DNA from: Terrabacter sp. MAHUQ-38
Lineage (GTDB): Bacteria; Actinomycetota; Actinomycetes; Actinomycetales; Dermatophilaceae
Length of the DNA stretch: 64,000 nt
Assembly: GCF_014518425.1 (NCBI RefSeq)
Contig: NZ_JACVCU010000001.1
Coordinates: 558,001-622,000 of the forward strand
Direction of reading: 5' to 3'
Position numbers and translations under genes: made by a program. Below the pieces are notes generated by a model. It made no database searches, had not been told where the DNA came from, and worked only from the letters and a program-made list of their open reading frames with translations. This document shows, piece by piece, positions 1 through 64,000 of the stretch. Position 1 is the stretch's first letter; the number at the start of each line of letters is the position of its first letter.

Positions 1-614
1 GCGACGCGTTCGCGCTCCGCGACGAGGGCGAACTCACGTGACATCGACTCGTACTGCTGCCCCCGGTCGGTCATGAGCCGGATGCCCGCGGTCATCGACC
101 CGACGGCGAAGACGATGACGGCGAGGACCCAGGTGCCCTCGTCGGGGGTGACGAAGATCGCGCAGAACACCGCGAGCGCGACGCTGACGACCCCCACGGC
201 GAGCGACCACAGGACGGGCAGCGCGAACATCGCGAACGCCACGACGAACGGCAGGAAGCTGAGCGCCCCCACGTCGATGAACGGCACCGTGCCGCCCGCG
301 CACACGACGAGGGCTGCGAGGTAGGCCGCGCCCCAGCCGTGCCTCGGGGCGCAGCGCTTCTCGAGACGGTCGAGGTGCTGGGCGCCGAGGGCATAGACGA
401 GCCCGAAGACGACGACGAGGGCGAAACCCAACACTCGCAGCCACCACGCGTGCGCGCCGTCCCAGATCGCGAGCACCGGGAAGACGAGGAAGACGAGCCA
501 CACCGACTGGATGACCCAGCCGTAGCGCTCCCACGGGTTGTGGCCCGGCACCCCCTCGGGCTGAGCACCCGAGGGGGTCCGGCGCCGGCTCGTCACCGAA
601 CGGCGAGGGGTCAC
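1..614 (-). CDS. Sensor histidine kinase, N-terminal part (cut by window edge)
   Basis: A reading frame opens with GTG at 614 and runs off the left edge, giving the first 204 residues. After about 30 polar residues there are several hydrophobic segments (first at about 33-53 and 57-79, the rest to about residue 180). The visible part ends in a charged stretch, LVAERERVA, which is the usual lead-in to the HisKA_3 histidine box of NarL/DesK-type kinases. The phosphoacceptor His and the ATPase domain lie outside the window. The start overlaps the stop of the ABC permease by 4 nt, so it belongs to that exporter operon. A response regulator gene would be expected next, off the edge. The kinase call rests on topology, the lead-in motif and context. 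Confidence 0.7.
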   Translation of the reverse strand, partial: MTPRRSVTSRRRTPSGAQPEGVPGHNPWERYGWVIQSVWLVFLVFPVLAIWDGAHAWWLRVLGFALVVVFGLVYALGAQHLDRLEKRCAPRHGWGAAYLAALVVCAGGTVPFIDVGALSFLPFVVAFAMFALPVLWSLAVGVVSVALAVFCAIFVTPDEGTWVLAVIVFAVGSMTAGIRLMTDRGQQYESMSREFALVAERERV

Positions 615-1353
615 TGGCGTTCCCGCCCGCCCCGCACGAGCACCGTCGCGAGCACGCCGAAGACGAGGGCCCAGGCGACGACGTTGGCCACGGGGAGCCA
701 GAGCGGGTCCTGCGACCCGTCGGGCAGGTAGCCCTCGGTGAGCGGGTAGCGGGCCAGGGCGGCATACCCGTAGAGAGGGGTGAGCTTGGCGAAGGAGAGC
801 AGCGCGCCCGACAGCGGGATGAACAGGTTGCCGAGGAACGCGAAGATGACGAGCGTGCCGGCGGCCGCGCCCACCGCCGCCTCCGAGCGGAAGGCGGTGC
901 CGATGAGCAGGCCGTAGAGCGCGAAGACCGCAGAGCCGGCGAGCACGAGCAGCGCGCTGAGCCCCCACGCGACCACGGAGCCCATGGCCCCGGTGACGGC
1001 ACCGAGCAGGTAGGTCAGCAGGATCGGCACCGCGGCGACGGTCATGGCGATGAGGGCCTTCATGGCGATGTAGGACGAGTCGGCGAGCGGCGTGAGACCG
1101 AGCTGGCGGCCCCAGCCCTGGACCCGCTCGACCGCGGCGTTGCCGCCGATGCTCGTCGTGGCCGTGACCGCGCCGTATGCCGCCATGCTGATCATGACGT
1201 ACATGGCGACGTTGCCGTTGCCGATCGTCGCGTCCTTCGCGTCGACCGTCGAGCCGAAGATGAGGTAGAAGAACGCGGGCAGCACCGCCGTGAAGAACAT
1301 GCCAGCCCAGTCGCGCGTGATCCGGCGCATCTCGAGCAGGGTGAAGGTGGCGT

Positions 1354-1357
<4 letters not shown>
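611..1357 (-). CDS. ABC-2 type transporter permease
   Basis: A 248-residue integral membrane protein with about six hydrophobic helices and a short basic N-terminus, the topology of ABC-2 permeases (DrrB/NodJ-like). These export drugs, lipids or polysaccharides with a partner ATPase. Its ATG overlaps the stop of the upstream ATPase gene (ATGA), and the following histidine kinase gene overlaps its own stop, so all three should be translationally coupled. A two-component system beside an ABC-2 exporter often controls that exporter in response to an envelope stress or antibiotic; that role is inference here. The substrate cannot be told from sequence. Confidence 0.85.
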
Positions 1358-2400
<1,043 letters not shown>

Positions 2401-2506
2401 ACTCTGCCTGTCGCGCGGCGCCGCCCGGAGCGGCAGCCGTCACGTCGTGACCGTGACAGCTGTCATCTCCTGGGGGCGGCGCCACCCGGACGGCCAGACT
2501 GGGCCC

Positions 2507-2950
2507 ATGGCCACCTTCGAGGTCCTCATCGACTCCAGCCTGCCGGCACCGGAGGCCTGGCGCCGGCTGCTCGACCTGCGGGCGCACGGCGCGGCGATCC
2601 CGCTGACGACGGTCTCCGGTGACGTGCTCGACGCGGGCCGGCTCATCGAGGGCTCGCGGTTCGTGGCCCGGACCGGCGTCGGCCCGCTCGCGGTCGACGA
2701 CGCCATGGTCGTCGAGTCGATCGTGCCGCCGACCGTGAACTCTGCCGGTACCGTGCGAATCCGCAAGAGTGGCAATGTCGTTCGCGGCCGGATCGAGCTC
2801 CGCGTCGCGCCGGCGGCGACTGGCTGCACGGTCACGTGGTGGCAGCGCATCGGGGTGCGCGGTGTGCCCGGTCTGCTCGACCCCGTGGTGTCCCGCGTCG
2901 CGAGGGCGGCGTACGGGAAGGCACTGCGCCGGCTGCTGGCCCGCGCCTGA
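2507..2950 (+). CDS. SRPBCC-family protein
   Basis: A 147-residue protein resembling the START/Bet v 1 (SRPBCC) fold used for hydrophobic ligand binding: an N-terminal beta strand (TFEVLIDSSLPAPEAWRRLLDL), a run of alternating strands, and a long C-terminal helix (LLDPVVSRVARAAYGKALRRLLARA). I chose ATG 2507 because a -10-like CAGACT ends exactly 6 nt upstream, the leaderless arrangement seen repeatedly in this window. It is transcribed away from the exporter operon. Ligand and partner are unknown. The fold assignment is by pattern only. Confidence 0.75.
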   Translation: MATFEVLIDSSLPAPEAWRRLLDLRAHGAAIPLTTVSGDVLDAGRLIEGSRFVARTGVGPLAVDDAMVVESIVPPTVNSAGTVRIRKSGNVVRGRIELRVAPAATGCTVTWWQRIGVRGVPGLLDPVVSRVARAAYGKALRRLLARA

Positions 2951-2986
2951 CCGGAGCGGCATCCGGCCTCCCGCGGGATCCATGGC

Positions 2987-2998
2987 TAGCCTGTCTGT
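2987..2998 (+). promoter_or_regulatory. -10 box for a leaderless start
   Basis: TAGCCT at 2987-2992 followed by exactly 6 nt and then GTG 2999. No Shine-Dalgarno sequence is visible. This fits transcription starting at the start codon. Confidence 0.5.
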
Positions 2999-4180
2999 GT
3001 GCCAGTCGGTGAGGAGTCGCCCGCCGCGCGGAGTCAGGGAGCGGCACGGCAGGGTGCGGCGCTGTTCGCCCTCGCTGGGGCCCTCGGCCTGCTCGGCCTC
3101 ACGACCCGGCCCGAGCGCGGCGATGTGCTGCTCGCGGTCGCGGTCGCCGACTTCGCCGTCGCCGCCGCCTGCCTGCTCCTGCCGTGGCGACGTTGGCCCG
3201 TCAGCCGCGTCGCGTGGGTGTCGCTCGCGGCATTCGCGATCATGGGTGTGTCGACGTGGGCGTTCGGCGGCTACACCGGCGGGACGATCCCGTTCTACGT
3301 GCTGACCTTCACGTGGCTCGGCCTGCACCAGACCCCGCGGGTCATCTGGTGGGCCGCCGGGCCCGCCACGCTCTCCTATGCGCTCGGACTCGTGGCCGCC
3401 GGGGCACCGTCGGAGCAGGTCGGAGCGACCGCGGTCCTCATGCCGGTCGTCGTCGCGGTCGGGCTCGTCATCTCGAAGAAGGTCGTGGCGCTCCGCGAGC
3501 ACGAGCGCGAGCTGCGCGAGCAGGAGCAGTGGCGCGCCGCGATGGTCGCGACCCTCGCACACGACATCCGTTCCCCCCTGACCTCCATCACCGGCGCCCT
3601 CGAGATCGCGGAGGACGACCCGGCGACGTCGGCGGACACACGACCGTTCATCGCGGCCGCCGCGCGTCAGGCCGACCGGATCACCCGCCTCGCCGCCGGA
3701 CTGCTCGACCTCGAACGGGTCGAGCAGGGCAAGCTCCGGCTCAACCCCACCGAGTGGGACGTCGGCCAGCTCGCCGAGCACGTCGCCGGCCTCGTCGACC
3801 CCAGCCTCGTCACCGTGGAGGTGCCGGACGGGCTCACGGTCGTGGCCGACCGTGACCGCATGGAGCAGGTCCTCGTCAACCTGACCAACAACGCCCGTCG
3901 CCACGGTGGCGGGCGGGTCGTCATCGGGGGCCGGCGCGAGGGTACCGACGTCGTCGTGACGGTGCGCGACCACGGCCCGGGCGTACGCGACGAGGACGTA
4001 CCGCGGCTCTTCACCCGGCTGGCCCGTGGCAGCGACGGCACGGACTCGGTGGGGCTCGGGCTGTGGATCGTGCGCACGCTCACCGAGGCCCACGGCGGCT
4101 CCGTCAGCCACGAGAACGCCGATCCCGGCGCGCGCTTCCTCGTGCGCCTGCCCCACACCCTGCCGCTCGACGGCTCCTAG
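2999..4180 (+). CDS. Orphan sensor histidine kinase
   Basis: A 393-residue membrane kinase. About five hydrophobic segments fill residues 20-165, followed by a charged linker. The HisKA box LAHDIRSPLTS has its phosphoacceptor His near residue 188. The ATPase domain shows an N box (NLTNNARRHGGG) and G boxes (DHGPGVRDED, GLGLWIVRTL). There is no extracellular sensor domain, so sensing is probably within the membrane. No response regulator gene is adjacent on either side, so the partner must be encoded elsewhere. GTG 2999 is preferred because of the -10 box 6 nt upstream; its own TAG stop forms the -10 of the next gene. Confidence 0.9.
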   Translation: MPVGEESPAARSQGAARQGAALFALAGALGLLGLTTRPERGDVLLAVAVADFAVAAACLLLPWRRWPVSRVAWVSLAAFAIMGVSTWAFGGYTGGTIPFYVLTFTWLGLHQTPRVIWWAAGPATLSYALGLVAAGAPSEQVGATAVLMPVVVAVGLVISKKVVALREHERELREQEQWRAAMVATLAHDIRSPLTSITGALEIAEDDPATSADTRPFIAAAARQADRITRLAAGLLDLERVEQGKLRLNPTEWDVGQLAEHVAGLVDPSLVTVEVPDGLTVVADRDRMEQVLVNLTNNARRHGGGRVVIGGRREGTDVVVTVRDHGPGVRDEDVPRLFTRLARGSDGTDSVGLGLWIVRTLTEAHGGSVSHENADPGARFLVRLPHTLPLDGS

Positions 4181-4189
4181 GCTGGGTCC
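4178..4189 (+). promoter_or_regulatory. -10 box overlapping the upstream stop codon
   Basis: TAGGCT at 4178-4183 is followed by 6 nt and ATG 4190. The TAG stop of the histidine kinase supplies the first three bases of this -10 element, so the next gene can be transcribed independently and leaderless. Confidence 0.55.
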
Positions 4190-4882
4190 ATGCGCGTGGA
4201 CGACGTCGTGCGGATCGGCCTCGGCGGCTTCGTGCGCCCGGCGGAGGAGACGGGCACGGGCAGTCCCAGGGTCGAGCCGGTGTTCGGCTACCTCGCCCGG
4301 ACGCCGGCGGGCCTGCTGCTGCTCGACACCGGGCTCGGCGAGGCCGACGAGGAGACCGACGCGTGGTACCGGCCCCGCCGGGTGCACGTCGCCGACGCCC
4401 TGCGGTCGGTCGGTGTCGCGCTCGACGACGTCGCACTGGTCGTCAACTGCCACCTGCACTTCGACCACATCGGCGGCAACCCCGCCTTCGCCGGCCGTCC
4501 GATCCACTGCCAGCGCCGCGAGCTCGACACCGCGAGGGCGGGCGACTACACGATCCCCGAGCTGGTCGACTTCGACGGCGCCCGCTACGAGCTGCTCGAC
4601 GGCGAGGCGGAGCTCGTTCCCGGCATCCACGTGATCCCGACGCCCGGGCACGTCCACGGGCACCAGTCGGTCGTCGTCGAGTGCGAGGACGGGTCGCTCG
4701 TGCTCGCCGGCCAGGCCCACGACACCGCCTCCGGCTGGTCCGCCGACGTGCTGGCGGCGCAGGCGCCCGAGCTGGGCCACGAGCCGCCGCTGCCGACCCC
4801 GAGCCCGTGGATGGCCCGGATCCTCGAGTTCGACCCGCGGCGGGTCGTCTTCGCCCACGACGCCGCCGTGTGGGTGCCGTGA
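4190..4882 (+). CDS. Metallo-beta-lactamase-fold hydrolase
   Basis: A 230-residue metallohydrolase. The zinc-binding motif H-L-H-F-D-H is at residues 88-93, a second metal His follows in TPGHVHGHQS, and a third lies in the C-terminal part (FAHDAAVW). The size and the HxHxDH spacing resemble the AHL-lactonase/quorum-quenching and glyoxalase II-like branch of the superfamily, but substrate cannot be read from sequence. Its TGA overlaps the GTG of the next gene (GTGA), so it is probably co-translated with the SDR downstream. The two could act on the same small molecule, one opening an ester or lactone and the other oxidising an alcohol. Confidence 0.85.
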   Translation: MRVDDVVRIGLGGFVRPAEETGTGSPRVEPVFGYLARTPAGLLLLDTGLGEADEETDAWYRPRRVHVADALRSVGVALDDVALVVNCHLHFDHIGGNPAFAGRPIHCQRRELDTARAGDYTIPELVDFDGARYELLDGEAELVPGIHVIPTPGHVHGHQSVVVECEDGSLVLAGQAHDTASGWSADVLAAQAPELGHEPPLPTPSPWMARILEFDPRRVVFAHDAAVWVP

Positions 4883-5631
4883 ACCCGGGCGGCGAGCGGC
4901 CGTCGTACGTCGTGACGGGCGGCGCGCAGGGCGTCGGGCGCGCGATCGTCGACCGGCTCGCGCGGGAGGGCAACGTCGTCGTGCTCGACGTGGCCACCGC
5001 TCTCGACGGCAGGCCCGAGCGGGTGGAGCTCGTCACCGGCGACGCCTCCGACCCGCGCGACGCAGCGGCCGCCGCCGAGACCGCCGAACGGCAGGGCCCA
5101 CTCGCCGGGTGGGTCAACAACGCGGCCGTCTTCCGCGACGCGAACCTCCGGTCGTCCACGTCCACCGAGGTGCTCGACCTCGTCGTGGCCAACCTCGGCC
5201 TCGCGGTCACGGGCTGCCACGCGGCCGTGAACCACTACCTCGCGCACGGACGAGCCGGCGCGATCGTCAACGTGTCGTCGCACCAGGCGCTGCGCCCGGT
5301 GCGCGGTGCGCTGCCGTACGCCACGGCCAAGGCCGCCGTCGAGGGGCTGACGAGGGCAGTCGCCGTCGACCACGGGCCGGACGGCATACGCACGAACGCC
5401 GTGGCGCTGGGCTCCATCGCGACGGCCCGCTACGAGGCACACCTCCGCGAGCACCCGGACGCGGGGGCGGAGATGGCGCGGCTGCACCCGCTCGGCCGGA
5501 TCGGCACGCCGGAGGAGGTCGCCGAGGTCGTGGCGTTCCTCCTGTCACCGGCTGCCGGGTTCGTCAACGGTGCGGTGCTGCCCGTCGACGGTGGGCGGGC
5601 CGTCAACGGGCCCGACCCCGAGGCCGTCTAG
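4879..5631 (+). CDS. SDR-family oxidoreductase
   Basis: A 250-residue classical short-chain dehydrogenase/reductase. The cofactor motif TGGAQGVG is at residues 13-20, NNAA marks the Rossmann core, and the catalytic set is Ser133/134 with YATAK (Tyr147, Lys151). The C-terminus is of the FabG/glucose dehydrogenase type (GAVLPVDGG). The first residues of the usual SDR lead are present, so it is full length. GTG 4879 overlaps the stop of the hydrolase gene. A striking rare codon, ATA for Ile in DGIR, falls exactly on a GGCATAC word. Substrate unknown. Confidence 0.9.
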   Translation: MNPGGERPSYVVTGGAQGVGRAIVDRLAREGNVVVLDVATALDGRPERVELVTGDASDPRDAAAAAETAERQGPLAGWVNNAAVFRDANLRSSTSTEVLDLVVANLGLAVTGCHAAVNHYLAHGRAGAIVNVSSHQALRPVRGALPYATAKAAVEGLTRAVAVDHGPDGIRTNAVALGSIATARYEAHLREHPDAGAEMARLHPLGRIGTPEEVAEVVAFLLSPAAGFVNGAVLPVDGGRAVNGPDPEAV

Positions 5632-5643
5632 GCCCGGGATCCC

Positions 5644-6660
5644 TCAGCGCCAGCCCAGCCCTGGCGCGACGTGCGTGAGCACGCTCTCGATGACGTGGGC
5701 GTTGTAGTCGACACCGAGCTGGTTCGGCACGGTGAGCAGCAGCGTGTCGGCGGCCGCGATCGCCTCGTCCTCGGCGAGGTCGCGGAGGAGCTGGTCGGGC
5801 TCACCGGCATACGTCTTGCCGAAGCGCGCGGTGCCGCCGTCGATGATGCCGACCTGGTCCTGGCTGGCCGCCTCGCGGCCGAAGTAGGCGTGGTCGACGT
5901 CCGTGACGATGGGGAAGACGCTGCGGCTCACCGATACCCGGGGCTCGCGCTCGTGGCCGGCCGCGCGCCACGCGTCGCGGAAGCGCTGGATCTGCTCGGC
6001 CTGAAGCTGGTGCAAGGGCACGCCCGTGTCCTCGGTGAGCAGCGTCGAGCTCATGAGGTTCATCCCCTGCGCCGCGGTCCACTCAGCCGTCGCGCGGCTG
6101 CCTGCACCCCACCAGATGCGCTCGCGCAGGCCGGGCGAGTGCGGTTCGACGCGGAGCAGGCCGGGCGGGTTGGGGAACATCGGGCGCGGGTTCGGCTCGG
6201 CGAAACCCTTGCCGGAGAGGACGTCGAGGAACGCCTGAGTGTGCTCGCGCGCCATCGCGGCGTGGTCGCCGTCCGCCGGCTCGAAGCCGAAGTACCGGAA
6301 GCCGTCGACGACCTGCTCGGGTGACCCGCGGCTGATGCCGAGCTGCAGCCGTCCGCCCGAGATGAGGTCAGCGGCGCCGGCGTCCTCCGCCATGTAGAGC
6401 GGGTTCTCGTAGCGCATGTCGATGACGCCGGTGCCGATCTCGATCCGGCTCGTGCGCGCCCCGACGGCGGCCAGCAGCGGGAAGGGTGACGCGAGCTGCC
6501 GCGCGAAGTGGTGCACGCGGAAGTAGGCACCGTCGGCGCCCAGCTCCTCGGCCGCGACGGCGAGGTCGATCGACTGGAGCAGCGCATCGGACGCGGACCG
6601 CGTCTGCGAGTGCGGCGAGGGGTTCCAGTGCCCGAACGAGAGGAAGCCGATGTTCTTCAC
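5644..6660 (-). CDS. Luciferase-like (LLM) flavin-dependent oxidoreductase
   Basis: A 338-residue member of the bacterial luciferase-like family, which uses reduced FMN or F420 to oxidise small organic substrates. Typical marks are the N-terminal strand GFLSFGHW, the core ELGADGAYFRVHHF, the substrate/flavin segment IEIGTGVIDMRYENPLYMAEDA, and GGRLQLGISRGSPEQV. I place the start at GTG 6660 because the family begins at this strand; the frame upstream is open for another 49 codons but looks noncoding. It converges with the SDR gene, with a 12-bp gap. No cofactor-specific residue decides between FMN and F420. Confidence 0.88.
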   Translation of the reverse strand: MKNIGFLSFGHWNPSPHSQTRSASDALLQSIDLAVAAEELGADGAYFRVHHFARQLASPFPLLAAVGARTSRIEIGTGVIDMRYENPLYMAEDAGAADLISGGRLQLGISRGSPEQVVDGFRYFGFEPADGDHAAMAREHTQAFLDVLSGKGFAEPNPRPMFPNPPGLLRVEPHSPGLRERIWWGAGSRATAEWTAAQGMNLMSSTLLTEDTGVPLHQLQAEQIQRFRDAWRAAGHEREPRVSVSRSVFPIVTDVDHAYFGREAASQDQVGIIDGGTARFGKTYAGEPDQLLRDLAEDEAIAAADTLLLTVPNQLGVDYNAHVIESVLTHVAPGLGWR

Positions 6661-6754
6661 GTGGCGTGCAACAACGCGGGTGTCCGCACCCTTCCCGGGC
6701 CCTGGGTCGGCGCTCCGGACAATCCGCCCGGCCCGTCGGCACCGAACGCCGGAC

Positions 6755-8335
6755 ATGACGCGCCTACGACCTGCCCTGAGCGGGATCCTCGCCGCGGTCG
6801 CCGGCATCGCTGCCGGTCACCTCGTCGCCGGCTTCCTCGCGCCGGCCTCGTCGCCGGTGCTCGCCATCGGCTCGACGGTGATCGACCTGACGCCGACGCC
6901 GGTCAAGGAGTGGGCGATCGCGACCTTCGGGAACGCCGACAAGGCGATCCTGCAGGCCTCGGTGCTCGTCGTGACGCTGACTCTCGCGGCTGGGGCGGGC
7001 CTGCTCGCCCGCCGCCGGCTCCCGCTCGCGATCGGCTTCATCGTGCTGCTGACCGGCCTCGCCGGAGTCGCCGCGCTGCTGCGGCCGACCGCAGGCGTGG
7101 TGGACGCGTTCCCGGCCCTCGCTGCCATGGCCCTCGGCGTCGCCACCCTCGTCTGGCTCGCGCGCTCCGCGCGTGCCGCGACGGGCGACGCACCGACGGA
7201 GGCCGCCAGGCGGCGCGACGTGACGACCGGTCCACGCGGCTCTCTCATGACGAACGCCACCGACCCCGCCACACGAGCCGCCACCGGCCGGCGCCGTTTC
7301 CTCGGCGGCGCCCTCGGCGTCACCGTGCTCTCGGTGCTCGCCGCCGGCGGCGGCCAGCTGCGCAGCAGCGCCCAGGCCGCGAAGAGGATCGTGCTCCCGC
7401 AGGCCGCCGACCCCGCGAAGGCCCTGCCCAGGGGGCTCGAGGCCACCGTCCCCGGCATCTCGCCCCTGCGCACGCCGACCAACACCTTCTACCGCGTCGA
7501 CACGAACCTCGTCGTGCCCACGGTCGACGTCGACGCCTGGACCCTCGAAGTCGGCGGCATGGTCGAGACGCCGTTCAGCGTGACCTTCGCCGAGCTCGCC
7601 GCCACGCCGCTCATCGAGCGCGACATCACGATGACGTGTGTCTCCAACGAGGTCGGCGGCGGCTACGTCGGCGCGGCCCGATGGCTCGGCGTGCGCCTCA
7701 CCGACGTCCTCGACCGCGCGGGAACGACGGGCAGACCCGACCAGCTGCTCAGCACCGCCGTCGACGGCTTCACGATCAGCACGCCGCTCGACGTCCTCCG
7801 CGACGGACGGGACGCGATGATCGCCATCGGCATGAACGGCGCCCAGCTCTCTGACGTCCACGGCTTCCCGGCCCGCCTCGTCACGCCGGGGCTCTACGGC
7901 TTCGTCGGCGCGACGAAGTGGCTGGCGAAGCTGACCCTGACCACGTATGCCGCCGACCAGGCGTACTGGACCAGGCGCCAGTGGGCGACGGACGCTCCCA
8001 TCAAGACGAGCGCGCGCATCGACACCCCCGCGCCCCTCTCGACGGTCCGGGCGGGCACGGTCGCCATTGGCGGCGTGGCCTGGGCCCAGCACCGCGGTGT
8101 GGGCAGGGTCGAGGTCCGCATCGACGACGGCCCTTGGCAGGAGACCAGGCTCGGCCCCGACGTCGGCATCGACTACTGGCGCCAGTGGTACCTCGCCTGG
8201 GAGGCGAAGCCCGGCCTGCACCGACTCGCCGTCCGCGCCACGGACCTGCAGGGCGGGCTCCAGATCACCGAACGAGCCACTCCCTTTCCCGACGGGTCGA
8301 GCGGGATCCAGGAGGTGGTGGTGACCGTCGCGTGA
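6755..8335 (+). CDS. Membrane-anchored sulfite-oxidase-type molybdopterin enzyme
   Basis: A 526-residue protein. The first 150 residues carry four or so membrane helices. A basic linker with RRRFLGGALGVTVLSVLAAG (Tat-like, or a further anchor) follows, then the oxidoreductase molybdopterin domain. The Mo-ligand cysteine is C295 in MTCVSNEVGG. The C-terminal Ig-like dimerisation domain is recognisable (STVRAGTVAIGGVAW, then VEVRIDDGPW). The catalytic domain is expected outside the membrane. Family members oxidise sulfite or reduce oxidised sulfur or methionine; the natural substrate is not known. It precedes a fasciclin lipoprotein and SigK/RskA genes, an order met in actinobacteria, suggesting a shared envelope redox role. 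Confidence 0.88.
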   Translation: MTRLRPALSGILAAVAGIAAGHLVAGFLAPASSPVLAIGSTVIDLTPTPVKEWAIATFGNADKAILQASVLVVTLTLAAGAGLLARRRLPLAIGFIVLLTGLAGVAALLRPTAGVVDAFPALAAMALGVATLVWLARSARAATGDAPTEAARRRDVTTGPRGSLMTNATDPATRAATGRRRFLGGALGVTVLSVLAAGGGQLRSSAQAAKRIVLPQAADPAKALPRGLEATVPGISPLRTPTNTFYRVDTNLVVPTVDVDAWTLEVGGMVETPFSVTFAELAATPLIERDITMTCVSNEVGGGYVGAARWLGVRLTDVLDRAGTTGRPDQLLSTAVDGFTISTPLDVLRDGRDAMIAIGMNGAQLSDVHGFPARLVTPGLYGFVGATKWLAKLTLTTYAADQAYWTRRQWATDAPIKTSARIDTPAPLSTVRAGTVAIGGVAWAQHRGVGRVEVRIDDGPWQETRLGPDVGIDYWRQWYLAWEAKPGLHRLAVRATDLQGGLQITERATPFPDGSSGIQEVVVTVA

Positions 8336-8431
8336 CAAGCAACGACGACGCTCCCGAAAAAACCTGTGCCCCAAGCCAATCCGGAGCCGTCGCGGCGCCG
8401 AACCCCTGCTGACCTCGCACCACCCAGCCAC

Positions 8432-8445
8432 AAGGAGTGACTGAC
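8432..8445 (+). promoter_or_regulatory. Strong ribosome binding site
   Basis: AAGGAG at 8432-8437 lies 8 nt before ATG 8446 and decides that start over an in-frame GTG at 8437. Confidence 0.7.
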
Positions 8446-9111
8446 ATGAAGACCATGAAGACCCGCACCGCCCTCGTCGCCCTCGCGATCGCCCTGCCGC
8501 TGACCCTCGCCGCCTGCGGCAGCTCGTCCGACACCTCGGCCGCTGCCGGCAGCACGCCCTCGGCCTCCAGCTCGGACGCCATGACCCCCACGCCCTCGGA
8601 GACGATGGCGTCGTCGGACGACGGCATGGCCGACCCGGCGACGCAGGTCTTCGGCGAGGCCTGCTCGGCCGTGCCGAAGGACGGCAAGGGCTCGTTCACC
8701 GGAATGGCGACCGACCCCGTCGCGACCGCTGCGAGCAACAACCAGCTGCTCTCGACCCTCGTCACCGCCGTCAAGGCCGCCGGCCTCGTCGACACCCTCA
8801 ACTCGGCGCCTGACGTCACCGTCTTCGCGCCGACCAACGACGCGTTCGCCAAGATCCCGGCCGACACGCTGAAGAAGGTCCTGGCCGACAAGCCGACCCT
8901 GACCAAGATCCTCACGAACCACGTCGTCGCGGGCACGCTGTCCCCAGACCAGCTCGCGGGCACGCACAAGACGCTCGCGGGCACCGAGCTGACGGTCGCG
9001 GGCTCGGGCGAGTCCTTCACCGTCGGCAAGGAGAAGGCCGCCGTCCTCTGCGGCAACGTCCCGACCGCCAACGCGACCGTGTACATCGTCGACTCCGTCC
9101 TGATGCCCTGA
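8446..9111 (+). CDS. Fasciclin-domain lipoprotein (MPT83/MPT70-like)
   Basis: A 221-residue exported lipoprotein. The signal peptide ends in the lipobox LAAC with Cys24 as the acylated residue. A Ser/Thr/Ala-rich linker of about 45 residues precedes one FAS1 domain, recognised by TVFAPTNDAFAKIP and TNHVVAGTLSPDQL. In Mycobacterium the homologous MPT70/MPT83 proteins are the main SigK targets, and here the gene lies just upstream of sigK-rskA. FAS1 domains act in adhesion; the precise ligand is unknown. It lies 111 bp after the molybdoenzyme gene on the same strand and may be co-transcribed with it. Confidence 0.92.
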   Translation: MKTMKTRTALVALAIALPLTLAACGSSSDTSAAAGSTPSASSSDAMTPTPSETMASSDDGMADPATQVFGEACSAVPKDGKGSFTGMATDPVATAASNNQLLSTLVTAVKAAGLVDTLNSAPDVTVFAPTNDAFAKIPADTLKKVLADKPTLTKILTNHVVAGTLSPDQLAGTHKTLAGTELTVAGSGESFTVGKEKAAVLCGNVPTANATVYIVDSVLMP

Positions 9112-9167
9112 CCGTCACCCGGCCACGGCTGACGCAGACCACGACGACGGGCGAGACAATGGACCCC

Positions 9168-9770
9168 ATGTCACGGTTCTCGGTGGTTCCCTCCGGCGAC
9201 GGGTCGCCGGAGGGAACCGCCCGCCCCGTCACGCTGGAGCAGCTGCTCCGCAGGTCGGCGACCGGGGACGAGACGGCCTTCGCCGAGCTGTACGACGCGG
9301 TCTCTCCACGGCTCTTCGGCCTCGTCCGCCGCGTCGTGCGCGACCCCGCCCAGTCCGAGGAGGTCGCGCAGGAGGTCTTTCTCGAGATCTGGCGGCACAG
9401 CGCACGGTTCGACCCCGGCAAGGGCGGCGCGCTCTCGTGGATGCTCACCATCGCCCACCGCAAGGCCGTCGACCGGGTCAGGTCCGCCGAGGCGGCCCGG
9501 CACCGCGACGAGGGCTACGGCTCGAGCAACCAGGACGTGACGCACGACTCCACCGCGGAGGCCGTCGTCGAACGGCTCGATGCGGAGCGGGTCCACCGGG
9601 CCCTGGACACCCTGACGCCCGCCCAACGCCAGGCGCTCGAGCTGGCCTACCTCTCGGGCTACACGCATACGGAGGTGGCGACCATGCTCGACCTGCCACT
9701 CGGGACAGCCAAGACGCGCATCCGTGATGGACTCATCAGACTACGAGACACGTTGGGGGTGACACGGTGA
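9168..9770 (+). CDS. sigK: ECF RNA polymerase sigma factor, SigK-like
   Basis: A 200-residue ECF sigma factor. Region 2 is clear (FAELYDAVSPRLFGLVRRVV, QEVFLEIWR, ALSWMLTIAHRKAVDRVR), as is region 4 with its helix-turn-helix (LTPAQRQALELAYLSGYTHTEVA, then LPLGTAKTRIRDGL). ATG 9168 is preferred to ATG 9159 because -10-like GACAAT ends 7 nt before it. Its stop overlaps the GTG of the anti-sigma gene, the usual coupled arrangement. The first 17 codons contain a perfect 15-bp inverted repeat, described separately. SigK assignment rests on the RskA-type partner and the fasciclin neighbour. Confidence 0.88.
   Translation: MSRFSVVPSGDGSPEGTARPVTLEQLLRRSATGDETAFAELYDAVSPRLFGLVRRVVRDPAQSEEVAQEVFLEIWRHSARFDPGKGGALSWMLTIAHRKAVDRVRSAEAARHRDEGYGSSNQDVTHDSTAEAVVERLDAERVHRALDTLTPAQRQALELAYLSGYTHTEVATMLDLPLGTAKTRIRDGLIRLRDTLGVTR
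9185..9218 (+). promoter_or_regulatory. Perfect 15-bp hairpin in the 5' coding region of the sigma factor gene
   Basis: GGTTCCCTCCGGCGA at 9185-9199 and its exact reverse complement at 9204-9218 flank a 4-nt loop (CGGG). A G-U pair and two G-C pairs extend the stem to 18 bp outward. It starts 17 nt after the A of ATG 9168 and sits inside codons 6-17, before the conserved sigma domains. This could sequester the translation start region of a leaderless mRNA or act as an attenuator. Function is inference; the repeat itself is seen directly. Confidence 0.8.
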
Positions 9771-10573
9771 ACGACGACATCCACGCTCTCTCCGGCGCCT
9801 ACGCCGTGGACGCCCTCGACGACGCCGAGCGGGCACGGTTCGAACGACACCTCGCGGGATGCACCGCCTGCCAGGCCGAGGTCGAGAGCCTCTTCGCGGC
9901 CGCATCCGAGCTGTCGGTCCTCACCGAGGCCACGCCTCCGGCATCCCTGCGCGCAAAGGTGCTCGGCGACATCGCGACCGTCCGTCCTCTGCCTCCGCTG
10001 ACGGCGCCCACCGACCAGTCTCGCGACCAGGCCGGCGACCAGCCCAGCGACCAGCCCGGCGACCAGCTGGGCGACGGGGCCGACGCCCCACCCGTGGAGC
10101 AGCTTGCCGACCGGCGTCGCGCACGAGGACTGTCCCGCGGCTGGCGCGGGCTCGTCGCGGCCGCGACCGTCGCCGTGCTGGCGATCAGCGGGTTCGTCGT
10201 GTGGCGGCAGGTCAACGCCGACCCGGCGAGGACGATCGCCGAGCAGGTGCTCGCCGCGGGCGACGCCACGCGGACCTCGAAGACCTTCGCCGACGGGTCC
10301 ACCGCGACGATGGTGCGGTCCGGCTCGCTCCACAAGGCCGTCATCATCACGAGCGGCATGGCGCAGCCTCCGGGTGGCAAGGTCTACCAGCTCTGGCTGC
10401 AGGACCCGACCGGGCACATGGCCTCGGCCGGTGTCATGCCCCCGGGCCCCGACCAGGTCGTCGTCCTCGAGGGCGATGCGAGCAAGGCGACGGGCGCCGG
10501 GATCACCATCGAGCCGGCAGGCGGCTCGGGACAGCCGACGTCCGACCCGATCGCCCTGTTCAGCTTCGCCTGA
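9767..10573 (+). CDS. rskA: Anti-sigma-K factor, RskA-like
   Basis: A 268-residue single-pass membrane anti-sigma factor. The N-terminal zinc-associated motif H-x3-C-x2-C is at His28, Cys32 and Cys35. A variable cytosolic linker follows, then one membrane helix (about residues 128-146), then an extracytoplasmic RskA-type domain (VYQLWLQDPTGHMASAG). Such proteins hold SigK inactive until stepwise proteolysis releases it. The linker contains a degenerate tandem repeat of four residues (DQSR, DQAG, DQPS, DQPG, DQLG). GTG 9767 overlaps the sigma stop, giving roughly matched synthesis of the pair. Confidence 0.9.
   Translation: MNDDIHALSGAYAVDALDDAERARFERHLAGCTACQAEVESLFAAASELSVLTEATPPASLRAKVLGDIATVRPLPPLTAPTDQSRDQAGDQPSDQPGDQLGDGADAPPVEQLADRRRARGLSRGWRGLVAAATVAVLAISGFVVWRQVNADPARTIAEQVLAAGDATRTSKTFADGSTATMVRSGSLHKAVIITSGMAQPPGGKVYQLWLQDPTGHMASAGVMPPGPDQVVVLEGDASKATGAGITIEPAGGSGQPTSDPIALFSFA
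10018..10077. repeat. 12-bp tandem repeat in the anti-sigma linker
   Basis: Five imperfect copies of a 12-bp unit, GACCAG followed by six more variable bases. They encode DQxG/S tetrapeptides between the zinc-binding domain and the membrane helix of the anti-sigma factor. The repeat is probably a flexible spacer. Confidence 0.8.
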
Positions 10574-10642
10574 CCCTCCGGCCCCACCCCGCGCGAGTCT
10601 CGCCCCGGCTGAGTTGGCGTGGCTCGTGCGGAGGCGCGGCTA

Positions 10643-10677
10643 TTGCGCTACCGCAGTTAATGCGGCACGATGGTCAC
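10643..10677 (+). promoter_or_regulatory. Promoter with embedded palindrome, leaderless start
   Basis: TTGCGC (10643-10648), 17-bp spacer, CACGAT (10666-10671), then 6 nt to ATG 10678. The spacer holds the inverted repeat CCGCA-gttaa-TGCGG (10651-10665), well placed for a repressor to block RNA polymerase. Confidence 0.55.
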
Positions 10678-11106
10678 ATGAACAGCAGCGAGCACCAGCC
10701 GCCGGCACCCGAGGCCTCGAGCGAGACCGTCCGGGCCGCGATCGAGGCCGCCACGGCGGCACTCGCCCAGGCCGATCCGACGACGCCGAGTTCCGCCCTG
10801 CCCCTGCTGCGCTCCGCCCAGGAGCACGTCACCACGGCCATCGACGAGGCCATGGCCGCACTGCTCGTCGCCGAGGGCGGCACCATCCGCACCGCGGGCG
10901 CCCTCGCCGGCCTGTCGGAGAACGCCGTCGGGCCGCGGTTGGCCCGCACGCGACTGCTCGCGGCATACGGCTCGGAGTCCGGACGCGTCACGGCGGCCGG
11001 CGTCGAGCGCGCCCGCTACGACCTCGAGGAGGGACGCCACCGCGCGGGGGCCGACCTGCCCGACCAGCCCAAGCCGATGCGTTTCCGCGCGCGTCGCACC
11101 ACCTAG
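10678..11106 (+). CDS. Hypothetical protein, helix-rich
   Basis: A 142-residue soluble protein not recognised as a named family. Residues 12-70 look like two or three amphipathic helices (ETVRAAIEAATAALAQ, ALPLLRSAQEHVTTAIDEAMAALLVAEG). A short segment, TIRTAGALAGLSENAVGPRLARTRLLAAYG, has helix-turn-helix character, so a DNA-binding role is possible but unproven. The C-terminus is basic. The start is supported by the promoter 6 nt upstream. Confidence 0.7.
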   Translation: MNSSEHQPPAPEASSETVRAAIEAATAALAQADPTTPSSALPLLRSAQEHVTTAIDEAMAALLVAEGGTIRTAGALAGLSENAVGPRLARTRLLAAYGSESGRVTAAGVERARYDLEEGRHRAGADLPDQPKPMRFRARRTT

Positions 11107-11129
11107 GGACCACCTGAGAGGGGACCACC

Positions 11130-11783
11130 ATGACCGACCCGAACCTCACCCACCTGTACTTCCTGCTCGACCGCAGCGGGTCGATGCAGTCGATCAAGGA
11201 CGACACCGAGGGCGGCTTCGACGCCTTCATCGCGGAGCAGCGCTCGCAGCCGGGCGCCTGTCGCGTCACCCTCGCCCAGTTCGACGACCAGTACGAGGAG
11301 GTCTACCGCGACCGCCCCGTCGGCGACGTGCCACCGCTCAAGCTCCAGCCGCGCGGCAGCACGGCGCTGCTCGACTCGATCGGCCGCCTCGTCGGTGAGG
11401 CCGGCGAGCGGCTCGCCGCCCTGCCCCAGGAGCAGCGTCCGGGCGTCGTCATCGTCGGGATCATGACCGACGGCCACGAGAACGCGTCGCGCGAGCTGAC
11501 CCACCCGCAGGTCAAGGCGCTGATCGAGCGGCAGACCAAGGACTACGGCTGGCAGTTCCTCTACATGGGCGCCGACCAGGACGCCATCGAGGTCGGCTCG
11601 AGCATCGGCGTCTCCGCGGCCAACTCGATGACGTACAGCCGGGGGCGGGTCGCCGCCGCCATGGCTGCGACGTCGCGCAACATCGGCCGCACGCGGTCGG
11701 CCGTCGCTGCGGGCGCCTCGATGCAGGAGGCGTCCTCGCTCATCGCGTTCGACGCAGAGCAGCGCGCCGCCGCCCAGGAGTAG
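11130..11783 (+). CDS. VWA-domain protein
   Basis: A 217-residue protein that is essentially one von Willebrand factor A domain. The MIDAS metal site DRSGSM is at residues 14-19, with the second MIDAS elements in SSTALLDSIG-like sequence (GSTALLDSIGR) and TDGHENASRE. GAGAGGGG before ATG 11130 is a plausible ribosome binding site. The protein lacks a signal peptide or membrane helix, so it acts in the cytoplasm, probably in protein-protein contacts. The C-terminal 45 residues are Ala/Ser-rich. No partner gene such as a MoxR ATPase is next to it. Confidence 0.88.
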   Translation: MTDPNLTHLYFLLDRSGSMQSIKDDTEGGFDAFIAEQRSQPGACRVTLAQFDDQYEEVYRDRPVGDVPPLKLQPRGSTALLDSIGRLVGEAGERLAALPQEQRPGVVIVGIMTDGHENASRELTHPQVKALIERQTKDYGWQFLYMGADQDAIEVGSSIGVSAANSMTYSRGRVAAAMAATSRNIGRTRSAVAAGASMQEASSLIAFDAEQRAAAQE

Positions 11784-11806
11784 GGGCCGGGGACGGGCCC
11801 GCGAGG

Positions 11807-11818
11807 TACGTTGTCGCC
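11807..11818 (+). promoter_or_regulatory. -10 box for a leaderless start
   Basis: TACGTT at 11807-11812, then 6 nt, then ATG 11819; no Shine-Dalgarno sequence is visible. Confidence 0.5.
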
Positions 11819-12232
11819 ATGACGGACGACGAGCAGTTCACCGTGCCCGTCCCACCGGTGCCCACCGCGAGCCCGACCCAGGAGCTGCCGGTCGCCGAGC
11901 CGACCCGCGCCCTGCCGGTCGCCGCGCCAGCCGTCCCGCCGAACCCGTATGCCGGTGGGCCGGCCTGGCCGGTCGCGCCTCCTCACGCGGTCGACCCGAA
12001 CGTCAGCCCGAACGTCCACCAGCTCGTCCGCTTCGGGCTCACCGACACGATCGTCATCCGCACCATCGACCGCGGCCCCGAGGAGACGGTCGTCGCCGCG
12101 GTCCTCTCCGTGATCGCGGCACTGCTGCTCCTCCTCGGGCGCGGGCGAGCGGGCCGCTCCCCCCTGGGCTGGGCCTGCCTGGCCCTCGCCGTCCTCACCG
12201 TTGCGGTCGCCGTCTGGCGGCTGCTGCCATGA
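11819..12232 (+). CDS. Hypothetical membrane protein with Pro-rich N-terminus
   Basis: A 137-residue protein. The first 70 or so residues are rich in Pro, Val and Ala with no secondary structure expected. A polar segment (VHQLVRFGLTDTIVIRTIDRG) leads to two membrane helices (about 90-107 and 116-134) joined by a basic loop, GRGRAGRSPLG. No family is recognised. It is probably a small inner-membrane protein with a disordered cytosolic tail. The start is supported by a -10 box 6 nt upstream. Confidence 0.65.
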   Translation: MTDDEQFTVPVPPVPTASPTQELPVAEPTRALPVAAPAVPPNPYAGGPAWPVAPPHAVDPNVSPNVHQLVRFGLTDTIVIRTIDRGPEETVVAAVLSVIAALLLLLGRGRAGRSPLGWACLALAVLTVAVAVWRLLP

Positions 12233-12260
12233 CGCGGACCTGCTGAGCAGGACACGCACG

Positions 12261-13202
12261 GTGCTCCAACCCTCGACAGCGGCGGCAGTCGCCGACGCCT
12301 ACGACCTCCCCTCGCCCGCCCGGCTCACCGGGCCGGTCGCGCGCGGGCAGCTCGGGCAGGTGTGGCGGCTCGACACCCCGCGCGGCAGCCACGCCGTCAA
12401 GGAGTGGTTCGCGACGCCTGACCTCGACGACGCCTCACGGGACGCCGATCTCGTCGAGGCCGCCCGCGCCCACGGGGTGCTGACACCCGAGATCGTCAGA
12501 ACGCCGGCCGGCGAGGTCGCCACGATCGTCGAGGGCACGGCGGTCCGCGTGTTCGGCTGGGTCGACCTCCGCGCACGGTCGCGCCGCCTAGACCCCGCCG
12601 AGGTCGGCCGCACCGTGGCCCGGCTGCACCGCGCGGGTCCGCGCACCATCGACGGGGTCGACAACTGGTTCGCGACGGGGTTCGGCGAGCAGAGCTGGCG
12701 CGAGCTGCACCGTCGCGTCGCGGACGAGGGGGCGCCCTTCGCCGGGCAGCTCGGGGCCCTCGTGGACGAGCTCGTCGCCGTCGAGTCGGTCATCGAGCCG
12801 CACGAGGCGCCGATCGCCTGCCACCGCGACCTCTGGGCCGACAACGTCCTCGCGACCGCCGACGGACGCATCTGCGTCATCGACTTCGAGAACATGGGCC
12901 CGGCCGACCCGAGCCAGGAGCTCGCGATGGTGCTCTTCGAGTTCGGCAACGACGACCCGTCCCGTGCGCGACGGCTCCACACGGCATACCGCGAGGCCGG
13001 GGGGCCGGGGCGCGTCTCCCGCAGAGGACACTTCACGATGCTCGTGGCCGAGCAGGCGCACATCGGCCAGCTCGCCTGCTCGCGCTGGGTCGGCACGCCG
13101 GCGGGCTCGGAGCGCGAGCGGCTCGCGGCGTGGTTCCTCGAGATCCCGGAGGACCCGGTGACCCTGGCCCGCATCGACCGGATCCTCGCCGCCGTCGCGT
13201 GA
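12261..13202 (+). CDS. Aminoglycoside phosphotransferase-fold kinase (APH family)
   Basis: A 313-residue protein of the APH/choline kinase superfamily. The N-lobe shows a glycine-poor loop and Lys (GSHAVKEWF). The Brenner catalytic loop HRDLWADN has Asp190 and Asn195, and the metal motif appears as VIDFENMGPADP rather than the canonical D-x-D. These enzymes phosphorylate small alcohols or sugars; resistance is only one of many roles and there is no reason to assume it here. GTG 12261 is chosen to avoid a 32-bp overlap with the upstream gene that the longer frame would need. Confidence 0.82.
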   Translation: MLQPSTAAAVADAYDLPSPARLTGPVARGQLGQVWRLDTPRGSHAVKEWFATPDLDDASRDADLVEAARAHGVLTPEIVRTPAGEVATIVEGTAVRVFGWVDLRARSRRLDPAEVGRTVARLHRAGPRTIDGVDNWFATGFGEQSWRELHRRVADEGAPFAGQLGALVDELVAVESVIEPHEAPIACHRDLWADNVLATADGRICVIDFENMGPADPSQELAMVLFEFGNDDPSRARRLHTAYREAGGPGRVSRRGHFTMLVAEQAHIGQLACSRWVGTPAGSERERLAAWFLEIPEDPVTLARIDRILAAVA

Positions 13203-13220
13203 CCCGTGCCGGCGCGGGCC

Positions 13221-13232
13221 TACGCTGGCGCC
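13221..13232 (+). promoter_or_regulatory. -10 box for a leaderless start
   Basis: TACGCT at 13221-13226 followed by 6 nt and GTG 13233. It decides that start over GTG 13206, which is also in frame. Confidence 0.5.
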
Positions 13233-13805
13233 GTGACGAGTCTCGGACGCCTGCTGCTGGCCCAGGTCCGCGCCATCGGCTCACGCAACGCATGCCTGCC
13301 CGCTCGCGATGTGCCCGGCGGTCCGTGGGCCGTCGTCGGGCAGCGCACCTACCGCACGGGCGCGAGCGGCAGCACGAGCGAGGTCGTCGAGCGCGCCCGG
13401 ACCGTACGGTCAGTGACGAGCCTGCGCGCCTACCAGGACGCCGGGCGGGCGGACCTGTTCGTGCAGGTCGTCAGGTTCGCCTCGGCCGACGACGCGCGGG
13501 TGGCGGTGGACGAGCTGCGCGCACTGCCGCGCTCGGTGCCTCACGCCAAGGGCGTGTCGGACATCGGACCACTACGCACGGCGTCGCCCCCCGAGGTGGC
13601 CGGTGCCGACCGGACCGAGGCCGCGGAGCAGGCCTTCGTCCTCGACGGCGAGCACGCCCGCACGCTCACCCTGTGGTGCACGACGGGCCCGTTCGTCGTC
13701 GTGGCCGGCCTCGGCGGGCGCGCCGAGGTGGTGCGCTGGTCGCAGCTGTCCGGGATCGTCGAGGCGCAGCTCGCGGCGCTCAGCCGCGACCGAGCAGTCG
13801 GCTGA
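13233..13805 (+). CDS. Hypothetical protein
   Basis: A 190-residue protein of unknown family. It looks like a single alpha/beta domain: RTVRSVTSLRAYQDAGRADLFVQVVRF, then DARVAVDELRALP, then a central strand-rich half ending in VVVAGLGGRAEVVRWSQLSGIVEAQLAAL. There is no signal peptide or metal motif. It follows the APH-like gene closely, but its own -10 box suggests separate expression. Its last 26 bp overlap a convergent small gene. Confidence 0.65.
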   Translation: MTSLGRLLLAQVRAIGSRNACLPARDVPGGPWAVVGQRTYRTGASGSTSEVVERARTVRSVTSLRAYQDAGRADLFVQVVRFASADDARVAVDELRALPRSVPHAKGVSDIGPLRTASPPEVAGADRTEAAEQAFVLDGEHARTLTLWCTTGPFVVVAGLGGRAEVVRWSQLSGIVEAQLAALSRDRAVG

Positions 13806-13953
13806 GGAAGCCTCCGCCCGCAGGCTTCTCGGAGGCTTGGTGTCCCGCGCAGCGCTGGTCGGCGGGCACGTGGCGCATCACGTCGTCGACGTGCTGGCCA
13901 CAGCCGGCCCACGTCGTCCTGCCGCACGTCCGACAGGTCACGGCTCGGCACAT
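13780..13953 (-). CDS. Small cysteine-rich (zinc ribbon-like) protein
   Basis: A 57-residue protein starting MCRAVTCRTCGRTTWAGCG. It has five cysteines in CxxxxCxxC-x6-C and a later Cys plus a C-terminal His (DQRCAGH), suggesting one zinc site. A clear ribosome binding site, GGAGGAGA, lies just upstream of ATG 13953. The C-terminal part is a Gly/basic tail (GGGFLSRLLGRG). The sequence resembles short conserved hypothetical proteins of actinobacteria. It overlaps the 3' end of the convergent gene by 26 bp. Function unknown; the ribosome binding site and cysteine pattern make it a real gene. Confidence 0.75.
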   Translation of the reverse strand: MCRAVTCRTCGRTTWAGCGQHVDDVMRHVPADQRCAGHQASEKPAGGGFLSRLLGRG

Positions 13954-14010
13954 GGTCGGTCTCCTCCAGCGGTGGTGAGACACCTCTGAGGATGTCCGGC
14001 GACCGTCACG

Positions 14011-15246
14011 CTAACCGGCGGAGGAGACGCGGCGCCACTCGGGGGAGAGCCGCACGACGTCGCCCACGACGACGACGGCCGGCGCCTCGACCGCCCTAGC
14101 AGCCGCCAGCTCGGCGATGGTCGCCACCGTGCCCACCGTCGTGCGTTGCGTGGGCAGGAAGCCGCGCTCGACGATCGCTACGGGGCAGTCGGACGAGCGG
14201 CCATGTGCGACAAGCAGGTCCATCGTGCGGCTCAGCCGGGTGACGCCCATGAGCAGGATGACCGTGTGGTCGCCGCCGGTGGGCAGTGCCGGGATGTCGT
14301 CGTGCCCGGTGACGACGGTGAAGCCGCGCGCGACGCCCCGGTGGGTCACCGGGATGCCGGCCGCCGCAGGCACCGAGACGGCACTCGTCACGCCCGGCAC
14401 GACCTCCACGGGTATGCCGTGCGCCTCGCACGCCTCCCGCTCCTCGCCCCCGCGGCCCAGGACGTAGGGGTCGCCGCCCTTGAGACGCACGACGCCGAGG
14501 CCGCGCTCGGCCTCCTCGACGAGGAGGTCGTTGATCCGCGACTGGGGCACAGGGTGGTGGCCGGGCGTCTTGCCGACGTCGATGACGCGGACCGACGCGG
14601 GCAGACGGTCGACGACGCCGCGCGGCGCGAGCCGGTCGACGACGACGACGTCGGCCGAGGCAAGCAGCTCGTGGCCTCGCGTCGTCAGCAGGCCGTCGAT
14701 GCCTGGGCCGCCACCGACGAGTGCCACCCAGCCACGGCGACCGTGGGTCCGGGTGCGCCGCAGGTCGAGCGCGCCCGAGGCGAGGGCGCGCTCCACCCCG
14801 TCGCGGACGGTCACGGCGAGGCCCGGATCGCCGGCGGCATACGCGGAGACGGTGACGCGGCCGTCCGGGGTGGTCACGTCGGCACGTGCGGCCACGCTCG
14901 CGCTCGTGCCCGCCGCGTCGGTCGCGTCGACGCACCAGACGCGCAAGGTCTCGGCGTCGGCCGCGACCTCGCGGTCGACGGACGGCTCACCGGTCGCCGT
15001 GTGCGCGAACCAGGCGCCGTCGAGGTCCGCCGGGCCGGCGTAGTCGCGCTCGAGCCACTCGACGCGTTCGTCCGCCACGAGGTCGCGCAGGTCCTCACAG
15101 ACCCACGGCGCGACGACACGCACGACGGCGCCCTCGTCGAGGAAGGCCCGCACTCGGCGCGCCGAGACGGGGCCACCCCCGACGGCCACGACGAGGCGGC
15201 CGGTCAGGTCGAGGACGACCGGCAGGGCCGGCTTCAGATGTCCCAT
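14011..15246 (-). CDS. cysG: Siroheme synthase (fused dehydrogenase/ferrochelatase and SUMT)
   Basis: A 411-residue bifunctional protein making siroheme, the cofactor of the sulfite reductase encoded in the same operon. The N-terminal 150 residues form the NAD-binding precorrin-2 dehydrogenase/ferrochelatase domain (VVAVGGGPVSARRVRAFL). The C-terminal 240 residues are the uroporphyrinogen-III methyltransferase (VALVGGGPGIDGLLT, VRLKGGDPYVLGRGGEE, VVPGVTSAVSVPAAAGIPVTHRG). It is the last gene of the operon and its start overlaps the cysN stop by 13 bp. Confidence 0.95.
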   Translation of the reverse strand: MGHLKPALPVVLDLTGRLVVAVGGGPVSARRVRAFLDEGAVVRVVAPWVCEDLRDLVADERVEWLERDYAGPADLDGAWFAHTATGEPSVDREVAADAETLRVWCVDATDAAGTSASVAARADVTTPDGRVTVSAYAAGDPGLAVTVRDGVERALASGALDLRRTRTHGRRGWVALVGGGPGIDGLLTTRGHELLASADVVVVDRLAPRGVVDRLPASVRVIDVGKTPGHHPVPQSRINDLLVEEAERGLGVVRLKGGDPYVLGRGGEEREACEAHGIPVEVVPGVTSAVSVPAAAGIPVTHRGVARGFTVVTGHDDIPALPTGGDHTVILLMGVTRLSRTMDLLVAHGRSSDCPVAIVERGFLPTQRTTVGTVATIAELAAARAVEAPAVVVVGDVVRLSPEWRRVSSAG

Positions 15247-16613
15247 TCCTCGTCACCCTCGGGCCGGGTCGGCGCCGGCGCCGAGCTCGGCAGGGTCGCG
15301 CCGACCATGCCCGCGGCGACGGTGCGACCGTCGTGGGCGTCGATGAGCAGGAACGAGCCGCCCCGGCGCGAGACGGAGTAGTTCTCGACCGGCACCGGGC
15401 CGGCGAGGCGCAGCGTGACGAGACCGATGTCGTTCAGGGACAGGGCCTCCGACGGCACGGTGTGCAGGTCGTCGAGGTCGAGCGCCCCGTCGAGCGAGCG
15501 GACCGCGGTCTGGACCGTGCGCGACCCGTGCTTGAGGAGCAGGCGCTGCCCGGGCCGCAGTGGAGCGTCCCCGAGCCAGCACACGACGGCCTTGATGTCC
15601 TGGGTGGGCTCGGGGGCGTCGGACGCCGACGCGATGACGTCGCCCCGGGAGATGTCGATCTCGTCGGCGAGGCGCAGCGTCACCGACTGCGGCGCGAACG
15701 CCTCATCGAGCGTGCGCTCGCCGAGGTCGATGCCGACGACGGTGGTGCGGCGGCCGGACGGCAGGGCCACGACCTCGTCACCGACGCGCACGACACCCGA
15801 GGCGACCTGGCCGGCATACCCCCGGTAGTCGCGGTACGCATCGTCGCGCGCCGCGCCCTGCGGGCGGATGACGAGCTGCACCGGCAGGCGGAAGGACTCG
15901 TTGGCCGGGTCGTCCGACGGCGGCAGCGCCTCGAGCAGCTCGAGCAGGCTCGGGCCGGTGTACCAGGGCGTGCGCTCGGACCGCTCGGCGATGTTGTCGC
16001 CGTCGAGCGCGCTGACCGGGATCGCGATGGCGTCCTCGAGGCCGAGATCGCGGGCGACGGCCTGCACCTCCGCGTTGACGCGCTCGTAGACCTCCTGCGA
16101 GAAGTCGACGAGGTCGATCTTGTTCACCGCGACGACGACATGCGGCACCCGCAGCAGCGCGGTGACGGCGAGGTGACGGCGGGTCTGCTCGAGCACGCCC
16201 TTGCGGGCGTCGACGAGGAGCACGACGACGTCGGCCGTGGACGACCCGGTGACCGTGTTGCGGGTGTACTGCACGTGGCCGGGGCAGTCGGCGAGGACGA
16301 AGGAGCGGTTGGCCGTCGCGAAGTAGCGGTAGGCGACGTCGATCGTGATGCCCTGCTCGCGCTCGGCGCGCAGGCCGTCGGTGAGCAGCGCCAGGTCGGC
16401 GGCGGTCAGGCCGCGGTCGCGGCTGACCCGCTCGACGGCGGCGAGCTGGTCGGACAGGACCGACTTCGTGTCGTGGAGCAGCCGACCGACGAGGGTCGAC
16501 TTGCCGTCGTCGACCGAGCCGGCGGTCGCGAGCCGGAGCAGCGTGCCGCGGGCCGCACCGGCGACGGCGGCGGGGTCGAGGGCGGGAGCGGTGGTCTGCG
16601 TGGGGCCGGCCAT
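15234..16613 (-). CDS. cysN: Sulfate adenylyltransferase subunit 1 (GTPase)
   Basis: A 459-residue CysN GTPase, whose GTP hydrolysis drives APS synthesis by CysD. It shows G1 (SVDDGKSTLVGRLLHD), G3 (DCPGHVQYTRN) and G4 (NKIDLVDF) motifs and the elongation-factor-like C-terminal domains. There is no C-terminal CysC (APS kinase) domain: it ends at the usual CysN length. That fits the APS-reductase route, which needs no PAPS. Start ATG 16613 overlaps the cysD stop (ATGA). Confidence 0.96.
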   Translation of the reverse strand: MAGPTQTTAPALDPAAVAGAARGTLLRLATAGSVDDGKSTLVGRLLHDTKSVLSDQLAAVERVSRDRGLTAADLALLTDGLRAEREQGITIDVAYRYFATANRSFVLADCPGHVQYTRNTVTGSSTADVVVLLVDARKGVLEQTRRHLAVTALLRVPHVVVAVNKIDLVDFSQEVYERVNAEVQAVARDLGLEDAIAIPVSALDGDNIAERSERTPWYTGPSLLELLEALPPSDDPANESFRLPVQLVIRPQGAARDDAYRDYRGYAGQVASGVVRVGDEVVALPSGRRTTVVGIDLGERTLDEAFAPQSVTLRLADEIDISRGDVIASASDAPEPTQDIKAVVCWLGDAPLRPGQRLLLKHGSRTVQTAVRSLDGALDLDDLHTVPSEALSLNDIGLVTLRLAGPVPVENYSVSRRGGSFLLIDAHDGRTVAAGMVGATLPSSAPAPTRPEGDEEWDI

Positions 16614-17584
16614 CAGAAGTAGCCCTCCTTCTTGCGGTCCTCCATGGCGGCCTCGGAGATCCGGTCGTCGGCGCGGGTGGCGCCGCGCTCGGTCAGGGTC
16701 GAGGCGGCCACCTCGAGGACGATGTCGGCGTTCGTGCGGGCCGGTGACTCGACGGCCCCGGTGCACGACATGTCACCGACCGTGCGGTAGCGCACGAGGC
16801 GCGTCTCGACGGGCTCGTCGTCGCGCGGCTGGCTGTACGGGCCGACCGCGAGCCACATGCCGTCGCGGTGGAACACCTCGCGCTCGTGGGCGTAGTAGAG
16901 CGGCGCCAGAGGGATGTCCTCGCGCTCGATGTAGCGCCAGATGTCGACCTCGGTCCAGTTGCTGATCGGGAAGACGCGCACGTGCTCGCCCGGCCGGTGC
17001 CGCGGGTTGAAGAGGTTCCACAGCTCGGGGCGCTGGTTCTTCGGGTCCCACTGGCCGAACTCGTCACGCAGGGAGACGATGCGCTCCTTGGCGCGGGCCT
17101 TCTCCTCGTCGCGCCGGCCGCCACCGAAGACCCCGTCGAAACGGTTGTCGTTGATGGCGTCGAGCAGGGGCAGCGTCTGCAGCGGGTTGCGCGTGCCGTC
17201 GGCGCGCTCACGTAGCCGCCCGTCGTCGATGTAGTCCTGCACGCTCGCGACGACGAGCCGCAGGCCCAGGCGCTCGACGGTCTCGTCGCGGTACGCGAGG
17301 ACCTCGGGGAAGTTGTGGCCCGTGTCGACATGGAGCACCGGGAACGGGATCGGCGCCGGCCAGAAGGCCTTGGTCGCGAGGTGCAGCATGACGACGGAGT
17401 CCTTGCCGCCGCTGAAGAGCAGGGCCGGGCGCTCGAGCTCGCCCGCCATCTCACGGATGACGAGGATCGCCTCCGCCTCGAGAGCGTCGAGGTGGGTGAG
17501 GCGGCGGTCGTCGGCGGATGTCGTCGCCGTTGCGGCAGTCGTCGCGGCCGTGGGCGCGGTGAGGTCGTTCGTGGTGGCCGTCAT
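16613..17584 (-). CDS. cysD: Sulfate adenylyltransferase subunit 2
   Basis: A 323-residue CysD, the catalytic half of ATP sulfurylase, forming APS from ATP and sulfate. The PP-loop is FSGGKDSVVMLHL, followed by conserved FPVLHVDTGHNFPE and VFGGGRRDEEKARAKER. The protein ends in the family-typical KKEGYF. The first 30 or so residues are a low-complexity Thr/Ala stretch (TAPTAATTAATATTSA). ATG 17584 overlaps the cysH stop by 4 bp. Confidence 0.96.
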   Translation of the reverse strand: MTATTNDLTAPTAATTAATATTSADDRRLTHLDALEAEAILVIREMAGELERPALLFSGGKDSVVMLHLATKAFWPAPIPFPVLHVDTGHNFPEVLAYRDETVERLGLRLVVASVQDYIDDGRLRERADGTRNPLQTLPLLDAINDNRFDGVFGGGRRDEEKARAKERIVSLRDEFGQWDPKNQRPELWNLFNPRHRPGEHVRVFPISNWTEVDIWRYIEREDIPLAPLYYAHEREVFHRDGMWLAVGPYSQPRDDEPVETRLVRYRTVGDMSCTGAVESPARTNADIVLEVAASTLTERGATRADDRISEAAMEDRKKEGYF

Positions 17585-18330
17585 GTGTGGAGTCCGCACT
17601 CGGTCTTGGAGAAGCCGGCCCAGCGGCCGGCACGGGGGTCCTCGCCGGGCTCGACCCGGCGGGTGCACGGCTCGCAGCCGATCGACGGGTAGCCGTCGGA
17701 GAGAAGCGAGTTGACCTCGACCTGGTGCTCAGCGGCATACGCCAGGAGCTCGTCGAAGGTCCACGCCGCGAGCGGGTTGATCTTGACGAGGCCGTTCTTG
17801 TCGTCCCACGACACGAGCGGCGTGCTCGTCCGGGTCGGCGCCTCCTCCCGTCGGACACCGGTCACCCACGCCTCGTACAGCGACAGCGTGCGCGCGAGCG
17901 GCTCGACCTTGCGCATCAGGCAGCACAGGGCCGGGTCGCGCTCGTAGAGGCGGGCGCCGTACTTCTCGTCCTGCTCGGCCACCGTCAGCTCGGGCGTCAC
18001 GTTGACGAGCGTGATCGGGAGGTCCTCGGCGACGATGTCGCGCGTCACGATCGTGTCGGAGAAGTGGTAGCCGGTGTCGAGGAAGAGCACGTCGACGCCG
18101 GGCGCGAACCGCGAGACCACATGCGGCAGAACGGCATCCGCCATCGAGCAGGCCACCGCGAGGGTGCCGTCGAAGTGGAACGCGGCCCACGCGGCCACCT
18201 CGTCGGCACTCGGCTCGTTGTCGGGGTCGGCGCCCAGGGTCGCGTTGAAGTCGTCGACGAGGGCCTTGAGCTCCTCGGGGGTGCGGCGCTTGCGCGGCAC
18301 CTTGGGCGTCGCGAGGTCCACGGTCGTCAT
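17581..18330 (-). CDS. cysH: APS/PAPS reductase, iron-sulfur type
   Basis: A 249-residue assimilatory reductase converting APS (or PAPS) to sulfite. It has the four [4Fe-4S] cysteines as CC (ALCCLMRKVEPL) and CxxC (IGCEPCTRR), plus the catalytic Cys in ECGLHT at the C-terminus. The paired cysteines mark the APS-using plant/actinobacterial branch rather than the E. coli PAPS enzyme, matching the absence of cysC here. Start ATG 18330 overlaps the sulfite reductase stop. Confidence 0.95.
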   Translation of the reverse strand: MTTVDLATPKVPRKRRTPEELKALVDDFNATLGADPDNEPSADEVAAWAAFHFDGTLAVACSMADAVLPHVVSRFAPGVDVLFLDTGYHFSDTIVTRDIVAEDLPITLVNVTPELTVAEQDEKYGARLYERDPALCCLMRKVEPLARTLSLYEAWVTGVRREEAPTRTSTPLVSWDDKNGLVKINPLAAWTFDELLAYAAEHQVEVNSLLSDGYPSIGCEPCTRRVEPGEDPRAGRWAGFSKTECGLHT

Positions 18331-20045
18331 ACGAGCGCTCCTTCGTCGGCTCGGGCGGTCCACTGGGAGAAGGTCTCGCCGCCCTCGCGCTCGTCGAGGA
18401 AGCGACGCACGACACGCTCGACGTAGTCGGGCAGGTCGTCGGCGGTGACCTTGAGGCCGCGGACGGTGCGGCCGAGACCGGCCTCGTCGCGGTCGACGGA
18501 CGCGAGCCCGCCGCCGAGGTGCACCTGGAAGCCCGGCACCTGCTCGCCCTCGATCGTGACGAGCTGGCCCTTGAGGCCGATGTCGGCGACCTGGATGCGG
18601 GCGCACGAGTTCGGGCAGCCGTTGACGTTGAGGCTGATCGGGGTGTCGAGCTGCGGCGCGACGTCGGCCAGGCGCTGCTCGAGGGCCGCGATCGTCGTGG
18701 CCGCCGTCGCCTTGGTCTCGACGATGGCGAGCTTGCAGTACTCGATGCCCGTGCAGGCCATCGTGTGCCGCCGGAAGGGGCTCGGCGTCGTCGTCAGGCC
18801 GAGCTTCTCGAGTCGGCTCACGACGCCGCGCACGCGACGCCCGGGCACGTCGAGCAGCACGAGCTTCTGGTGCGGCGTCAGGCGGAGTCGGTCGGAGCCG
18901 ACCGACTCCATGATGTCGGCGAGGCCGGCGAGCACGTCACCGCTGATGCGGCCGACCGTCGGGGCGGCGCCGAGGTAGCGCAGCCCGTCCTTCTGCAGGT
19001 GGACGCCGACGTGGTCGCCCGGACCGGTCGCGGGCGCCGGGGCCGGGCCGTCGGGCAGGGCGCGCTCGAGGTACTCGTCCTGGAGCACCTGGCGGAACTT
19101 CTCCGGGCCCCACTCGGCGAGGAGGAACTTGAGGCGGGCCTTGTTGCGCAGCCGCCGGTAGCCGTAGTCGCGGAAGATCCGGATGACGCCGTGCCAGACC
19201 TCGGCCGCCTCCTCGGGCCGCACGAAGACGCCGACCCGCTCGGCGAGGCGCGGGCTCGTCGACAGGCCGCCGCCGACCCACAGGTCGTAGCCGGCGCCGA
19301 GCTCGGGGTGCACGACCCCGACGAGCGAGATGTCGTTGATCTCGTGCACGACGTCGAGGCTCGGATGGCCCGTGATGGCGGACTTGAACTTGCGCGGGAG
19401 GTTCGCGAGCTCGGGGTCGCCGATGTAGCGGTCGAGGATCTCGTCCATGACCGGCGTCGGGTCGATGATCTCGTCCTTGGCGATGCCTGCGAGCGGGCTG
19501 CCGAGGATGACGCGGGGGGTGTCGCCGCACGCCTCGGTCGTCTGCAGGCCGACGGCCTCGAGGCGTCGCCAGATCTCGGGCACGTCCTCGACGCGGATCC
19601 AGTGGTACTGGATGTTCTGCCGGTCGCTGATGTCGGCGGTGCCGCGCGCGAACTCCTGGCTGATCTCGGCGAGGGTGCGCAGCTGGGCGAGGCTGAGGGC
19701 GCCGCCGTCGAGGCGGACGCGGAGCATGAAGTACTCGTCGGACAGCTCGGTGTCGTCTAGCTGGGCCGTGCGGCCGCCGTCGATGCCGGGCTTGCGCTGC
19801 GTGTAGAGCCCCCACCAGCGGAACCGGCCACTGAGGTCCTGCGGCGGGATGGAGGCGAAGCCCTCCTTGGAGTAGATCTGCTCGATCCGCTCCCGGACGT
19901 TGAGGCCGCCGTCCTCCTGCTTCCAGGTCTCGTTGGCGTTGAGGGGCTCGGTGCCGTCGACCTTCCACTGCCCGTTGGAGCGGCCGGCGCGCGGCGGGCG
20001 GGTGGCCGGGCGGGCGGGCCCGGTCGCAATGTCGGTGACGGTCAT
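18327..20045 (-). CDS. Ferredoxin-dependent sulfite reductase (SirA/NirA family)
   Basis: A 572-residue siroheme and [4Fe-4S] enzyme reducing sulfite to sulfide with ferredoxin electrons. The cluster cysteines are in TMACTGIEYCKLAI and NGCPNSCARIQ, and the two ferrite-like halves are both present. NirA (nitrite) and SirA (sulfite) are close homologues; the cys operon context supports sulfite. ATG 20045 is chosen as the conserved N-terminus, although an in-frame ATG lies 24 bp upstream. It is the first gene of the five-gene sulfur operon. Confidence 0.93.
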   Translation of the reverse strand: MTVTDIATGPARPATRPPRAGRSNGQWKVDGTEPLNANETWKQEDGGLNVRERIEQIYSKEGFASIPPQDLSGRFRWWGLYTQRKPGIDGGRTAQLDDTELSDEYFMLRVRLDGGALSLAQLRTLAEISQEFARGTADISDRQNIQYHWIRVEDVPEIWRRLEAVGLQTTEACGDTPRVILGSPLAGIAKDEIIDPTPVMDEILDRYIGDPELANLPRKFKSAITGHPSLDVVHEINDISLVGVVHPELGAGYDLWVGGGLSTSPRLAERVGVFVRPEEAAEVWHGVIRIFRDYGYRRLRNKARLKFLLAEWGPEKFRQVLQDEYLERALPDGPAPAPATGPGDHVGVHLQKDGLRYLGAAPTVGRISGDVLAGLADIMESVGSDRLRLTPHQKLVLLDVPGRRVRGVVSRLEKLGLTTTPSPFRRHTMACTGIEYCKLAIVETKATAATTIAALEQRLADVAPQLDTPISLNVNGCPNSCARIQVADIGLKGQLVTIEGEQVPGFQVHLGGGLASVDRDEAGLGRTVRGLKVTADDLPDYVERVVRRFLDEREGGETFSQWTARADEGALV

Positions 20046-20054
20046 GTAATCGAA

Positions 20055-20082
20055 TGTATAACCAGCCATTATCTGCGCCCAA
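20055..20082 (-). promoter_or_regulatory. Promoter and possible operator of the sulfate assimilation operon
   Basis: Reading the minus strand: TTGGGC (20082-20077), 16-bp spacer, TATACA (20060-20055), the only AT-rich patch in the region. An inverted repeat ATAA-N7-TTAT (20058-20072) overlaps the -10 and spacer and may be the site of a sulfur regulator. Confidence 0.5.
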
Positions 20083-20210
20083 GCGGGTCCAGATTTCGGC
20101 CCTTTCCCACCGCCTCGGTGGGAATGCTCGCCTCAGCGCCTCCGGCAGACCACGCCCCGCACCCGCCGACCGCGGGTCCCCACGAGCCTCCCACGAACGC
20201 CCCACCCCCG

Positions 20211-20313
20211 TTGCGCGCGCTCGTGATGTGAGCGCGCGATCCGTGCATCGGCGCGTGAAATTTCGCGCGCCTCGCCCCTGTTTCGCGCGCTCAGGCCTGA
20301 AGCGCGCGAAACA
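20211..20313. repeat. Alternating palindrome array, locus 1
   Basis: This fills much of the gene-free stretch 20046-20347. Type A palindromes: 20214-20238 (CGCGCGCTC-N7-GAGCGCGCG) and 20279-20313 (13-bp perfect arms, TGTTTCGCGCGCT). Between them is a type B palindrome at 20251-20270 with no loop, pairing GCGCGTGAAA with TTTCGCGCGC (one G-U). The order A-B-A and the sequences match the second locus at 56 kb. A 19-bp word, CCTGTTTCGCGCGCTCAGG, is shared exactly by both loci. Confidence 0.85.
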
Positions 20314-20347
20314 TCCCGGGTCTGGGGGGCGTCGCGTCGAGGGCCCG

Positions 20348-21283
20348 TCAGGGGCCGGCCTGCTCTCCTGACGTGACCGCCTCGACCAGCCCGAGGACCG
20401 TGCGCACGTAGCGGTCGGAGTGGTTGTACGAGCGCACCGCGGCGCGCAGGTCGTCGGGCCGGGTCAGGTCCCGCCCGCCGGCGCACAGGTAGCGGGCCGC
20501 GGCGAGCGTCGCGTCCTCGACGTTCTGCGGGTCGGCGACGCCGTCCCCGTTCGCGTCGGCGCCCCACAGCCGCCACGTCCCCGGGATGAACTGCATCGGA
20601 CCCACGGCGCGGTCCCAGACGGGGTCGCCGTCGAAGCGTCCGCCGTCGGTGTCGTGGATCGCCGCGAAGGACCCTCCCGAAAGTGCCGGCCCGCGCACGG
20701 GCGGGACGACGTCATGCCGGGCGTCCAGCGAGCGCCCGCGCAACGAGGACGACTCCACCTCACCGATGGCCGCCAGGAGCATCGCGGGTATGCGGCAGCC
20801 CTTCGCCTCGCTGGCTGCCGCGGACTCGTAGGCCGCCCAGAGGATCTGCTCCTTCGTGCGCGCCGCGCGGCCGCCGCTCGACCCCGGGCGGGGGGCGACG
20901 GCGATCGGCGTGCGCAGGTCGGCCGGTGGCGTCCAGTCGTGGGGACGGGTGCTCGAGCCTCCGCCGGGTTCGAGCTGCGCGGCGTCTTCGGTCACCGGGA
21001 CGCCCACGACGTACGCGGCGGCGACCCTGATCCCGTCGAAGAGGGGGCTTACGAGCTCGCCCGCCAGCGCACCGAACCCGGGACCGGAGGTCACCGCCGG
21101 GAGGGACGTCGCCGGGGCGCCAGGGTCGCGCCTGGGCGGGAATGTCAACTGGGGCGACGGTGTCGGCGTGGGCACGGAGCCGTCGTCCCCGGCGTGCGCC
21201 GGAAGAGCCGTCGTGACCGTCACGAGTGCGGCCACGACCGCCGCGGTCATGACCGCGATGGCCCCTCGCTCCGTGCGACGCAT
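20348..21283 (-). CDS. Secreted lytic transglycosylase
   Basis: A 311-residue exported protein with an N-terminal signal peptide (AIAVMTAAVVAALVTVTTALPAHAG) and a Pro/Thr-rich spacer. The C-terminal SLT domain has the catalytic Glu in AAIGEVESSS and the fold motifs AVGPMQFIPGTWRLWGADANGDG and ATLAAARYLCAGG. It should cleave peptidoglycan glycan strands outside the membrane. GGAGG upstream of ATG 21283 is a good ribosome binding site. Similar actinobacterial proteins act in wall remodelling or resuscitation. It stands alone as a transcription unit. Confidence 0.9.
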   Translation of the reverse strand: MRRTERGAIAVMTAAVVAALVTVTTALPAHAGDDGSVPTPTPSPQLTFPPRRDPGAPATSLPAVTSGPGFGALAGELVSPLFDGIRVAAAYVVGVPVTEDAAQLEPGGGSSTRPHDWTPPADLRTPIAVAPRPGSSGGRAARTKEQILWAAYESAAASEAKGCRIPAMLLAAIGEVESSSLRGRSLDARHDVVPPVRGPALSGGSFAAIHDTDGGRFDGDPVWDRAVGPMQFIPGTWRLWGADANGDGVADPQNVEDATLAAARYLCAGGRDLTRPDDLRAAVRSYNHSDRYVRTVLGLVEAVTSGEQAGP

Positions 21284-21394
21284 GGTTCCTTGCCTCCTGC
21301 GACCAATGGAACCCCAAAACGCGGTCGACCGTGGCCGATCGTGGGGCCCGTGTCCGCGGACCCGGGCCCCACGGCTGGCTGGGGATCCGGGCCG

Positions 21395-21793
21395 TCAGCG
21401 GGCCTTGACGGCGAGGACGTCGCAGGGCGCGTCGAGGAGCACCTGCTGGGAGGTGCTTCCCGTCACGAGCTTGCCGACCGGCGAGCGACGCCGGACGCCG
21501 ATGACGACGAGGTCGGCACCGAGCTCCTCGACCGTCGCGAGGATCTCGTCGGCCGCCGAGCGGCCGCTCGTCGGCTGACGCACCTCGTGCGCGACGTCGG
21601 CGTTGGCGAGCTGCAGGTCGATCGTGTCGATGTCCTCCGCCGTCGCGAAGGACGGGTCGGCGTAGTTGCCGTCGCGTCCGGTGTTCACGACGGTGAGGTG
21701 GGCCCCACGGTCCTTGGCGATCTCGATGGCGGCGTCGAGGGCCGCGACCCCCTCCTTGGTCGGGATGTACCCGACGACGATCTTGCGGAACAT
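21395..21793 (-). CDS. Universal stress protein, UspA family
   Basis: A 132-residue single-domain Usp. It starts with the typical strand KIVVGYIPTKEGVAALDAAIEIAKDRGAHLTVV and ends with the nucleotide-binding type motif DLVVIGVRRRSPVGKLVTGSTSQQVLLDAPCDVLAV, which carries the GxRxRS/G-S-T-S elements of ATP-binding members. It acts in the cytoplasm in stress or dormancy responses. It lies downstream of the sugar ABC operon, separated by a hairpin terminator, so it is likely expressed on its own. Confidence 0.9.
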   Translation of the reverse strand: MFRKIVVGYIPTKEGVAALDAAIEIAKDRGAHLTVVNTGRDGNYADPSFATAEDIDTIDLQLANADVAHEVRQPTSGRSAADEILATVEELGADLVVIGVRRRSPVGKLVTGSTSQQVLLDAPCDVLAVKAR

Positions 21794-21860
21794 GCCTCTC
21801 CTGACTGGGGGTGCTGGCGGTGATTGGATCCGGGGTGCGCGAGGGTCTGCCCGAGGGGAG

Positions 21861-21886
21861 CAGGGCCGCCGCGGTCGGCGGCCCTG
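21861..21886 (-). terminator. Hairpin terminator of the ribose/fructose-type ABC operon
   Basis: An 11-bp perfect stem (CAGGGCCGCCG / CGGCGGCCCTG) with a CGGT loop, placed 15 bp after the stop of the ATPase gene. There is no long T tract, as is common in actinobacterial hairpin terminators. Confidence 0.6.
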
Positions 21887-21900
21887 TCGTCGGGGTGGGC

Positions 21901-22785
21901 TCAGCTCTCGAGCTTCATCGCGCCGGTCATGATCGCGACGCCGTCGGTCATCGAGTGCGACGACGGGGTGATGACGCCGGCGAGACCGCCCAGACGCTGG
22001 ATGTGGATGCGGTCTGCGACGTCCCAGACGTGCGGCATGTTGTGCGAGATGAGGATGATGCCGAGCCCTCGGTCCCGCAGCTGGCGAATCATCTCGAGCA
22101 CCTGGTTGCCCTCCTTGACGCCCAGGGCGGCGGTGGGCTCGTCGAGGATGACGACCTTGCCGCCGAAGGCCGCCGCGCGACTGACGGCGACCGCCTGGCG
22201 CTGGCCTCCGGAGAGGGTCTCGACCGCCTGGCCCATGTTCTGGATCGTCTGGATGCCGAGGTCCTGCACGGCCTTTCCGGCGCGCTCCTTCATGCCCTTC
22301 TTGTCGAGCATCCGGAGCACGGAGCCGAGCGGCCCCGGGCGGCGCTCCTCGCGGGCGAGGTAGAGGTTGCTCGCGATGTCGAGCGCCGGGATGACCGCCA
22401 GCTGCTGGTAGACCGTCTCGATGCCGGCGTCGCGCGAGTCCTGAGGCCGCTTGAAGTGCACGACCTCGCCGTCGAGCCGCATCTCACCGGAGTCGGGGAC
22501 GAGGGCGCCGGTGAGGCACTTGATGAGGGTCGACTTGCCGGCGCCGTTGTCGCCGATGACCGCGAGCACCTCGCCCGGGTAGAGGTCGAGGTCGACGCCG
22601 TCGAGACCGACGACGCGGCCGAACGTCTTGACGAGACCGCGGGCCGACAGGACCGGGTGCGTCTTGTCGGCGCTCGGTTGGGCGGTCGAGAAGATGCCGC
22701 CGTGGTGCGGAGTCGTCTCGTCGGTGGTCGAGTCGGTGCTGGAGACGGTCGTGGAGTCGGTGGTGGAGACGGAGTCGGCGCTCAT
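21901..22785 (-). CDS. Sugar ABC transporter ATP-binding protein (single domain)
   Basis: A 294-residue ATPase with Walker A GDNGAGKST, signature LSGGQRQAVAVSRA and Walker B VVILDEPTAAL. It has only one nucleotide-binding domain, like FrcA of fructose importers, whereas RbsA and XylG carry two. The first 45 residues are a low-complexity Ser/Thr/Asp tail (STTDSTTVSSTDSTTDET) encoded by imperfect gtcggtggtggagac-like repeats, absent from typical homologues. ATG 22785 overlaps the permease stop. It should energise import through the adjacent permease. Confidence 0.9.
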   Translation of the reverse strand: MSADSVSTTDSTTVSSTDSTTDETTPHHGGIFSTAQPSADKTHPVLSARGLVKTFGRVVGLDGVDLDLYPGEVLAVIGDNGAGKSTLIKCLTGALVPDSGEMRLDGEVVHFKRPQDSRDAGIETVYQQLAVIPALDIASNLYLAREERRPGPLGSVLRMLDKKGMKERAGKAVQDLGIQTIQNMGQAVETLSGGQRQAVAVSRAAAFGGKVVILDEPTAALGVKEGNQVLEMIRQLRDRGLGIILISHNMPHVWDVADRIHIQRLGGLAGVITPSSHSMTDGVAIMTGAMKLES

Positions 22786-23807
22786 GCCTTGACCTTCCTG
22801 ATCCATTGGTCGACGGAGACGGCGATGATGACGAGGACGCCGGTCGCGAGGACGCGGAACTGCTGGTCGACGCCGCCCAACGAGAGACCGAACTGCAGCG
22901 ACTGGACGATGAGCGCACCGATGAGCGTGCCGACCAGCCGGCCCCGGCCGCCGAAGAGGCTCGTGCCGCCGATGACGACTGCCGTGATGCTGTTGAGGTT
23001 GGCGTCGACGATGGCGTTCGGCGTGGCCGCGCCGGAGCGGCCGATGAGGACCCATGCGGCGATGCCGTAGATGAGCCCGGCCACGGTGTAGACCGTGAGG
23101 AGGACCCGCTGGGTCGCCACGCCGGAAAGGCGAGCGGCCTCGCGGTCGTCTCCGACCGCGTACACGTGCCGGCCCCAGGCCGTCTGCGAAAGGGCGAATC
23201 CGACCGCGAGGTACATCACGCCGACGGCCACGACACCCCACGTGAGGCGGAAGCCACCGCGCGGGCCGAAGCCCTCGCCGAGCGAGTTGAGCAGGCCGGG
23301 GAGGTGGTCGGCCTGGATGCTCGAGCCGCCGGAGTAGAGCAGCGCGATCGCGGTGAAGATGCTCAGGGTCCCCAGCGTCACGATGAACGGTGGCAGGTTG
23401 AGCCTCGTCACGAGCACGCCGTTGAGGTACCCGGCGGCGACCGCGAGGAGCAATCCGATGAGCAGAGCCAGGAACCCGTTCATTCCGCCGTCCTGCGCCA
23501 GGCTCGCCATCACCATCATCGACAGGACGGTGATCGCGCCGACGGACAGGTCGATGCCGGCCGTGAGGATGATGAGGGTCTGGCCGATTGCGAGCGCCGC
23601 GACGACAGCCGTCTGCTGCAGCATCAGCCCCATCGACGAGGGCGACGCGAACCGGGGGTTGAGCGTCGTGAAGGCGATGAACGCGATGACGAGAATGAAG
23701 AGCGGGCTCAGCCACGGGTATCCGTGCAGCACGTGCTGGATCCGCTGGAGCGGGCTCTGCTGCCGCCGAGCGAACTCGGCGGCAGCAGTGGACTGGGTGG
23801 CGGTCAT
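22782..23807 (-). CDS. Sugar ABC transporter permease (RbsC/FrcC family)
   Basis: A 341-residue BPD_transp_2 family permease with eight to ten hydrophobic helices. Conserved landmarks are TLIILTAGIDLSVGAITVLSMM, NGVLVTRLNLPPFIVTLGT and GAIGG-like VIGGTSLFGGRGRLVGTLIGALIV. This family imports pentoses, fructose and related sugars with an RbsB-type binding protein. It lies between the binding-protein and ATPase genes, with a 3-bp gap upstream and a 4-bp overlap downstream. Confidence 0.93.
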   Translation of the reverse strand: MTATQSTAAAEFARRQQSPLQRIQHVLHGYPWLSPLFILVIAFIAFTTLNPRFASPSSMGLMLQQTAVVAALAIGQTLIILTAGIDLSVGAITVLSMMVMASLAQDGGMNGFLALLIGLLLAVAAGYLNGVLVTRLNLPPFIVTLGTLSIFTAIALLYSGGSSIQADHLPGLLNSLGEGFGPRGGFRLTWGVVAVGVMYLAVGFALSQTAWGRHVYAVGDDREAARLSGVATQRVLLTVYTVAGLIYGIAAWVLIGRSGAATPNAIVDANLNSITAVVIGGTSLFGGRGRLVGTLIGALIVQSLQFGLSLGGVDQQFRVLATGVLVIIAVSVDQWIRKVKA

Positions 23808-23810
23808 GAC

Positions 23811-24932
23811 TCAGTTGCCCCAGCAGATCTTGGCGCCCTCGTCGGACGTGATGCTGTCGAGCCCGTCGACCTTCTTGTCCGTCACGAGCGCGACACCGGT
23901 GTTGTAGAAGTCGAGGCCGGGCGAGACCTTCGGCTTCTCACCACCGGTTGCGATCTTGGCGATGGCCTCCATCCCCAAGGTCGCCATCTTCAGCGGGTAC
24001 TGCTGTGCCGTCGCACCGATGACACCGTCCTTGACGGACTTGACACCAGCGCAGCCACCGTCGACCGAGACGATGAGCGCCGTCTTGCCCTGCGCCTGCA
24101 GGGCGCCGTTGGCGCCGACGGCCGTCGGCTCGTTGATCGTGTAGACGAGGTTGATGTCGGGGTTCTTGCTGAGGCACTTCTCCATGGCCGTGCGGCCGCC
24201 GTCCTCGCCGCCGTTGCCCGCTTCGTTGCAGACGATCGTGTAGTCGCCGCCCTTGCCTCCGGTGTACTTGCCGGTCTTGGCCTCGTCGCCGTTCTTCTTG
24301 CCGTCCTTGACGTCGATGCCCATGCCCTCGAGGAAGCCCTGGTCGCGGTTGTAGTCGACCGAGACGATCTTGTCGTTGAACAGGTCGAGGAGCGCGATGA
24401 CGGCCGGCTTGCCGTCGAGCTGCGCGGCAGCCCACTTCCCGTCGAGCTTGCCCGCCTCGCGGTTGTCGGTGGCGAACGTGATGTCCACGGTGTCGGCCGG
24501 GTCGGGCGGGGTGTCGAGGGCGATGACGTAGAGGCCCGCATCACGGGCCTTCTTCATCGCCGCATTGACACCGGTGCTCATCGGCGTGATGAGGATTCCC
24601 TTGTCACCACGGGCGATCGCGTCCTCGATGGCCGTGATCTGCCCGGCGTCGTCGCCCTCCTGCTTGCCGGAGGCGACGGTGAGGCTGACGTTGTTCTTGT
24701 CGGCGTCCGCCTTGGCGCCCTTCTGCATCGCCACGAAGAACGGGTTGCTCGAGTCCTTCGTGATCAGCGCGACACCGATCTTCTCGCCGCCGGCGCCGCC
24801 GGTGCTGCCCGAACCGCCGCCGTCGCCACTGCCGCATGCCGCGGCACCGAGGAGGAGCGTCCCGGCGGCGACGGCCACGAGGGCGCGGCGGCCGACCGCC
24901 GAACGTCGGGAGGAGGTGGGGCTCTGCTGCAT
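23811..24932 (-). CDS. Sugar-binding lipoprotein (RbsB/FrcB family)
   Basis: A 373-residue periplasmic-type binding protein anchored as a lipoprotein (lipobox around GAAAC in VAVAAGTLLLGAAACGSG). The two-lobe RbsB fold shows GVALITKDSSNPFFVAMQKGAKADADK, ILITPMSTGVNAA and IVSVDGGCAGVKSVKDG. Length and the internal insertions (KYTGGKGGDYTIVCNEAGNGGEDGG) resemble fructose-type FrcB proteins more than ribose RbsB. ATG 24932 follows a GAGAGG ribosome binding site. It is the first gene of the operon and is controlled by the divergent LacI gene. Confidence 0.9.
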   Translation of the reverse strand: MQQSPTSSRRSAVGRRALVAVAAGTLLLGAAACGSGDGGGSGSTGGAGGEKIGVALITKDSSNPFFVAMQKGAKADADKNNVSLTVASGKQEGDDAGQITAIEDAIARGDKGILITPMSTGVNAAMKKARDAGLYVIALDTPPDPADTVDITFATDNREAGKLDGKWAAAQLDGKPAVIALLDLFNDKIVSVDYNRDQGFLEGMGIDVKDGKKNGDEAKTGKYTGGKGGDYTIVCNEAGNGGEDGGRTAMEKCLSKNPDINLVYTINEPTAVGANGALQAQGKTALIVSVDGGCAGVKSVKDGVIGATAQQYPLKMATLGMEAIAKIATGGEKPKVSPGLDFYNTGVALVTDKKVDGLDSITSDEGAKICWGN

Positions 24933-24962
24933 GACATGACCTCTCTGTCTGACGTCGCCTTG

Positions 24963-24976
24963 TGACAACGTTGTCA
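24963..24976. promoter_or_regulatory. LacI-family operator O1
   Basis: TGACAACGTTGTCA, a perfect 14-bp palindrome with a central CG as in LacI/GalR operators. It lies 6 bp after the -10 of the binding-protein promoter, so it covers the transcription start. Confidence 0.85.
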
Positions 24977-24982
24977 GGTCCG

Positions 24983-25012
24983 GTTATAGGCGCCCCCTTG
25001 CCTTGGCGTCAA
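24983..25012 (-). promoter_or_regulatory. Promoter of the sugar ABC operon
   Basis: Minus strand: TTGACG (25012-25007), 18-bp spacer, TATAAC (24988-24983). The operator O1 begins at the predicted +1. Confidence 0.7.
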
Positions 25013-25034
25013 GTGATGGGCTACAAATCGCAAC

Positions 25035-26117
25035 GTGGATGAGACAACGATGTCATCTGATCCGGAGGCGGTCCCGCCGACCGGCGGCGCCGCCCCGCCG
25101 ACCGTGGCGCGAGCGACGATGAAGGACGTCGCGGCGCTCTCGGGGGTGAGCATCAAGACCGTCTCACGCGTGGTCAACGACGAGCCCGGGGTCTCGCAGC
25201 AGGTGCGCGAGCGCGTCAACCGCGCCGCGGCCCGCCTCGACTACAGCCACAACGTCCACGCGAGCAACCTGCGGCGTACCAGCGCGCGCACCGGGATGAT
25301 CGCGGCGCTGTTCCAGGACATCAGCAACAGCTTCTCGGCGAGCCTCCTGCGCTCACTCGAGGACGTGGCGCGTGGGCACTCGACGGCGGTGCTCGCGGCC
25401 AGCCTGGACGAGGAGCCCGACCGCGAGCGGGCCCTCGTGAAGGCCTTCGTCGCCCGGCGGGTCGACGGGCTGGTGCTCATGCCGGCGACGTCGCGTCAGG
25501 AGTACCTCGCGGCCGAGCTGCGCGCCGGGCTGCCGACCGTCTTCGTCGACCGGGTCCCGCACGGCGTCGACGCCGACTCCGTCACGGTCGACAACGTCCT
25601 GGGGTCGCGGCACGCCGTCGAGCACCTGCTCGCACACGGACACCGGCGCATCGTCGTGCTGAGCGACCTCGCGGCGATCCAGACGGCCGGGGACCGCCTG
25701 CGGGGCTATCGCGACGCGATGGGCGCGGCGGGCATCCCGGCCGCCGACCGGCTGGAAGTGAGCGACCTGCGCACTCCCGAGGATGCCGAGCGGGCGGTCC
25801 GCGCGCTCTACCACCGCTCGGGTCCCGCGCCCACCGCCGTGTTCGCCGGCCGAAACGACCTGGCCGTCGGTGCGGTCCGGGCCCTTCGCTCGCTCGGGCT
25901 CGCGCACCGGGTGGCTGCCGTGGGCTTCGATGACTTCCCGCTCGCCGACCTGCTCGACCCCGCCCTCACGGTCGTTCGCCAGAACGTCGCGCAGATCGGC
26001 GCCGAGGTCGGCCGGCTGCTCTTCGCGCGCATCGCCGGCGACACGGCGCCCCCGCGCCGCGTCATCATCGAACCGACCCTCGTCCTGCGCGGGTCGGGCG
26101 AGATCTCACCCTCCTGA
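25035..26117 (+). CDS. LacI-family transcriptional regulator
   Basis: A 360-residue repressor. The helix-turn-helix is ATMKDVAALSGVSIKTVSRVVNDEPGVS, followed by the hinge and an RbsB-like effector domain that ends in a classic LacI C-terminus (AAVGFDDFPLADLLDPALTVVRQNVAQIG). GTG 25035 has a -10-like TACAAA 7 nt upstream; ATG 25050 is the alternative start. It is divergent from the sugar ABC operon, with a perfect operator at the operon start and an imperfect one overlapping its own first codons. Repression of both and relief by the imported sugar is the expected logic. Confidence 0.93.
   Translation: MDETTMSSDPEAVPPTGGAAPPTVARATMKDVAALSGVSIKTVSRVVNDEPGVSQQVRERVNRAAARLDYSHNVHASNLRRTSARTGMIAALFQDISNSFSASLLRSLEDVARGHSTAVLAASLDEEPDRERALVKAFVARRVDGLVLMPATSRQEYLAAELRAGLPTVFVDRVPHGVDADSVTVDNVLGSRHAVEHLLAHGHRRIVVLSDLAAIQTAGDRLRGYRDAMGAAGIPAADRLEVSDLRTPEDAERAVRALYHRSGPAPTAVFAGRNDLAVGAVRALRSLGLAHRVAAVGFDDFPLADLLDPALTVVRQNVAQIGAEVGRLLFARIAGDTAPPRRVIIEPTLVLRGSGEISPS
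25042..25055. promoter_or_regulatory. LacI-family operator O2 (autoregulatory)
   Basis: AGACAACGATGTCA matches O1 at 12 of 14 positions and is extended by outer arms GATGA/TCATC. It lies within the first codons of the LacI gene, so bound repressor would block its own transcription. Confidence 0.7.
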
Positions 26118-26170
26118 GCGAGCTCATGGCGGTGGTATGCCGTCTCCTCCCAAGCCTTTCCGCCTGTGCC

Positions 26171-26220
26171 TTGACACTGGATAGCGGAACTATCCATTAT
26201 TGGACAGTCAAACTATCCAA
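26171..26220 (+). promoter_or_regulatory. Strong promoter with two copies of an unknown operator
   Basis: TTGACA (26171-26176), 18-bp spacer, CATTAT (26195-26200). Operator copy 1, TGGATAG-N5-CTATCCA, spans 26178-26196 in the spacer. Copy 2, TTGGACAG-N5-CTATCCAA, spans 26200-26220 over the start of transcription. Centres are 23 bp apart. This is among the most AT-rich stretches in the window. The cognate repressor is not identified. Confidence 0.8.
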
Positions 26221-26235
26221 TGGCAAGGAGCTTCC

Positions 26236-26652
26236 ATGGACGCCGTCACCCTGTCCGACGCCTCACGCACGCTCGCCGGGATCCTGCTGCTCGCACTCGT
26301 CACGGTCGAGAGCGGCGGCCTCTACCTCGTGAGGGTCGTGACCGGGCGCGCCGGCGTGACGCCCTTCCAGGAGAAGTTCGCCCGCGCCGGCCACGCCCAC
26401 GCGGGCGTGCTGCTCCTGCTCGCTCTCATCTGCCAGCTCCTCGTCGACCACAGCGGCCTGACCGGCGCGTGGGAGTGGCTGGCCCGCTCAGGGGTCGCGG
26501 CGTCGGCGCTGCTCATGCCGGGAGGCTTCTTCTTCTCCTCGATGGGCGCCGGCCGCGACCGCCCGAACCGGCTCATCGCCCTCGTGTTCGCAGGCGGCGC
26601 CCTGCTCGCGATCTCCCTGACGACGCTCGGCATCGGCCTCGTCACCGCCTGA
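26236..26652 (+). CDS. Small four-helix membrane protein
   Basis: A 138-residue integral membrane protein with four hydrophobic helices (about 10-32, 55-72, 83-102, 114-136). A conserved-looking polar patch between helices 1 and 2 (PFQEKFARAGHAHAG) has two histidines. AAGGAG ends 5 nt before ATG 26236. No family is recognised. Tight control by a strong promoter with doubled operators suggests an inducible stress or efflux-related function; that is inference. The gene converges with the glycosyltransferase, overlapping it by 11 bp. Confidence 0.8.
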   Translation: MDAVTLSDASRTLAGILLLALVTVESGGLYLVRVVTGRAGVTPFQEKFARAGHAHAGVLLLLALICQLLVDHSGLTGAWEWLARSGVAASALLMPGGFFFSSMGAGRDRPNRLIALVFAGGALLAISLTTLGIGLVTA

Positions 26653-27868
26653 CGAGGACCCGCTCCACACGGTCGGCACCGGCGGCAGCACCTCCCGCGG
26701 CCGCATACCCCGAGGCGATGCGACGGGCACCGTCGGCGCGCGTCGCGGCCTCCCGGACGGCGTCGCGCAGCGTCTCGGCCGTCAGCCGCCGCGGGGCGAC
26801 CTTGGTGCCCGCACCGGCGTGGACGACCCGCGCCGCGACCTCGAGCTGGTCGCGACCGAAGGGAACCACGCACACGGGTATGCCGCGCGCCAGGGCCTTC
26901 TGGGTCGCGCCCATGCCGCCGTGGGTCACGGCGACCACGGCCCGGTCGAGGACGTGGCCGTGCGGGACGAACTCGACGACGCGGACGTTGACGGGCAGGT
27001 GGTCAGGGACGTCGACGCCGGCCGGCATCGTCGCGACGACCGTCCAGGGCTCGCCCGCGAGGCCCTCGATCGCGGCCCTGACGAGGGCCTCGTCGGCCTG
27101 GTACTCCGACGACGTCGTGACGAGCGCGAGAGGCCCGTCGATCTCCTCGAGCCAGTCCGGCGCCTCACCCGGCGGTTCCCACGGGAGCGCGCCGATCATC
27201 GTCACGTCGTCGCCCCAGTCGTCGTGCGGGTACTCGAACGGCTCGGCGGTGGTGACGAGCAGGGCGTCGGCGCGCCGGAAGAAGGCGTCGGCACTGTCGA
27301 TCGCGGCCAGGCCACGAGGGGCGCGGAGCGCGTTGATCCGCGGCACCAGCGCCTTCTCCGCCGCGCCCATGACGAGCGGCCGCAGGAGGGCGTCGCGCAG
27401 CCTGCCGACGGGGCCGGCCATCGGCAGCAGTCCCGGACCGAACGGCGGCGTGCCGCGCGACCGGAGCGGCGGCGTGTACGGGCTGAAGAAGACCCACGGT
27501 CCTCCCCACGCCTCCGCCGTCAGGGAGGCACCCCACGCGTTGATGTCGACGACGACGACGTCGGGGCGCACCTGTGCGATGGCGCGCTCGAGGTCGGGCC
27601 CGTCGAGGGCGGCCCGCTCGCAGAAGGTGCGCACCGTCAGCTCGAGGGCCTGCTTGGGCCCCTTCGCCTCCCAGTCCGGGTGGACGATCGCGCCGATGGC
27701 CGGGTCGATCGGCTCGGCGGACAGACCGAGGGAGCGCACGACGTCGACGTGCGAGCCGAGGGTGCGCACGTGGACGTCGTGGCCGCGGTCACGCAGCTCG
27801 AGCAGCAGCGGGGTCATGGGGAAGAGGTGACCGAGTGCTGGCGACGTGTAGGCGAGAACGGTGGACAT
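26642..27868 (-). CDS. GT1-family glycosyltransferase (MGT/UGT-like)
   Basis: A 408-residue cytosolic GT-B glycosyltransferase. The N-terminal half has the acceptor-side motif LAYTSPALGHLFPMTPLLLELRDRGH. The C-terminal half has the nucleotide-sugar signature HGGMGATQKALARGIPVCVVPFGRDQLEVAARV. The macrolide glycosyltransferase (MGT) branch attaches glucose to antibiotics or other hydrophobic compounds. A TetR gene lies 36 bp upstream on the same strand, so the pair looks like an inducible detoxification operon. Substrate is unknown. Confidence 0.88.
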   Translation of the reverse strand: MSTVLAYTSPALGHLFPMTPLLLELRDRGHDVHVRTLGSHVDVVRSLGLSAEPIDPAIGAIVHPDWEAKGPKQALELTVRTFCERAALDGPDLERAIAQVRPDVVVVDINAWGASLTAEAWGGPWVFFSPYTPPLRSRGTPPFGPGLLPMAGPVGRLRDALLRPLVMGAAEKALVPRINALRAPRGLAAIDSADAFFRRADALLVTTAEPFEYPHDDWGDDVTMIGALPWEPPGEAPDWLEEIDGPLALVTTSSEYQADEALVRAAIEGLAGEPWTVVATMPAGVDVPDHLPVNVRVVEFVPHGHVLDRAVVAVTHGGMGATQKALARGIPVCVVPFGRDQLEVAARVVHAGAGTKVAPRRLTAETLRDAVREAATRADGARRIASGYAAAGGAAAGADRVERVLVRR

Positions 27869-27904
27869 GGGCCCCTCCCGGGCACGGGCGTGACGCGCGC
27901 GGCG

Positions 27905-28507
27905 TCAGCGCTCGGTGGTGAACGGCTCGAGCAGCTCGAGCAGGGCGGTGGTGACCTGGCGCCTGCTGAGGCCGGCGTCGCGGCGCAGCAGCTTCCAGGT
28001 GTAGACGTCGCACACGGCGACGAACTGGGCGAGGCGGCGGTCGTGCTCGACCCCCGTCAGCCCCGACAGGTGGGGCGCGAAGACGTGCGCGCACCACTCA
28101 CGGTGCAGGGCCCGCGCCCGCGCGGTGATCGCCCCGATCGTGGGCGACGCCTCCTCCTCGGCGAGCAGGCGCAGCGCCACGTCGCCGGTCGTCTCATAGT
28201 GCTCGACGACGTTGTCGACGATGCCCGACAGATCCCCGATCGGCGCCTTCATGCGCTGGGCGCGCACGGCATCCGTGCCCCGCGTCGCAGCAGCCGCGAC
28301 GAGTCCCTCCTTGTCGCCGAAGCGGCGGATCACCGTCTGGACCGTTACTCCGGCACGTGCAGCGACGGACGCGAGCGTGAGCTGGACGTACGGCACCTCG
28401 AGGAAGAGCGCGGCCGTCGCGTCGAGGATGCGCTCGCCCGTCTGCGCCGTGGACCGCGCGCGCTCGCGCATGACGTAGGCACGGCCCTCACCCCCCTCGC
28501 TTTTCAT
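27905..28507 (-). CDS. TetR-family transcriptional regulator
   Basis: A 200-residue TetR protein. The N-terminal helix-turn-helix is ILDATAALFLEVPYVQLTLASVAARAGVTVQTVIRRFGDKEGLV. The C-terminal ligand domain is all-helical (LHREWCAHVFAPHL, ALLELLEPF). It is upstream of the GT1 gene in the same direction. Its start codon lies inside a 27-bp palindrome, indicating autorepression that would also control the glycosyltransferase. ATG 28507 gives the usual N-terminal length. Confidence 0.92.
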   Translation of the reverse strand: MKSEGGEGRAYVMRERARSTAQTGERILDATAALFLEVPYVQLTLASVAARAGVTVQTVIRRFGDKEGLVAAAATRGTDAVRAQRMKAPIGDLSGIVDNVVEHYETTGDVALRLLAEEEASPTIGAITARARALHREWCAHVFAPHLSGLTGVEHDRRLAQFVAVCDVYTWKLLRRDAGLSRRQVTTALLELLEPFTTER

Positions 28508-28531
28508 ATTAGCGAGGTTAACTCCAATATG
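28505..28531. promoter_or_regulatory. Palindromic operator overlapping the TetR start codon
   Basis: CATATT at 28505-28510 mirrors AATATG at 28526-28531, with two further symmetric positions inside (8 of 13 pairs) around the AT-rich centre GGTTAAC. Length and symmetry suit a TetR dimer. It sits between the GH4 stop and the TetR gene. Confidence 0.7.
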
Positions 28532-28541
28532 TGGCTGCTGT

Positions 28542-29912
28542 CTAGCGCAACGTCGAGTAGAACTCGGGGAGCCGTCGGCCGTATGCCGTGAGCAGCTCGC
28601 GCGCGACCGTGACCGAGTCGACGAGCGGGTGGAGCGCAAACGCCTGCACCGCAAGGGATCCGGAGTGCTCGACGGCCGCGCGGATGATGAGCTCGTCGAC
28701 CGCCTTGACCTGCTGCACGAGCCCCAGGGCGTGGCCCGGCAGCGGACCCACCTCGACCGGTACCGGGCCCGACGCGTCGACCCGGCACGGCACCTCGACG
28801 ACGGCATCGTCCGGGAGGCAGGCCACGGTGCCGCGGTTGCGGACGTTGAGGATCAGGCGTGCGGGCTCGTCGCGGGCGATGGCGGCCATCAGGGCGAGGG
28901 CGACCCCCTCGTAACCGCCGCCCTCCACGTCCGCCTCGGACCGCTCGTGCGACTCGCCGTCGTCGGCCTCACGCGTCTCCTGCATGTAGGTCGCGTTGCG
29001 CTCGCGGCGCACGGCGTCCCATCGGTCCCACGCCTCACCGGGGTGTGCGGCGACGGCGGGGTAGAAGTCGGCCTGCTGGGCGACGAGGTACTCGCCGCGG
29101 GTCTGTGGCGCACCGGCGATCTGGGCGATCGCGTCACGCGTGAAGTAGTAGTAGTAGAGGTACTCGTTGGGCAGTGCACCGAGCGACCGGAGCCAGTCCG
29201 TGCCGAAGAGGTTGCCCTCCTCGATGCCAGCGAGCGCGGCCTCGTCGGTGAGCAGGTCGGGCAGCAGGTCGCGGCCGTCCAGCCGCAGGCCCGTGAGCCA
29301 GCCGAGGTGGTTGAGGCCCGCGTAGTCGATGTCGAGGTCGCCCAGGTCGTGACCGAGCGCGCCGGCCGCGCGCTTGGCGAGACCCAGCGGGGAGTCGCAG
29401 ATGCCGACGACCCGGTCGCCGAGCACCGACTGCATCGACTGCGTCACCAGACCGGCCGGGTTGGTGAAGTTGATGACCCACGCCTCCGGCGCGAGGCGCT
29501 GGACCCGACGGGCGACGTCGAGTGCGACCGGAACCGTGCGCAAGCCGTAACCGACGCCACCGGGGCCGGTCGTCTCCTGTCCGAGCAGCCCCAGGTCGAG
29601 GGCCAGGCGCTCGTCGACCGTGCGTCCCTCTAGACCACCGACCCGCATCGCCGAGAAGACGAAGTCGGCGCCGGTGAGTGCCGTGTCGACGTCGGTCGTC
29701 GCCGAGACCGTCGGCGGCACGACGCCGACCTCGGTCCCGGACGCGTGCCTGCCCGCCTGCTCGGCGAGCACCCGGCGCATCACGTCGAGCCGGGACGGGT
29801 CGGTGTCGTGCAGGACCACCTCCGTGACGCGGCGCTCGGCCGTGTCGTGCAGCAGCGCACCGTGGACGAGCGGCACGCGGAACCCACCGCCGCCGAGGAT
29901 GACGAGCTTCAT
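28542..29912 (-). CDS. GH4-family 6-phospho-beta-glucosidase-like enzyme
   Basis: A 456-residue NAD- and Mn-dependent glycosidase of family GH4. The N-terminal Rossmann motif is KLVILGGGGFRVPL. The metal/substrate region is INFTNPAGLVTQSM and VGICDSPLGLAKR (the Cys metal ligand), followed by GLNHLGWLTGLRL. These enzymes cleave 6-phospho-glycosides by transient C3 oxidation. No PTS permease is seen, so the phosphorylated substrate would have to come from a cytosolic kinase acting on an imported sugar. ATG 29912 is the family start; an upstream in-frame start adds nine residues. Confidence 0.87.
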   Translation of the reverse strand: MKLVILGGGGFRVPLVHGALLHDTAERRVTEVVLHDTDPSRLDVMRRVLAEQAGRHASGTEVGVVPPTVSATTDVDTALTGADFVFSAMRVGGLEGRTVDERLALDLGLLGQETTGPGGVGYGLRTVPVALDVARRVQRLAPEAWVINFTNPAGLVTQSMQSVLGDRVVGICDSPLGLAKRAAGALGHDLGDLDIDYAGLNHLGWLTGLRLDGRDLLPDLLTDEAALAGIEEGNLFGTDWLRSLGALPNEYLYYYYFTRDAIAQIAGAPQTRGEYLVAQQADFYPAVAAHPGEAWDRWDAVRRERNATYMQETREADDGESHERSEADVEGGGYEGVALALMAAIARDEPARLILNVRNRGTVACLPDDAVVEVPCRVDASGPVPVEVGPLPGHALGLVQQVKAVDELIIRAAVEHSGSLAVQAFALHPLVDSVTVARELLTAYGRRLPEFYSTLR

Positions 29913-30051
29913 GGCAGCACCACCCTCGGACCGTACCAAGGCGGGACGAAGCGCTCACCCGACGCGCGGCCGGGACCCGCCGGACGGCATAGGTCGTCGT
30001 GCTGCTCGCCGCCAGCACCCGAAAACCCGCGAGTCACGGGCGGGGGTGCGC

Positions 30052-30063
30052 GATCATGGGGAC
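30052..30063 (+). promoter_or_regulatory. -10-like box for a leaderless start
   Basis: GATCAT at 30052-30057 followed by 6 nt and GTG 30064. Confidence 0.4.
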
Positions 30064-31179
30064 GTGCCGCACCACACGTTCGACCCTCTGGCGTCGCGTC
30101 GCACCGACGACGACCCGCAGCTCGACGTGTTCGTGTGGGGCACCGTCTTCCTCGACATGATCTTCGCCGGGCTGCCGAGCGCCCCCAAGCCGGGCACGGA
30201 GGTCTGGGCCGAGGGCCTGGCCTCGTGCCCCGGAGGGATCGCCAACCTCGCCGTCGCGACCCGCCGGCTCGGCCTGCGCACGGGCCTGGCCGCGGCCTTC
30301 AGCGACGACGACTACGGCGACTTCTGCTGGCGCACGCTGGAGCAGCAGGAGGGCATCGACCTCGCCCGTAGCCGCCGGTTCGCCGACTGGCACAGCCCCG
30401 TCACGGTGTCGATGTCCGTCGACCGCGACCGCAGCATGGTCTCGCACGGCCACCCGTCGCCCGTGTCGGCGAGCGAGCTCATCGGCACGCCGCCGAGGTC
30501 GCGAGCGGTCATGGTCGACCTCGGCGAGGACGAGGCGTTCGGCGGCACGGGCCCGACCTGGGTCGACCAGGCCCGCGAGCGCGGCGCGCTCGTCTTCGCC
30601 GACGTCGGCTGGGACCCGAACGAGCAGTGGTCGCCGCACGTCCTCGAGCGGCTCGAGCGGTGTGACGTCTTCATGCCGAACGCCGTCGAGGCGATGGCCT
30701 ACACCGGCACGAGGTCCCCGGTCGAGGCCGTCTACGCGCTCGCCGACCGCGTGCCCGTCGCCATCGTCACCGACGGCGCCGACGGCGCGCTCGGCATCGA
30801 TGCCCGCACGGGCGAGGAGGCTCGCGTGCCGTCGCTGCGCGTGCACGAGGTCGACCCGACCGGGGCGGGCGACGTCTTCGGTGCGGCCCTGCTCGTCGGG
30901 ACGCTGGCCGAGTGGCCGCTCGAGCAGCGGATGACGTTCGCCAGCCTCTGCGCCGGGCTCGCGATGCAGCAGTACGGCGGCTCCCTCGCGGCCCCCGGGT
31001 GGGGCGACCTGGCCGACTGGTGGACCGCGCTCGTCGCGGACACGAGCGGCGACGCGTACCACCGCTCGCTCCGGCGGCGGTTCGGCTTCCTCGACGACAT
31101 CGTGCCCCGGGTGCCGGTCCTGGCGTGCCGCCGCGCCACGGCGACGATCGCGCGCCGCGCCGACGTCGAGCCCTTCTGA
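30064..31179 (+). CDS. PfkB-family carbohydrate kinase
   Basis: A 371-residue ribokinase-like kinase. It has the N-terminal glycine motif (ASCPGGIANLAVATRRLG) and the C-terminal catalytic signature DPTGAGDVFGAALLVGTL with the base Asp. The substrate could be a sugar, nucleoside or sugar phosphate. The last 45 residues after the kinase core (a basic stretch, YHRSLRRRFGFLDDIVPRVPVLACRRATATIARRA) are an unusual extension. It is divergent from the GH4 gene, and its 3' end faces the sugar ABC operon. It may phosphorylate a sugar entering through that importer; this is inference. Confidence 0.88.
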   Translation: MPHHTFDPLASRRTDDDPQLDVFVWGTVFLDMIFAGLPSAPKPGTEVWAEGLASCPGGIANLAVATRRLGLRTGLAAAFSDDDYGDFCWRTLEQQEGIDLARSRRFADWHSPVTVSMSVDRDRSMVSHGHPSPVSASELIGTPPRSRAVMVDLGEDEAFGGTGPTWVDQARERGALVFADVGWDPNEQWSPHVLERLERCDVFMPNAVEAMAYTGTRSPVEAVYALADRVPVAIVTDGADGALGIDARTGEEARVPSLRVHEVDPTGAGDVFGAALLVGTLAEWPLEQRMTFASLCAGLAMQQYGGSLAAPGWGDLADWWTALVADTSGDAYHRSLRRRFGFLDDIVPRVPVLACRRATATIARRADVEPF

Positions 31180-31204
31180 GGGGCTCCCGGGCCACGGCGT
31201 GGTC

Positions 31205-32056
31205 TCAGTCGCCGGCGATGCCGGTGCGCTCGACGCCCTCGACGATCCAGCGCTGGAGGAAGAGGAACATCAGCAGCAGCGGCAGGATCGCGACGAGCGC
31301 CGCCATGAAGAGCTGGCTCACCTGCACCGACTGAGCGGTGAGGAACGTCGACAGGGCTATCTGGACCGTCCACGACTCCTGGTCGCGGCCGATGACGAGC
31401 GGCCAGAGGAACGCGTTCCACGAGCCGATGAAGGTGATCGTGCCGATGGCCGCGACGAAGCCGAGCGAGTTCGGCACGACGATCTTCCAGAACGTGCCCC
31501 AGTAGCCGAGGCCGTCGATGAACGCCGCCTCCTCGATCTCCCTGGGGAAGCCGAGGAAGAACTGCCGGAACAGGAACGTCGCGAGCGCCTGGAAGAGGCC
31601 CGGGATGATGAGGCCGCGCAGCGTCGAGATCCAGCCGAGCGTCGAGACGAGGACGAAGCTCGGCACGAACGTGACGGCCGCCGGGATGAGCAGGGTCGCG
31701 GTGATCGAGTAGAAGACGGTGTTGGACCAGCGGTACGGGATGCGGGCGAGGCCGTAGCCGGCGAGACCCGAGACGACGAGGACACCGACCGTCTGGGTGA
31801 CGGCGATGAGGCCGGAGTTGAGCAGCGAGCGCGCCATCGGGATCGCCGGGTTGTCGAAGAGGCCGGTCAGGTTCGAGGTCTCCCAGACGGGAGGCAGCCA
31901 GTTGAAGTCGGGCGAACCGAGGTCCTGCTCACGCATGAGCGCACTGCGGACGAGGAGGTAGAAGGGGATGAGGAAGAGCAGCGCACCGAGCACGAGCGCG
32001 CTGTAGCGGGCCCACCCCGCCGCGCGGGACTGCCTGCGGCTGCGCACGATCGCCAT
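31205..32056 (-). CDS. Carbohydrate ABC permease, MalG type
   Basis: A 283-residue CUT1-family permease with six helices. The cytoplasmic EAA loop, EIEEAAFIDGLGYWGTFWKIVVPNSLG, binds the ATPase. Its ATG 32056 overlaps the stop of the partner permease. The operon has a binding protein and two permeases but no ATPase gene, so a shared MsiK-type ATPase encoded elsewhere is expected to power it. Confidence 0.92.
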   Translation of the reverse strand: MAIVRSRRQSRAAGWARYSALVLGALLFLIPFYLLVRSALMREQDLGSPDFNWLPPVWETSNLTGLFDNPAIPMARSLLNSGLIAVTQTVGVLVVSGLAGYGLARIPYRWSNTVFYSITATLLIPAAVTFVPSFVLVSTLGWISTLRGLIIPGLFQALATFLFRQFFLGFPREIEEAAFIDGLGYWGTFWKIVVPNSLGFVAAIGTITFIGSWNAFLWPLVIGRDQESWTVQIALSTFLTAQSVQVSQLFMAALVAILPLLLMFLFLQRWIVEGVERTGIAGD

Positions 32057-33042
32057 CAGTCGCCCCTGTCGCCGAGCCGGAGGATGCGCCCCTGCACCAC
32101 CGCGACGACCGCGATGATGAGCGTGAGGATGACGGCGCCCGCCGAGCCGTGGCCGAAGTCCTGACCGGAGCCGAGCGCCGTGTAGTAGAGGTAGACGAGC
32201 GGCGGTCGCGCGTAGGGCGGGTACGTGCCGAACGTCGACAGGATGTTGTAGAACTCGTCGAACGCCTGGAACGCGTTGATGAGCAGCAGGAGCAGCACCG
32301 CCGTCGACGTCGCCCGCAGCTGCGGCAGGGTGATGTGGCGGAAGACCTTCCAGCCCTCGGCGCCATCGATGGCCGCCGCCTCGTAGAGCGTCGGGCTGAT
32401 GCGCTGGATGCCGGCGAGGAAGAGGATCATGTAGAAGCCGACCTGCAGCCAGAGGCGAGCCGTGACGATGACCAGCCAGTACCAGGGCGGGTCGGCGAGG
32501 CTCAGCCACGGGATGCTCTCGATGCCGAACCAGCCGAGCACCGCGTTGGCCAGACCTGACCGGATGCCGCTGAAGATAGACATCTTCCAGATGAGCGCGG
32601 CGACGACGTAGGAGCACGCGGTCGGCAGGAAGAACACCGACCGGAAGAACGACTGCATGACGCGGGTGCGCGCCACGAGCAGCGCCGCCGAGAGGGAGAG
32701 CACGAACGTGGTCGGCACGATGAAGACCGCGAAGGCGAGGAAGGTCAGCAGGCTGCTGCGGAACGCCGGGTCGCGCAGCATGTCGAGGTAGTTGCCGACG
32801 CCGACGAACGTCGTCGGCGTCACCGTGTTGTACGAGTCGAAGAACGACAGGTAGACCGACCAGAGGATCGGCAGGTAGACGAAGACGACGAGCCCGAGCA
32901 CGAAGGGCCCGACGAAGACCCAGAACCACAGGTTGCGGTCCTGACGTCCGCGCAGCCGTCGGCCGAGCGACGGCGTCCGTGCCGTCGCCCGGTCGGGTGC
33001 CGCCCGGTGGCCGTATGCCGTCGGGTCGGCCCGCGTCGTCAG
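32056..33042 (-). CDS. Carbohydrate ABC permease, MalF type
   Basis: About 328 residues, with a polar N-terminus and six helices (first WFWVFVGPFVLGLVVFVYLPILWSVY). The EAA loop is YEAAAIDGAEGWKVFRHITLPQLR. The start is uncertain. No ATG or GTG lies between the upstream stop and the first helix in this frame. The best candidate is CTG 33042, which overlaps the binding-protein stop as CTGA. If the true start is a later TTG/CTG or the GTG within helix 1, the protein is shorter. Confidence 0.85.
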   Translation of the reverse strand: MTTRADPTAYGHRAAPDRATARTPSLGRRLRGRQDRNLWFWVFVGPFVLGLVVFVYLPILWSVYLSFFDSYNTVTPTTFVGVGNYLDMLRDPAFRSSLLTFLAFAVFIVPTTFVLSLSAALLVARTRVMQSFFRSVFFLPTACSYVVAALIWKMSIFSGIRSGLANAVLGWFGIESIPWLSLADPPWYWLVIVTARLWLQVGFYMILFLAGIQRISPTLYEAAAIDGAEGWKVFRHITLPQLRATSTAVLLLLLINAFQAFDEFYNILSTFGTYPPYARPPLVYLYYTALGSGQDFGHGSAGAVILTLIIAVVAVVQGRILRLGDRGD

Positions 33043-34367
33043 GCCAGGACCCGCTTCAGCTCGGGCTCGGCGACGGCCTTGACCTTCGCGATCTCGCCGG
33101 CCGGGTCGGCGCCCTCCTTGACGATGCGGTTCATCGCGTCGCCGAAGGCGGTGCTGCACTTGGGCGTCCACAGGATCGGGCTCTGCGCGTGACCGACGTC
33201 GGTCGCGAGCTTGGCCGCCTCTGCAGCCTGTCCCTCCTTGAGCGTCGTCGCCTGGCTGATCAGGCTCGTGCGCGACGGGATGTGGAAGCCGTACGCCGTC
33301 GCGAAGTCCAGCTGGTCGGCGGTCTGGTCGATCCAGAGGTACTTGACGAACTTCTTCGCCGCGTCGACGTTCTTGCTCCTGGCGCTGACGCACGAGCCGT
33401 AGGCGCCGACCGGCACCGACGCCTTGCCGCTGCCGTCGAGCGCGGGCCAGGCCATGACGCCGAAGTCGTCGGCGAGCCCCTTCTTGATGTCGGGGAAGGT
33501 CCAGAGGCCGGTGAACTGCATCGCCGTCAGGCCGGCGGTGAGTGCGGAGGGGTCGAACCAGTCCTTCGGCGCGCCGAGCAGCAGGACCTTCGCCTCCCAC
33601 AGCTCACGGAGCTTGCCCAGGGCGGTCGCCGCGCGCGGGTCGTCGAAGCCGAACTGGTTGTCGTCCGTGAGGTAGTCGAGTCCGGCCGACCACAGCATCG
33701 GGCCACCCATGAGTCCCGCGCCGCCGTCGTTGCCGAGGAAGAGGCCCTTGACGTTGCCCTGGGTCAGCTTCTTGGCGGCCTCGAGGAGCTCGTCGACCGT
33801 CTGAGGCGGCGTCACGCCGGCCTTGTCGAGCAGTGACCTGCGGTAGACGAGCAGCTGCATGTCGACGACCTGCGGGATGGCGTACGTCTTGCCGTCGTAG
33901 GTCATCCGCTTGAGGATGCTGGGGTTGAAGTCGTCCTTGGTGTCGCCGAGCAGGTCGGTGAGGTCGACGACCTGGTCGCCCTTGATCATGTCGATGGTCG
34001 GGCCGTTGCCGTACTCGAAGACGTCGGGGCCGGCATCCGTGAGCAGCGAGGCTGCCGTGGACTGGTCGTAGTCGCCGGGCTTCCAGCTCACCTTCACGGT
34101 GGCGTCCTTGTAGGCCGCGGCATACCTCTCGACGGCCTGCTGGGTGCCGGCCTCGCCGTACTGGTGGTACCACTGGTTGAGGGTGACTCCTCCGCCACCG
34201 CCACCAGTCGCGCCCCCGGTCGCGGTGGGCTCGCGCCCGGTGTTGCTCCCGCAGGCGGCGAGGGCACCCGTGACGGCAGCCGCCCCGCCGAGGGCGAAGA
34301 GCGAGCGACGGGTCAGGGTGGGCCCGAGGGCTGGGCCGAGCGGTCGGCCGATCTGCTTGTCAGACAT
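33039..34367 (-). CDS. Extracellular sugar-binding lipoprotein (SBP family 1)
   Basis: A 442-residue solute-binding protein. The N-terminus has a twin-arginine-like segment, TRRSLFALGGAAAVTGALAACGS, with lipobox LAAC. The rest is the two-lobe MalE-like fold (KVSWKPGDYDQSTAASLLTDAGPDVFEYGNG, then FVKYLWIDQTADQLDF). It is the first gene of a three-gene CUT1 operon. Substrate is probably an oligosaccharide. Confidence 0.92.
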   Translation of the reverse strand: MSDKQIGRPLGPALGPTLTRRSLFALGGAAAVTGALAACGSNTGREPTATGGATGGGGGGVTLNQWYHQYGEAGTQQAVERYAAAYKDATVKVSWKPGDYDQSTAASLLTDAGPDVFEYGNGPTIDMIKGDQVVDLTDLLGDTKDDFNPSILKRMTYDGKTYAIPQVVDMQLLVYRRSLLDKAGVTPPQTVDELLEAAKKLTQGNVKGLFLGNDGGAGLMGGPMLWSAGLDYLTDDNQFGFDDPRAATALGKLRELWEAKVLLLGAPKDWFDPSALTAGLTAMQFTGLWTFPDIKKGLADDFGVMAWPALDGSGKASVPVGAYGSCVSARSKNVDAAKKFVKYLWIDQTADQLDFATAYGFHIPSRTSLISQATTLKEGQAAEAAKLATDVGHAQSPILWTPKCSTAFGDAMNRIVKEGADPAGEIAKVKAVAEPELKRVLA

Positions 34368-34451
34368 GGCGCTTCCCCTGTGTCCTTCCTGCCCGGCATG
34401 ACGGGCAACCGGTGTCGACGGCGGGCGTCAGGCCACCTGCTCGACCTCGCC

Positions 34452-34500
34452 CACGATGCGATCGTATGCCTGCAATCTGGGCATGACCCGGCTGCGAAGC
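34452..34500 (-). promoter_or_regulatory. Possible promoter/operator of the second sugar ABC operon
   Basis: On the minus strand a -10-like TACGAT overlaps the near-palindrome ATACGATCGCAT (34457-34468, one mismatched pair) with a central GATC. It fits a LacI-type site, and the LacI gene ends just upstream. The -35 is weak. The rest of the 34368-34503 gap shows no other feature. Confidence 0.35.
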
Positions 34501-34503
34501 GGG

Positions 34504-35550
34504 TCAGGCGCCGACGACGGAGGTCTGGTCCCATTCGCAGCCGCAGGATCCGCGCACCACCATGCGTGTCGGCAGCACCTGGGGATGCACGTCGAACGTC
34601 CGGCCGGCGATGCGCTCGTGGAGCCGGATGGCGGCCCACCGTCCGAGCTCACGCATCGGCTGCTGCACCGTGGTCAGACCAGGGGCGAGGTAGCGCGAGG
34701 TCATGATGTCGTCGAAGCCCACCACGGCGACGTCGTCGGGCACCCGGCGACCCTCGCGGTCGAGGAGCACCATCGTGGCGAGCGCGAGCTCGTCGTTGGC
34801 ACACACGATGCCGTCGATGTCGGCTCCGGCGGCCTCCGCCGCGCGCAGCCCGTCCATGACGCGTCGCCCCGACGTCTCCTCGTACTGGACGCGGACAGGT
34901 TCGGCCACCTCCGCGCCGCGCTGGTGAGTCAGTGCGTGCAGGAAGCCGCGGTAGCGCTCCGAGATGTCGTGGGAGGTGTCCGGGTCGCCCACGAAGACAA
35001 GGCGTCTGCGACCGTGCTCGAGCAGGTGCCGGGTCACCTCGGCCGAGCTGATGAAGTTCTCGACCTGCACCGAGTCGCAGCCCTCGATCGCGTCGCGGGC
35101 GACGAGCACGGTCGGTGTCGAGCGCACGATCTGGCGCACCATCGTGTCGCTGACCGTGTCGTTGGCGATGACGATCCCGTCGACGCGGCCGAGGATCTTG
35201 CGCACCGCTGCCTCGGCGTCCTTCGACGCGTCGCACACGACGACGACGGTCGACTGCCCAGCCTGCGCGGCCGTCGCCTCGAAGCCCGACAGCAGCTCCG
35301 AGTAGTAGGGCCCTCGAAGTCCCGGGAGCACGAACCCGTGGGTCTCGTGGGACGGCACGTCGACGGCCCGCCCCGCGCGCAGCGGTACGTACTCGAGGTC
35401 CTCCACCGCCCGCAGCACCCGCTGGCGGGTGATCGCGGAGGCCGGGGTGGACCCGCTGAGGACGCGCGAGACCGTGGCGATGGACACACCGGCGCGCTCG
35501 GCCACGGTGTAGATCGTGACCGGTCGCGCGTCATCGTGCTCTGTCGACAC
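34504..35550 (-). CDS. LacI-family transcriptional regulator
   Basis: A 348-residue LacI repressor. The helix-turn-helix is TIYTVAERAGVSIATVSRVLSGSTPASAITRQRV, followed by the hinge and effector domain (VAVVGFDDIMTSRYLAPGLTTVQQP). It ends in a Cys-rich tail (VVRGSCGCEWDQ). GTG 35550 is preceded by GGAGGAGG. It lies between two importer operons on the same strand, so it could control either or both. Confidence 0.92.
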   Translation of the reverse strand: MSTEHDDARPVTIYTVAERAGVSIATVSRVLSGSTPASAITRQRVLRAVEDLEYVPLRAGRAVDVPSHETHGFVLPGLRGPYYSELLSGFEATAAQAGQSTVVVVCDASKDAEAAVRKILGRVDGIVIANDTVSDTMVRQIVRSTPTVLVARDAIEGCDSVQVENFISSAEVTRHLLEHGRRRLVFVGDPDTSHDISERYRGFLHALTHQRGAEVAEPVRVQYEETSGRRVMDGLRAAEAAGADIDGIVCANDELALATMVLLDREGRRVPDDVAVVGFDDIMTSRYLAPGLTTVQQPMRELGRWAAIRLHERIAGRTFDVHPQVLPTRMVVRGSCGCEWDQTSVVGA

Positions 35551-35692
35551 CGAGGCTCCTCCTCCCCGGCCCCACTGTGCACGCCACCGCGAACGCGCAC
35601 AAGCCGGGCACACGGGGCCTGGACGCCGAAGACGGGCGTATGCCGTGCGGTCGGGTGTATGCCGTGGGGCAGCGTCCGTCGGCCTCGCCGCG

Positions 35693-37546
35693 TCAGAACG
35701 GGTTGGGGATCGCCTCGATGAGCGTGCGGGTGTACGCGTCCTGGGGCGAGCGGATCACCGCGAGGGTCTGCCCCTGCTCGACGATCCGGCCGTTGTTGAG
35801 CACGATGACCTCGTCGGCGAGCATCCGCGCGCTCAGCAGGTCGTGCGTGATGTAGAGGATGCCGACGTCCTTGGTCTGGACGAGGCCGCCGAGCAGCTCG
35901 AGGATCTCGGCGCGGATCGACACGTCGAGGCTCGAGATCGGCTCGTCGGCGACGATGATGTCGGGCTCGACCGCGAGCGCCTTGGCGATGACGACGCGCT
36001 GGCGCTGCCCGCCGGAGAGCTCGTAGCCGTAGCGGTTGACGAACCGGTCGGCGGGTGTGAGCGCCACCGTCTCGAGCAGCTCCTCGACCCGGTCGCGCAG
36101 GGCGTCGCCCTTGAGGCCGTGGTAGTTGGCCAGGGGACGGGCGAGGACGTAGCCGAGCCGCTTCGCCGGGTTGATCGAGCTGTACGGGTCCTGGAAGACC
36201 ATCTGGACGTTGCTGCGGTAGTCGCGCAGCGAGCGTCCGCGGAAGCCGGCCACCTCCTGGTCGCCGTTGGGCCCGTGGAAGACGATCCGGCCCGTCGTCG
36301 GGCTGTCGACGCCGGTGATCATCCGGGCCAGCGTCGACTTGCCGCTGCCGCTCTGCCCGACGAGCGCCGTCACCTCGCCCTTGCGCAGGACGAAGCTCGC
36401 GTCCGTGACGGCCTCGGTGTGCTGGACGGTGAGGCCCCGGCGACGGGTGAACACCTTCGAGACGTGGTCGACGGTGAGCACGACGTCGCCGCGCAGTGCC
36501 TGCGTCGACTCCTCGGCGGTCTTGACGAACTGGGGGCCGTCGAAGGTGCGCTTGGGTTCGCCGTGCTCGCCGGCGCCGCCCTCATCGCGCTGGAGCTGCG
36601 CGACGTGGCACGCGGCCCGGCCCGCGGCCATCGGCAGGAGAGGCGGGTCGACCTCGGTGCACCGGGCGATCCGCTCGGGGCATCGCGGGGCGAAGCTGCA
36701 ACCGCGGATCTCGAGGCTGAGGTCCGGCGGGCGGCCCGGCACGTACGTGATCCGGACGGTCTCCGCGCGCGGGTCGCCGTACGACCCCAGAAGACCCTTG
36801 GAGTACGGGTGGAGCGGGTCTCGCAGGAGCGCGGCGGCCGGTTGTTCCTCGACGATTCGGCCGGCATACATGACGAGGATCCGGTCGGACAGGTCGAGCA
36901 CGGTCCCGATGTCGTGGCTGATGAACAGCACCGCGAAGCCCTGCTCGGCCTGGAGGCGGCGGACGTTCTCGAGGATCGAGTGCTGCACGACGACGTCGAG
37001 GCCGGTCGTCGGCTCGTCGAGGAGGACGAACTTCGGCTCGAGGGCCAGCGCGAGCGCGAGGTTGACGCGCTGGCGCATGCCGCCGGAGAGCTCGTGCGGG
37101 TACGCGGAGATGAACCTGTGGTCGATGATGACCATGTCGAACAGCTCGCGGATGCGCGTCGTCACGGCCTCGCCCCGCAGACGCGAGTGCTGCTCGATGA
37201 CGTCCCGGAACTGCGCCTCCACCCGCGTCACGGGGTTGAGCGCGTTCATGCTGCTCTGGAAGACGGTCGAGATGTCGCGCCAGCGCAGGTCGCGCAGCTC
37301 GTCCTCATGCAGGTGCGTGATGTCCGTGCCGTCGAAGGTGATGCTGCCGGCACTGATGCGGCCCGGTCGCTGGAGCAGGCGTAGCAGCGCCGTGCCGAGC
37401 GTGGTCTTGCCGGAGCCCGACTCGCCGATCAGCCCGACGAACTCGCCGGCCTCGATCGAGAAGCTGACGTGCTGGACGGCGTCGAGCGGCCGGTGCGACT
37501 TCGGCTCGTAGCGGACCGACAGGTCCGAGACGTCGAGCAGGCTCAT
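35693..37546 (-). CDS. Opp/Dpp-type ABC ATPase, two domains fused (DppD-DppF)
   Basis: A 617-residue double ATPase. Domain 1 (residues 1-270) has Walker A GESGSGKTT, signature LSGGMRQRVNLALAL, Walker B FVLLDEPTTGLD and the C-terminal oligopeptide cysteine motif (RGCSFAPRCPERIARC). Domain 2 (about 310-600) has GQSGSGKST, LSGGQRQRVVIAKAL and IIVADEPISSLD. In most bacteria these are separate DppD and DppF proteins. ATG 37546 overlaps the permease stop. Because the operon faces beta-glucan enzymes, its substrate is probably an oligosaccharide rather than a peptide. Confidence 0.93.
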   Translation of the reverse strand: MSLLDVSDLSVRYEPKSHRPLDAVQHVSFSIEAGEFVGLIGESGSGKTTLGTALLRLLQRPGRISAGSITFDGTDITHLHEDELRDLRWRDISTVFQSSMNALNPVTRVEAQFRDVIEQHSRLRGEAVTTRIRELFDMVIIDHRFISAYPHELSGGMRQRVNLALALALEPKFVLLDEPTTGLDVVVQHSILENVRRLQAEQGFAVLFISHDIGTVLDLSDRILVMYAGRIVEEQPAAALLRDPLHPYSKGLLGSYGDPRAETVRITYVPGRPPDLSLEIRGCSFAPRCPERIARCTEVDPPLLPMAAGRAACHVAQLQRDEGGAGEHGEPKRTFDGPQFVKTAEESTQALRGDVVLTVDHVSKVFTRRRGLTVQHTEAVTDASFVLRKGEVTALVGQSGSGKSTLARMITGVDSPTTGRIVFHGPNGDQEVAGFRGRSLRDYRSNVQMVFQDPYSSINPAKRLGYVLARPLANYHGLKGDALRDRVEELLETVALTPADRFVNRYGYELSGGQRQRVVIAKALAVEPDIIVADEPISSLDVSIRAEILELLGGLVQTKDVGILYITHDLLSARMLADEVIVLNNGRIVEQGQTLAVIRSPQDAYTRTLIEAIPNPF

Positions 37547-38475
37547 GCGTCCTCCCGGAGGTGCGGGTTGCTCAGCAGGTCGACACCGAAGTTGATGAAC
37601 GACATGCCGGTGATGAGGATGGCGAGGACGAGGCCGGGCACGAACACCCACAGCCACAGCCCCTGCGTGATCGCGCCCTGGGCGTTGGCCTGGTAGAGCA
37701 TCGTGCCCCACGAGACGCTCTGGCTGTCACCGAGGCCGAGAACCGCCAGACCCGCCTCCGCTCCGATCGCACCGGTGGCCGCGCCGACGAAGGCCGCTGC
37801 GACCAGCGAGCTCATGTTGGGCATGATCTCCCGGAAGATGATGCGCGTCGTGCTCTCGCCGGAGAACTTCGCGGCCGTCACGAAGTCGCGGTTGCGCAGG
37901 GTGATGATCTGGGCGCGCTTGGCCCGGGCACCGCCTGCCCAGGACGTGATCGCGATGACGAAGACGATGAGCCAGACGCCGCGCACCTCGGAGTAGGCCA
38001 CGAGCGTGATGATGAGCGGCAGGGCCGGGATGACGAGGGCGACGTTCGTGACGAACGACAGGATGTCGTCGACGATCGTGCCCTCGGCGTAGCCCGACAC
38101 CATGCCGATGACCAGGGAGATGATCGTCGCCAGGAGACCGCCGAACAGCCCGACCAGCAAGGAGATCCGCGACCCGTAGATGAGCTGCGACGCGATGTCG
38201 CGACCATCGGTCGTCGTGCCGAGCCAGTTGTCGCCGCTGGCACCGGCGAGCGGTGTGAACGTCGAGTCGAGCGGGTCGTGCGGCGCGACGAGGGGGGCGA
38301 AGACGGCGACGATCACGTAGACGGAGACGATGACGACGCCGACACGGGCCTTCCTGCTGCTCCAGACGACCTCCCACCAACGGTCCGGGCGGCCGGCGTC
38401 CGAGACCTGCTCGAGCGTGAGGGCCTGGGCCGAGTCGCCTTCTGCCATGAAGTCTTTCGCGGGGGTCGTTGTCAT
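37543..38475 (-). CDS. ABC permease, DppC/OppC family
   Basis: A 310-residue permease with a cytosolic N-terminus, a first helix (ARVGVVIVSVYVIVAVFAPLV) and the characteristic DPLDSTFTPL...NWLGTTTDGRDIASQLIYGSRISLLVG block. The EAA loop is RDFVTAAKFSGESTTRIIFREIMPN. It pairs with the DppB-like permease gene upstream, overlapping by 4 bp at both ends of the gene. Confidence 0.94.
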   Translation of the reverse strand: MTTTPAKDFMAEGDSAQALTLEQVSDAGRPDRWWEVVWSSRKARVGVVIVSVYVIVAVFAPLVAPHDPLDSTFTPLAGASGDNWLGTTTDGRDIASQLIYGSRISLLVGLFGGLLATIISLVIGMVSGYAEGTIVDDILSFVTNVALVIPALPLIITLVAYSEVRGVWLIVFVIAITSWAGGARAKRAQIITLRNRDFVTAAKFSGESTTRIIFREIMPNMSSLVAAAFVGAATGAIGAEAGLAVLGLGDSQSVSWGTMLYQANAQGAITQGLWLWVFVPGLVLAILITGMSFINFGVDLLSNPHLREDA

Positions 38476-39461
38476 GACTGCGCCCTTCTCGCGCGCGGGT
38501 CGAGCACTCCGTAGAGCAGGTCGGCGACGAGGTTCGCGACGAGCACCCCGACGGTCGTCAGGAGCATCAGGGTCTGCAGGAGCGGGTAGTCCTTGTTCTC
38601 GACCGCCTCACCCATGAGCCGGCCGAGGCCCGGGTAGTCGAAGGCCTGCTCGACGAGGATGGCGCCACCCAGCACGCCACCGAGAGCCAGGGCGAAACCG
38701 GTGACACTCGGGAGCAACGCGTTGCGGGCGGCATACTTCAGGGCGACGACCCGGTCTGGCAGCCCCTTGGCCTTGGCCAGCCTGATGTAGTCCTCGCCGA
38801 GGTTCATGATCATCGTGTTGCGCATACCGAGGATCCAGCCGATCGGCGTGACGATGAGCAGCGCCAGCGCCGGCAGGAACGAGTGCGACACCGCCTCCTG
38901 GACGAACGGGAAGTTGAGTCCCGGCGTCGACTCCTCGTAGCCGCCGGAGGTGGGGAACCAGCCGAGGCTGTAGCCGAAGACGTACAGCAGCAGAAGGGCG
39001 ATCCAGAACGGCTGGAGCGTGCCGAGGAACGTCGAGCCCAGGGTCACCACGGAGTCGAAGCGCGAGTTGCGCCGCCACGCGGCATACGCCCCGAGGACGA
39101 CACCGACCACGAAGGAGAGCGCCTGCGTGACGGTGACGAGGATGACGGTCCACCAGAACGCCTGGCCGATGACCTCGGTGACCTTGAACGGGTAGTAGCT
39201 GTACGAGAGGCCGAAGTTGCCGCGCACGAGCTCGCCGAGGTACGTCCCGTACTGCTGGACCAGCGACCCGTCGGGCGCCCCGAGCATGGCCCGCATGGCG
39301 CGCACCTGGGCCGGGTCGAGCTGCGCGTCCTTGCCGGCCAGCTTCTTGACCATGATCTCCGCGGGGTCACCCGGCTGGAGACGGGGGATGAGGAAGTTCA
39401 GCGTCACCACGGCCCAGAGCGTCGCGACGAAGAAGCCGAACTTCCGCGCGAAGTACCTCAC
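38472..39461 (-). CDS. ABC permease, DppB/OppB family
   Basis: A 329-residue permease beginning MRYFARKFGFFVATLWAVVTLNFLIPRLQPGDPAE, the standard DppB start. It has an extracytoplasmic loop of about 60 residues and the EAA loop EDYIRLAKAKGLPDRVVALKYAARNALLPSVT. It forms the membrane channel with the DppC-like partner. Confidence 0.94.
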   Translation of the reverse strand: MRYFARKFGFFVATLWAVVTLNFLIPRLQPGDPAEIMVKKLAGKDAQLDPAQVRAMRAMLGAPDGSLVQQYGTYLGELVRGNFGLSYSYYPFKVTEVIGQAFWWTVILVTVTQALSFVVGVVLGAYAAWRRNSRFDSVVTLGSTFLGTLQPFWIALLLLYVFGYSLGWFPTSGGYEESTPGLNFPFVQEAVSHSFLPALALLIVTPIGWILGMRNTMIMNLGEDYIRLAKAKGLPDRVVALKYAARNALLPSVTGFALALGGVLGGAILVEQAFDYPGLGRLMGEAVENKDYPLLQTLMLLTTVGVLVANLVADLLYGVLDPRARRAQS

Positions 39462-41149
39462 TTCGGAGCGGTCAGGCGCGTGATGACGAGGAGACGGTCG
39501 TCAGAGGGGTTGGCGTAGGGGTCCTGCTCGCTCGGCCAGCCGACGGCCTTGTCCGTGCGGTAGAGGATGCGGGCCGGGGCGTAGATGAGCGGGGTCACGG
39601 GGTACTTCGTCATCATCGTGTCGACGAGCTCACCGAGGTACTTCTTCTGGTCGGCCTCCTCGGTCGACTGCGACAGGTCGGTCACGGCCTGGTCGACGGC
39701 GGGGTCGCTGAACCGGCCGACGTTCGGCAGGATCTCGGTCACCGTGGGGAACTGCTTGCTCGACAGCTTGGCGCCGATGTTCTTCGCGAGCTCGCAGCCA
39801 CCGTGGAGGTACTCGAGCATGAGCTGGAAGTCGCCGGTCTTCTTCTGGCCGTCCACCGAGTCCGGAGCCGAGGCGGTGACCTTGGTGGCGACACCCGCGT
39901 CGTTCAGGCCCTTGGCGACGACGTCGGCAACGGCCTGGTAGTCGATCCACCCGGCCTGCACCGAGAAGTTCACGGCGAGCGGCGAGCCATCGGGCATCGT
40001 GCGCTTGCCGTCGGCGCCCTTCTTGTAGCCGGCCGCGTCGAGCAGCTGGTTCGCCTTCGCGATGTCGTAGGGGATGACGGTGTCCTGGCCGGCGTACTTC
40101 TCCGGCAGCAGCTTCTCCATGGAGGGCAGCTTGAGACCGGTCTGGCTGGCCGGCTTCATGATCCCGTAGGTCGCCTTGACCGACATCCCCTCCTTGTCCA
40201 TCGCGTGGCTGATCGCCTCGCGGAACCTCGGGTCGTTGAACGGCGGCTTCTGGTCCTGGCCCGTGAGCACCGTCATGCCGTTGGGGGCGTAGTAGAGGTG
40301 GTTGGTCTTCGGGTCGGCGTCGACGAACGTCTTCTTCGGGTTGGGCACCTCGCCCCAGTACGCGTCGAGCTGGCCGGAGCGCAGCTTGAGGGCGGCCTGC
40401 GACGCGTCGTAGTTTCCCTCGAGGACGAGCTTGTTGACCTTGATCCTGTCGGCCTGCCAGTAGTCCGGGCGGCGCTCGAGGACGAGGCGGCGACCGTTGT
40501 AGGTGCCGACCTTGAACGGCCCGGTGAAGACGGGGGTCTTGTCGACGTACTTCGACGGGTCACCGACGCCCCCGTAGTAGTGCTCGGGCAGGATCTTCGT
40601 CGAGATGATGCCGTCGTACTTCGGGGCCGCGTTGCCGGTGAACTCGAAGACGACCCGGTTGCCCTCCGCGGTGACGGACCTCGCCGGCGCACCGAACGTG
40701 TCGTTCCAGACACCGGCCTTGTCGATGGCCGGGTACTGCTTGCCGAGGTTGAAGGTGAAGGCGACGTCCTTGGCGGTGAAGGCCTTCCCGTCGCTCCACT
40801 TGACGCCGTCACGGATGTCGAGGGTCAGCTTCGTGGCGCCCTCCCACGTGGCCTTCGTGGCGAGCCACGGGGTCTCCTCGCACGTGAGGTTGTTGCGCAC
40901 GATGAGCGGCTCGTAGAGCCAGTTGGACGTGAGCGGCTTCGGGGAGTTCGGGTTGTAGTTGACGAGTCCACCGACGGTGGCGTCCGCATCCGACGGGAAC
41001 GTCAGCTGGGCGATCATCCCGCCGCTGCCCGCAGCCCCCTCGGTCTCCTTCTGCTTGGCGCTGCCGGCGCAGGCGGTGAGGGCGAGGGCGGCGGTCAGAC
41101 CGGTCACGCCAATCGCGATCAACGTGGGCTTTGTACGAGTCAGCGTCAT
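39458..41149 (-). CDS. Extracellular binding lipoprotein, SBP family 5
   Basis: A 563-residue family-5 binding protein. The signal peptide and lipobox LTAC are followed by LVNYNPNSPKPLTSNWLYEPLIVRNNLTCEETPWLATKATWEG, KWSDGKAFTAKDVAFTFN and other family landmarks. GGAGG precedes ATG 41149. Family 5 covers peptide, nickel and also beta-gluco-oligosaccharide binders (Thermotoga/Pyrococcus CbtA type). The divergent GH94-GH3-GH35 operon favours a saccharide. Confidence 0.92.
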   Translation of the reverse strand: MTLTRTKPTLIAIGVTGLTAALALTACAGSAKQKETEGAAGSGGMIAQLTFPSDADATVGGLVNYNPNSPKPLTSNWLYEPLIVRNNLTCEETPWLATKATWEGATKLTLDIRDGVKWSDGKAFTAKDVAFTFNLGKQYPAIDKAGVWNDTFGAPARSVTAEGNRVVFEFTGNAAPKYDGIISTKILPEHYYGGVGDPSKYVDKTPVFTGPFKVGTYNGRRLVLERRPDYWQADRIKVNKLVLEGNYDASQAALKLRSGQLDAYWGEVPNPKKTFVDADPKTNHLYYAPNGMTVLTGQDQKPPFNDPRFREAISHAMDKEGMSVKATYGIMKPASQTGLKLPSMEKLLPEKYAGQDTVIPYDIAKANQLLDAAGYKKGADGKRTMPDGSPLAVNFSVQAGWIDYQAVADVVAKGLNDAGVATKVTASAPDSVDGQKKTGDFQLMLEYLHGGCELAKNIGAKLSSKQFPTVTEILPNVGRFSDPAVDQAVTDLSQSTEEADQKKYLGELVDTMMTKYPVTPLIYAPARILYRTDKAVGWPSEQDPYANPSDDRLLVITRLTAPK

Positions 41150-41181
41150 TGCGGACCTCCGTCGGGGGCGGGATTTCCGCC

Positions 41182-41212
41182 AGAGTAGGCGCGGGCGAAT
41201 GACCGGTGTCAA
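41182..41212 (-). promoter_or_regulatory. Promoter of the Opp-type importer operon
   Basis: Minus strand: TTGACA (41212-41207), 19-bp spacer, TACTCT (41187-41182), 33 bp before ATG 41149. A small inverted repeat, GGCGG-gattt-CCGCC, lies between the -10 and the ribosome binding site. Confidence 0.6.
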
Positions 41213-41228
41213 CGCTCTTGGGGCATGT

Positions 41229-41270
41229 AAGTACTTTCATGGGGTTCGTCGTGCGTGCCCTGACTTTCAT
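41229..41270. promoter_or_regulatory. Paired direct repeats in the divergent promoter region
   Basis: ACTTTCAT occurs at 41233-41240 and 41263-41270, exactly 30 bp (about three helical turns) apart; the first overlaps the palindrome AAGTACTT (41229-41236). Placed between the importer operon and the GH94 operon, this is a likely regulator site controlling both directions. Confidence 0.6.
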
Positions 41271-41327
41271 TTGTTTTCAAGGGGATTCGCTCTGGAGTGG
41301 AACCGCGGCCGCTGGTAGGAATGAAGG

Positions 41328-44300
41328 GTGCTCGACGACAACGCCGTCCTGTCAGCTCCCACGGTCTTCACCCTGGGGGGCCGCTCCGGGCTCATCGCCG
41401 AGGTCCTCGACAGCGGCGCCCTGAGGCGTCTCGAAGCCTTCGGCACCAGCCTGTTGCTGCACCCTGCGACCGTCGCCGAAGCGGGTCTGACGAACGTCCA
41501 CCTGCGCCTGCACCGGCCGGAGGGCATCCGTCGACTGGCGCTCCTCGGGCCGGGGAGCGGCTCCGTCGTGACGGGGGGCGACGGGGAGGTGGCCGTCACC
41601 GGGAGCCACGAGTCGGTTGCCTACCGGCTGTCGCTGCGCCTCGGCGAGGGCCAGGCCGACGCGGCGACCTGGCACTGGGACGTCGAGCTGACGAACACGT
41701 CCGGCGAGCCGGTCACGGCCGACGTCGTGCTGACCCACGACCCCGCGCTCGCTCCGCTCGCGAACGTGCGCATCAACGAGTACTACGTGAGCCAGTACCT
41801 CGACATCACGCCGGTCGCGACGTCCCAGCACGGCACCGCCGTCGCGGTGCGCCAGAACATGCCGGGCGAGCGCGCGCCCTGGCTCATGGTCGGGACCGTC
41901 GGCACCGGCGCCGGCTGGTCGACCGACGCCCTCCAAGTGGTCGAGCGCACCGAGCGCGGAGTCGTGTGGAGCGGCCTCGACGCCGCCGAGCTGCCCTCGC
42001 GTCGCCTCCAGCACGAGCACTCGCTCATCGCGCTACAGGACGCGCCCGTCGAGATCGCACCGACACACACCCACCGCACCGGCTTCTGGGGCATCACCCT
42101 CGAGGACCATCCGGCGGCGACCTCCGACGACGACGCGCGCTGGGCCGACGTCGCCCTCGCGGCGAGCCCGACCGAGGCCGTGCAGACGGGCGGCGGCGCG
42201 ACAGGCCGGCCCACCCCGTCGACTCTATGGTCCTCTGGCGCGGCCTTCGCGTCTCGAGCACTCACCCGCGAGGAGCTCGACGCCGCAGGCCTGCTCGCCG
42301 ATCGCAGGCACGTCGAGACCTCCGACGACGGGACCGAGCTGGCCTGGGTCGTCGACGGCGGCCAGCTCGTCACGCCGGCGAAGGAGCTGGCCGTCCTCCG
42401 CCCCCACGGACACCTCCTGCGCACCGGCGACACCTTCACGCCCGACTCGCACTCGCTCGCCTCGACCGTCTGGATGGCCGGAACCTTCCACTCACAGGTC
42501 ACGCGTGGTCACGTCGGCCGCAACGCGCTCGCGACCGGCCGCCGCACCTACCTCGGCCTCCAGCGTGCCCACGGCGTGCGCCTGTTCATCGAGGCTCCCG
42601 ACGACACCTGGCACCTCCTCGAGACCCCGAGCGCGTGGTTTACCGGCCTCGACCACTGCACGTGGTGGTATGCCGCCGCGTCCGGGCCTCTCCTCACCGT
42701 GACCTCGAGCGCCCCCGCCGACGAGCACACCCTGAGGCTCTCCGTCCGCCAGCAGGGCGCCGCCCCACGACGGGTCCTCCTCGCAATGCAGGTCGCCGAC
42801 GACCTGACGCCGGCCCCCTCCGTGACGACGGCCGGCGACCACGTTCACATCACGACCGCCCACGACCCGCGCCCGTGGCGGGTGTCGTGGGCCGGGCCCG
42901 GCAGCCCCGACCTCGGAGACGCGCGTCTCCAGGTCGACGGCGTCTCACGTGGGCACGGCTGGCTGACGGTGCTCTTCGAGCCGGCCGAGCAGGTCGAGGT
43001 CGTCATGGCGTCGGCTCCCGGCGCCGGTGACGCGGCCGAGGGTGAGGTGAGCCCGACGGACGAGCACCTCGGCGCCGCCTTCTGGCACAAGGCCGCCCAT
43101 GCCGTGTCGCTCGACGGCGCGGGCCTCGGCGACGTGCCAGAGGCACAGGCGCACCACCTCTCGGCCGCCCTTCCGTGGTTCGCCCACAACGCGCTCGTCC
43201 ACTACCTCTCGCCCCGCGGCCTCGAGCAGTTCTCGGGCGGTGCGTGGGGCACCCGCGACGTCTGCCAGGGACCGGTCGGGCTGCTGACCGCCCTCGGCCG
43301 ACAGGACGCGGTCCGTGACGTCCTGCTCCGCGTCTTCCGCGCGCAGAACGCCCGCGGCGACTGGCCGCAGGCCTTCGAGTTCCTGCCGCCGCTGCGCGAG
43401 TCGGGGCAGCCGGACTCGCACGGCGACGTCGTCTTCTGGCCCGTCCTGGCAACCGGCGACTACCTCCGCACGACCCGTGACGCCGGCCTGCTGGAGGAGA
43501 CCGTCGCCTTCGTCGGCGACGACGCGCTCGGCGAGCCCGCCACGGTCGCCGCGCACCTGCGCCGGGCGGTCGACCGGATCACGGAGTGCACGGTTCCCGG
43601 GAGCCCGCTCCCCGCATACGGCCACGGTGACTGGAACGACTCGCTCCAGCCCGCCGACCCGCGCCTGGCGGCACATCTCGTGTCGACGTGGACCGCCGTG
43701 CTCCAGACGCAGTCGCTGCGCACCCTCGCCGAGGGGCTCCGCGCGGCCGGGGCGCCGGGCGACGCCGGCGCCCTCGCCGACGACGCCGACGACCTCGCCG
43801 AGCGCACGCACGACGCGCTGCTCGACCAGCTCGCCGCCGACCCGGTGCTGCCCGGCTACCTGCTCCACCACGACGAGGGGCGGCTCGAACCGCTCGTGCA
43901 CCCGACCGACGAGCGCACCGGCCTGCGCTACGGCGTGCTGCCGTGGATCCATGCGATCGGTGCAGACCTGCTGACGCCGGAGCAGGCCCGCCACCACCTC
44001 GACCTCATCGAGGAGCACCTGCTCGGCCCCGACGGCGCGCGGCTCTTCGACCGGCCGGTGAGCTACGTCGGCGGACCGATGACGGTCTTCCAGCGCGCCG
44101 AGGCAAGCACCTTCTGGGGCCGCGAGATCGGTCTCATGTACATGCACGCCCACCTGCGGTACGCCGAGGCGCTGGCCCGGGTCGGTGACGGCGCCGGCCT
44201 GCTGCGCGCACTCGCGAAGTCGAGCCCGGTCGGTCTGGAGTCCCTGGTGCCGCAAGCCCGCCCGCGGCAGACGACGTGCTACTACTCGTCCTCGGACGGC

Positions 44301-44735
44301 GCCTTCACCGACCGTTACGACGCCCAGGCGAGATATGCCGCCCTCATGGCCGGCGAGGTGCCGCTCGAGGGCGGGTGGCGCGTCTACTCCTCCGGCCCGG
44401 GGCTCGTGCTGCGGCTCGTGACCGAGGTGCTGCTCGGCATCCGGCAGCGCGGCGACGACATCGAGATCGACCCCGTCCTGCCGCCGGGTGAGGGCGCGAC
44501 CGCGGGGGAGCTGACCGCGCGTCTGCCCCTCCTCGGCCACGACCTCACGGTCCGCTACTTCGTCGGCCCGGAGGGACACGGCGTCCGGCGGGTCACCGTC
44601 GCCGGCCGTGAGCTCGACCTGCGACCACTGCGCAACCCCTACCGGCGTGCGGGGGCGGTCGTCCGCGCCGCCGACCTCACCAGCGGCCCGAGCACCACCG
44701 CCCCCACCACCGAGATCCACGTGGAGACCCACTGA
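41328..44735 (+). CDS. GH94-family glycoside phosphorylase (oligoglucan phosphorylase-like)
   Basis: A 1135-residue cytosolic enzyme. The N-terminal half is the beta-sandwich/lectin-like region (VFTLGGRSGLIAEVLDSGALRRLEAFG, INEYYVSQYLD). The C-terminal half is the (alpha/alpha)6 barrel with CQGPVGLLTALGRQD, the active-site motif HGDWNDSL (residues 766-773; Asp768/Asp771) and YVGGPMTVFQRAE. Family members cleave beta-glucosidic links with phosphate, giving glucose-1-phosphate. It is longer than cellobiose phosphorylase (about 800) and close in size to 1,2-beta-oligoglucan phosphorylases (about 1090). GTG 41328 follows TAGGAAT. Confidence 0.88.
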   Translation: MLDDNAVLSAPTVFTLGGRSGLIAEVLDSGALRRLEAFGTSLLLHPATVAEAGLTNVHLRLHRPEGIRRLALLGPGSGSVVTGGDGEVAVTGSHESVAYRLSLRLGEGQADAATWHWDVELTNTSGEPVTADVVLTHDPALAPLANVRINEYYVSQYLDITPVATSQHGTAVAVRQNMPGERAPWLMVGTVGTGAGWSTDALQVVERTERGVVWSGLDAAELPSRRLQHEHSLIALQDAPVEIAPTHTHRTGFWGITLEDHPAATSDDDARWADVALAASPTEAVQTGGGATGRPTPSTLWSSGAAFASRALTREELDAAGLLADRRHVETSDDGTELAWVVDGGQLVTPAKELAVLRPHGHLLRTGDTFTPDSHSLASTVWMAGTFHSQVTRGHVGRNALATGRRTYLGLQRAHGVRLFIEAPDDTWHLLETPSAWFTGLDHCTWWYAAASGPLLTVTSSAPADEHTLRLSVRQQGAAPRRVLLAMQVADDLTPAPSVTTAGDHVHITTAHDPRPWRVSWAGPGSPDLGDARLQVDGVSRGHGWLTVLFEPAEQVEVVMASAPGAGDAAEGEVSPTDEHLGAAFWHKAAHAVSLDGAGLGDVPEAQAHHLSAALPWFAHNALVHYLSPRGLEQFSGGAWGTRDVCQGPVGLLTALGRQDAVRDVLLRVFRAQNARGDWPQAFEFLPPLRESGQPDSHGDVVFWPVLATGDYLRTTRDAGLLEETVAFVGDDALGEPATVAAHLRRAVDRITECTVPGSPLPAYGHGDWNDSLQPADPRLAAHLVSTWTAVLQTQSLRTLAEGLRAAGAPGDAGALADDADDLAERTHDALLDQLAADPVLPGYLLHHDEGRLEPLVHPTDERTGLRYGVLPWIHAIGADLLTPEQARHHLDLIEEHLLGPDGARLFDRPVSYVGGPMTVFQRAEASTFWGREIGLMYMHAHLRYAEALARVGDGAGLLRALAKSSPVGLESLVPQARPRQTTCYYSSSDGAFTDRYDAQARYAALMAGEVPLEGGWRVYSSGPGLVLRLVTEVLLGIRQRGDDIEIDPVLPPGEGATAGELTARLPLLGHDLTVRYFVGPEGHGVRRVTVAGRELDLRPLRNPYRRAGAVVRAADLTSGPSTTAPTTEIHVETH

Positions 44736-44736
44736 C

Positions 44737-46914
44737 ATGACTGACGTCACCACCAGGACCACCCGGCCGTGGCTCGATGCCGCGCTGCCCGTCGAGGAAC
44801 GCATCGACCTGCTCCTGGCCGAGATGACCTTGGCCGAGAAGGTCGGCCAGACCCATCAGGTCGCCAACATCGACCCCGAGGCGGACGCCGAGAGGATCCG
44901 CGCCGGCCGCATCAGCTCGAGCCTCTACGCGTCCGGCGCCACGGGCGGGAACGAGCGCGACGAAGGGGTCCTCGTCGGCAACATCGACGCCGCGCAGCGC
45001 CACGCGGTCGAGGGCAGCCGGCTCGGCATCCCGCTGCTCTTCGGCCGGGACGTCATCCACGGCCATCGCACCGTGGGGCCGATCCCGCTGGGGCTCGCGG
45101 CTTCGTTCGACGCCGAAATCGCGGAGAAGCTCGGCGAGACCGCGGCCCGGGAGGCCGCCGTCGACGGCGTCGCGTGGACCTTCACCCCGATGGTCGACAT
45201 CTCCGAGGAGCCGCGCTGGGGCCGCGTTGCCGAGTCCCTCGGCGAGGCGCCGGTCCTCTCGGGACGCCTGGCAGCCTCGCTCGTGAAGGGCTTCCAGGGT
45301 GCCGACCCGAGCGACCCCGACCGGATCGCCGCGTGCGCCAAGCACTTCACCGGATACGGCCTCGCCGCCGGCGGCCGGGACTACGACACGGTGAGCGTGG
45401 GCGAGAACACGCTGCGCAACCTGCACCTGCGCCCGTTCAAGGCGGCCGTCGACGCCGGCGTCCTGACCGTCATGGCCGCCTTCAACGACGTCGACGGCAC
45501 GCCGATGCACGCCCACGAGCACCTGCTCCGCGGCGTCCTCAAGGGCGAGTGGGGGTTCGACGGCGTCGTGGTCGCCGACTGGAACGGCATCGGGCAGATC
45601 GTGTTCCAGGGCGTCGCCGCCGACAACCGCGACGCGGCCGCCCTCGCCATCCGTGCCGGCGTCGACCTCGACATGGTCAGCGGCGCCTACCTCGCGCACC
45701 TCGAGGATCTCGTCGAGTCGGGCGAGGTCGAGCTGGCGCTGGTCGACGACGCCGTGCGTCGCGTGCTGCGCCTCAAGTTCCGCCTCGGCCTCTTCGAGCG
45801 TCCGTATGCCGCCCAGCCGGGTGCGACGAACGCCCCGACTCCCGAGACCCGGGCGGTCGCGCTCCGCGCCGCCCAGGCCGCGCACGTGCTCGTGAAGAAC
45901 GACGGCGTGCTGCCGCTCGAGCCTGACGCCGGGACGCTCCTGCTCAGCGGACCCTTCGTCGACGAGGGGGAGGCGCTGCTCGGCACGTGGACGCTCGACG
46001 GCCGCGGTGAGGACGTCGTCAGCCCTGCGGCAGCGGTCCGGGAGCGTCTCGGCGACCGCGTCGAGGTGAGCGACGGCCGCTTCTCGGACCGCACGCTCCA
46101 GCAGGCCCGGCGCGCCGAGCGGACCGTGCTGCTCCTCGGTGAGCACCCGTCGCGGTCAGGCGAGGCCAACAGCGTCACCGACATCGGCCTGCCGCACGGC
46201 CAGCTCGACGTGCTGAAGGCTGTCGCCCGGCTGGGCAAGCCCGTCGTCGCCGTCGTCTACACCGGCCGCCCGCTCGACCTCGGCCAGGTGCTCGACCTGG
46301 CCGACGCCGTCGTCGTCGCATGGCACCCAGGTGTCGAGGCCGGCACCGCCCTCGCGTCGGTCCTCTTCGGCGACGTCGAGCCGCACGGCCGGCTGCCGAT
46401 GACGTTCCCCCTCTCGACCGGGCACATCCCGACGAGCACGCACCAGCGGCCCACCGGCCGGCTCATCCGCGCGGACGTCGACCACGCGGAGGGGCGCTAC
46501 CTCGATGCGCCCACCTACCCGCGGCTCCCCTTCGGGTTCGGCCTGTCGTACACGACCGTCGAGTACGCCGCTCCCACGGTGTCGACCCCGACGATCCCCA
46601 CTGACGGTTCCCTCACCCTCACGGTCACCGTGGCGAACACCGGCGAGCGCGCCTGCCGAGAGGTCGTGCAGCTCTACTTCCGCGACCCCGTCGCCCAGGT
46701 CACCCGCCCCCTCGTCGAGCTCACCGACTGGGCGCTCGTCGACCTCGCACCCGGCCAGTCCCGTGAGGTCACGTTCGACGTCCACGCCGGGCAGTTCGCG
46801 TACGTCGGTCGCGACCTGACCGCCCGCATCGACGAGGGAGAGGTGGTCCTGCTCACCGGACCCGACTCCGCCCGGCTCCAGCCGGTCAGCATCACGGTGA
46901 GGAACGACTCATGA
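44737..46914 (+). CDS. GH3-family beta-glucosidase
   Basis: A 725-residue GH3 enzyme without a signal peptide, so cytosolic. It has the TIM barrel with KHFTGYG, the nucleophile Asp281 in VVVADWNGIGQ, the alpha/beta sandwich domain (HVLVKNDGVLPLEPDAGTLLLSGPF) and a C-terminal fibronectin III-like domain (REVVQLYFRDPVAQVTRPLVEL). ATG 44737 lies 1 bp after the GH94 stop. A cytosolic GH94-GH3 pair matches the Listeria innocua gene order for beta-1,2-gluco-oligosaccharide use, where GH3 finishes sophorose. Confidence 0.93.
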   Translation: MTDVTTRTTRPWLDAALPVEERIDLLLAEMTLAEKVGQTHQVANIDPEADAERIRAGRISSSLYASGATGGNERDEGVLVGNIDAAQRHAVEGSRLGIPLLFGRDVIHGHRTVGPIPLGLAASFDAEIAEKLGETAAREAAVDGVAWTFTPMVDISEEPRWGRVAESLGEAPVLSGRLAASLVKGFQGADPSDPDRIAACAKHFTGYGLAAGGRDYDTVSVGENTLRNLHLRPFKAAVDAGVLTVMAAFNDVDGTPMHAHEHLLRGVLKGEWGFDGVVVADWNGIGQIVFQGVAADNRDAAALAIRAGVDLDMVSGAYLAHLEDLVESGEVELALVDDAVRRVLRLKFRLGLFERPYAAQPGATNAPTPETRAVALRAAQAAHVLVKNDGVLPLEPDAGTLLLSGPFVDEGEALLGTWTLDGRGEDVVSPAAAVRERLGDRVEVSDGRFSDRTLQQARRAERTVLLLGEHPSRSGEANSVTDIGLPHGQLDVLKAVARLGKPVVAVVYTGRPLDLGQVLDLADAVVVAWHPGVEAGTALASVLFGDVEPHGRLPMTFPLSTGHIPTSTHQRPTGRLIRADVDHAEGRYLDAPTYPRLPFGFGLSYTTVEYAAPTVSTPTIPTDGSLTLTVTVANTGERACREVVQLYFRDPVAQVTRPLVELTDWALVDLAPGQSREVTFDVHAGQFAYVGRDLTARIDEGEVVLLTGPDSARLQPVSITVRNDS

Positions 46915-49244
46915 TCGAGACCATCCGCCGGCAGATCCGCGTCGACGGCACGCCTCGCATCGTCATGTCGGGCGAGGTGCACTACTTCCGCGTCGCGCGT
47001 GAGGAGTGGGCCCAGCGCCTCGACCTGCTCGTCGCGGCCGGCTGCGACACCGTCGCCTCGTACATCCCGTGGATCTTCCACGAGCTGCCCGACGGCAGCA
47101 TCGACGTGACGGGCAGGACCCGTCCCGAGCGCGACGTCGGCGCGTTCATCGACCTCGCGGCCGAGAAGGGCCTGCGGTTCATCGCCCGGCCAGGGCCGTT
47201 CGTCATGGCCGAGCTGAAGAACGAGGGCATCCCGTTCAGCGTCTACCGCGACCACCCGGAGATCGTCCCGGTCGGCTGGGACGGGGCACCGGTCGCCTCA
47301 CGCACGGTCGACTACCTCGCGCCCGCCTTCCTCGCCGAGAGCGGCCGGTGGTTCGACGCGATCATGCCGGTGCTCGCGCCACGGCTGCAGCCGGCCGGCG
47401 GCCCGGTCATCGGCGTGCAGCTCGACAACGAGGTGGGCATGCTCGCCTGGGTGACGAACTCGCCCGACCTCACCGACGGGCTCGTCGAGGCGTTCGGCGA
47501 GTTCGTTCGCAGGCGTCACGGCGAGGCGACCCCGTATGCGGTCCGGCCCGGTGAGGCGGGGTGGGCGGACCTCGTGCGCTCCCCCTCGGAGGAGGCCGCC
47601 GGGCCGCTGCGCCTCGACCTCGGCCTCTTCATGCGCGGGCGTTTCGGCGAGTACGTGGCCACCCTGCGCCGGATGTGCCAGGAGCGTGACGTGGCCGGCG
47701 TCCCCTTCTTCGTCAACATCCACGGCACCGAGGGCGGCAACGGTGCGCCGTTCCCCATCGGGATCAGCCAGCTCGTCGACACCTACAGCGGCATCCCCGG
47801 GATGGTCTCGGGCTCGGACCACTACCTCGGCGAGGCGACGCTGAACACGATGACCGACCTCTACGTCATCAACGCCTTCATGGCGGCGGTGCACGACGAC
47901 GACCAGCCCCTGACCTCGCTGGAGTTCGAGGCGGGGTCGGGCGACTACGGCGCCGGCTCGGAGCTGCAGTACGACCCGTCGACCGCGGACCTCAAGACCC
48001 GTCTCTGCCTCGCGCAGGGCAACCGGCTCGTCAACTACTACCTCTTCGCCGGCGGCATCAACCCGCCGCTCGACGAGCTCGTCGGCGACGGCAACGACCG
48101 CCTCTCGTTCACCGGGGAGCGCCACGGCACGGCCGCACCCGTCGGTCCCGAGGGCCAGCGCGGCTACACCTATGCGGCGACGAGTCGCAGCATCCACGCG
48201 ATCAAGGCCAACGAGCCGTGGCTCGCCCGGATGGACGAGGACCACGACGACGTGTCGCTGGGACTCGTGCTCGACGCGTACATGACCGAGTACCACCACC
48301 CGGGCTCCGCGCTCATGACGGAGGTCGTCGACGACCTGACCGCGCACCGCGGGGCGGGTGAGCGCAAGGCCCTCGCACGATCCCTGCTGCTCGGCGGGTT
48401 CCGTTACGGTGCAGTGCATCTCGAACGCCGTGACCCCGAGCCGGGCAGCACGGTGCTCGTAGGAGTCGGCCGCTACGTGTCGCGCACCGTGCAGGAGCGC
48501 CTCGTCGGCCACGTCGTGTCGGGCGGCAACGTCGTGCTGCTCGGCCGCATCCCCGAACGCGACCTGGACGGCACGCCGTGCACCGTCCTCGCCGACGCGC
48601 TCGGCATCAAGCCGGGCGAGGTCGTGCGTGACCACGGGCACTACTTCCCCTCGCTCGTCGCCCACGGCTGGGCCGAGCCGTGGCCGGAGGTGCGGGCGGG
48701 CTGGATCCAGTCGCTCGTGCACGAGCGCGGCGACGTCGTGCTCACCGACGTCTACGGAGCCGTGTGCGGCGTCGACGTGGCGCTCGGCGAGGGCCGGGCC
48801 ATCGTGCTCGCCGCGCAGGTGCCCTCGGACCCGGTGCTCTTCGACCGGGCCCTGTCGAGCCTGGGCGTCGGCCCCGGGCTCCGCCTCGAGACGCAGTGGC
48901 CGGGCGTGTTCGCGACGACGACGAGCACGGCAGGCGGCGAGCGGGCCCTGCACGTCATCAACACCTCCGGTGCGGGGGCCACCGTGACCGTCGCGCTCGA
49001 CGACACCCCGATCGCCGCCGGGACCACGCTGGAGGTCCCGGCCCGCAGCGGGCACATCCTGGCCCTCGGGCTCGACGTCGCCGGACGCCGCCTCGAGTGG
49101 GCCTCGGCCGAGGTCGCCGGCGTCGACGCGGACGGCTCGGTCCACTTCCGGCCGGGCCTCGACGAGGACGGCGGGACGACGGTGGTCGTCGACGGGACAC
49201 CGGTACGGCTGGCGCCGGGCGAGCACACCGTCCGGCCCGGCTGA
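46911..49244 (+). CDS. GH35-like beta-galactosidase
   Basis: A 777-residue GH35-type enzyme. The N-terminal barrel begins IRVDGTPRIVMSGEVHYFRV, with AAGCDTVASYIPWIFHE and FIARPGPFVMAEL. The acid/base is Glu174 in GVQLDNEVG; the nucleophile is Glu338 (or 340) in TSLEFEAGSG. C-terminal beta domains follow. There is no signal peptide. The GGVP segment normal in GH35 reads KNEGIPFSVY here, so the substrate may differ from lactose. ATG 46911 overlaps the GH3 stop (ATGA). It is the last gene of the glycosidase operon. Confidence 0.88.
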   Translation: MIETIRRQIRVDGTPRIVMSGEVHYFRVAREEWAQRLDLLVAAGCDTVASYIPWIFHELPDGSIDVTGRTRPERDVGAFIDLAAEKGLRFIARPGPFVMAELKNEGIPFSVYRDHPEIVPVGWDGAPVASRTVDYLAPAFLAESGRWFDAIMPVLAPRLQPAGGPVIGVQLDNEVGMLAWVTNSPDLTDGLVEAFGEFVRRRHGEATPYAVRPGEAGWADLVRSPSEEAAGPLRLDLGLFMRGRFGEYVATLRRMCQERDVAGVPFFVNIHGTEGGNGAPFPIGISQLVDTYSGIPGMVSGSDHYLGEATLNTMTDLYVINAFMAAVHDDDQPLTSLEFEAGSGDYGAGSELQYDPSTADLKTRLCLAQGNRLVNYYLFAGGINPPLDELVGDGNDRLSFTGERHGTAAPVGPEGQRGYTYAATSRSIHAIKANEPWLARMDEDHDDVSLGLVLDAYMTEYHHPGSALMTEVVDDLTAHRGAGERKALARSLLLGGFRYGAVHLERRDPEPGSTVLVGVGRYVSRTVQERLVGHVVSGGNVVLLGRIPERDLDGTPCTVLADALGIKPGEVVRDHGHYFPSLVAHGWAEPWPEVRAGWIQSLVHERGDVVLTDVYGAVCGVDVALGEGRAIVLAAQVPSDPVLFDRALSSLGVGPGLRLETQWPGVFATTTSTAGGERALHVINTSGAGATVTVALDDTPIAAGTTLEVPARSGHILALGLDVAGRRLEWASAEVAGVDADGSVHFRPGLDEDGGTTVVVDGTPVRLAPGEHTVRPG

Positions 49245-49249
49245 CAGGC

Positions 49250-49285
49250 GACGGCCTCGGTCTCGCACGGGTGACCGGGGCCGTC
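49250..49285 (+). terminator. Hairpin terminator of the GH94-GH3-GH35 operon
   Basis: GACGGCCTCGGTC (49250-49262) pairs with GACCGGGGCCGTC (49273-49285): 13 bp with one T-G wobble and a 10-nt loop, starting 6 bp after the GH35 stop. Confidence 0.7.
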
Positions 49286-49441
49286 GTCGTGTTGCTTGAC
49301 TCGAGGCGAGGTGCCGGGGTAGGCATCCGGTGAGTCCACTGGGAGTTCACTGGGAAGGTGGCCGGATCCCCGGGTCCCGGCGGATCCGTGCCTATCGTCG
49401 TGGGGAGCATGTCCCTTCTCGACGGGTGAGCGAGTCCAACG

Positions 49442-50869
49442 ATGACGGTCCAGGTCCGCCCCTCCACCACGGGGTCGCCTCGTGGCGGTCGCGAGGCCGG
49501 ACCGCCGAGATGGCTCCTCGTGGCCGTCGTCCTCGGCGTCGCGCTCGTCCTGACGGACACTGTCTCGCAAGCCGTCGCGCCGTACATCCGCAGGGACGAC
49601 TGGCCGTACCTCCTGCCGCCGGACACGCCGACCGCCACCAGCGTCGTCGCGAAGAACCTCCTCGAGGGCCGATGGCTCAACTCGGCCTGGTGGTATGTCA
49701 TCGGCCAGCACGGCACGGCCACCTCGGCTGCGGTGACGTACGCGGCGGCATACGCCCTCTTCGTCGCCGGACTCTGGCGCCTGCTCCGTCTGAGACTCCC
49801 GCGGCTGCACTGGGCTGTCGACGCGCTGCTGGGGCTGGCCCTCTTCGTGTCGGTCGTGTGGGTGCGGCTGCTCTACTGGCCGGGCACCCTCACGCCGTCG
49901 GTCCTCGTGGCTGCCGCGGGTGTCTGGACGCTGCCGGCGGCAGGCCACAGCCGCCGCCGCCTCGGCACGTGGCTGCTCGTGGTCACCGTGCTGTCGGTGC
50001 TGACCTACCCTCCCGTCGGGATCGTCCTCTTCGTGTGTGCCGTGGTGCACGTCGGGGTGCGGCCGTGGCGCGACATGGTGCTGCTCGCCGTCGGTCTCGT
50101 CGCGTCGTACGCGGTCGGCGTGGCCGTCATCTACGTGCTCAACAAGATCGCGTTCGACCACTTGGGGCTGCGGATCGCCGCCTGGCGGCACCCGAACCCA
50201 CTGGTCAGCCTCTACGACGCGAAGGTCAACACCCTGCGGGTCCTGCGAGCCCTGTACCGACTGGGGGTCGTCGTCTGGGCGGCCGGCCTCGTGGGTGTCG
50301 TCGCTTCCGTGGTGGCCTTCCGCGACACAGGCCTTCGACCGGCCCTGGTGCGACTGTGGTTCGCCGTCGCGGTCGTGGTCGGCCTGGGCTCGGCCCAGAC
50401 TCTCGTGACCGGCATCGACACCGACCCGCGCGGTGAGCTCTGGGCCTGGCTCGCGATCGTCCTGCCCGCGGCGTTCCTGCTGGCCGGGTCGCGGTGGTCA
50501 CGCCGGATCGGGGTCGCCTGTCTGGCGGTCCTCGCCGTGGTCGGGGTCGCCACGTGGCGCTCGGACGTCGGTGACCACCAGGCCACGCGACGTGCGTACT
50601 CCGCCCTCGTCCAGCAGGCCACGCAGCCGCGGCCCGACGGGTCACGACCGCAGGTCGTGCTCTACCAGCCGGCGAAGGAGCGGAACACGACGAGGGGCCG
50701 AATCACGGCCGGCACGGTGCGGATGATGGTGCGGGCCGCCCAGGACGGGGTGGTGCCGAGGTGGTGCACCGAGGCCGAGTGCCGCCGGATCGCGGCGGCC
50801 CGGCACTCGGTCGTAGACCTCGGCACCGTCGTCGGCATCGTCGTGCCGCCCCCGCCGGCCCAGCTGTGA
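49442..50869 (+). CDS. Polytopic membrane protein, GT-C glycosyltransferase-like
   Basis: A 475-residue protein with about ten hydrophobic helices and a soluble C-terminal domain of some 90 residues. The first extracytoplasmic loop carries IRRDDWPYL, an acidic pair in the position of the catalytic D-D of GT-C enzymes, which use lipid-linked sugars. The tail outside the membrane (QVVLYQPAKERNTTRGRITAGTVRMMVRA, and Cys-x4-Cys in RWCTEAECRR) is family-unknown. It is transcribed alone, after the operon terminator and a -10-like TATCGT near 49393. Function is tentative: wall or lipid glycosylation. Confidence 0.65.
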   Translation: MTVQVRPSTTGSPRGGREAGPPRWLLVAVVLGVALVLTDTVSQAVAPYIRRDDWPYLLPPDTPTATSVVAKNLLEGRWLNSAWWYVIGQHGTATSAAVTYAAAYALFVAGLWRLLRLRLPRLHWAVDALLGLALFVSVVWVRLLYWPGTLTPSVLVAAAGVWTLPAAGHSRRRLGTWLLVVTVLSVLTYPPVGIVLFVCAVVHVGVRPWRDMVLLAVGLVASYAVGVAVIYVLNKIAFDHLGLRIAAWRHPNPLVSLYDAKVNTLRVLRALYRLGVVVWAAGLVGVVASVVAFRDTGLRPALVRLWFAVAVVVGLGSAQTLVTGIDTDPRGELWAWLAIVLPAAFLLAGSRWSRRIGVACLAVLAVVGVATWRSDVGDHQATRRAYSALVQQATQPRPDGSRPQVVLYQPAKERNTTRGRITAGTVRMMVRAAQDGVVPRWCTEAECRRIAAARHSVVDLGTVVGIVVPPPPAQL

Positions 50870-50872
50870 CGC

Positions 50873-51775
50873 CTACTTGACGGAGCCGGCGGTGAGGCCG
50901 CCGACGAGGTGCTTCTCGATGATCGCGAAGAGGATGACGACCGGCACGACGGCGATGACCGACGCCGCGAAGAGCTGGTCCCAGTGCTGCTCGTAGCCGG
51001 TGATGTAGGCGCGCATGCCGACCGTGAGCGGTTTCTTGTCGTCGTCGATCATGAGTGTCAGCGCCACGACGTACTCGTTCCACGCGGCGATGAAGGTGAA
51101 GATCGTCGCGGTCACGAGGCCGGGCAGGGTCAGCGGCAGCATGACCCGGCGCAGCACCTGCCAGCGGCCCGCGCCGTCGAGCGCCGCCGCCTCCTCCACC
51201 TCGAGCGGGATCGAGGCGAAGAAGCCGTGCAGGATCCAGATCGCGAAGGCGAGGTTGAACGCAGCGTTCGTGATGATGAGCGCGCCGTACGTGTTGATCA
51301 TGTTGAGCTCGAAGAACTGCCGGTAGAGGCCGACGACGAGCGACGTGGGCGCGAACATCTGCGTCACGAGCACGAGCAACAGGAACGCCCCGCGTCCCGG
51401 GAAGCGGTGCCGGGCCGTCATGAACGCCGCCGGGATCGCGACGACGATGACGATGACCGTCGAGCCTGCCGCGACGATGAGCGAGGTCTTGAGCCAGGCC
51501 AGGAACCGCTCGTCGCCGAGCACCTGCGCGTAGGTGTCCCACTGCCAGACCTTCGGCAGGATCGTCGCGGGGGTGCTCTTGACGTCGCTGCTCGTGCGCA
51601 GCGAGTCGAGCACCATGACGAGGTAGGGCGCGAGAAAGACGAACGCGACGAGCGCTCCGCCGACCGCCATGAGGATCCGCTTGCGCCGCTTGGGGTCCCG
51701 AGGTGCCGAGGTCGAACTGCCCTGCGGCGCAGGCGTTCCCGCCGATGGGGGGGTAGAGACCGTGGTCGAGGTCAT
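50873..51775 (-). CDS. Carbohydrate ABC permease, MalG type
   Basis: A 300-residue CUT1 permease. A Ser/Thr/Pro-rich cytosolic N-terminus precedes six helices, with the EAA loop LEVEEAAALDGAGRWQVLRRVMLPLTLPG. It ends in GLTAGSVK, a common MalG-type C-terminus. Its start overlaps the partner permease stop by 4 bp. The 3' end converges with the GT-C-like gene (3-bp gap). Confidence 0.94.
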   Translation of the reverse strand: MTSTTVSTPPSAGTPAPQGSSTSAPRDPKRRKRILMAVGGALVAFVFLAPYLVMVLDSLRTSSDVKSTPATILPKVWQWDTYAQVLGDERFLAWLKTSLIVAAGSTVIVIVVAIPAAFMTARHRFPGRGAFLLLVLVTQMFAPTSLVVGLYRQFFELNMINTYGALIITNAAFNLAFAIWILHGFFASIPLEVEEAAALDGAGRWQVLRRVMLPLTLPGLVTATIFTFIAAWNEYVVALTLMIDDDKKPLTVGMRAYITGYEQHWDQLFAASVIAVVPVVILFAIIEKHLVGGLTAGSVK

Positions 51776-52785
51776 CGGCTCGTCTCCTCACGCCAGTTGA
51801 TGATCTTCAGGTAGATGGCCACGACGACGAGGATGAGCAGGACGTTGAAGATGCCCGCGGCGGCGGACATGCCGACGTCCTTCTCCTGGCTCTTGAACGC
51901 CAGCTTGTACATGAACGTGATCGTCGTGTCGTGCAGGTAGCCGGGGTTCCGGTCGTTGAGCGTGTAGATGATCGGGAAGCTGTTGAAGACGTAGATGACG
52001 TTGAGCACCGTCGCGATCATCAACGCCGGGCGCATGAGCGGCAGCGTGATGTTCCAGTAGCGCTGCCACGGGCTCGCGCCGTCGACGGTCGCGGCCTCCA
52101 TGACGTCGTCGGGGATCGCGCCGAGGCCGGCGATGAACACGAAGATCGTGAACGGCAGCGACACGAAGACGCCGACGACGACCATCGAGAACATCGTCCA
52201 GCTGTCGTTGCCGAGGAAGTCGATCGGCGTGCTGATCAGGTGCAGGCCCTGCAGGACGTGGTTGATGATCCCGTAGTTGTAGTCGTAGAGCAGCACGAAG
52301 AGCTGGCTCGTGATGATGAGCGAGGCAGCCCACGGGATGATGACGGCCCAGCGTACGAAGCGCCGCCCCGGAAACGGCTTCACGAGGAACTGCGCCAGGG
52401 CCAGGCCGATGACGATCGTGACCGCGACGACGGCGACCACCCACACGACGGTGTTGAGCAGGACCGTGCCGAGGTCGGGGTGGGCCAGGACCTTGGCGTA
52501 GTTGTCCCAGCCGGCATCGCCCTTGCGCAGGCCCGTGATCGAGTACTCCCCGCGTGAGGCGTCGAAGAGCTTGATCGCCGGGTAGAGCACGACGCCGAGG
52601 ATGAGCGCGAGCGCCGGCGCGAGCCAGAGCAGCGCGACGAGGGGGTGGACCTGGCCGATGCGGCCGGCCCGCCTGCGACGGGACGGGCGGGACGGCATAC
52701 GGGAGCCGGGGTCCCCCGACCCCGCAGCTGCGGCGGGGTCGGGGGTCACGGTGGTGCGCTCGGTCATCGCGGACGCGAACCTCAT
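51772..52785 (-). CDS. Carbohydrate ABC permease, MalF type
   Basis: A 337-residue CUT1 permease: a 50-residue polar N-terminus, then helices (first VALLWLAPALALILGVVLYPAIKLF) and the EAA loop DDVMEAATVDGASPWQRYWNITLPLMRP. ATG 52785 overlaps the binding-protein stop (ATGA); a second in-frame ATG, 18 bp later, is possible. Confidence 0.93.
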   Translation of the reverse strand: MRFASAMTERTTVTPDPAAAAGSGDPGSRMPSRPSRRRRAGRIGQVHPLVALLWLAPALALILGVVLYPAIKLFDASRGEYSITGLRKGDAGWDNYAKVLAHPDLGTVLLNTVVWVVAVVAVTIVIGLALAQFLVKPFPGRRFVRWAVIIPWAASLIITSQLFVLLYDYNYGIINHVLQGLHLISTPIDFLGNDSWTMFSMVVVGVFVSLPFTIFVFIAGLGAIPDDVMEAATVDGASPWQRYWNITLPLMRPALMIATVLNVIYVFNSFPIIYTLNDRNPGYLHDTTITFMYKLAFKSQEKDVGMSAAAGIFNVLLILVVVAIYLKIINWREETSR

Positions 52786-54047
52786 CCGCCGTTTTCGGCG
52801 GTCTGCTGGAGCTTGTCGAGCACGGCCTTCGGGTCGCCGGTCATGGCCGCGCCGAGGTTCTGCTGGACGGCGAGCTTGACCTTGTCCCACGTCGGGTCGT
52901 CGGTCGGCGTCAGCTGCGCGTTGGGCAGGGTGTCGAGGTAGACCTTGAGCTTCGTCTCGCCGGCGAACGCCTCGACACCGGACTTCGTGACCGGGAGGAA
53001 GCCCTCGGCCTTGATGAACGTGTTGACCTGGTCGGGCTGGTAGTAGAGCTCGTAGAAGGCCTTGACCGCCTTCTCGTTGCCCGGCTTCTTGAAGGCCATG
53101 AGGTAGTCGGTGACGCCGAAGGTCTTGCTCTCGGAGCCGTCGTTGGTCGGGAACGGCGCGACGCCGTAGTCGACCTTCTTGTCCTTGTCGAGGTCGGCCG
53201 CCAGCGGGCTGAAGCCGATGACCATGCCGGCCTTGCCGGACTTGAAGAGGTCGAACGCGTCAGCGCGGTTGGTGCGGGCCGGGTTGTTCTGCGTGAGCTT
53301 CGCGTCGGTCAGCTTCTTGAGGAAGGCCAGAGTCTCGACGTTCTTGTCGGAGTTGATCGTCCACTTCCCGCCGTCCTTCCACGTGCCGCCGTTGTTGAAC
53401 AGCCACATGGAGAACTCGCCCTGCGACTCCTCCGGTCCGAGGGGGAGGGCATAGCCGACGTTGCCACCACCGAGCGCGGTGATCTTCTTGGCGTCCGCCT
53501 CGAGCTCGGCCCACGTCTTCGGCGGCTCGTTGATGCCGGCCTGCTTGAAGAGCGCCTTGTTGTAGAAGAAGGCGCGGGCCGACGACAGGTCGGGGAAGCC
53601 GTAGAACTTGCCGTCGTACGTGCCGTACTTGACGAAGGTGTCGAGGATGTCGCTCTTGACGCTCGCCGGCAGGACGGCGTCGGAGTCGTACAGGAGGCCG
53701 TCCTTCGCGTAGCTGGCGTACGCGTTGAGGTTGAGGATGTCGGGCGCCTGGTTGTTCTGGATCATCGTCGAGGACTGCTGGTCGATGTTGTCCCAGCTGA
53801 CGACCTGCACCTCGAGGGTGTAGCCGGTCTTCTCCTTGTACGCCTTGGCGAAGGCGTCCCAGAACGCCTTGGTGTGGTCCTTCGAGTACTCGGCCGCGAC
53901 GAGCTTGATCGTCTTGACCTCCTCCCCACCGGTGGAGCCTCCCGCGCCGCCGGCGTTGCCGGCTCCGGTGCCACCGCCACAGGCCCCGAGGGCGAGGCCC
54001 GCGATGGCCAGACCCGCGACGACCACAGAGTTCTTCATCGACCTCAT
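52782..54047 (-). CDS. Extracellular sugar-binding lipoprotein (SBP family 1)
   Basis: A 421-residue binding protein with signal peptide and lipobox (LAIAGLALGACGGG). The mature part is MalE-like (AFAKAYKEKTGYTLEVQVVSWDNIDQQSSTMIQNNQAPDILN, FKSGKAGMVIGFSPLAADL). It is the first gene of an operon without an ATPase. It is beside the DeoR regulator, SIS enzyme, aldolase and kinase genes, suggesting that its ligand feeds that amino-sugar pathway. AAGGAG is 4 nt before ATG 54047; ATG 54038 is the alternative. Confidence 0.92.
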   Translation of the reverse strand: MRSMKNSVVVAGLAIAGLALGACGGGTGAGNAGGAGGSTGGEEVKTIKLVAAEYSKDHTKAFWDAFAKAYKEKTGYTLEVQVVSWDNIDQQSSTMIQNNQAPDILNLNAYASYAKDGLLYDSDAVLPASVKSDILDTFVKYGTYDGKFYGFPDLSSARAFFYNKALFKQAGINEPPKTWAELEADAKKITALGGGNVGYALPLGPEESQGEFSMWLFNNGGTWKDGGKWTINSDKNVETLAFLKKLTDAKLTQNNPARTNRADAFDLFKSGKAGMVIGFSPLAADLDKDKKVDYGVAPFPTNDGSESKTFGVTDYLMAFKKPGNEKAVKAFYELYYQPDQVNTFIKAEGFLPVTKSGVEAFAGETKLKVYLDTLPNAQLTPTDDPTWDKVKLAVQQNLGAAMTGDPKAVLDKLQQTAENGG

Positions 54048-54081
54048 GTCTCTCCTTGGTTCGGTGCCGGGGTGGTTGGCG

Positions 54082-54147
54082 GCGTGATCACGCGCCTACC
54101 CGTCACACGGTGACGCCCAACCTAGAGCGGGATTCTGCGCACCGCAA
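54082..54147 (-). promoter_or_regulatory. Promoter with two palindromes before the sugar-binding lipoprotein
   Basis: Minus strand: TTGCGG (54147-54142), 17-bp spacer, TAGGTT (54124-54119). The inverted repeat CGTCAC-ACG-GTGACG (54101-54115) lies at the expected start of transcription, and a perfect 12-bp palindrome GCGTGATCACGC (54082-54093) follows in the leader. Both are candidate repressor or activator sites. Confidence 0.65.
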
Positions 54148-54210
54148 GACCAAAGGTGACTGAAATTTGGCTCAATCAATCACAATCACGCATCGCCACT
54201 GCGCGACTCG

Positions 54211-55011
54211 CTAGACCTGGTGGACCTCGACGCCCGCGTCGCGCAGCGCCTCGACCTCGGCCCGGTCTGCGCCCACGGTAGTGACGAGGTGGTCGATGCG
54301 CTCGGCAGGACAGATCGAGGCGAAGGTGCGCGTGCCGAGCTTCTCTCCGGTCGCGACGCAGATGACCTGCTTCGAGCGCTCGATCATCGTGCGGATGATG
54401 GCGGCCTCCTCCTCGTGCCGGCAGGTCGCGCCCTCGCGCGCGGAGAGGCCGTTGACCCCGACGACCGCGACATCGAGCCAGAGCTGGTGCAGCACGAGCT
54501 GCGCGAGCGGTCCGGTCACCTCGTAGGACTCGGGCCGCGCGACGCCGCCGAGCGAGACGCACTGCACGTGCGGGCGCAGCACGGCCTCGGTCGCGATGTT
54601 GAGCGCGTTGGTCACGATGGTGATCTCGCCGTCGCTCGCGAGGTCCTCGCGCGCCGTGATGGCCCGCGAGGTGGCGGTCGTCGTCGTGCCGCCGTTGAGC
54701 CCGATGACCTGGCCCGTGCGCACGAGCGCGGCCGCCGCCTCGGCCACGCGCGCCCGGTCGTCGTCCGCGCGCCCGCTCCGGTAGCGGTAGGGGAGCTCGT
54801 AGGCCACCGAGGTCGCGACTACCCCGCCGTGGTTGCGGGCGACGAGCTGCCGCTTGGCGAGCTCGGAGAAGTCGCGGCGGATGGTCGCCTCGCTGACGCC
54901 CAGCAGCTCGGAGGCCTCGCCGACTCCGAGACGGCCGACGGTGGCGAGCCGGTCGAGCATGATCGACCAGCGGCTGGCGCGGTTACGGGCGAGATCGCTG
55001 TCTTCGGTCAC
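54211..55011 (-). CDS. DeoR-family transcriptional regulator
   Basis: A 266-residue DeoR regulator. The helix-turn-helix is MLDRLATVGRLGVGEASELLGVSEATIRRDFSELAKRQLVARNHGGV. The sugar-phosphate sensor domain has GLNGGTTTTATSRAI and VTNALNIATE. Effectors in this family are phosphorylated sugars. GTG 55011 is preceded by TATGGT ending 6 nt upstream, so the mRNA is probably leaderless. It is divergent from the SIS gene and lies between the importer operon and the catabolic genes. Confidence 0.93.
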   Translation of the reverse strand: MTEDSDLARNRASRWSIMLDRLATVGRLGVGEASELLGVSEATIRRDFSELAKRQLVARNHGGVVATSVAYELPYRYRSGRADDDRARVAEAAAALVRTGQVIGLNGGTTTTATSRAITAREDLASDGEITIVTNALNIATEAVLRPHVQCVSLGGVARPESYEVTGPLAQLVLHQLWLDVAVVGVNGLSAREGATCRHEEEAAIIRTMIERSKQVICVATGEKLGTRTFASICPAERIDHLVTTVGADRAEVEALRDAGVEVHQV

Positions 55012-55040
55012 GGGCTGACCATACCGCGCAGTTCGAGCAA

Positions 55041-55085
55041 TAGACATGTGCATCTATGCGCGTTTAGGCTACGTTTCGATCAAAC
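55041..55085 (+). promoter_or_regulatory. Promoter and candidate DeoR operator of the SIS-domain gene
   Basis: TAGACA (55041-55046), 18-bp spacer, TAGGCT (55065-55070). Inverted repeat GTTT-N5-AAAC (55073-55085, core CGATC) lies at the expected start of transcription; TAGA-N8-TCTA (55041-55056) overlaps the -35. Confidence 0.5.
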
Positions 55086-55135
55086 ACAGTCACGGCGCCA
55101 CGGCCCCGTGCCGTCACGACGTCCGGAGTCCAACG

Positions 55136-56035
55136 ATGCCGCAGAACCAGCACCTCGCCCAGGAGATCGCCACCCAGCCCGACGACTGGGAGCGGGTCGT
55201 CGGCCGACTCGCCACGGTCGCCGAGCGCCTACCGCAGCCGGGCGAGCGCGTCGCCACGATCGGCTGCGGCACGTCGTGGTTCATGGGCCAGGCGTATGCC
55301 GCACGGCGTGAGGAGCTCGGGCAGGGCGTCACCGACGCGTATGCCGCCTCGGAGCACCGCCTGAGCCGCGGTTACGACCGCGTCGTCGTGATCAGCCGCT
55401 CCGGCACGACGACCGAGGTCATCGAGGTCGTCGAGGCGTTGCGCGCCTCCGGTACGCCGCACGTGTCGATCGTGGCGACCGCCCGGACGCCGGTCGTCGA
55501 GCAGTCCGCCGCGACCATCCTGCTCGACGACGTCGACGAGCAGAGCGTGGTGCAGACGCGGTTCGCCACGACGACCCTCGCACTGCTCCGCGCGTCCCTC
55601 GGCGAGGACCTCGCACCGGTGGCGGCGCAGGCCCGCGCCGTGCTCGCGGAGGAGGCGTCGGCGGCATACGGCCGGCTCGCCCTGGCCGAGCAGGTCACCT
55701 TCCTCGGGCGCGGCTGGACCGGCGGGATCGCCAACGAGGCGGCGCTCAAGCTGCGCGAGTCGGCACAGTTCTGGTCCGAGGCCTACCCGGCGATGGAGTA
55801 CCGCCACGGCCCGATCAGCATCGCCGCCCCCGGCCGGGTCGTGTGGGCCTTCGGCGAGGTGCCCGAGGGCCTCGCGGACCAGGTGCGGGCCGCCGGCGCG
55901 CACTTCGAGCACCGCGACATCGACCCGCTCGCCGACCTCGTGCGCCTGCACCGCCTGTGCCTCGCGAAGGCCGACGCGGCCGGTCTCGACGCCGACGCCC
56001 CCCGCCACCTCACGCGCAGCATCGTCCTCACCTGA
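55136..56035 (+). CDS. SIS-domain sugar isomerase/deaminase, AgaS-like
   Basis: A 299-residue protein with two SIS (sugar isomerase) domains. The first has IGCGTSWFMGQAYAARREELG and VVVISRSGTTTEVIEVVEAL; the second has FLGRGWTGGIANEAALKLRESAQFWSEAYPAMEYRHGPIS. AgaS/GlmS-type proteins of this class isomerise and deaminate hexosamine-6-phosphates. Neighbouring aldolase and kinase genes favour galactosamine-6-phosphate to tagatose-6-phosphate. E. coli AgaS is about 384 residues, so this is a shorter form. ATG 55136 follows CCGGAG. Confidence 0.85.
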   Translation: MPQNQHLAQEIATQPDDWERVVGRLATVAERLPQPGERVATIGCGTSWFMGQAYAARREELGQGVTDAYAASEHRLSRGYDRVVVISRSGTTTEVIEVVEALRASGTPHVSIVATARTPVVEQSAATILLDDVDEQSVVQTRFATTTLALLRASLGEDLAPVAAQARAVLAEEASAAYGRLALAEQVTFLGRGWTGGIANEAALKLRESAQFWSEAYPAMEYRHGPISIAAPGRVVWAFGEVPEGLADQVRAAGAHFEHRDIDPLADLVRLHRLCLAKADAAGLDADAPRHLTRSIVLT

Positions 56036-56068
56036 CCCCCGCCCTCCCCTCGGGCTCGCCCGCCGAAT

Positions 56069-56240
56069 CGCGCGCTCCAGCCCTGAGCGCGCGGTTCAAC
56101 CCGAGGCGCGTGACATTTCGCGCGCCTCACGGACGTTTCGCGCGCTCAATCCAGAAGCGCGCGATCCGGACCCGAGCGCGTGACATCTCGCGCGCCCAGA
56201 ACCTGTTTCGCGCGCTCAGGTCAGGAGCGCGCGAAACAGG
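56069..56240. repeat. Alternating palindrome array, locus 2
   Basis: Five palindromes in order A-B-A-B-A between convergent genes. A: 56069-56093, 56138-56164, 56202-56240. B: 56103-56128 (26 bp, no loop, two imperfect pairs) and 56176-56195. The last A unit has a perfect 16-bp stem (CCTGTTTCGCGCGCTC and its complement) with a 7-nt loop, ending 1 bp from the aldolase stop, so it probably also terminates transcription. Sequences match locus 1 at 20.2 kb. Confidence 0.88.
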
Positions 56241-56241
56241 G

Positions 56242-57075
56242 TCAGCGGAGGGCGAGGAGCTGCAGGAGGCGGGCGGCCTCGTCGGTGACCGCGTCGCGGG
56301 CCGCGCCGAGGTAGACCCTCGTGTCCACGGTCGGCGACTGCTCGAGACGGCCGGTCATCGCGCGCGTGAAGACCTGGTTGAGGTGCGTCGCGATGTTGAC
56401 CTTCGTCATGCCCGCCCGCACCGCCGCGACGAGGCCGTCGTCGGGGACGCCCGACGAGCCGTGCAGCACGAGCGGCACCGGCACCGAGTCGCGCAGTGCC
56501 GCAATGAGGTCCGTGTCGAGCTCGGCGGTCCGGTCGGTCATGGCGTGACTGCTGCCGACGGCGACCGCCAGTGCGTCGACACCCGTCTCGGCGACGAACC
56601 GGGCGGCGGCCGCGGGATCGGTGCGGGCCCCCGGGGCGTGCACGCCGTCCTTGCCCCCCACCTCACCGAGCTCGGCCTCGATGCTCATGCCGGCGCCGCG
56701 GCACAGCTCGACGACGCGCCGGGTGGCGGCGCGGTTCTCCTCGTCGGGCAGCGTCGACCCGTCGAACATGACCGACGTGAGCCCGAGCCGCACCGCCTCC
56801 GCGACGAGGTCGGCGTCCTCGGCGTGGTCGAGGTGGACGACGACGGGCTGGTCGCACGCGTCGGCGATCGCGAGCGTCGCGGCCGCGAGGGGCGCGAGCG
56901 ACCCGTGGTAGCGGACGCAGTTCTCCGAGATCTGCATGACGACCGGGAGGCGGACGCGTTCGGCCGCGGCGGCGTACGCCTCGGCGTGCTCGATCTGGAC
57001 GACGTTGAAGGCCGCGACGGCACGCCCGGCGGCTGACGCCTCCGCAAGCAGGGGCGTGAGGGGCGAACGGCTCAC
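56242..57075 (-). CDS. Class II fructose/tagatose-bisphosphate aldolase
   Basis: A 277-residue class II aldolase (GatY/KbaY/Fba family). The zinc and substrate residues are visible in VVVHLDHAEDADLV, MSIEAELGEVGG, VGSSHAMTD and PLVLHGSSGVPDD. It would split tagatose-1,6-bisphosphate or fructose-1,6-bisphosphate into triose phosphates. GTG 57075 has a GAGGAG ribosome binding site 8 nt upstream and overlaps the kinase stop. It is the last gene of a three-gene operon. Confidence 0.9.
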   Translation of the reverse strand: MSRSPLTPLLAEASAAGRAVAAFNVVQIEHAEAYAAAAERVRLPVVMQISENCVRYHGSLAPLAAATLAIADACDQPVVVHLDHAEDADLVAEAVRLGLTSVMFDGSTLPDEENRAATRRVVELCRGAGMSIEAELGEVGGKDGVHAPGARTDPAAAARFVAETGVDALAVAVGSSHAMTDRTAELDTDLIAALRDSVPVPLVLHGSSGVPDDGLVAAVRAGMTKVNIATHLNQVFTRAMTGRLEQSPTVDTRVYLGAARDAVTDEAARLLQLLALR

Positions 57076-58022
57076 GGACGGATCTCCTCGATCTCGACGG
57101 TGGGGAGCAGGCGGTCGACGTCGGCGGGGTCGACGGAGCCGGCGACGGGCTGGAGGACGGCGGCGGCGGACCACGCGATGCCGCGACGCAGCGCAGCCGC
57201 CCAGGCGTCACGGCCCTGCGGCATCCCGTCCTCGAGGTCGGCCGCGAGCGCGGCGGTGAGGGCGTCACCGGCGCCCGTGGGGTTGCCCGACAGCGGACGG
57301 CGAAGGTGGGCGCGCAGGGCGACGTCCTCGTGGACGAGGACGAGACCGTTGGTGCCGTCGCTGACGACGGCCGCACCCGCGCCCGCGACGACGAGGGCCC
57401 GGGCCGCGCCGGGGACGCTCGGCACCTCACCCCTTCCGAGACCGGTCAGCGTGACGGCCGCTTCGACCCGGTTGGGTTTCACGAGCTCGGGGGCGGCACC
57501 GAGGGCGCGGGTGAGCGGGACGCCGCTGACGTCGAGGACGACCCGAAGGCCGGCCTCGCGCGCCAGGAGGGTGACGCGGCGGACGAGGTTCGGGTCGGTC
57601 CCGGGCGGGAGGCTGCCCGACACCGTGAGCACGCTCGCGTCGGGCGCCAGCCTCACGAGCTCGTCGGCGAGGCGGTCCCAGACCCGCTGCGACTGGCCGA
57701 AGCCCGGCTCGTTGAGCAAGGTCGCGCGGCCGTCCGCCTCGACGACGGCCACCGAGCGCCGCGTCGGGCAGGGTGAGCTGACCAGGCGGTGTGGCACCCG
57801 GCGGGCGTCCAGGTCGGACGCGAAGAGGCCGGTGTCGAGCTCACCCACGGGCGCGACGGCCACCGCCGGTCGGCCCATGGCCGTGAGCACCGCGGCGACG
57901 TTGAGGCCCTTGCCCCCGGCCCGCTCGCTGACCGAGCCGACGCGGTGGGACTCCCCGAGCGCGACGGATGTGACGGCATACGTGATGTCGAGCGCCGGGT
58001 TCGGCGTCAGCGTGAGGATCAT
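57072..58022 (-). CDS. Sugar-phosphate kinase, LacC/FruK family
   Basis: A 316-residue PfkB kinase of the tagatose-6-phosphate/1-phosphofructokinase branch. It begins ILTLTPNPALDITY and has GGKGLNVAAVLTAMG and SGSLPPGTDPNLV. The catalytic loop is SGNPTGAGDALTAALAADL, where Asp is the base. With the aldolase it would turn tagatose-6-phosphate (or fructose-1-phosphate) into triose phosphates. Its stop overlaps the aldolase start and its own start overlaps the ROK gene stop. Confidence 0.92.
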   Translation of the reverse strand: MILTLTPNPALDITYAVTSVALGESHRVGSVSERAGGKGLNVAAVLTAMGRPAVAVAPVGELDTGLFASDLDARRVPHRLVSSPCPTRRSVAVVEADGRATLLNEPGFGQSQRVWDRLADELVRLAPDASVLTVSGSLPPGTDPNLVRRVTLLAREAGLRVVLDVSGVPLTRALGAAPELVKPNRVEAAVTLTGLGRGEVPSVPGAARALVVAGAGAAVVSDGTNGLVLVHEDVALRAHLRRPLSGNPTGAGDALTAALAADLEDGMPQGRDAWAAALRRGIAWSAAAVLQPVAGSVDPADVDRLLPTVEIEEIRP

Positions 58023-58924
58023 CGACCGACGAGGTCGAGCGCTATGGTCGCGGCGCCGAGCGAGCCGGCGCGGTCGCCGAGGGCTGCGGCCTCGACGGCG
58101 ACGTCGTCGCGGCCGCCCAGGCGGACTGTCAGCGCGTCCCGGAGCGGGTCGAGGAGGGTGTCGCCCGCGTGGACGAGGCCGCCACCGATGAGGACGAGCT
58201 CGGTGCCGGCGGCCGCGACGACCGGGGCGACCATGATCGCCAGGGCGTCGATCGCCTCCTGCCAGATGCGACGGGCTTCGGGCTCGCCGGCGTCGGCGCG
58301 ACGGGCCACCTCCTCGGCGTCACCGACCATGCCGGTGGCCTCGGACCAGCGGCGTCCGATCGCTCCGGCACTCGACAGGGCCTCGAGGCAGCCGCGCTGG
58401 CCGCAGGCGCACGCGGGGCCGTCGGGAACGACGACGATGTGACCGATCTCGCCGGTCCAGAGGGAGCCGGTGACGAGCTGGCCGCGGCAGAGGATCGCGC
58501 TCGCGAGGCCGGTGCCGAGGGGGACGAAGAGCACGTTGTCCGCCTCTCGCGCCGCGCCGAGCCGGTGCTCGGCGAGCAACCCCGAACGCACGTCGTGCCC
58601 GATGGCGACCGGCACGTCGACGTGGGCGCTGATGCCGCCGCGCAGGTCGAGGTCGCGCCAGCCGAGATTGGCCGACCAGACGCCGATGCCCGCCACGTCG
58701 TCGACGAGCCCGGGCACGGCGACGCCGACCGCGAGAAGCTCCACGGCGTCGTCGGCGCGTGCGGTCAGCTCGACCACGGACTTGGCGGCGACCTCGCCGA
58801 GCTGAGGGCCGACGTCCTCGGGTGTCGGTCGCACCGCCTCTGCGAGGACCTGCCCGTCGGGCGCCACGAGGACCGACTTGACCCGGGTGCCACCGACGTC
58901 GATCCCGACCACTGCTTCGCGCAT
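58019..58924 (-). CDS. ROK-family sugar kinase
   Basis: A 301-residue ROK protein without a helix-turn-helix, so a kinase rather than a repressor. The ATP motif is VGIDVGGTRVKSVLVAPDG. The catalytic Asp lies in AIGHDVRSGLLAEH. The zinc motif is CACGQRGCLEALSS, and GEIGHIVV and VLIGGGLVHAG are conserved. It probably phosphorylates glucose or an N-acetyl/amino hexose entering the pathway. ATG 58924 is used; GTG 58927 is equally likely because a -10 box, TAGACT, ends 7 nt upstream of it. It is the first gene of the kinase-kinase-aldolase operon. Confidence 0.92.
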   Translation of the reverse strand: MREAVVGIDVGGTRVKSVLVAPDGQVLAEAVRPTPEDVGPQLGEVAAKSVVELTARADDAVELLAVGVAVPGLVDDVAGIGVWSANLGWRDLDLRGGISAHVDVPVAIGHDVRSGLLAEHRLGAAREADNVLFVPLGTGLASAILCRGQLVTGSLWTGEIGHIVVVPDGPACACGQRGCLEALSSAGAIGRRWSEATGMVGDAEEVARRADAGEPEARRIWQEAIDALAIMVAPVVAAAGTELVLIGGGLVHAGDTLLDPLRDALTVRLGGRDDVAVEAAALGDRAGSLGAATIALDLVGR

Positions 58925-58934
58925 CACGCCGCGC

Positions 58935-58976
58935 AGTCTATGCGCAATACTGCACGGCTCAACACCTGATCGATCA
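58935..58976 (-). promoter_or_regulatory. Promoter of the ROK-kinase-aldolase operon
   Basis: Minus strand: TTGAGC (58962-58957), 16-bp spacer, TAGACT (58940-58935). A perfect 10-bp palindrome, TGATCGATCA (58967-58976), lies just upstream of the -35 and shares the core CGATCA with the site before the SIS gene. Confidence 0.5.
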
Positions 58977-59130
58977 CATTCGGACACATCCAGGGACGCT
59001 CGAGCACGCTCCCCACCCTGCCACCGACCGCCTCCCTCCGCTCGCGAAGCGGGCAGGCTCTCGCCGCCATCGGCGAAGGAGACAGGGCAACCCGGTTGCG
59101 GCGGGGGGCGATCGGGACGACGCTGCCCGC

Positions 59131-59535
59131 ATGGCACTGGAGATCCACAACATCACCTTCGACTGCGCAGACTCGCGCGCCCTCGCCACGTTCTGGGCGG
59201 GGCTGCTCGGCTGGAACGTCTACTACGACGACGACCCCGAAGTGGTCGTCGCGCCCTCCTTCCCCCACCCCGGCACGGGGCTGCTCTTCATCCCGGTGCC
59301 GGAGGGCAAGACGGCCAAGAACCGGGTCCACCTCGACGTCGCCCCCGACGAGGGCACCCGCGACGAGGCCGTCGAGCGGGCTGTCTCCGCCGGTGCCACG
59401 GTCGTCGGGGACCACCGCAAGGAGGACGGCACGGGTTGGGTGACGCTGGCCGACCCGGAGGGCAACGAGTTCTGCATCGAGCGCGGCGCCGCGGAGAAGG
59501 GTCCGCGGACGTCCGCCTCCTACCGCATCGGCTGA
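59131..59535 (+). CDS. VOC-family (glyoxalase-like) protein
   Basis: A 134-residue protein of the vicinal oxygen chelate fold: ITFDCADSRALATFWAGLLGW at the start and TGWVTLADPEGNEFCIER near the end, giving two beta-alpha-beta3 units. A His metal ligand is not obvious at the first strand (N-I-T-F-D), so it may be a binding protein rather than an enzyme. ATG 59131 has -10-like GACGCT ending 6 nt upstream. Two short hairpins lie in the upstream gap. Confidence 0.85.
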   Translation: MALEIHNITFDCADSRALATFWAGLLGWNVYYDDDPEVVVAPSFPHPGTGLLFIPVPEGKTAKNRVHLDVAPDEGTRDEAVERAVSAGATVVGDHRKEDGTGWVTLADPEGNEFCIERGAAEKGPRTSASYRIG

Positions 59536-59547
59536 CCGCTCGGCTCG

Positions 59548-59630
59548 CCGCGTCAGCCGGACGCCGCAGCCAACCGCCTCAGCCGGCCGCGTCAGCCGGC
59601 CGCCGCAGCCAACCGCCTCAGCCCGCCACC
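59548..59630. repeat. 39-bp tandem repeat, two copies and a fragment
   Basis: CCGCGTCAGCCGG starts at 59548 and again at 59587 (39-bp period), each followed by a matching CGCCGCAGCCAACCGCCTC. A degraded third copy (CCGCCACCTCAG) ends at the stop of the MmcQ-like gene. It lies wholly in the 95-bp gap between convergent genes. Confidence 0.85.
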
Positions 59631-59969
59631 TCAGTCGCCGCCCTGGGCGAGCGCGACGGTCTTGGGCACGACGAGGCGCCACGCGTCGATGACGATCTCA
59701 CGCATGCGCGCCTCGTCGAGGGCCGCGAGCCTCACCTCGACCCAGTTGAAGCGCAGGTCGGAGCGGCGCGGCATGAGGAATACGTCGGGCTCGCTCGCGA
59801 CGAGGACGTCGCGCTCCTCCTTGGGGAAGGCGAAACCCATCTGCGTCTCGTCGGCGGAGAACGCGAGCCACACGATCTTGCCGACACGGAACTTCACGCG
59901 GTCGCGGACCAGCACCTCGTACGAGCGAGGCAGCTGCTCGGCCACACGGCGCACGTCGTCGATGGTCAC
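59631..59969 (-). CDS. MmcQ/YjbR-family protein
   Basis: A 112-residue protein of the CyaY-like MmcQ/YjbR family: TIDDVRRVAEQLPRSYE at the N-terminus, then WLAFSADETQMGFAFPKEERDVLVASEPDVFLMP, and RFNWVEVRLAALDEARMREIVIDAWRLVVP at the C-terminus. The molecular role of this family is unclear; DNA binding has been suggested. GTG 59969 is chosen because GGAGGG sits 6 nt upstream; a GTG two codons earlier overlaps that site. Confidence 0.87.
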   Translation of the reverse strand: MTIDDVRRVAEQLPRSYEVLVRDRVKFRVGKIVWLAFSADETQMGFAFPKEERDVLVASEPDVFLMPRRSDLRFNWVEVRLAALDEARMREIVIDAWRLVVPKTVALAQGGD

Positions 59970-60162
59970 GGGCACCCCTCCACCCTGCCACACGGCCCGG
60001 CGGCACGCCGTTTCGATACCTCTGGTACCGAGGGACCTGCCCGTCAGCGCCATGTCGGACCTTCCGCGTCGGCACGCGGCGGCATAGCCTGCGTCCTGTC
60101 GCGACCCCGACGGCACCGGGCCGGGCGGGCTGAAACGTCGACCTCTTCCAAGGAGCCGACGT

Positions 60163-60984
60163 ATGCCGTTCTCGCCGTCCCAGCACACCGTCCCCGAGCG
60201 CCTCCTCGCCTTCCTCGACCGTCTCGGCGCCGAGCTCGACCGCCGCGGAGACGCCGTGGCGCTCCTCGGCCTCGGGTCGGTGGGGCGCGACCGGCACCGC
60301 CTCGACGAGCACTCCGACGCCGACTTCTTCGTCGTCGTCGACGACGCGGCAGCGCGTGACCGCTACCTGGGCGACATCGACTGGCTCGAGGCCGCGCACC
60401 CCGTCGTGTGGTCGTTCGAGAACAGCGCGGCCGGGCGCAAGGCGCTCCTCGCCGACGGGCTCTTCGCGGAGTATGCCGTCTTCCCCCTCGCGGACATGGC
60501 GACCGCCGGCTACCCGCCGGGCCGCATCCACTGGAGCCGCGCCGACGCACCGGCCGGGCTGGAGATCCCGAACGTGCCTGTGCCGCAGGCGCCCCCGCTC
60601 GAGCACGAGGTCGGCGAAGCGGTGACGAACCTCTACGTCGGGCTGCACCGCGACCTTCGCGGAGAGCGCCTGACGGCGACGCGCTTCATCCAGGGGTATG
60701 CCGTCGACCGCTGGGTCACGGTGCTCGGCCACCTCGGCCTCGGCGACGGCGATGCGCAGGACCCCTTCGTCGTCGACCGCGGGGTCGAGCGGCGGTTCGG
60801 GCCGGACCTGCTGCCGCTCGCGGACCTCGTCCCCGGCTACGAGCGCAACGCGCTGGCGTCCGAGACCCTGCTCGACCTGCTGGAGGCGCACGTCGAGCTC
60901 GACCCCGCGATCGTGGCCGCGGTGCGCGACCTCATCGGCCGGGCGCGCGCGGCGGCTCAGTCGCGGGCGAGGTCGAGCGCGTAG
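60163..60984 (+). CDS. Nucleotidyltransferase-domain protein
   Basis: A 273-residue protein. The N-terminal DNA polymerase beta-like nucleotidyltransferase fold shows LLGLGSVGRD and HSDADFFVVVDD (the metal D-x-D). A helical C-terminal half (EAVTNLYVGLHRDLRGERLTATRFIQGYAVDRWVTVLGHL) resembles aminoglycoside nucleotidyltransferase-type substrate domains. Its natural substrate is unknown. AGGAG lies before ATG 60163. The 3' end overlaps the convergent GNAT gene by 28 bp. Confidence 0.85.
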   Translation: MPFSPSQHTVPERLLAFLDRLGAELDRRGDAVALLGLGSVGRDRHRLDEHSDADFFVVVDDAAARDRYLGDIDWLEAAHPVVWSFENSAAGRKALLADGLFAEYAVFPLADMATAGYPPGRIHWSRADAPAGLEIPNVPVPQAPPLEHEVGEAVTNLYVGLHRDLRGERLTATRFIQGYAVDRWVTVLGHLGLGDGDAQDPFVVDRGVERRFGPDLLPLADLVPGYERNALASETLLDLLEAHVELDPAIVAAVRDLIGRARAAAQSRARSSA

Positions 60985-61466
60985 ACGAGCAGGTTCGTGT
61001 CGTCGACCGGCGACCAGTCGCGCTCGGGCACCCGGACGAAGCCGAAGCGCTCGTAGAGCCGGTGCGCCGCGTACATCATCGGCTGCGTCGACAGGACCAC
61101 GCGGCTGCGACCGAGCGCGCGCGCCCGGTCGAGGCACGCGGCGACGAGGGCCGCGCCCACACCGCGGCCGCGTCCACTCGGCGCGACCGCGAGGGTGCGG
61201 AACTCCGCCTCGTCGTGCGCGGCGATGTTGGCGAAGGGCCCCGGACCGCCGACGAACGCGACGCCACCGAGGACCGAGCCGGCCTCGTCCACCGCGACGA
61301 GGACCTCGGCGTGCTCGGCCCGGTGGCGCACGTCGCGCAGCACGGCCAGGTACGGGTCCTCCGCGCCGAAGTCGAGCAGGTCGTCGTCCAGGTAGGCGGT
61401 GGCCGTCAGCTCACCGAGCAGGTCGTATTCCTCGGGCCGCGCCGCCCGGATCGTGAAGCCCTCCAT
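60957..61466 (-). CDS. GNAT-family N-acetyltransferase
   Basis: A 169-residue acetyltransferase. It starts FTIRAARPEEYDLLGELTATAYLDDD; the acetyl-CoA loop is RTLAVAPSGRGRGVGAALVAACLDRARALG (R/Q-x2-G-x-G/A), and it ends with YAAHRLYERFGFVRVPERDW. The acceptor is unknown. ATG 61466 is the conserved family start. Confidence 0.9.
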   Translation of the reverse strand: MEGFTIRAARPEEYDLLGELTATAYLDDDLLDFGAEDPYLAVLRDVRHRAEHAEVLVAVDEAGSVLGGVAFVGGPGPFANIAAHDEAEFRTLAVAPSGRGRGVGAALVAACLDRARALGRSRVVLSTQPMMYAAHRLYERFGFVRVPERDWSPVDDTNLLVYALDLARD

Positions 61467-61611
61467 GTCCGCAGTCTCGCAGCCCGCCACGACGGGTTCC
61501 CAACCCTCCCATGCAGCGAGCAGGAGCAGCCAAGCCGATTCGCAGAGAGCCGACCTACCTTCCGAACGGCTCGCCCGAGCCGCCTCGGGGGTGACCAGGG
61601 AAAGGGGCACC

Positions 61612-62976
61612 ATGCGCACACCACAGACGCGCGGACGGACGTATCTCGGGGTCGGTCTCGTCACGGCCGCGTTCGCCGTCGGGTCGACGCTCGCCGCAGG
61701 GTCCGCGACAGCGGCCGGCACCAGCACCGTCAGCACCAACACCGGCGACATCGTCTACACGGTCCATCCGCTGACGCGGCAGTTCTCGACCGGGACCCAC
61801 CCGGGCGCCCTGCCGACGCCGTCGCAGTGCGTCGCGGCGATCGGGCTCGCCTGCTACACACCGGCGCTCATCCGCAGGGCGTACGACATCCCCGCGGGCT
61901 GGACGGGCAAGGGACGGCGGATCGTCATCGTCGACGCCTACGGGAGCCCCACCGTGCGGCAGGACCTCGACGTCTTCAGCCGGACGTTCGGGCTGCCTGA
62001 GGCCGACCTCAACGTCTACTACCCGCAGGGCGCGCCGGACTCGAGCACCGCCCACCAGGGCCAGCCCCTCGGCTGGGCCGGCGAGACGAGCCTCGACGTC
62101 CAGTGGGCGCACGCCGTCGCGCCGGACGCGACGATCAACCTCGTCGTCGCCCCGAACAACTACGGCAATGCCATCAACGTCGCCGTCCGCTACGCCGTCG
62201 ACCACGACCTCGGCGACGTCCTGTCGATGAGCTACGGCGCTTACGAGGCAGCCATCAGCGGCAAGGGCAACAACCTGCAGCTGCAGCAGTCGCACGAGAA
62301 CTTCGTCGCCGCGCAGGCCAAGGGCATCTCGCTCTTCGCCTCGTCCGGCGACGACGGCGCCTCCAACGGCGGGCCGACCCCGGCCGCCGGCTACCCGGCA
62401 TCCGACCCGCTCGTCACGGCCGTCGGCGGCACGAACCTCTTCGCCGGCGACACCGGCGCCTACCGGTCCGAGACGGTCTGGGGTGACGAGGCGTCGTGCG
62501 CCGTCCACCAGCCGTTCGGCTGCCGCCTCGGCCCGATCGGCGCGACCGGCGGGGCGCCCAGCACGATCTTCCCGGCGCCCTCGTACCAGGCCGCCGTCAA
62601 CGGCAATCGGATGCGCACGACGTCGGACGTGGCGTACGACGCGTCCGTCTACACCGCCGTGTTCGTCTACAACGGCTTCAACCCGGACCCGGCCGACAAC
62701 GGCTTCTACTTCTACGGAGGCACGAGCTCCGGCTCGCCGCAGTGGGCCGCCATCGGTGCCCTCGCCGACCAGCAGGCCGGCCACCGGCTCGGCGGGCTCA
62801 ACCCCGCCCTGTATGCCATCGGCGCGGGTCGGACACACGCCCTGGCCTTCCACGACGTGACCTCCGGCAACAACGCATGGGAGGGGCCGGGCCTCGACGC
62901 GAAGGTCGGATACGACGACCCGACCGGCCTCGGCTCACCGGACGTCGCGAACCTCGTGGGTCAGCTCGTCCACTGA
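61612..62976 (+). CDS. Secreted S53-family (sedolisin-like) serine peptidase
   Basis: A 454-residue exported peptidase. After a signal peptide (VGLVTAAFAVGSTLAAGSATAAG) there is only a short pre-region of some 60 residues, not the usual 150-200-residue S53 propeptide. The Glu/Asp of the triad are E158 and D162 in GETSLDVQWAHA, the oxyanion region is SSGDDGASNGG, and the nucleophile is Ser372 in GGTSSGSPQW. The calcium-binding C-terminus is present (DVTSGNN, KVGYDDPTGLGSPD). Sedolisins work in acidic surroundings. The missing propeptide is notable and may mean different folding control. Confidence 0.88.
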   Translation: MRTPQTRGRTYLGVGLVTAAFAVGSTLAAGSATAAGTSTVSTNTGDIVYTVHPLTRQFSTGTHPGALPTPSQCVAAIGLACYTPALIRRAYDIPAGWTGKGRRIVIVDAYGSPTVRQDLDVFSRTFGLPEADLNVYYPQGAPDSSTAHQGQPLGWAGETSLDVQWAHAVAPDATINLVVAPNNYGNAINVAVRYAVDHDLGDVLSMSYGAYEAAISGKGNNLQLQQSHENFVAAQAKGISLFASSGDDGASNGGPTPAAGYPASDPLVTAVGGTNLFAGDTGAYRSETVWGDEASCAVHQPFGCRLGPIGATGGAPSTIFPAPSYQAAVNGNRMRTTSDVAYDASVYTAVFVYNGFNPDPADNGFYFYGGTSSGSPQWAAIGALADQQAGHRLGGLNPALYAIGAGRTHALAFHDVTSGNNAWEGPGLDAKVGYDDPTGLGSPDVANLVGQLVH

Positions 62977-63016
62977 CTCCGCGTATGCCGTGAGGCGGCC
63001 GCCCGGTACGCGCCGG

Positions 63017-63042
63017 TCGGCCTCTTCAGCGGGAGAGGCCGA
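63017..63042. terminator. Bidirectional hairpin between convergent genes
   Basis: TCGGCCTCT (63017-63025) pairs perfectly with AGAGGCCGA (63034-63042); the 8-nt loop contains the stop codon of the downstream minus-strand gene. Confidence 0.5.
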
Positions 63043-63610
63043 GCGTGGCGATGAGGTCCTCGTGCAGCTCGAACCAGACCCGGTGGCACGAGTCGACGTC
63101 GGTGCCGGTGAGCCACGCGGGGTCGTCGTCGGAACGGAAGAGTGCAGTGGCGAACCGGCGGTGATAGCCCTCGAACCTGGTGAGGCAGTCGGCCAGCCGG
63201 TCCTCGAGGCCGGAGAGGTCAGCGGCCACGCCCGAGAGCGCTTGCCACGCGGCCTCGTGGTTCTCGGGTGACGGGTCGAGCTGCACCGTCGTGCAGGCGT
63301 GGGCGACGACGTCGTTGAGCGGGACGAAGGCTCGATGCGCCTCGACGACGATCTCGCGGCCACCCACGGCATCGATCTCGTCGCGAAGCAGGGACTCACC
63401 CAGCCGCCGCCCCTCCTCCGTCAGGGACCAGCCGGACACGGCGGCGAAGGCGCTCCGCGCCACGCGACCCGCGGCCCGGTGCGCTTCCAGTCGCCCAGCA
63501 GTCTCGTCGAGGCGCAGGCCGAACCGTGCGGCCACTTCGGGGGTGTCGCCGAAACCGGTGAGCCGCACGGCGTGCAGGGTCAGCAGGTCTGGCGTCGACG
63601 CCTGGGTCAT
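63026..63610 (-). CDS. Winged-helix-like regulator, hypothetical
   Basis: A 194-residue protein. The first 80 residues look like a winged helix (LLTLHAVRLTGFGDTPEVAARFGLRLDETAGRLEAHRAAGRVARSAFAAVSGWSLTEEGRRL, ending in a typical wing SGWSLTEEG). The rest is helical (VVAHACTTVQLDPSPENHEAAWQALSG, LADCLTRFEGYHRRFATAL). The gene begins 6 bp after the PEP-utilising enzyme stop and is surely in its operon, so it may sense or control that enzyme. Family not recognised by name. Confidence 0.72.
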   Translation of the reverse strand: MTQASTPDLLTLHAVRLTGFGDTPEVAARFGLRLDETAGRLEAHRAAGRVARSAFAAVSGWSLTEEGRRLGESLLRDEIDAVGGREIVVEAHRAFVPLNDVVAHACTTVQLDPSPENHEAAWQALSGVAADLSGLEDRLADCLTRFEGYHRRFATALFRSDDDPAWLTGTDVDSCHRVWFELHEDLIATLGLSR

Positions 63611-63616
63611 CGGCGC

Positions 63617-64000
63617 TCACTCACCTCTTCGGTGCTCACTGAGACGGGCTGGTGCGGCGACGGTACCGCGCGCGCCGTCCACCACGACGGCCTCCCCGTC
63701 GCCGATCCGCGACAGCGCGCCGACCGCCCCGACGACGGCGGGGATGCCGGCCTCGCGAGCCACGATGGACGCGTGCGACAGCAGGCCCCCGGTCTCGGTG
63801 ACGACAGCGGCGACGATGCCGAAGAGCGGGGTCCACGCCGGGTCGGTGGTGCGGCAGACGAGGATGTCACCGGGACCGATCCGACCGAACTCGTCGACTC
63901 CGCGCACGACCCGTGCCGTCCCGCCGACCGTGCCCGAGCTCGAACCGGTGCCCGACACCAGCACTCGCCCGGTGTCGTGGCCGCTGCGTCGCGACCGGGA
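63617..64000 (-). CDS. PEP-utilising enzyme, C-terminal part (cut by window edge)
   Basis: The frame is open from the right edge to 63617, giving the last 127 residues. It is a PEP-utilisers mobile (swivelling His) domain: GDILVCRTTDPAWTPLFGIVAAVVTETGGLLSHASIVAREAGIPAVVG, where His in LSHAS is the phosphocarrier. This domain ends PEP synthase-like proteins and rifampin phosphotransferases; here it is C-terminal, as in the rifampin enzyme and related orphan PEP-synthase-like proteins. The ATP-grasp part lies beyond the window. Confidence 0.82.
   Translation of the reverse strand, partial: SRSRRSGHDTGRVLVSGTGSSSGTVGGTARVVRGVDEFGRIGPGDILVCRTTDPAWTPLFGIVAAVVTETGGLLSHASIVAREAGIPAVVGAVGALSRIGDGEAVVVDGARGTVAAPARLSEHRRGE

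Follow-up and report, generated by a model that had tools for sequence, protein, structure and literature searches.

The window analysed here, a stretch of 64,000 nucleotides, carries on its plus strand a molybdopterin oxidoreductase gene (Oxidored_molyb, 6755-8335, start approximate), a fasciclin-domain gene (Pfam PF02469, 8446-9111) encoding a lipoprotein-like N-terminus, a sigK-type ECF sigma factor gene with sigma-70 region 2 and region 4 (9168-9770), and an rskA-type anti-sigma gene (RskA_C, RskA_N and zf-HC2; 9767-10573) that overlaps the sigK stop. The start of sigK is either ATG 9168 or the in-frame ATG 9159. The gap between the fasciclin gene and sigK is 56 nt, and a -10-like hexamer, GACAAT (9155-9160, plus strand), ends 7 nt before ATG 9168, as the earlier note on this DNA had stated. 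A hairpin sits 70 nt beyond the fasciclin stop codon; its main stem starts 14 nt past the A of ATG 9168, and the structure spans sigK codons 5-18 (numbered from 9168).

Structure and conservation of the hairpin

The stem consists of 18 base pairs between a 5′ arm at 9182-9199 and a 3′ arm at 9204-9221, with one G-U pair (T-G) and a 4-nt loop, CGGG, at 9200-9203, all on the plus strand. Within it, 9185-9199 is the exact reverse complement of 9204-9218, giving 15 perfect pairs, which verifies the original description of a perfect 15-bp hairpin extendable to 18 bp with one G-U. The 9182-9221 hairpin can alternatively be drawn with 19-nt arms and a 2-nt loop. When the sense strand of positions 9160-9240 (81 nt) was folded as RNA, an energy of -49.9 kcal/mol was obtained, compared with -34.9 kcal/mol (sd 3.4) for shuffled sequences (z -4.4), and none of 200 shuffles was equally stable; the hairpin alone accounts for -38.8 kcal/mol at 37 °C. 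The 64 kb contain two perfect stems that reach 15 bp or more (loop 3-10), one of them the hairpin at the sigK start; none arose in 20 Markov-1 simulations of the window. Two more perfect stems in the window measure 14 bp (23757-23788) and 13 bp (52713-52745).

A dispersed repeat or mobile palindrome was ruled out: among the matches listed for the 5.16-Mb genome, there is no extra copy of the 16-nt arm with fewer than two mismatches. A known RNA family was likewise ruled out, since an Rfam search of 8900-9500 gave nothing at the curated threshold and returned two sub-threshold miRNA matches, both on the minus strand. Elsewhere in the window, at 20210-20325 and 56080-56245, a TTTCGCGCGC / GCGCGCGAAA motif forms clusters between genes, and both clusters have the palindrome TGTTTCGCGCGCT...AGCGCGCGAAACA. 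The 12-mer GAGCGCGCGAAA has 23 copies in the genome, often as close pairs, compared with 2 for the reversed control: a dispersed intergenic repeat family.

The structure at the sigK start goes beyond what the encoded peptide dictates, as only 3 of 1000 synonymous recodings of the window reached the observed stem score. In 16 chosen relatives (200 recodings each), between 0 and 4 reached it in 14 cases, and 12 and 13 in the other two (L192 and L025); this null applied the codon usage of four window genes to every locus. The earlier note had proposed that sigK orthologues be examined for compensatory changes in the stem, and these were found: in close relatives (L009-L011 and L022) the stem is present and has been retained through such changes. 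The comparison drew on 15 homologous stretches, 13 of them distinct; pairing holds in 95.3% of pair cells, and both sides have changed at 6 of the 18 pairs. None of 500 shuffles matched the observed covariation on four of five measures; the remaining measure, further pair types, was matched by 63 of 500. The 18-bp/4-nt register is fitted with at least 14 pairs by 58 of 102 loci, and the covariation count took 15 of them, close relatives sharing the register.

In Nocardioides and in other genera of the window's family, a hairpin of unrelated sequence stands in the same place. The hairpin recurs in the coded families f1, f34, f40 and f43 and in Nocardioidaceae, possibly one of these four; we infer that f1 is Intrasporangiaceae, the window's family, and that f34 is Nocardioidaceae. 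The compensatory changes, together with this renewal of sequence at a fixed place in other genera and families, uphold the proposal in the earlier note that these nucleotides are under selection. A chance hairpin of GC-rich codons would gain from the frequency of moderate stems at high GC (in 639 interior sigK windows, the stem score has its 95th percentile at 38.1), and from the two relatives in which a dozen or so recodings reached the observed score. Set against this are the synonymous null in the window itself, the covariation and the recurrence among families, and we give chance almost no credence.

The composition of the pairs bears on the molecule in which the hairpin acts. A strand-symmetric rule yielded 61 non-redundant stems, in which G-U pairs number 67 and A-C pairs 28, an excess expected of a sense-strand RNA and not of a DNA palindrome. 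Template switching can generate perfect palindromes, and the arms are perfect or nearly perfect in many loci. Such arms could reflect a DNA palindrome, either the operator of a regulator or a product of template-switch repair formed without RNA selection. We regard this as very unlikely, because an operator should keep its sequence whereas here the sequence varies between families while position and pairing persist, because of the G-U excess, and because the presence of the hairpin depends on the neighbouring fasciclin gene.

Dependence on the fasciclin neighbour

The survey comprised 213 distinct sigK-type loci, left from 220 with a tblastn match after removal of seven identical stretches; the best 80 of 120 prepared regions had been taken (40 of 60 for the family and 40 of 60 for the class), with lower-scoring ones omitted. 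Loci were classed by the distance from the stop of a same-strand fasciclin gene to the codon aligned with residue 26: at most 180 nt in 102 loci, farther in 8, and no fasciclin gene found in the examined stretch in 103, the 180-nt limit having been chosen after looking at the data. The stem score was used because minimum folding energy is confounded by GC (85 of 213 interior stretches reach -32). A score of at least 38 at the sigK start was found in 86 of the 102 loci with fasciclin near, in none of the 8 with fasciclin farther away and in 6 of the 103 with none found (Fisher p 3e-33 for stem score against fasciclin neighbour, relatedness ignored). When loci at least 61% identical to the window's were considered, the score was reached in 85 of 98 with fasciclin near and in 1 of 23 without fasciclin found.

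Sixteen of the 102 fasciclin-near loci score below 38, and nine of these lie at 34-37. Among the remaining seven, the hairpins of L177, L178 and L185 are longer or interrupted and that of L126 is imperfect, L209 carries its hairpin in the gap, and L108 and L194 show little hairpin. Some loci with no fasciclin gene found (L012, L019, L128, L158, L191 and L224) have a stem near the place, with energies of -25 to -33 kcal/mol, which we tentatively read as remnants or chance. In L015, a frame lying about 120 nt before the aligned codon ends in ...NDSVLMPKM and resembles the remnant of a lost fasciclin C-terminus; the sigK hairpin of that locus is weak.

The fasciclin state was followed on a FastTree tree of 210 SigK sequences, where it changes 15 times, and supported branches give 6 independent contrasts. 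On average, the hairpin goes the same way as fasciclin in 3.7 of these and runs counter to it in 0.0, which is not significant. The figures include ten hairpin states set by hand (L177, L168, L178, L185, L126, L105 and L159 as present; L108, L194 and L209 as absent); before correction the script scored stems spanning at least 85 nt as absent, and the same contrasts then gave 2.2 and 0.0 of 6. Since the association table ignores descent and the contrasts are few, we place the weight on loci with long gaps and on fasciclin genes without sigK.

In all 8 loci with a distance above 180 nt (L079, L200, L203, L204, L207, L208, L211 and L221), the best stem between the fasciclin stop and sigK lies in the gap, as it does in L209 (152 nt), and in these nine loci it starts 10-52 nt past the fasciclin stop. 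The mean folding profile shifts accordingly: in compact loci it is lowest at the sigK start, and in loci with long gaps the lowest point falls about 200 nt upstream. In three loci of nearly the same spacing as L209 (L105, L111 and L151; 149-157 nt from the fasciclin stop to the aligned codon), the hairpin is within the codons. A score of at least 36 within 130 nt after the fasciclin stop was found at 46 of 50 fasciclin loci, compared with 56 of 356 random windows; the 50 include the window itself and several genomes of the sigK set, and L241 has only 97 nt downstream. By the same measure, 27 of 31 fasciclin genes without sigK downstream carry the stem, and the four misses include L268 and L269, where the stem is shorter and a textbook U-tract is present. 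In one clear case among the 31 (L233), the post-fasciclin hairpin falls within the opening codons of a molybdopterin oxidoreductase gene (Pfam), so that a hairpin inside codons need not be specific to sigK; this case is weak because that stretch encodes an Ala-rich leader. The earlier view that the element belongs to sigK alone is thus probably wrong, because the hairpin follows the fasciclin gene through the near, farther and none-found classes and is present after fasciclin genes without sigK.

The sigK start and its predicted promoter

A hexamer NANNAT stands 6-7 nt before an in-frame ATG or GTG start in 68 of 97 hairpin loci and before 17 of 1116 background ATG/GTG codons, a comparison in which the motif was picked after seeing the sequences and each locus offers about two candidate starts. 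The hexamer loci belong to the window's family and Nocardioidaceae and have gaps of 21-88 nt, so that the element between stop and start is compact and promoter-like. The usual -10 sequence is TANNNT, and the sigK hexamer lacks its first T. Shine-Dalgarno sequences resembling AGGA/GAGG are seen in 27 of the 97 loci, 23 of these 27 in Nocardioidaceae or f34, and the Nocardioidaceae hexamer, often AAGGAT, could double as a Shine-Dalgarno sequence. The presence of the hexamer at 68 of 97 starts suggests that a leaderless promoter of sigK itself probably lies in the gap, with the hairpin downstream; the leaderless message suggested in the earlier note is therefore likely, as a prediction from sequence.

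The position of the hairpin is tied more tightly to sigK than its dependence on fasciclin alone would suggest. In the 68 hexamer loci it begins -8 to +23 nt from the start and reaches or includes the start codon in 12; the standard deviation of its distance is 9.6 to the sigK start and 21.4 to the fasciclin stop. In compact loci it lies wholly in the gap in 0 of 95 (score at least 34), though 23 of 94 gaps measure at least 45 nt. This tighter spacing is not explained by a pure fasciclin terminator, and a second role in sigK expression may exist. A promoter filling the gap may fully account for the shift of the hairpin into the codons; alternatively, a position adjacent to the start may bring a benefit of its own. 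In nine loci (L165, L166, L170, L176, L110, L112, L116, L180 and L185), we observed a longer hairpin between fasciclin and sigK that holds or abuts candidate sigK starts.

These spacings, and the enrichment of the hexamer before the start, are what one would expect of a cis-regulatory hairpin of sigK itself, which near a leaderless 5′ end could limit ribosome loading or early elongation, or recruit an RNase III-like RNase, and so set the amount of sigma factor. Such a hairpin should not vanish with the fasciclin gene, yet similar relatives without fasciclin found reach the score in a single case of 23, the stem stays with fasciclin at long gaps, and it also follows fasciclin genes that have no sigK. 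We consider a hairpin owned by sigK unlikely; the weight we do allow it comes from its place next to the start and never wholly in a compact gap, downstream of the probable promoter.

An RNA thermometer that opens on warming and permits SigK synthesis would also profit from proximity to the start codon, which in some genera lies within or against the stem. In the window, however, the main stem does not include the start codon and in the model is fully paired from 20 to 75 °C, and the stems of hairpin-bearing relatives are mostly at -22 to -48 kcal/mol. The thermosensor suggested in the earlier note thus finds no support in a stem that is unmelted at 75 °C in the model, and we judge it extremely improbable.

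A proposed 3′-end element of the fasciclin mRNA

In our judgement the hairpin is probably an element of the fasciclin mRNA 3′ end, a U-less terminator and/or a barrier to exonucleases, that attenuates sigK-rskA, a reading drawn from the sequence. A canonical intrinsic (Rho-independent) terminator was rejected, as the GC-rich hairpin after the stop is present and the U-tract is absent. The window has no T-rich tract after the 3′ arm; over 95 loci, the 8 nt after the stem hold 0.97 T (maximum 2), compared with 1.05 expected, and a terminator scan of 6500-10800 found two, both on the minus strand elsewhere and none at the hairpin. Ends of the I-shaped or HS-U-lack kind are delimited (PMC8269248) by a folding energy under -23 kcal/mol, computed on 40 nt at 30 °C, and by fewer than 3 U within the 8 nt downstream. 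The window hairpin falls within these bounds, at -38.8 kcal/mol (37 °C) and with 1 T in the next 10 nt. In the same study, 353 of 535 highly structured 3′ ends of Streptomyces clavuligerus are without a U-tract (PMC8269248).

According to this proposal, a very stable GC-rich stem-loop without a U-tract would end transcription and/or block 3′ exonucleases, so that transcripts from the fasciclin side would mostly end at or just after 9221 and a minority would continue into sigK-rskA. The fasciclin message would be abundant and stable, and sigK-rskA expression from shared transcripts would be low. sigK would probably also be transcribed from a leaderless promoter of its own, located in the 56-nt gap, which would place the hairpin near the 5′ end of the sigK mRNA. 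Where fasciclin and sigK are tightly packed, the hairpin would have been absorbed into the weakly constrained first sigK codons. Whether transcription ends at the stem or a longer transcript is trimmed back to it, either event may fit the sequence. From the earlier suggestion of an attenuator, attenuation survives in a form close to this proposal; what changes is its object, as it would act on read-through from the upstream gene.

The placement of such an element close behind a start codon has precedents. In E. coli, terminators function when they lie no more than 100 bp into a coding region, and terminators immediately after a stop codon are repressed by the ribosome (PMC4824070); on this evidence, a hairpin could work tens of nucleotides past one stop and shortly beyond the next start. 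A terminator placed 30 bp after the AUG kept most of its efficiency there, and the present hairpin starts 14 nt after a start and 70 nt past the previous stop. The difference is that the construct of PMC4824070 was engineered in E. coli with tR2, whereas the window hairpin is natural, U-less and conserved across families. The actinobacterial U-less 3′ ends in PMC8269248 also resemble it, each with a stable GC stem-loop, a short loop and fewer than 3 U in 8 nt, located after a stop. That study omitted 342 3′ ends inside ORFs, and the window hairpin, a predicted 3′ end, is inside the codons of the next gene. Both U-less 3′-end hairpins and terminators near starts are thus already known kinds.

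Intercistronic stabilising hairpins also set differential expression within operons, as in the puf operon of Rhodobacter and the malE-malF REP. The likeness is a hairpin between two genes of possibly unequal expression; those hairpins lie in intergenic space, whereas the one at sigK is coding.

Mycobacterial SigK drives the fasciclin-domain antigens MPB70/MPB83 from a separate locus (PMC10540498, PMC7509140). The mycobacterial SigK-RskA regulon combines, as the window does, SigK, RskA and a fasciclin-domain protein, there a target, and by this analogy the fasciclin gene of the window is likely a SigK target. In mycobacteria (PMC10540498, PMC7509140), the fasciclin genes are apart from sigK, whereas in the window fasciclin directly precedes sigK and the signals of the two transcripts would overlap. 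In the open-licence literature on sigK/rskA, leaderless messages, fasciclin, hairpins and terminators, we recognised no account of such an overlap.

A more elaborate version would have leaderless translation gate the terminator, so that one hairpin separates two overlapping transcripts by their 5′ ends. On the fasciclin transcript, the sigK start would be internal and without a Shine-Dalgarno sequence, no ribosome would load, the hairpin would form and the transcript would end. On the leaderless sigK transcript, a 70S ribosome at the 5′ AUG, 14 nt before the stem, would open the hairpin. This arrangement would avoid runaway feedback by read-through and leave the sigK message itself free to pass. 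Translation reduced termination in the E. coli construct by only ~10% (PMC4824070), an effect that counts against a gated terminator, and we consider this version quite unlikely.

Under the proposed 3′-end element, transcripts that end at the hairpin would hold the sigK start without a stop and would be natural substrates of tmRNA rescue, which has been argued for stop-less transcripts of the engineered construct (PMC4824070). The structure at this locus is preserved across several families without conservation of sequence, and a start region, codons and a probable promoter all overlap with it. The locus also carries a caution, in that a hairpin in 5′ coding sequence may be owned by the neighbouring gene and need not be a regulator of the gene that hosts it. 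If the attenuation is real, part of the control over sigma and anti-sigma factor dosage in this class of SigK would lie with the 3′ end of a likely target gene, and gene annotation does not reveal such wiring.
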